NCBI GenBank assembly: GCA_024223125.1
Contig: JAAEOP010000664.1
Location: 1 to 12,269 of the forward strand
DNA length: 12,269 nt
Origin: Chloroflexota bacterium
GTDB taxonomy: Bacteria > Chloroflexota > Anaerolineae > Promineifilales > Promineifilaceae
Reading direction: 5' to 3'
Shown here: positions 1 through 12,269 of the stretch, piece after piece
How the letters are laid out: every line of letters begins with the position of its first letter
Numbering within the stretch: position 1 is the stretch's first letter
Position numbers and translations under genes: made by a program
Notes under the pieces: model-generated
What the model was told of the DNA's origin: nothing
The model's database searches: none
The model's input: only the letters and a program-made list of their open reading frames with translations

Positions 1-212
1 ATGCTTTATTGAAGGAATTAGAGGAACATGCGCCGACGACGGCCGTGGAACCCAGCCGCTTCACCCCCAGCCAACAAATGGCCCTCTTCCCCGAGGCCAG
101 CCCCATTCTGGCCGAACTGGACGAACTGGACGTAAACAGCATGTCCCCCCTCGAAGCGCTCAACAAACTGTATGAATGGCAGCGCCGCTACGCTGATGAC
201 CAAAAGGAATAG
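1..212 (+). CDS. mutS: DNA mismatch repair protein MutS, C-terminal end (5' truncated by window edge)
   Basis: The reading frame is open from the first full codon at position 3 to TAG at 210-212, so only the last 69 residues of a larger gene are present. MutS is the mismatch-recognition ATPase of methyl-directed mismatch repair. The visible part begins in a helical stretch (ALLKELEEHAP) that fits the region after the MutS ATPase domain. A low-complexity linker follows, then the motif QMALFPEASP, and it closes with SPLEALNKLYEWQRRY. This 'PLEALNKLYEL' ending is characteristic of full-length bacterial MutS, where it forms the short C-terminal oligomerisation/beta-clamp region. A TTG codon at 9-11 could be read as a start but is internal to the gene. 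The next gene starts 3 bases after the stop and its ribosome site lies inside the mutS end. Confidence 0.85.
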   Translation, partial: ALLKELEEHAPTTAVEPSRFTPSQQMALFPEASPILAELDELDVNSMSPLEALNKLYEWQRRYADDQKE

Positions 213-215
213 AAA

Positions 216-612
216 ATGAAGCAGTTTGGTTGGCTAATTTTGATAGTTGCTTTGAATTTCGTTCTGGGAGGGTGTTATTCACCAGGAAATCAAAACCTTT
301 CTGTTAAAAAGAATACTCACTTGATTCTCCCAATTTCGTCCTGAATATAAGTCAGATAAACCAAATGGTCCTGAATGTGAACCTGAATGTTTTAGGGCTT
401 TCCACACAATTGATTTACCTTGAGTACAGAAATTCATATCAATGATCAATAGCGTATCTGTTTTATTTGGCAAAACAACAATTTTTGAGTATTCTCCCCC
501 CATCATGTTTTTTCAGATTGGTTTTAACGGCCGCATTGTACGCCCCTCATTATTAGGGCATGATTTCATAAGGTCTCTTCAACGCGCCTCGATGCAGAAA
601 TTTATGTCAATC
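216..612 (+). pseudogene. Small predicted lipoprotein gene, frame-disrupted
   Basis: ATG at 216-218 follows AAGGA (204-208) with good spacing. It opens a clear lipoprotein signal peptide: Lys-3, a hydrophobic stretch (WLILIVALNFVL) and the lipobox Leu-Gly-Gly-Cys, with the lipidated Cys at residue 20. The frame closes at TGA 342-344 after only 42 residues, which is very short for a lipoprotein. Two other frames carry on. Frame 308-442 stays open to TGA 443-445 and would be reached by one extra A in the A5 run at 306-310. Frame 334-612 is open for 93 codons apart from one TGA at 421-423. The segment is visibly AT-richer than its neighbours. I infer a decayed or mis-sequenced lipoprotein gene, but an intact 42-residue lipoprotein cannot be excluded. 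The family is not recognised. Confidence 0.5.
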
Positions 613-647
613 TGATTACGCACAAATTTCATCATTTATGAACTTAA

Positions 648-680
648 AGCCGAGGCAATTGCCCCGGCTTTTTTGTTTTT
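648..680 (+). terminator. Rho-independent terminator after mutS/lipoprotein
   Basis: The stem AGCCGAGGC (648-656) pairs with GCCCCGGCT (661-669) with one mismatch around an AATT loop. It is followed directly by TTTTTT, G, TTTTT (669-680). This is a classical intrinsic terminator on the + strand and separates mutS and the lipoprotein from the ABC-F gene. Confidence 0.85.
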
Positions 681-740
681 GCGGTAAAAGGCAACAACGG
701 ATATTAGTAAAGAACGGATAAAAATTTGGCGGAGGAAACT

Positions 741-2369
741 ATGGCTCAAATATTAATGAACCTGGATAAAGTATCGGTCGCTTTGACCGGAAAAACAATC
801 TTTCAAGCGGTGGATTGGGAAATTCAGAACCGGCAGCGTATTGGTCTGGTTGGGCCAAATGGCGCCGGGAAATCTACATTGATGAAACTGATGAGCGACG
901 AACTCACGGCCGTATCCGGCAACATCTACCGCCAACCCACTCTCACCTGGGCGCGGTTGGAACAAGAACCACAAATGAGCGACGGCCGGACTGTTTTTGA
1001 AGAAGCGCTGACGGCCGTACCCCAATTAACAGCTGTAGAAAGCCAACTACGCCGCCTGGAAAACCAGATGGCTGACCCGGATGTATACAACGATCCGGCC
1101 CGGTTAGAAAAGGTGATGCAGCAGCATGGCCGCGCCCTGGACGAATATGAACGGCTGGACGGGCCGCGTTATGAAAGCCGTGTCAAAGAAGCATTGTCGC
1201 GGGTTGGTCTGGATGAAACCCATTGGCCCACCCCCACCCACCTTCTCAGCGGCGGGCAGAAAAAACTGGTGCTGTTAGCAAAACTTATCGTCTTGCAACC
1301 CAAGCTGCTGCTGCTGGATGAGCCAGACAATCATCTGGACGTACCGGCCAAAGAACATTTGGAAAAACTGATTAACAGCTACGATGGCTGCGTTGTCATT
1401 ATTTCCCACGACCGATATTTGCTGGATGAAGTGGCGACCCATATTGCGGAATTGGAAAACGGCCGTCTCACCCTCTACCCCGGCAACTACAGCGCCTACA
1501 CCACCGAAAGGGAGTTGCGTCGCCTGCGCCAACAGCAGTTGTACCAGGCGCAGCAAAAAGAGATTGCCCGCATTGAGGCGGCCATCACCCGTTTTGAACT
1601 GTGGGCCTCCATCGTAGTAGATGTACGCCACATCCGTCAGGCACGCGCCCGCCGCAAAATGTTAGACCGTATGGACAAGATCGAAAAGGTTACAGATGCC
1701 CGCCGCATGAGTTTAGACTTGAATGGCTGGCGCGGCAGCAAAAAAGTTGTGGAATTGGAAAATGTGAGTCTGACGCTGCCCAACGGCCGTCCCCTTTGGC
1801 ACAATCTCAACCACATCATCTGGCATGGGGAACGGGTGGGGCTGGTGGGACCAAATGGGGCCGGCAAATCTATGCTCATGAAGCAGATGCTTGATCCAGA
1901 GGGAGTACCGAACGGCCGGATTAAAATCGGCCCCAGCATCAAAATTGGCTATTACGCCCAGGAGCAAGAAACATTGGACACTAAGAAAACACCTCTGCAA
2001 GAAATCCGGTCTACGGCCGCCATCAGCGAAGGAGATACCGTCGCGTTTCTGCACCGCTTCCTGTTTACTTATGACCAGGTACGCAACCCCATTTATGAAT
2101 TGAGCGGTGGTGAGCGCAGCCGTTTGCAGTTAGCCAAATTGGTTCTCGGCCGTCCTAACCTGCTACTGTTGGATGAACCAACCAACAACCTAGACATCAA
2201 TGCCATTGAAGTGTTGGAACAAACCATAGAAGAGTTCGTGGGAACTGTCCTGGTCATCTCCCACGACCGCTACTTTCTGGATCAGGTCGTAGACCGCATC
2301 ATCGAGCTAAAAGATAGCAAATTCACCGAATTCGAGGGTGGATATACGGATTATATTGTCCGCTTGTAG
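741..2369 (+). CDS. ABC-F family ATP-binding protein (translation factor type)
   Basis: Two tandem ABC ATPase domains and no membrane segments mark a soluble ABC-F protein. This family binds the ribosomal E site and relieves stalled translation; some members protect against antibiotics. From ATG 741 the product has 542 residues. Domain 1 has Walker A GPNGAGKS (about 38-45), signature LSGGQ (about 169-173), Walker B with DEPDNHLD (about 193-200) and H-loop ISHDRY (about 221-226). The charged helical linker typical of ABC-F covers about 250-325. Domain 2 has GPNGAGKS (about 369-376), LSGGE (about 454-458), DEPTNNLD (about 478-485) and ISHDRY (about 506-511). ATG 741 is preferred over an in-frame TTG at 726 because GGAGGAA lies at 731-737, five bases upstream. 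One oddity is that domain 1 has Asp where most ABC-F proteins have Thr (DEPTNHLD). The sequence cannot distinguish a housekeeping from a resistance role. It is monocistronic: a terminator lies upstream and convergent genes downstream. Confidence 0.92.
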   Translation: MAQILMNLDKVSVALTGKTIFQAVDWEIQNRQRIGLVGPNGAGKSTLMKLMSDELTAVSGNIYRQPTLTWARLEQEPQMSDGRTVFEEALTAVPQLTAVESQLRRLENQMADPDVYNDPARLEKVMQQHGRALDEYERLDGPRYESRVKEALSRVGLDETHWPTPTHLLSGGQKKLVLLAKLIVLQPKLLLLDEPDNHLDVPAKEHLEKLINSYDGCVVIISHDRYLLDEVATHIAELENGRLTLYPGNYSAYTTERELRRLRQQQLYQAQQKEIARIEAAITRFELWASIVVDVRHIRQARARRKMLDRMDKIEKVTDARRMSLDLNGWRGSKKVVELENVSLTLPNGRPLWHNLNHIIWHGERVGLVGPNGAGKSMLMKQMLDPEGVPNGRIKIGPSIKIGYYAQEQETLDTKKTPLQEIRSTAAISEGDTVAFLHRFLFTYDQVRNPIYELSGGERSRLQLAKLVLGRPNLLLLDEPTNNLDINAIEVLEQTIEEFVGTVLVISHDRYFLDQVVDRIIELKDSKFTEFEGGYTDYIVRL

Positions 2370-2471
2370 CCTAAACTGTTTGTTTGCGACTAACACCCAG
2401 CACGGGCATAATCTGACATTTTCTACGTTGAATTCCATATGAAAAATTGACACAGTTTACAGATGAATAAA

Positions 2472-2521
2472 GCATGATGCATACTTGACGATAGAGTGTG
2501 CATCACGCATCAGTTTTGTTT
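2472..2521. terminator. Hairpin between convergent ABC-F and minE genes, likely bidirectional terminator
   Basis: GCATGATGCATAC (2472-2484) pairs with GTGTGCATCACGC (2496-2508) over 13 positions with one mismatch and one wobble, around an 11-base loop. On the + side a T-rich tract (TTTTGTTT, 2514-2521) follows after a short gap. On the - side the sequence after the stem is TTTATT. The stem sits in the gap between two genes that converge, as expected for a shared terminator. The distance to the T tract makes it less than ideal. Confidence 0.5.
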
Positions 2522-2522
2522 A

Positions 2523-2795
2523 TTAGCGACGGCCGTTGACATAAGCTTGCATCGCTACCAACGGCACTTCGGCAACCAGACGGCTCTCCCGATCATCCTG
2601 ATCCAGACTCACCATCACATCTTCCGGGTTAATTTCCAAATGCTTGACCAATACCTGGATGATTTCATCTTTAATCTGGGCTATGACCCCCGGCGATACG
2701 TCGCTGCGGTCATGAATCAGCACCATTTGTAAGCGTTTTTTGGCAGTGGCCCCACTTTTTTCTTCTCTACCCAATAACCTGTCTATCCAACTCAT
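2523..2795 (-). CDS. minE: Cell division topological specificity factor MinE
   Basis: The 90-residue product matches MinE in length and layout. It has a short amphipathic N-terminal membrane-binding segment (MSWIDRLLGR), then the anti-MinCD region KKRLQMVLIHDRSDVSPG (about 19-36), and a C-terminal dimerisation domain with KDEIIQVLVKHLEI and LVAEVPLV. MinE stimulates the MinD ATPase and drives MinCD off the membrane at mid-cell, so the division septum forms centrally. It is the last gene of minC-minD-minE. Its ribosome site AAAGGAGA overlaps the minD stop codon (13 bases lie between the genes), which points to translational coupling. Confidence 0.96.
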   Translation of the reverse strand: MSWIDRLLGREEKSGATAKKRLQMVLIHDRSDVSPGVIAQIKDEIIQVLVKHLEINPEDVMVSLDQDDRESRLVAEVPLVAMQAYVNGRR

Positions 2796-2808
2796 AGACC
2801 ACTCTCCT

Positions 2809-3612
2809 TTAATTGCCGTTTAGCCAATTGTTCAACCTTTCCAGTAATCCGCCTCTGACCTTTAGTTCCATATAAGGAATTTCTTCCCCTTCCAGGCGTC
2901 CGGCAATATTGCGGAAAGATTGGCTGGCGCTGGCCCCATTCACACCGTTCATGGCTACCGGCAAGCCCTGGTTAGAGCCAATCAAAATTTGTTCATCTTC
3001 AGGAATGACACCGACGAGTTGAATGGCCAGAATATCTATAACGTCTTCAATGGAAAGCATTTGTCCCCGGTTGACCATATCAGGTTTGACGCGGTTGACA
3101 ATGAGGCGGGCCGGCCCCTTCTCCTCTGCTTCGATCATGCCAATAATTCGGTCAGCATCACGGACGGCCGAAACTTCGGGATTAGTCACAATCAAAACCT
3201 GATCGGTGGCGGCAATGGCGTTGCGGAAACCGCGTTCAATACCAGCCGGAGAATCTATGATAATGTAATCCATCTCCTGTCGTAGTTGATCGCATACCAG
3301 CACCATGTCGGAGGGGCTAACGGCCATTTTGTCCCGTGTTTGGGCGGCCGGAATCAGGTACAATTCCGATTGACGCTTGTCTTTGATCATTGCCTGGCGC
3401 AGCCGACAGCGGCCTTCCACCACATCTACCAAATCGTACACAATGCGGTTTTCTAGCCCCATGACAATATCTAAATTACGCAAACCAATATCGGCGTCCA
3501 GGGCTACTACTTTACGGCCGCGTATGGCCAGAGCCACCGCCAGGTTTGCAGTGACGGTGGTTTTACCCACTCCCCCTTTGCCCGATGTGACAGTAATAAC
3601 TTTTCCGCTCAT
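2809..3612 (-). CDS. minD: Septum site-determining ATPase MinD
   Basis: MinD is the membrane-cycling P-loop ATPase that recruits MinC and is itself displaced by MinE. The 267-residue product begins with the deviant Walker A GKGGVGKT (11-18). ALDADIGLRNLD (about 37-48) follows, then the Walker B strand YIIIDSPAG (116-124). It ends in an amphipathic membrane-targeting helix, GGLLERLNNWLNG (about 254-266). Length and motifs agree with bacterial MinD, and the start is fixed by AAAAGGAG just upstream of the ATG. It lies between minC (82-base gap holding a repeat hairpin) and minE (13-base gap). The full set of three supports an oscillating or gradient-forming Min system rather than a MinD homologue used elsewhere. 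Confidence 0.96.
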   Translation of the reverse strand: MSGKVITVTSGKGGVGKTTVTANLAVALAIRGRKVVALDADIGLRNLDIVMGLENRIVYDLVDVVEGRCRLRQAMIKDKRQSELYLIPAAQTRDKMAVSPSDMVLVCDQLRQEMDYIIIDSPAGIERGFRNAIAATDQVLIVTNPEVSAVRDADRIIGMIEAEEKGPARLIVNRVKPDMVNRGQMLSIEDVIDILAIQLVGVIPEDEQILIGSNQGLPVAMNGVNGASASQSFRNIAGRLEGEEIPYMELKVRGGLLERLNNWLNGN

Positions 3613-3630
3613 ATTGTTCTCCTTTTAATT

Positions 3631-3683
3631 TGTGGTTGGTGGTAGTGGATAGTGCCAGTCACCAACCAGTAGCCACCAGCCAC
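3631..3683. repeat. Heptanucleotide-repeat hairpin in the minC-minD gap
   Basis: Read on the + strand from 3632 in units of seven, the sequence is GTGGTTG, GTGGTAG, TGGATAG, TGCCAGT, CACCAAC, CAGTAGC, CACCAGC. The second half is the approximate reverse complement of the first. The core GGTTGGTG (3634-3641) pairs perfectly with CACCAACC (3660-3667). It follows the minC stop and precedes the minD ribosome site, with no T tract, so it does not look like a terminator. It resembles the elements at 7548-7580 and 10684-10735 in architecture though not in sequence. Confidence 0.6.
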
Positions 3684-3694
3684 ATGTTTAACTC

Positions 3695-4408
3695 CTATGA
3701 TTTCCATCGCTCGGCAATGATCTGTCCGTTCTTGATGGCTGCCTGTTCAGGTGTGGGTGTGCGCCCCAATTCGTGGGGTGAAATAGCAATTTGATCGGCG
3801 ATACGGAGTTGGGTGGGTTGCAGATCGAGGGCGCGGATGACGGCCGCATCATCCCCCAACGCCCCGGCATGTACCAACCCACGCAAACGTCCCCAGACAA
3901 TCACATCGCCGCCGGCCATAATCTCGGCCCCCGGATTCACATCCCCGATGATGACAATATCTCCTTTATGATAAAGGGAACGGCCGGAGCGCAGCGTTTC
4001 TTTGAGCAATAAAACGTCACGGCCGTTACTGTTTTCTTCCCCATTGGCGGCTGCTTGTGGCTGGGGAATCAGCATGTTCCCATCCAGGTCTGTGTTGCTA
4101 CCCGCCAACCGGATGGCTAAATCCAGATCACGGGTAATGGTACGAGTTTGGGCATCGTCAGAAAGAATAGCCCATAATTCCAGTTCATGTTCCACAAAGA
4201 GACGATGTAGCTGCAATATTTGGGCTTTGGTTAACGGCCGTGATCCCACCTGCAAAGCAACCCGGCTGCCCTGAAAAAAGGAGCCCTTCCGTTCTAATTC
4301 ATCCTGTAATTGGGCATACATCACCTCAAATGACCCTTCAGTGGTGGTGGTCACAAGAAGCCCTTCACGGATGCCTTTTACTTGAAGCTGCTGCGCCTGT
4401 TCAATCAT
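3695..4408 (-). CDS. minC: Septum site-determining protein MinC
   Basis: MinC is the FtsZ assembly inhibitor that MinD places on the membrane. The 237-residue product starts with the N-terminal FtsZ-binding domain, whose VKGIREGLLVT strand (10-20) is typical. It continues through about residue 85, then a Gln/Ala/Asn-rich linker (about 105-130). The C-terminal right-handed beta-helix runs from about 131 to 235, with the hallmark stretch GDVNPGAEIMAGGDVIVWGRLRG (split over 155-177). In that stretch Gly-Asp and Gly-Gly turns recur, followed by HAGALGD (180-186). The last part, IKNGQIIAERW, is also typical. No strong ribosome site is visible before ATG 4408, but no better start keeps the conserved N-terminus. 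It is the first gene of the min operon, and its upstream region carries inverted repeats. Confidence 0.93.
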   Translation of the reverse strand: MIEQAQQLQVKGIREGLLVTTTTEGSFEVMYAQLQDELERKGSFFQGSRVALQVGSRPLTKAQILQLHRLFVEHELELWAILSDDAQTRTITRDLDLAIRLAGSNTDLDGNMLIPQPQAAANGEENSNGRDVLLLKETLRSGRSLYHKGDIVIIGDVNPGAEIMAGGDVIVWGRLRGLVHAGALGDDAAVIRALDLQPTQLRIADQIAISPHELGRTPTPEQAAIKNGQIIAERWKS

Positions 4409-4418
4409 AAACTTTGCA

Positions 4419-4479
4419 GACCGGCGAGGTTTTCGCTTTGATTTGGTAAGTCTTACAATAGTCTGAAACCTCGCCAGTC
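4419..4479. repeat. 14-bp inverted repeat upstream of minC
   Basis: GACCGGCGAGGTTT (4419-4432) and AAACCTCGCCAGTC (4466-4479) are reverse complements except at one position. The 33-base spacer contains a smaller perfect dyad, GTAAG-T-CTTAC. The element lies 11 bases upstream of the minC start in its leader. There is no T tract, so it does not look like a terminator. It could be a leader RNA structure, a dispersed small repeat (MITE-like), or a scar of the mobile-element remnants next to it. Confidence 0.55.
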
Positions 4480-4526
4480 TTGAAATCTATATGTTATAGT
4501 TATGTCAATCTATTCATATATGCGGG

Positions 4527-4566
4527 ATAATACAACAAAAACCATTGTTGTAATAATACAACAAAA
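4527..4566. promoter_or_regulatory. Operator-like AT-rich repeat cluster in the divergent gap before minC
   Basis: The 14-mer ATAATACAACAAAA occurs twice exactly (4527-4540 and 4553-4566), spaced 26 bases start to start. Between them TGTTGTA forms a perfect 7-bp dyad with TACAACA of the first copy (loop AAAACCAT). Read on the - strand, each repeat contains TATTAT, a possible -10 element for the min operon. A TTGACA-like hexamer on the - strand lies at 4503-4508, without a well-spaced -10. I call it a candidate promoter/operator; the binding protein is unknown. Confidence 0.4.
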
Positions 4567-4625
4567 CAGGGCCAATAGCAACCCCTCTATGGCTTTAGGA
4601 GTATAGCTGAGAGCTGACCGATATT

Positions 4626-4982
4626 TTGGGGCTGGAAGATTTGGATGTAGTCAAAGAAGAATATGATGACCAAAGCAACATCCCCCATCTCTATTGCACA
4701 TCACGCTGGGATGTTGCGCTATGTCCCAATTGCCTGCAATTGAGTTGCCAAGCACATAATTATCCCAAACAAAGACGGTTTCACGACGCACCGCTGCGAG
4801 GTCAAAAAATGGTTCTGGTTTTTGACAGCGCCCGTTTTGATTGCGAAGGGTGTGGCAAGCTCTTTACGCAAGTCATTCGGGATGTTGTGCCTGAATGCAC
4901 TTACACCCAGCGGAAGAGATGCTTAACACGGGTAAAAGTCACAGCAGCATTAACCAGGATATTTCCGCTATACGCAAATTAG
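4626..4982 (+). pseudogene. ISL3-family transposase, N-terminal zinc-ribbon fragment
   Basis: The frame is open from 4611 (after TGA 4608-4610) with no ATG; the first usable codon is TTG 4626. The product shows the N-terminal zinc-binding region of ISL3-type transposases: an ILGLEDLDVV lead-in, then CPNC (about residues 34-37), a His-rich stretch, a basic RGQKMVLVFDSARFDC strand, and a second Cys pair (DCEGCGKLFTQ). Full ISL3 transposases are about 400 residues with a C-terminal DDE catalytic domain. Here the match ends after about 95 residues, and the remaining tail (RVKVTAALTRIFPLYAN) is out-of-frame reading of the adjoining integrase fragment. No terminal inverted repeats were found. It cannot encode a working transposase. 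Confidence 0.65.
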
Positions 4983-5164
4983 CTGTGGAAGCGGCCGATA
5001 ATGGACTGGTTCCCCCTACCCTGGCTTACGGTGTGGAACGGGTGAAGGGTGTGAAATAAGAAGGGGTTCGCGCTGGTAATTGGCTAACTCAGGCAGAAGC
5101 AGAGAAGCTGATTAACGCCCCATCCAAACGATGGCAAGCAGAGGAGATCTCCTTTGGTATTTGA
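4919..5164 (+). pseudogene. Tyrosine recombinase (phage-integrase family) fragment with in-frame stop
   Basis: In the frame starting at ATG 4919 the product contains SSINQDISAIRKLAVEAADN, then GLVPPTLAYGVERVKGVK, then TAA at 5057-5059. In the same frame it continues EGVRAGNWLTQAEAEKLINAP. This order (SINxxLSAIRKLAxEAADNGL, then GIxxVKG, then GNWLTxxQAxxLLNAP) is typical of the SAM-like N-terminal domain and early catalytic domain of tyrosine recombinases. The stop replaces one codon between VKGVK and EGVR. Recognisable similarity ends near 5120, well before the catalytic Arg, His and Tyr, and the frame closes at TGA 5162-5164. It overlaps the out-of-frame tail of the transposase fragment and is certainly non-functional. 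Family assignment rests on pattern recognition without an alignment. Confidence 0.6.
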
Positions 5165-5350
5165 TCTCCAGCATGGTTACCATTTCTTCGGCGACGGCAA
5201 TACGGGCGCGTAAATCGGCCAGTGGATTGTCAATGCGGTTCAGAAGAGCTTGCTGCCATTCGGCTGCCAGCCGGGGGATAGGGGCGCTTTTCAGCCGTGC
5301 AAGGGGTCGCTGACATCGGCCATGTCCAACCATTCGGTCAATCGTTCCGG
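5112..5350 (-). pseudogene. Unrecognised minus-strand gene remnant downstream of the cytochrome b fusion
   Basis: Two frames together give protein-like sequence. Just after the upstream stop one frame reads PERLTEWLDMADVSDP before stopping. The frame from ATG 5333 continues LARLKSAPIPRLAAEWQQ and then NPLADLRARIAVAEEMVTML, and ends at 5112. Joining the frames near 5300 gives one continuous, helix-rich stretch, so I suspect a frameshifted C-terminal remnant. The last residues (after about 5150) are antisense to the integrase fragment and probably not original. No family was recognised. It has no own ribosome site and lies 17 bases after the cytochrome b fusion stop. Confidence 0.35.
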
Positions 5351-7537
5351 TTACTCTTCCTGGGGAACAAACTGATCTTCAATATTATCAAAGATTAAAG
5401 TATTAACATTTCCGTCGGAGATATCAACCATCTCGGCAAAAACAGACCGCCATTCCACATCGTCATCCATCAACCAAATTTCTACAGCGTAATTACCTGG
5501 TTCAAGCCAGAGAGCTTCCTGTTCGTAGATAGCTCCTTCACGACGTAAACCGCGTGGTCTATATGTCCTTTCCAGCATAACCTCATCATCCACAGCCACA
5601 CGCAAACCGATAGGGTACCGTTCACCGCCTAATACCATGGAGGGGTCTATATTATCCGGCAGTTTGGCGGCCACTTCGGGGTCCAGATTAGCGGCCGTAG
5701 ACAATAACTGCCCGCCATGATTCAGCACAATTCGTACCTGCCCCTGTTCCGGCAAGGGATTGGTAGCCGTTTGATTAACCAACATAGACGCCAAAAAGAC
5801 AGCCAGCAGAATAACTAAACCCACGCCTAGATAACGGAGATGCCCCCACCAGCTAGGCTTGGCCGCTTCAGATGCTTTTTTGCCCGCGGAACCGACAACA
5901 GTGGCCGACTGCCGTACCTGGGCAGCCTGTTCTAAGTCACCAACCATTTGTGCCCAGACTGACCGGACTTCTTTCTTGCTCCCTGGCGGTAGTTCCAAAA
6001 AGTGGGTATGGCCGGCACGGAAAGTACGCCGTCTTTTCAGCCGGTCAGCAATCCAATGCGGCCCCTCGCGGTGAGAGCAGTCGTCAACAGGACAGCTCAC
6101 CACAATGGCGCCTGCGCTGCCAGCTTCAATGAGTTCGGCTGCCCAGTTGGGATGAAGCATACCAGTGCAGGGAATAACGGCCGTAATCACCGACCGACAC
6201 TCATCATCATCATCCCGCCACTGGCCAACATTTACCCGCGGCGGCAGTTTCGCTTGCAGCAAAGGAATGGAGCCGCCAACACTCATCCCGACACTGTTTA
6301 TCGGTTCTGGTTTCTCCAACGGTGGCAGCGTACCCAACGCCGCATGGCGGTTGCACACATACACCGTTACCGGCGGCTGACCAGCCGCGCTGGCCTGAGC
6401 TGACGTGCGCTGCAAATCTTGGCGGACAACGGCCGACACTAAACGATCCAATTCAATCGCATCATCATGGCAGGCGCCAACACAAATTCCGCAGCCAGTA
6501 CACTTCCCAGGGTTAACCACCGCTAAAGATTCAAAAGGCGACTCATCGTCTCGCTGCACCATTTCGATGGCGTCATAGGGACATTCCCGCGCACAGGCAG
6601 AACAACCGGTACAGTTCGATTCAATGACAATGGACGGTCCGTCATGTTGACCTTTGGCCAGCCAGGGTAAAACGAAGGCCAGCAGCAAAGCTAACAAAGA
6701 AAGCCCCCAAAAGATGGGCGCGCCGATTGTGTCCACTAAAGGCAAGAAACCCATGTAAAGCCAGTCAAGTTCAATGGTACCCACTAATTTGCTTAAATCA
6801 GCCGGGCCAGATAAGGGTGCCGGCCACCACAAAGCAAGCATAATCAAAACCATAACCGTACTAATCATCAACCAACGGGGCGACCAGTAACGGGAACGGG
6901 CCAGACGCAGTACATGGATTAACACCCCTATCAAAATGACTGGCGGGATAAATACATGCAGAAATAACACAATGACAAAAAGAGCATAAGAGGAAGCGGC
7001 TAAATCAGTGCTTCCCAAAATCGAATGGGCAAATGGCCCTCCGGCGAAGGCAATAAAATATTCGGTCAACCATTGGGCCGATTGATCCCATACCAGCCAA
7101 TAGCCCATCAAACCCATAATCCAGATCAAAGCCAACATGACCCAACCCGATACCCAGGCAAACCAGCGATTACCCCAAAAACGGTCGCTGATAAGCATCT
7201 TCAAGGCATGGAGAAAAGCGACAATAATAATGGCGTCTGAGGCATAACGATGAATAGTGCGTACCAGAAGCCCCAGCCAATTCTCACTTAGTCCCATGAC
7301 GCTCAGGTAAGCGCGATCGCTCCCTGGACGGTAAAAAACCGTCAAGAAAACACCGGTAAGAGTCAGAATGATTAACAGGAAAATGGTTAACGTTCCCAGA
7401 TGATACAACGGGTTGTATGGGGTCATTTTGGGACCAATCGTTGTCAGCCGGTTAACAGTCCGTTCCAGAGCAACCCATCCTTTTTCCAGGGCGCGTAACG
7501 TGCGGCGACGGGCATAAATTGAGCGTTGTTTTGCCAT
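5351..7537 (-). CDS. Cytochrome b / ferredoxin / MvhD (FlpD) fusion protein
   Basis: The 728-residue product has five parts in order. (1) A cytochrome b N-terminal domain with about six membrane helices (about 48-68, 95-117, 127-148, 184-212, 222-240, 270-292). Its heme pairs are His96/His110 and His194/His208, each 14 residues apart, as in the bc1/b6 family for two b hemes. (2) Two [4Fe-4S] motifs: Cys309, 312, 315, 319-Pro and Cys346, 349, 352, 356. (3) A domain like the MvhD/FlpD delta subunit of hydrogenase-heterodisulfide reductase complexes (about 390-505), with Cys395, 447, 457, 482, 487 and the stretches VIPCTGMLHP and SCPVDDCSHREGPHW. (4) A single membrane helix (about 568-588). (5) A soluble tail of about 135 residues. 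With the N-terminus inside, the iron-sulfur part is cytoplasmic and the tail outside. Likely role is electron transfer between a cytoplasmic FeS or thiol partner and quinone; the direction is unknown. It is the last gene of the operon, 23 bases after the copper ATPase. Confidence 0.85.
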   Translation of the reverse strand: MAKQRSIYARRRTLRALEKGWVALERTVNRLTTIGPKMTPYNPLYHLGTLTIFLLIILTLTGVFLTVFYRPGSDRAYLSVMGLSENWLGLLVRTIHRYASDAIIIVAFLHALKMLISDRFWGNRWFAWVSGWVMLALIWIMGLMGYWLVWDQSAQWLTEYFIAFAGGPFAHSILGSTDLAASSYALFVIVLFLHVFIPPVILIGVLIHVLRLARSRYWSPRWLMISTVMVLIMLALWWPAPLSGPADLSKLVGTIELDWLYMGFLPLVDTIGAPIFWGLSLLALLLAFVLPWLAKGQHDGPSIVIESNCTGCSACARECPYDAIEMVQRDDESPFESLAVVNPGKCTGCGICVGACHDDAIELDRLVSAVVRQDLQRTSAQASAAGQPPVTVYVCNRHAALGTLPPLEKPEPINSVGMSVGGSIPLLQAKLPPRVNVGQWRDDDDECRSVITAVIPCTGMLHPNWAAELIEAGSAGAIVVSCPVDDCSHREGPHWIADRLKRRRTFRAGHTHFLELPPGSKKEVRSVWAQMVGDLEQAAQVRQSATVVGSAGKKASEAAKPSWWGHLRYLGVGLVILLAVFLASMLVNQTATNPLPEQGQVRIVLNHGGQLLSTAANLDPEVAAKLPDNIDPSMVLGGERYPIGLRVAVDDEVMLERTYRPRGLRREGAIYEQEALWLEPGNYAVEIWLMDDDVEWRSVFAEMVDISDGNVNTLIFDNIEDQFVPQEE

Positions 7538-7547
7538 AATTATGTTT

Positions 7548-7580
7548 TAGTTGCAACTTGTTACTCGTTACTTGCAACTA
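7548..7580. repeat. Heptanucleotide-repeat hairpin at the ATPase/cytochrome b junction
   Basis: TAGTTGCAA (7548-7556) and TTGCAACTA (7572-7580) are perfect reverse complements. Read on the - strand, the element consists of AGTTGCA, AGTAACG, AGTAACA, AGTTGCA, i.e. four heptads. It spans the 3' end of the P-type ATPase gene, so the repeat supplies its last sense codons and its TAA stop, and it lies in the 23-base gap before the next gene. No T tract suited to termination on the - strand is present. Confidence 0.6.
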
Positions 7581-9906
7581 TTTTAGTTCTCCGTAAACGC
7601 AGCGCATTGGTCGTGACAATTAAATTACTAAGCACCATCAACAGCGCTGCCAATGAGGGTTGTAAAAACCCGGTTATAGCCAGAAGCAGGCCAATACTAT
7701 TATATCCAATGGCCCAGGCCAAATTCTGCTTTACTTTCCGCATAGCGGCCGTAGACAACCCCATAAGCCAGGGAACGGCGCGTAAATCATCATGCAACAA
7801 AATGACATCGGCCGCCGATTGGGCTACATCCGTTCCCTGACGCACTGCCAAACCCACGGCCGCGGCCGCCAAAGCAGGCCCATCATTGATACCATCACCG
7901 ACCATAGCCGTTTGTCCAGTGGCCGCTTGCAAACGAGCTACTTTATCTTCCGGCCGTTGTTCAGCATAAACGGGAATGTTGAGAGTTCTCCGCCAACGCC
8001 GGCCGGCGTTTTCATCATCACCAGTCAGGACGGCTACATCCGTTTCCAATGCTTGTAACTGTTGGATTGTTTCCAACGCATCATCACGGATCAGTTCGCC
8101 CAGACCAATTAGGCCGCGCACACGACCGTGCCAACCCGCATACACCACCGTCAAATCATCTTCCTGCCAGGTAGCGGCCGTTTCCTGCAAATCAGACGGC
8201 AAGGTCAGTTCATGGTATTCCATTAAGCGGCGGTTGCCAATCCAAACGGGAGTGTCATCTATTGTGCCAGAAACCCCCTGCCCCGGCCAGACGCGAAAAT
8301 GATGTACTGCCTGGTCTGAAAATTGCTGCTCTGCGCCGCTGACAATGGCTTGCCCCAAAGGATGTTCTGAGTAGGATTCAACGGCCGTCACCCACCTCAT
8401 AAATTCCGTTTCTGCCACCCCATCTGTGTCTACCTTTTGCAGACGGATCGGCCGTTGAGTTAATGTGCCCGTTTTATCAAAATATATTTGTTTCACAGCG
8501 GCCAATCGTTCTAAAACGGCCGTGTACCGTAAAATAATCCCTTCTTCGGCCGCACGTCCCAGACCCACCCACAATGTCAGTGGCGTGGCGATGCCCAACG
8601 CGCAAGGGCAGGCAATAAGCAAAACAGAGAGAGCTATAATCAAGCCCGTTTCCATGCTGTCCCACCATGTCCAAAAAGCAAAAGAAGCCAAAGAGAGGAT
8701 GACAGCTATCGGAACCAGGTGGGCCGCCAATTTATCGGCCAACTGCTCCACCGGCGCCCGCTGCCACAAGGCTTGATGCAGCAAACGGCCGATTTGCCCG
8801 ACAACTGTTTCGGCGCTGACGGCCGTGGTAATCAATTCAAAAGTGCCATCCAGATTGACCGTACCCGCCAACACTTTATCACCGGCATTGTGCGGCACGG
8901 GGTCCGGTTCCCCCGTCACCACGCTTTCATCCACATCCCCCTCGCCCACAGCTACTACGCCGTCAACAGGAAAACGCTTGCCCGGACGAACGCGCACCCG
9001 TGTCCCCACCGACACTTTATCAGCCGGGGTTGTTTGCCAGCCGTCGGCCGTTAGCCAGGTTGCTTCAGATGGAATTTGCTGCCACAGTCGTTCTACCGCC
9101 TCGCCGCTTACTTTTTGCGCCCGCAGTTCCAGCCAATGCCCGACGGCCATTAAAAACAGGAGGATGGCGGCCGTGTCAAAATAAACACTACTCTGCCCCA
9201 CCATCAAATTGCGAACAGACAACCCCAAGGCAGCAAAAGCGCCGATGGCGATGAGAGTGTGGGTATTGGGGCGGCCGCGCAGCAAACTGGCCGCTCCCGC
9301 TCGCAAAATTGGCAGTCCAATTAGGAAAATAACCGGGACACTGATAACGGCAATCATCAGCCGAAAAATGTCGGCCATCCATTCCGTATCGGCCGAAGCG
9401 CGTCCTGTCCACTCCCGAAAATAAAGCATGAAGCTCAAGATCATGATGTGCATGACCAGAACGCCGCTAACCAGTAGCAAATTCCACTGGGCTTCCTCTT
9501 CGTTGTGGGGTTTATCCCCGGCTAAACGAGCGCCATAACCAAACTGCTTAATTTGGCGGGCAATGCGGCGGGGGGATGTTTGTGCCGGATCGTAACTAAC
9601 CTGCGCTTCTCTTTGAATAAAGTTGACGTCGGCGCTTTGGATGCCGGGGGCACGGTCTAATCGTTCGTTGATTAACCAGGCGCAGGAGGGACACCAGAGG
9701 CCGCTCAGGGAAACGGCCGTCGTTTCACATTGTCCAGAAGCGGCCATTGTTTGTGTAGGAGATGGGGATTCAGCCAGCAGGGCGCTGACTTCCAGGCAAG
9801 CCGGGCAACAAAAAAAGTCTCCGGCCGTGTTGGTGAGAGGAAGCGCTGTTGTTAAACCACACAAAGTGCATTGAGCTTGTTCCGATTCTGACGTTAGGGC
9901 TACCAT
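7561..9906 (-). CDS. Copper-translocating P-type ATPase (CcoI/FixI/CopA type)
   Basis: This is a P1B-type ATPase moving copper across the membrane using ATP. From ATG 9906 it has 781 residues. It starts with a cysteine-rich module (Cys13, 16, 33, 34, 37), then a heavy-metal-associated domain with metal site Cys72-Pro-Ser-Cys75 in GLWCPSCAWLI. These two features are typical of CcoI/FixI, which loads heme-copper oxidases. Core motifs are TGEP (331-334), membrane Cys433-Pro-Cys435, DKTGT with phospho-Asp477, SEHP (513-516), GDGIND (670-675), Tyr735-Asn736, and a final-helix Met757/Ser760 in MVLSN. An upstream in-frame start at 10038 would add 44 residues lying inside the TauE-like gene. ATG 9906 is chosen because it sits at the TauE stop (7-base overlap) with the cysteine module soon after. 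The position between an oxidase-superfamily gene and a cytochrome fusion supports a metallocentre assembly role. Confidence 0.92.
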   Translation of the reverse strand: MVALTSESEQAQCTLCGLTTALPLTNTAGDFFCCPACLEVSALLAESPSPTQTMAASGQCETTAVSLSGLWCPSCAWLINERLDRAPGIQSADVNFIQREAQVSYDPAQTSPRRIARQIKQFGYGARLAGDKPHNEEEAQWNLLLVSGVLVMHIMILSFMLYFREWTGRASADTEWMADIFRLMIAVISVPVIFLIGLPILRAGAASLLRGRPNTHTLIAIGAFAALGLSVRNLMVGQSSVYFDTAAILLFLMAVGHWLELRAQKVSGEAVERLWQQIPSEATWLTADGWQTTPADKVSVGTRVRVRPGKRFPVDGVVAVGEGDVDESVVTGEPDPVPHNAGDKVLAGTVNLDGTFELITTAVSAETVVGQIGRLLHQALWQRAPVEQLADKLAAHLVPIAVILSLASFAFWTWWDSMETGLIIALSVLLIACPCALGIATPLTLWVGLGRAAEEGIILRYTAVLERLAAVKQIYFDKTGTLTQRPIRLQKVDTDGVAETEFMRWVTAVESYSEHPLGQAIVSGAEQQFSDQAVHHFRVWPGQGVSGTIDDTPVWIGNRRLMEYHELTLPSDLQETAATWQEDDLTVVYAGWHGRVRGLIGLGELIRDDALETIQQLQALETDVAVLTGDDENAGRRWRRTLNIPVYAEQRPEDKVARLQAATGQTAMVGDGINDGPALAAAAVGLAVRQGTDVAQSAADVILLHDDLRAVPWLMGLSTAAMRKVKQNLAWAIGYNSIGLLLAITGFLQPSLAALLMVLSNLIVTTNALRLRRTKIVASNE

Positions 9907-10679
9907 AACATGATTGTTCCTAAATGAAAATGGCCCACCCACCCCCAGGCTGCCAGGCCGCGCAGCGCCATCTGCACCCCAAACAGCATAATGAGCGCGG
10001 CGGCCGCGTAACGGAATGATGGTCGGGCTAACGGCCATGATTTCCCCTGTTTTAACCGCGCTGCCAGACTAACGCCAATAGTAACAGGGTACGTTCCCAG
10101 GCCAAAGGCCAACATGGTTAATGCACCCCGTTGGGGCGATCCGGCTACGGCCGCAGCCACCAACGCCGTCATCACTAAACCACAAGGCAGCGCGCCCCAC
10201 AACATACCCAAACCATACAATGTCAAAATGTTGGCTTTTTGGGTGGGGGGATTCGCAGGTGGTGGAGAAGCAGTCACCCGGCGCATGAGTTGTCCCCATC
10301 GTCGGGTAAAACCGGTGAAAAACAGTTCGGGGGAGGGCAGTTGCCCTAGCAATGCCAGGGCCATGTAGATAGAGAGAACGGCCGTTAACAAAGCCAACCC
10401 TCCTTGCAGCCACAACAAACCGTTTACGGCCGTGGCATCAGATTGCCCGCTCAGAGCGGCGGCACAATAACTGATAAACTTCATAATGGAAAAGCCCAGA
10501 CTTCCGGCGGCCGCCCCCAGCAGCCCATATGTCGTTACTCGCCCCAAATGCAAAAAGATGACCCGCCAACCTCGCGCCTGTCCACGACGGCCGAGAAGTA
10601 AAGCCACCCCGCTGCACATACCAACGCAATGACCCAAACTACCGGTAAGACCGAGTAACAATACTGCCCACATATACAC
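9900..10679 (-). CDS. UreH/TauE-SafE-like membrane protein with cysteine motif (oxidase copper accessory)
   Basis: The 259-residue protein has about six predicted membrane segments and belongs by pattern to the DsbD/UreH-like transmembrane family often labelled 'sulfite exporter TauE/SafE'. The first helix has GLTGSLGHCVGMCSG (10-24) with His17, Cys18 and Cys22. A mirrored site in the second half is WGALPCGLV (161-169) with Cys166. Cys in these two half-repeats is typical of DsbD-like proteins and suggests thiol/metal chemistry rather than sulfite transport. A genuine cytosolic loop (about 113-150) separates the halves. Relatives are commonly encoded next to CcoI/FixI ATPases in cbb3 oxidase clusters, and the gene directly downstream here is such an ATPase. 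Its stop overlaps that gene's start by 7 bases. ATG 10679 is followed by another ATG two codons later, and neither has a clear ribosome site. Confidence 0.78.
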   Translation of the reverse strand: MYMWAVLLLGLTGSLGHCVGMCSGVALLLGRRGQARGWRVIFLHLGRVTTYGLLGAAAGSLGFSIMKFISYCAAALSGQSDATAVNGLLWLQGGLALLTAVLSIYMALALLGQLPSPELFFTGFTRRWGQLMRRVTASPPPANPPTQKANILTLYGLGMLWGALPCGLVMTALVAAAVAGSPQRGALTMLAFGLGTYPVTIGVSLAARLKQGKSWPLARPSFRYAAAALIMLFGVQMALRGLAAWGWVGHFHLGTIMLW

Positions 10680-10683
10680 ACTT

Positions 10684-10735
10684 TTAGAGATTTAGAGATT
10701 GGAGATGGGTCAATCTCCAATCTCTAATCTCCAAG
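10684..10735. repeat. Perfect 15-bp inverted repeat built of heptads, between subunit I and TauE-like gene
   Basis: TTAGAGATTGGAGAT (10692-10706) and ATCTCCAATCTCTAA (10713-10727) are perfect reverse complements around the 6-base loop GGGTCA. With one bulged base the stem extends by about four more pairs. The distal arm reads CTCCAAT, CTCTAAT, CTCCAAG as consecutive heptads. It fills most of the 62-base gap between the two genes. No T tract follows on the - strand, so an mRNA-processing/stability hairpin or a dispersed repeat is more likely than a terminator. Confidence 0.75.
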
Positions 10736-10741
10736 CGATCC

Positions 10742-12269
10742 CTAATTAATAAACCACGCTCTACCCAACAACCACCAATTGCTAAAGTAGTAGAGAACAA
10801 AGAACATCAAGAAAGCAAACACAATGGCAACGGTGCCTTTGGGAACCAACTTCCCTTCTGCTTCTTTGCCAACATTAGGCAGTGCATCTTCCACTAGTGG
10901 GTTTTCCTGGCTCATCACTAATGTCAACCGGCTGGCTTCCGTCTGCTTACCCAAAAAGACTGAGCTGAGAACCACCAGCAAGAACATAATACCGCCCGTA
11001 ATGGCGATCAACGCTCCAATGCCCATCACCCCCAACATCAACTGCGCCGTACCAGGCACATCTGTGGAAAAGGCAGATTGAGAAAACGTCACATCCCAAT
11101 GCCGCCGGGAGACGCCTTGCAATCCGGCCGCAATCATGCCTACTGAAACGAGCGTCATACCGCCGCCAAACACATACGGCTGCCACGAAGCCACACCTTT
11201 GAACCGTAATTTACGCCGGAAAATGAGCGGAATCAGATAGTAGGTAATGCCCATAAAGGCCAATGTGGAACCAGCAACGACTGTAGCGTGGAAATGTCCG
11301 GGCAGGCGCATTGTATTGTGAGCAGTCATGTTAATCTGCTCTGTGCCAATGGTGACGCCGGTAACGCCGCCAATCCAGCCAAACAGCACCATGGAAATGA
11401 CCAAAGCAGAGAATCCCGGTTCTTTCCAGGGGGCTTTTCGCAGCCAGCCAAATAACCCATTGGTAAACCCTTTGCGTCGTTGGGCGATTTCTACAGCCGC
11501 TGGAATTGAAAAAGCATGAATCAAACTGCCCAGTACCGCCAGGTACATGGCGTAAGAAGTATTAAACGTCTTCCAACCAAACCCATAAGCAGGATCAGTT
11601 AATAAATGATGCGCCGAACCCAGATTAATGAAAAGGATGTAACAAATAAAGGCAAAGCGTGACAATTTCTCGTTAACGGGGACGGCGCCAACCGTAAACT
11701 GCGCCAGCGCGTACCAGATAGCTATCATAGCAGCCAGATTGATCTGCTGTGCTGTATGCCCAAAGCCCCAGAACAGATTGCGGTAATAACCGGGGTCAAC
11801 TTCCATCAGTCCCATCGAAGCCAGCCAGGCCGGTATATAAGCCAATGCGCCAGAAACCAGGGCGTAGGTGGCAATGATGGCCGCCGTCACCAGGCCATAG
11901 GTGAACAAGGGCAAAGAGCCTTCATACGCTTTTTCTCTTTTGGCGGTGACAACGGTGGCAAAAAAGACAAAGACAGCCACCAACGCCCCCACCGCAAACA
12001 AGATAATCCCCAGGTAAAATGAGGGGTGTGCTTTTAATGGTACGTAAGCGGTAAACATCACGTCCGCTTTGCCCATCAGCACAATAATGTTCACCATCAA
12101 TGTGCCTACCACCATTAACACAAATGCACCCCAGGCTACTTTGGGGAAAACCAGGCGGGCGTTGAGAACAACTGTAGCCCCAAAATAAAGCCCGGCTACT
12201 TCAAAAAAGACCATCCACACGACCAGCATATCTAAGCCATGAGCGGTTAAAATACGATAGAACCATTCG
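10742..12269 (-). CDS. Heme-copper oxidase superfamily subunit I, B-type-like, lacking active-site tyrosine (5' end outside window)
   Basis: The frame stays open to the window edge, so an internal ATG at 12229 is not the start. 508 residues are visible, beginning EWFYRILTAHGLDM, which contains the helix II low-spin-heme His (visible residue 10); only the first helix or so is missing. The order of motifs fits the ba3-like B family. CuB His171 is in FWGFGHTAQQ, the CuB pair His220-His221 in SAHHLLTDP, and HNTMRLPGHFH holds the high-spin-heme and low-spin-heme His (325, 327). About 12 membrane helices are present. The tyrosine normally cross-linked to the first CuB His (four residues on) is absent; Gln175 stands there. 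Oxygen reductases need this tyrosine (except where another helix supplies it, as in cbb3), while nitric oxide reductases lack it. Function is therefore O2 or, more likely, NO reduction. A CuA subunit II is expected upstream. Confidence 0.88.
   Translation of the reverse strand, partial: EWFYRILTAHGLDMLVVWMVFFEVAGLYFGATVVLNARLVFPKVAWGAFVLMVVGTLMVNIIVLMGKADVMFTAYVPLKAHPSFYLGIILFAVGALVAVFVFFATVVTAKREKAYEGSLPLFTYGLVTAAIIATYALVSGALAYIPAWLASMGLMEVDPGYYRNLFWGFGHTAQQINLAAMIAIWYALAQFTVGAVPVNEKLSRFAFICYILFINLGSAHHLLTDPAYGFGWKTFNTSYAMYLAVLGSLIHAFSIPAAVEIAQRRKGFTNGLFGWLRKAPWKEPGFSALVISMVLFGWIGGVTGVTIGTEQINMTAHNTMRLPGHFHATVVAGSTLAFMGITYYLIPLIFRRKLRFKGVASWQPYVFGGGMTLVSVGMIAAGLQGVSRRHWDVTFSQSAFSTDVPGTAQLMLGVMGIGALIAITGGIMFLLVVLSSVFLGKQTEASRLTLVMSQENPLVEDALPNVGKEAEGKLVPKGTVAIVFAFLMFFVLYYFSNWWLLGRAWFIN

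Follow-up and report, generated by a model that had tools for sequence, protein, structure and literature searches.

The closest described systems each share part of the gene studied here. The eNOR is an NO reductase proposed to pump protons, and a Gln in place of the active-site tyrosine is its published criterion (PMC8756737); the parts of the eNOR literature consulted name no electron donor for it. Table A3 of the same paper contains RME88945.1, a protein with cytochrome b6, DMSO-reductase-beta-like and FlpD domains that stands among the ORFs holding a C1 cytochrome domain. This domain combination is thus already in print, and in the parts of that paper available to us it is listed without explanation: neither a function nor a connection with an oxygen reductase or eNOR is given. 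MvhD holds a [2Fe-2S] cluster and links a dehydrogenase or hydrogenase to HdrA, according to the portions of PMC12350162 seen, and for the Rieske/b complexes of Kuenenia a quinol bifurcation to NAD(P) has been proposed (PMC12954380, seen in part). No account of the function or electron route of a fusion of these domains was found in the literature searched; the main 2024 eNOR paper, which lay outside that search, may mention it. Here we describe such a fusion beside an eNOR gene. Our leading interpretation, which we judge about equally likely to be right or wrong, is that the fusion serves as a module delivering electrons to a CuA-type, ba3-like (B-family) heme-copper reductase, in this case eNOR.

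The stretch of DNA that was analyzed (the window, 12,269 nt) carries the fusion gene on its minus strand (Table 1). The initial annotation had described it as one chain of cytochrome b, two [4Fe-4S] clusters, an FlpD domain, a membrane helix and an outer tail, and Pfam and the homologues bear this out. Cytochrome_B (PF00033) matches residues 43-213 at 3.4e-17 (63.3 bits, cut-off 27.2), Fer4/Fer4_7 match residues 303-359 at about 9e-10, and FlpD (PF02662) matches residues 454-502 at 1.1e-6 (29.1 bits, cut-off 22.3). The AF2 model of the whole chain has a pLDDT of 77.5. The loop charges fit an N-in protein with six helices, a cytoplasmic Fe-S/FlpD part, a seventh helix and an acidic outer tail, indicating that the N terminus and the Fe-S/FlpD part lie inside and the tail outside. 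A homologue search with the fusion protein yielded 1156 proteins at E<=1e-3 (7995 candidates scored), and about 117 of the best 120 of these combine cytochrome b, Fe-S and FlpD; the exceptions are P0103, without cytochrome b, and P0105 and P0108, for which no FlpD is listed. Fusion-bearing loci come from many bacterial phyla (best 80 of at least 191 loci, not a random sample). A chance joining or an assembly error of separate genes would fit with the window being one lone contig of 12.3 kb. The recurrence of the same domains in the best homologues and in many phyla refutes this, and we consider it hardly conceivable.

Table 1. Features of the fusion gene and its upstream neighbors in the window
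Feature	Position	Strand	Basis
Fusion gene (cytochrome b, 2x[4Fe-4S], FlpD, TM, outer tail), 728 aa	5354..7537 (gene span 5351..7537)	minus	ORF, Pfam, homologues, AF2 model
bc-type cytochrome b, residues 43-294, six helices	6656..7411	minus	PF00033, family profile, Foldseek
Codon of D258, which may correspond to the glutamate of PEWY (outer quinone site)	6764..6766	minus	Conservation, weak alignment
Two [4Fe-4S] motifs, C309/312/315/319 and C346/349/352/356	6458..6631	minus	Pfam Fer4 families, conservation
FlpD/MvhD-like domain (limits approximate), C395, C457, C482, C487	5942..6376	minus	Pfam, profile, conservation
Seventh transmembrane helix, residues 563-587	5777..5851	minus	AF2 helix 563-585; one charged residue
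Extracytoplasmic beta-sandwich tail, residues 588-728	5354..5776	minus	AF2, fold search
P1B-type heavy-metal ATPase, CPC motif, HMA domain; true start may lie within the listed ORF	7561..10038	minus	ORF, Pfam
DsbD_2/SafE-type membrane protein	9900..10679	minus	PF13386, 1.4e-34
eNOR subunit I (COX1), 5' end cut by the contig	10742..12268	minus	PF00115, 2.5e-58; alignment to ba3-type chains

The cytochrome b part belongs to the bc-type family: the family profile matches cytochrome b6 at 1.8e-36, and bc-complex cytochrome b chains head the Foldseek list (best 4e-6). Fusion ORFs of at least 470 aa were obtained from 72 of the 80 loci (none from L019, L040, L052, L054, L070, L075, L079 or L080; L079 and L080 are weak matches of 74-75 bits). 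For the residue counts, 74 rows were reduced to 66 (65 loci and the window) by leaving out the GC-rich, wrong-frame L026, L027, L028, L045, L058 and L076, L059, which has no FlpD part, and the second, ordinary cytochrome b of L071; alignments A1-A6 are chosen subsets. The heme ligands H96, H110, H194 and H208 are kept in all covering rows of the 66, with H96/H194 probably forming the outer-side heme pair and H110/H208 the inner-side pair. D258 is D in 64 of the 66 covering rows and N in L022 and L069. It precedes a W that aligns with the W of the ordinary cytochrome b in L071, which has a P there, although this alignment is weak (7 bits), a weakness that counts against the delivery interpretation. 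We take the glutamate of the PEWY motif to sit at the outer quinone site, where D258 may be its match, and we presume that GYWLVWD of the fusion corresponds to GYSLPWD of b6. The fusion shares with the cytochrome b of bc1/b6f complexes its sequence family, the four heme histidines, this motif and perhaps an acid near the PEWY place, but it carries an inner Fe-S/FlpD part and an outer domain in addition, and the window offers no Rieske partner. The absence of a Rieske gene from the nine window ORFs scanned with Pfam also speaks against electron delivery; in the two other loci scanned for one, L036 and L071, Rieske genes were found. Because a conserved acid lies at the likely outer quinone site, quinol would be handled near the outer face.

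The ferredoxin and FlpD parts differ in how strictly they are kept. The eight cluster cysteines are present in every covering row of the 66, except C315 in L008. PF02662 is matched by all 39 family members scanned at E<=0.1 (a set that leaves out the clade without FlpD cysteines described below), and the profile of this set finds six PDB sequences at E<=0.1 (best 1.2e-16), each of them MvhD-type. The CCNWC of MvhD aligns with a single Cys, the window having V-C-N-R-H there, so that CxxC has become CxxH and four of MvhD's cysteine places are retained as a candidate [2Fe-2S] site. The histidine of C-x-R-H is not general (24 of 74 rows, before row removal). Conservation of the FlpD cysteines, the lack of which the initial annotation had named as grounds for refutation, holds in large part: among 52 of the 66 rows, C395 is present in 52, C457 and C482 in 51 each, and the C487 column in 40, L055 is without both C457 and C482, and C482 is also replaced in three further proteins. 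It fails in the other 14 rows, where all FlpD cysteines are gone; together these rows make up precisely one clade (support 100), its loci titled Chloroflexota, in which the heme and [4Fe-4S] ligands are retained.

These patterns bear on the earlier proposal that the fusion wires a thiol/HdrA system to the quinone pool. The wiring of cytoplasmic Fe-S centers to the membrane is supported, and ferredoxin and FlpD follow each other as at the C-terminal end of the HdrA2 model; this model matches residues 339-537 in L071 (1.5e-16) and residues 302-396 in the window (7.6e-13), both far below the cut-off. In the fusion, however, cytochrome b replaces the flavoprotein body of HdrA2, the second Cys of the MvhD CxxC is lost, and the cysteines are dispensable in one clade. 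Only 13 of 28 fusion genomes contain HdrA2-model matches (counted at E<=1e-30, many of them partial, with at most 25 candidates scored per genome), and none exceeds the curated cut-off. Beyond the fusion family, the ORFs of the 80 loci encode just one further FlpD protein, a small one from L080, which is a weak locus. Because HdrA2-model matches occur in just these 13 genomes and one clade has lost all FlpD cysteines, the HdrA link is poorly supported; a thiol/HdrA partner finds no support, and we consider the wire in its original form very unlikely.

The genes upstream of the fusion identify the enzyme in its neighborhood. The COX1 protein has CuB-type HH, the heme-ligand motif GHFH, and GHTAQQ, which aligns with GHPIVY of ba3 oxidase and places Gln at the Tyr position. 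Since Gln in place of the active-site tyrosine is the published criterion, this protein is eNOR subunit I, which sharpens its earlier description as a NOR-like neighbor. The metal ATPase, whose N-terminal Cys motif we assume to be CcoI-like, and the DsbD_2 gene stand between the fusion and COX1. The window ends inside COX1; in related clusters of both the Gln and the Tyr type, subunit II has a CuA motif, and in nine Bacteroidota-titled loci it carries CxxCH too. A second, degenerate COX1-like gene lies beside eNOR at L041:4310-5866; its alignment is without the CuB-type HH, its COX1 match is weak and below cut-off (5.6e-6), and it has no NCBIfam match. Similar degenerate genes occur in L029, L031, L038, L039, L040, L044, L048, L052 and L055. 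Elsewhere in the window, MinC, MinD and MinE genes stand in a row (2523-4408, minus), and the contig is probably from Chloroflexota. An ISL3-type transposase zinc ribbon (4626-4982, plus; 1.7e-5) is perhaps an insertion-sequence remnant between MinC and the fusion, and an ABC-F-like protein with two ABC domains and ABC_tran_Xtn is encoded at 726-2369 (plus).

A survey of the 80 loci shows that a COX1 of the NOR/oxidase type is common beside the fusion. A same-strand COX1 with an intact HH site is present in 59 of them, 50 Gln-type and 9 Tyr-type. A further 14 loci end within 6.5 kb upstream of the fusion, and in seven, COX1 is absent nearby despite at least 6.5 kb upstream (L011, L016, L027, L028, L069 and the weak L079 and L080). 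In the genome of L011, one contig bears both an eNOR-scoring COX1 and a metal ATPase, with no fusion in the stretch read.

We also searched 548 genomes of two phyla, scoring three to five candidates per genome, and found the fusion in 17, all of which have an upper-tier, Gln-type COX1. In the phylum to which L001 belongs (301 genomes), an upper-tier COX1 (>860 bits to the eNOR profile) occurs in 12 genomes and a lower-tier one (627-734 bits) in nine, and the 10 fusion carriers are all upper-tier. In that of L061, a locus titled Sphingobacteriales (247 genomes), seven genomes have an upper-tier COX1 and five a lower-tier one (600-628 bits), and the fusion is in exactly those seven. Fisher tests of fusion against COX1 tier give 5e-17 and 1e-13, respectively, ignoring kinship and the inclusion of the centre genomes G001 and G010, which were chosen as carriers. 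In the first phylum, each of the 31 genomes that had a COX1 match but no fusion was rescored more fully, alongside four positives, and a full-length fusion was still not found in two of the 12 upper-tier genomes (G227 and G295) or in any of the nine lower-tier genomes; the five lower-tier genomes of the second phylum have no fusion either. The COX1 is Gln-type in G227 and G295 (L081, L082) and in 13 of the 14 lower-tier genomes (L083-L090 and L106-L110; all but G201 read), so that two eNOR set-ups exist, one of them without a full-length fusion. This second set-up counts against a role in electron delivery.

The fusion itself falls into two clades that match its partners. In a tree of 64 rows (63 of the 80 loci and the window, also without L073 and L074; quick method, cytochrome b and ferredoxin part), nine Tyr-linked rows and L069 are set apart from 44 Gln-linked and 10 unlinked rows with a support of 99, and without the 11 unlinked rows the tree holds one change of partner. 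The nearest row to the window is L001, from a MAG titled Chloroflexi. In G038, G099 and G139, a second fusion, each with CxxCH, lies about 300-400 bases behind a second, Tyr-type COX1, and in seven of the nine Tyr-linked loci, the fusion is within 130 bases of COX1.

The outer tail distinguishes the two clades further. Modeled alone, residues 562-728 form a beta-sandwich with a pLDDT of 91.6. As the initial annotation had it, the tail belongs to no recognized family: Pfam gives no significant match for the tail of the window or for those of 34 relatives scanned alongside, and there is no significant PDB sequence match. The tail is conserved, and it is a separate small gene in eight loci titled Proteobacteria (the L032 copy was aligned). 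On the Tyr side, CxxCH is present in the fusion C terminus in seven of 10 rows and also in L073, outside the tree; L030 and L036 have separate CxxCH genes, and none was seen in L068. In the two of these that were scanned, L067 and L071, cytochrome c (PF00034) exceeds the cut-off. On the eNOR side, CxxCH was seen in no fusion ORF, and in L023 the gene directly following the fusion encodes cytochrome c. By their motifs, the sister clade stands behind CuA-type oxygen reductases, and its outer tail mostly bears a c-type heme. RME88945.1 is probably a heme-c form of the same family because it is listed with cytochrome b6 and FlpD domains among the C1-domain ORFs. Among other genes behind the fusion, L012:12078-12572 and eight other loci (cluster 10) encode, on the strand opposite to the fusion, a protein of 164 aa that belongs to no Pfam family, and L001:12213-12919 holds Gp49-like and helix-turn-helix genes resembling a toxin-antitoxin pair.

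The delivery interpretation builds on the observed domains, ligands, topology signal, linkage and matching clades, and on the heme c motif and domain of the sister clade; quinol binding, the direction of flow, the hand-over to CuA and a cytoplasmic partner are what it would add. The cytochrome b with its two b hemes would span the membrane and handle quinol near the outer face. The inner ferredoxin-FlpD segment would connect a cytoplasmic iron-sulfur donor or acceptor to the inner heme, and the helix-anchored outer domain, a c-type cytochrome in most of the oxygen-reductase clade, would lie near the outer heme. Electrons could then pass from quinol, a cytoplasmic iron-sulfur donor or both through heme b to the outer face and on to CuA. 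Delivery accounts for heme c, for the closeness to COX1 on the Tyr side, for the matching clades and for the quinone-site acid. The last step to CuA is left unaccounted for in the clade of the window because the tail there is without a heme motif. The initial annotation had suggested a shared electron pathway with the NOR-like neighbor, and the tight linkage, the matching clades and the heme c on the tail of the sister clade strengthen that suggestion.

The gene nearest to the fusion suggests another role. Within 500 bases upstream, this gene encodes SCO in 38 and a metal ATPase in 22 of the 80 loci, which suits an assembly factor and counts against delivery. Because SCO or metal-ATPase genes usually adjoin the fusion (60 of 80), the main rival is an assembly reductase that sends electrons outward, where they would reduce Cu(II) or the disulfides of SCO and of the CuA cysteines during the building of the CuA/CuB enzyme. 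It would act like the cupric reductase CcoG together with CcoH, the anchored outer domain of cbb3 assembly, while being neither. The heme-synthesis genes UbiA and CtaA and the DsbD_2 genes in the clusters, as well as PCuAC in L071, fit this role, and in the sources seen in part, redox proteins that serve heme-copper enzymes have precedents in CcoG and the PepSY_TM protein CrpH. The assembly role also accounts for the eNORs without a fusion. Like CcoG/CcoH, the fusion has two [4Fe-4S] motifs, an anchored outer domain and an adjoining metal ATPase, but it has a dihaem cytochrome b and FlpD and no FixG/FixH match in Pfam: the FixG/CcoG families are absent from the table of the window protein at E<=0.1, and the 19 families with a match in at least one of 35 tails at E<=1 do not include FixH. 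Assembly hardly explains why the tail should carry a c-type cytochrome in the oxygen-reductase clade, where the gene is so close to COX1 in seven of nine loci, and it would not need a conserved quinone-site acid either. We rank delivery above assembly and regard the latter as rather unlikely, if the most serious of the alternatives.

The conserved acid, the dihaem b and the inner Fe-S part, joined in the Tyr clade by an outer heme c, also stand in one chain as quinol bifurcation would have them. At the outer site, quinol would give one electron to the reductase, while its other electron would be pushed via the b hemes toward the iron-sulfur/FlpD part in the cytoplasm; the reduction of NO or O2 would in this way drive that of ferredoxin or NAD(P). 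An NAD(P)-binding flavoprotein adjoins b6-like genes at L036:4279-9667 and L073:2499-6091, and L036 also has a Rieske protein and another with three CxxCH motifs, an arrangement similar to the Rieske/b clusters of Kuenenia. The same idea was proposed for the Kuenenia complexes, which, in the parts of PMC12954380 seen, likewise tie a b-type cytochrome to a cytoplasmic redox module, an NAD(P) oxidoreductase, and to an outer heme c; they consist of separate subunits with Rieske, whereas the fusion is one chain without it. The missing Rieske protein and the loss of FlpD cysteines in one clade speak against bifurcation, which we consider unlikely. That the fusion could be a single-chain, Rieske-free quinol-splitting respiratory module for an NO or O2 reductase, with an inward ferredoxin/FlpD port, is a conjecture from sequence that we think unlikely; if true, the module would be a direct respiratory route to low-potential cytoplasmic reductant.

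A dedicated, co-inherited partner, as the preferred delivery interpretation has it, would say how electrons reach eNOR. With a similar partner beside oxygen reductases, a single module would connect the respiration of NO to that of O2. In genomes, the fusion is a marker that separates two kinds of eNOR set-up, and it offers a testable link from cytoplasmic iron-sulfur metabolism to a terminal reductase.
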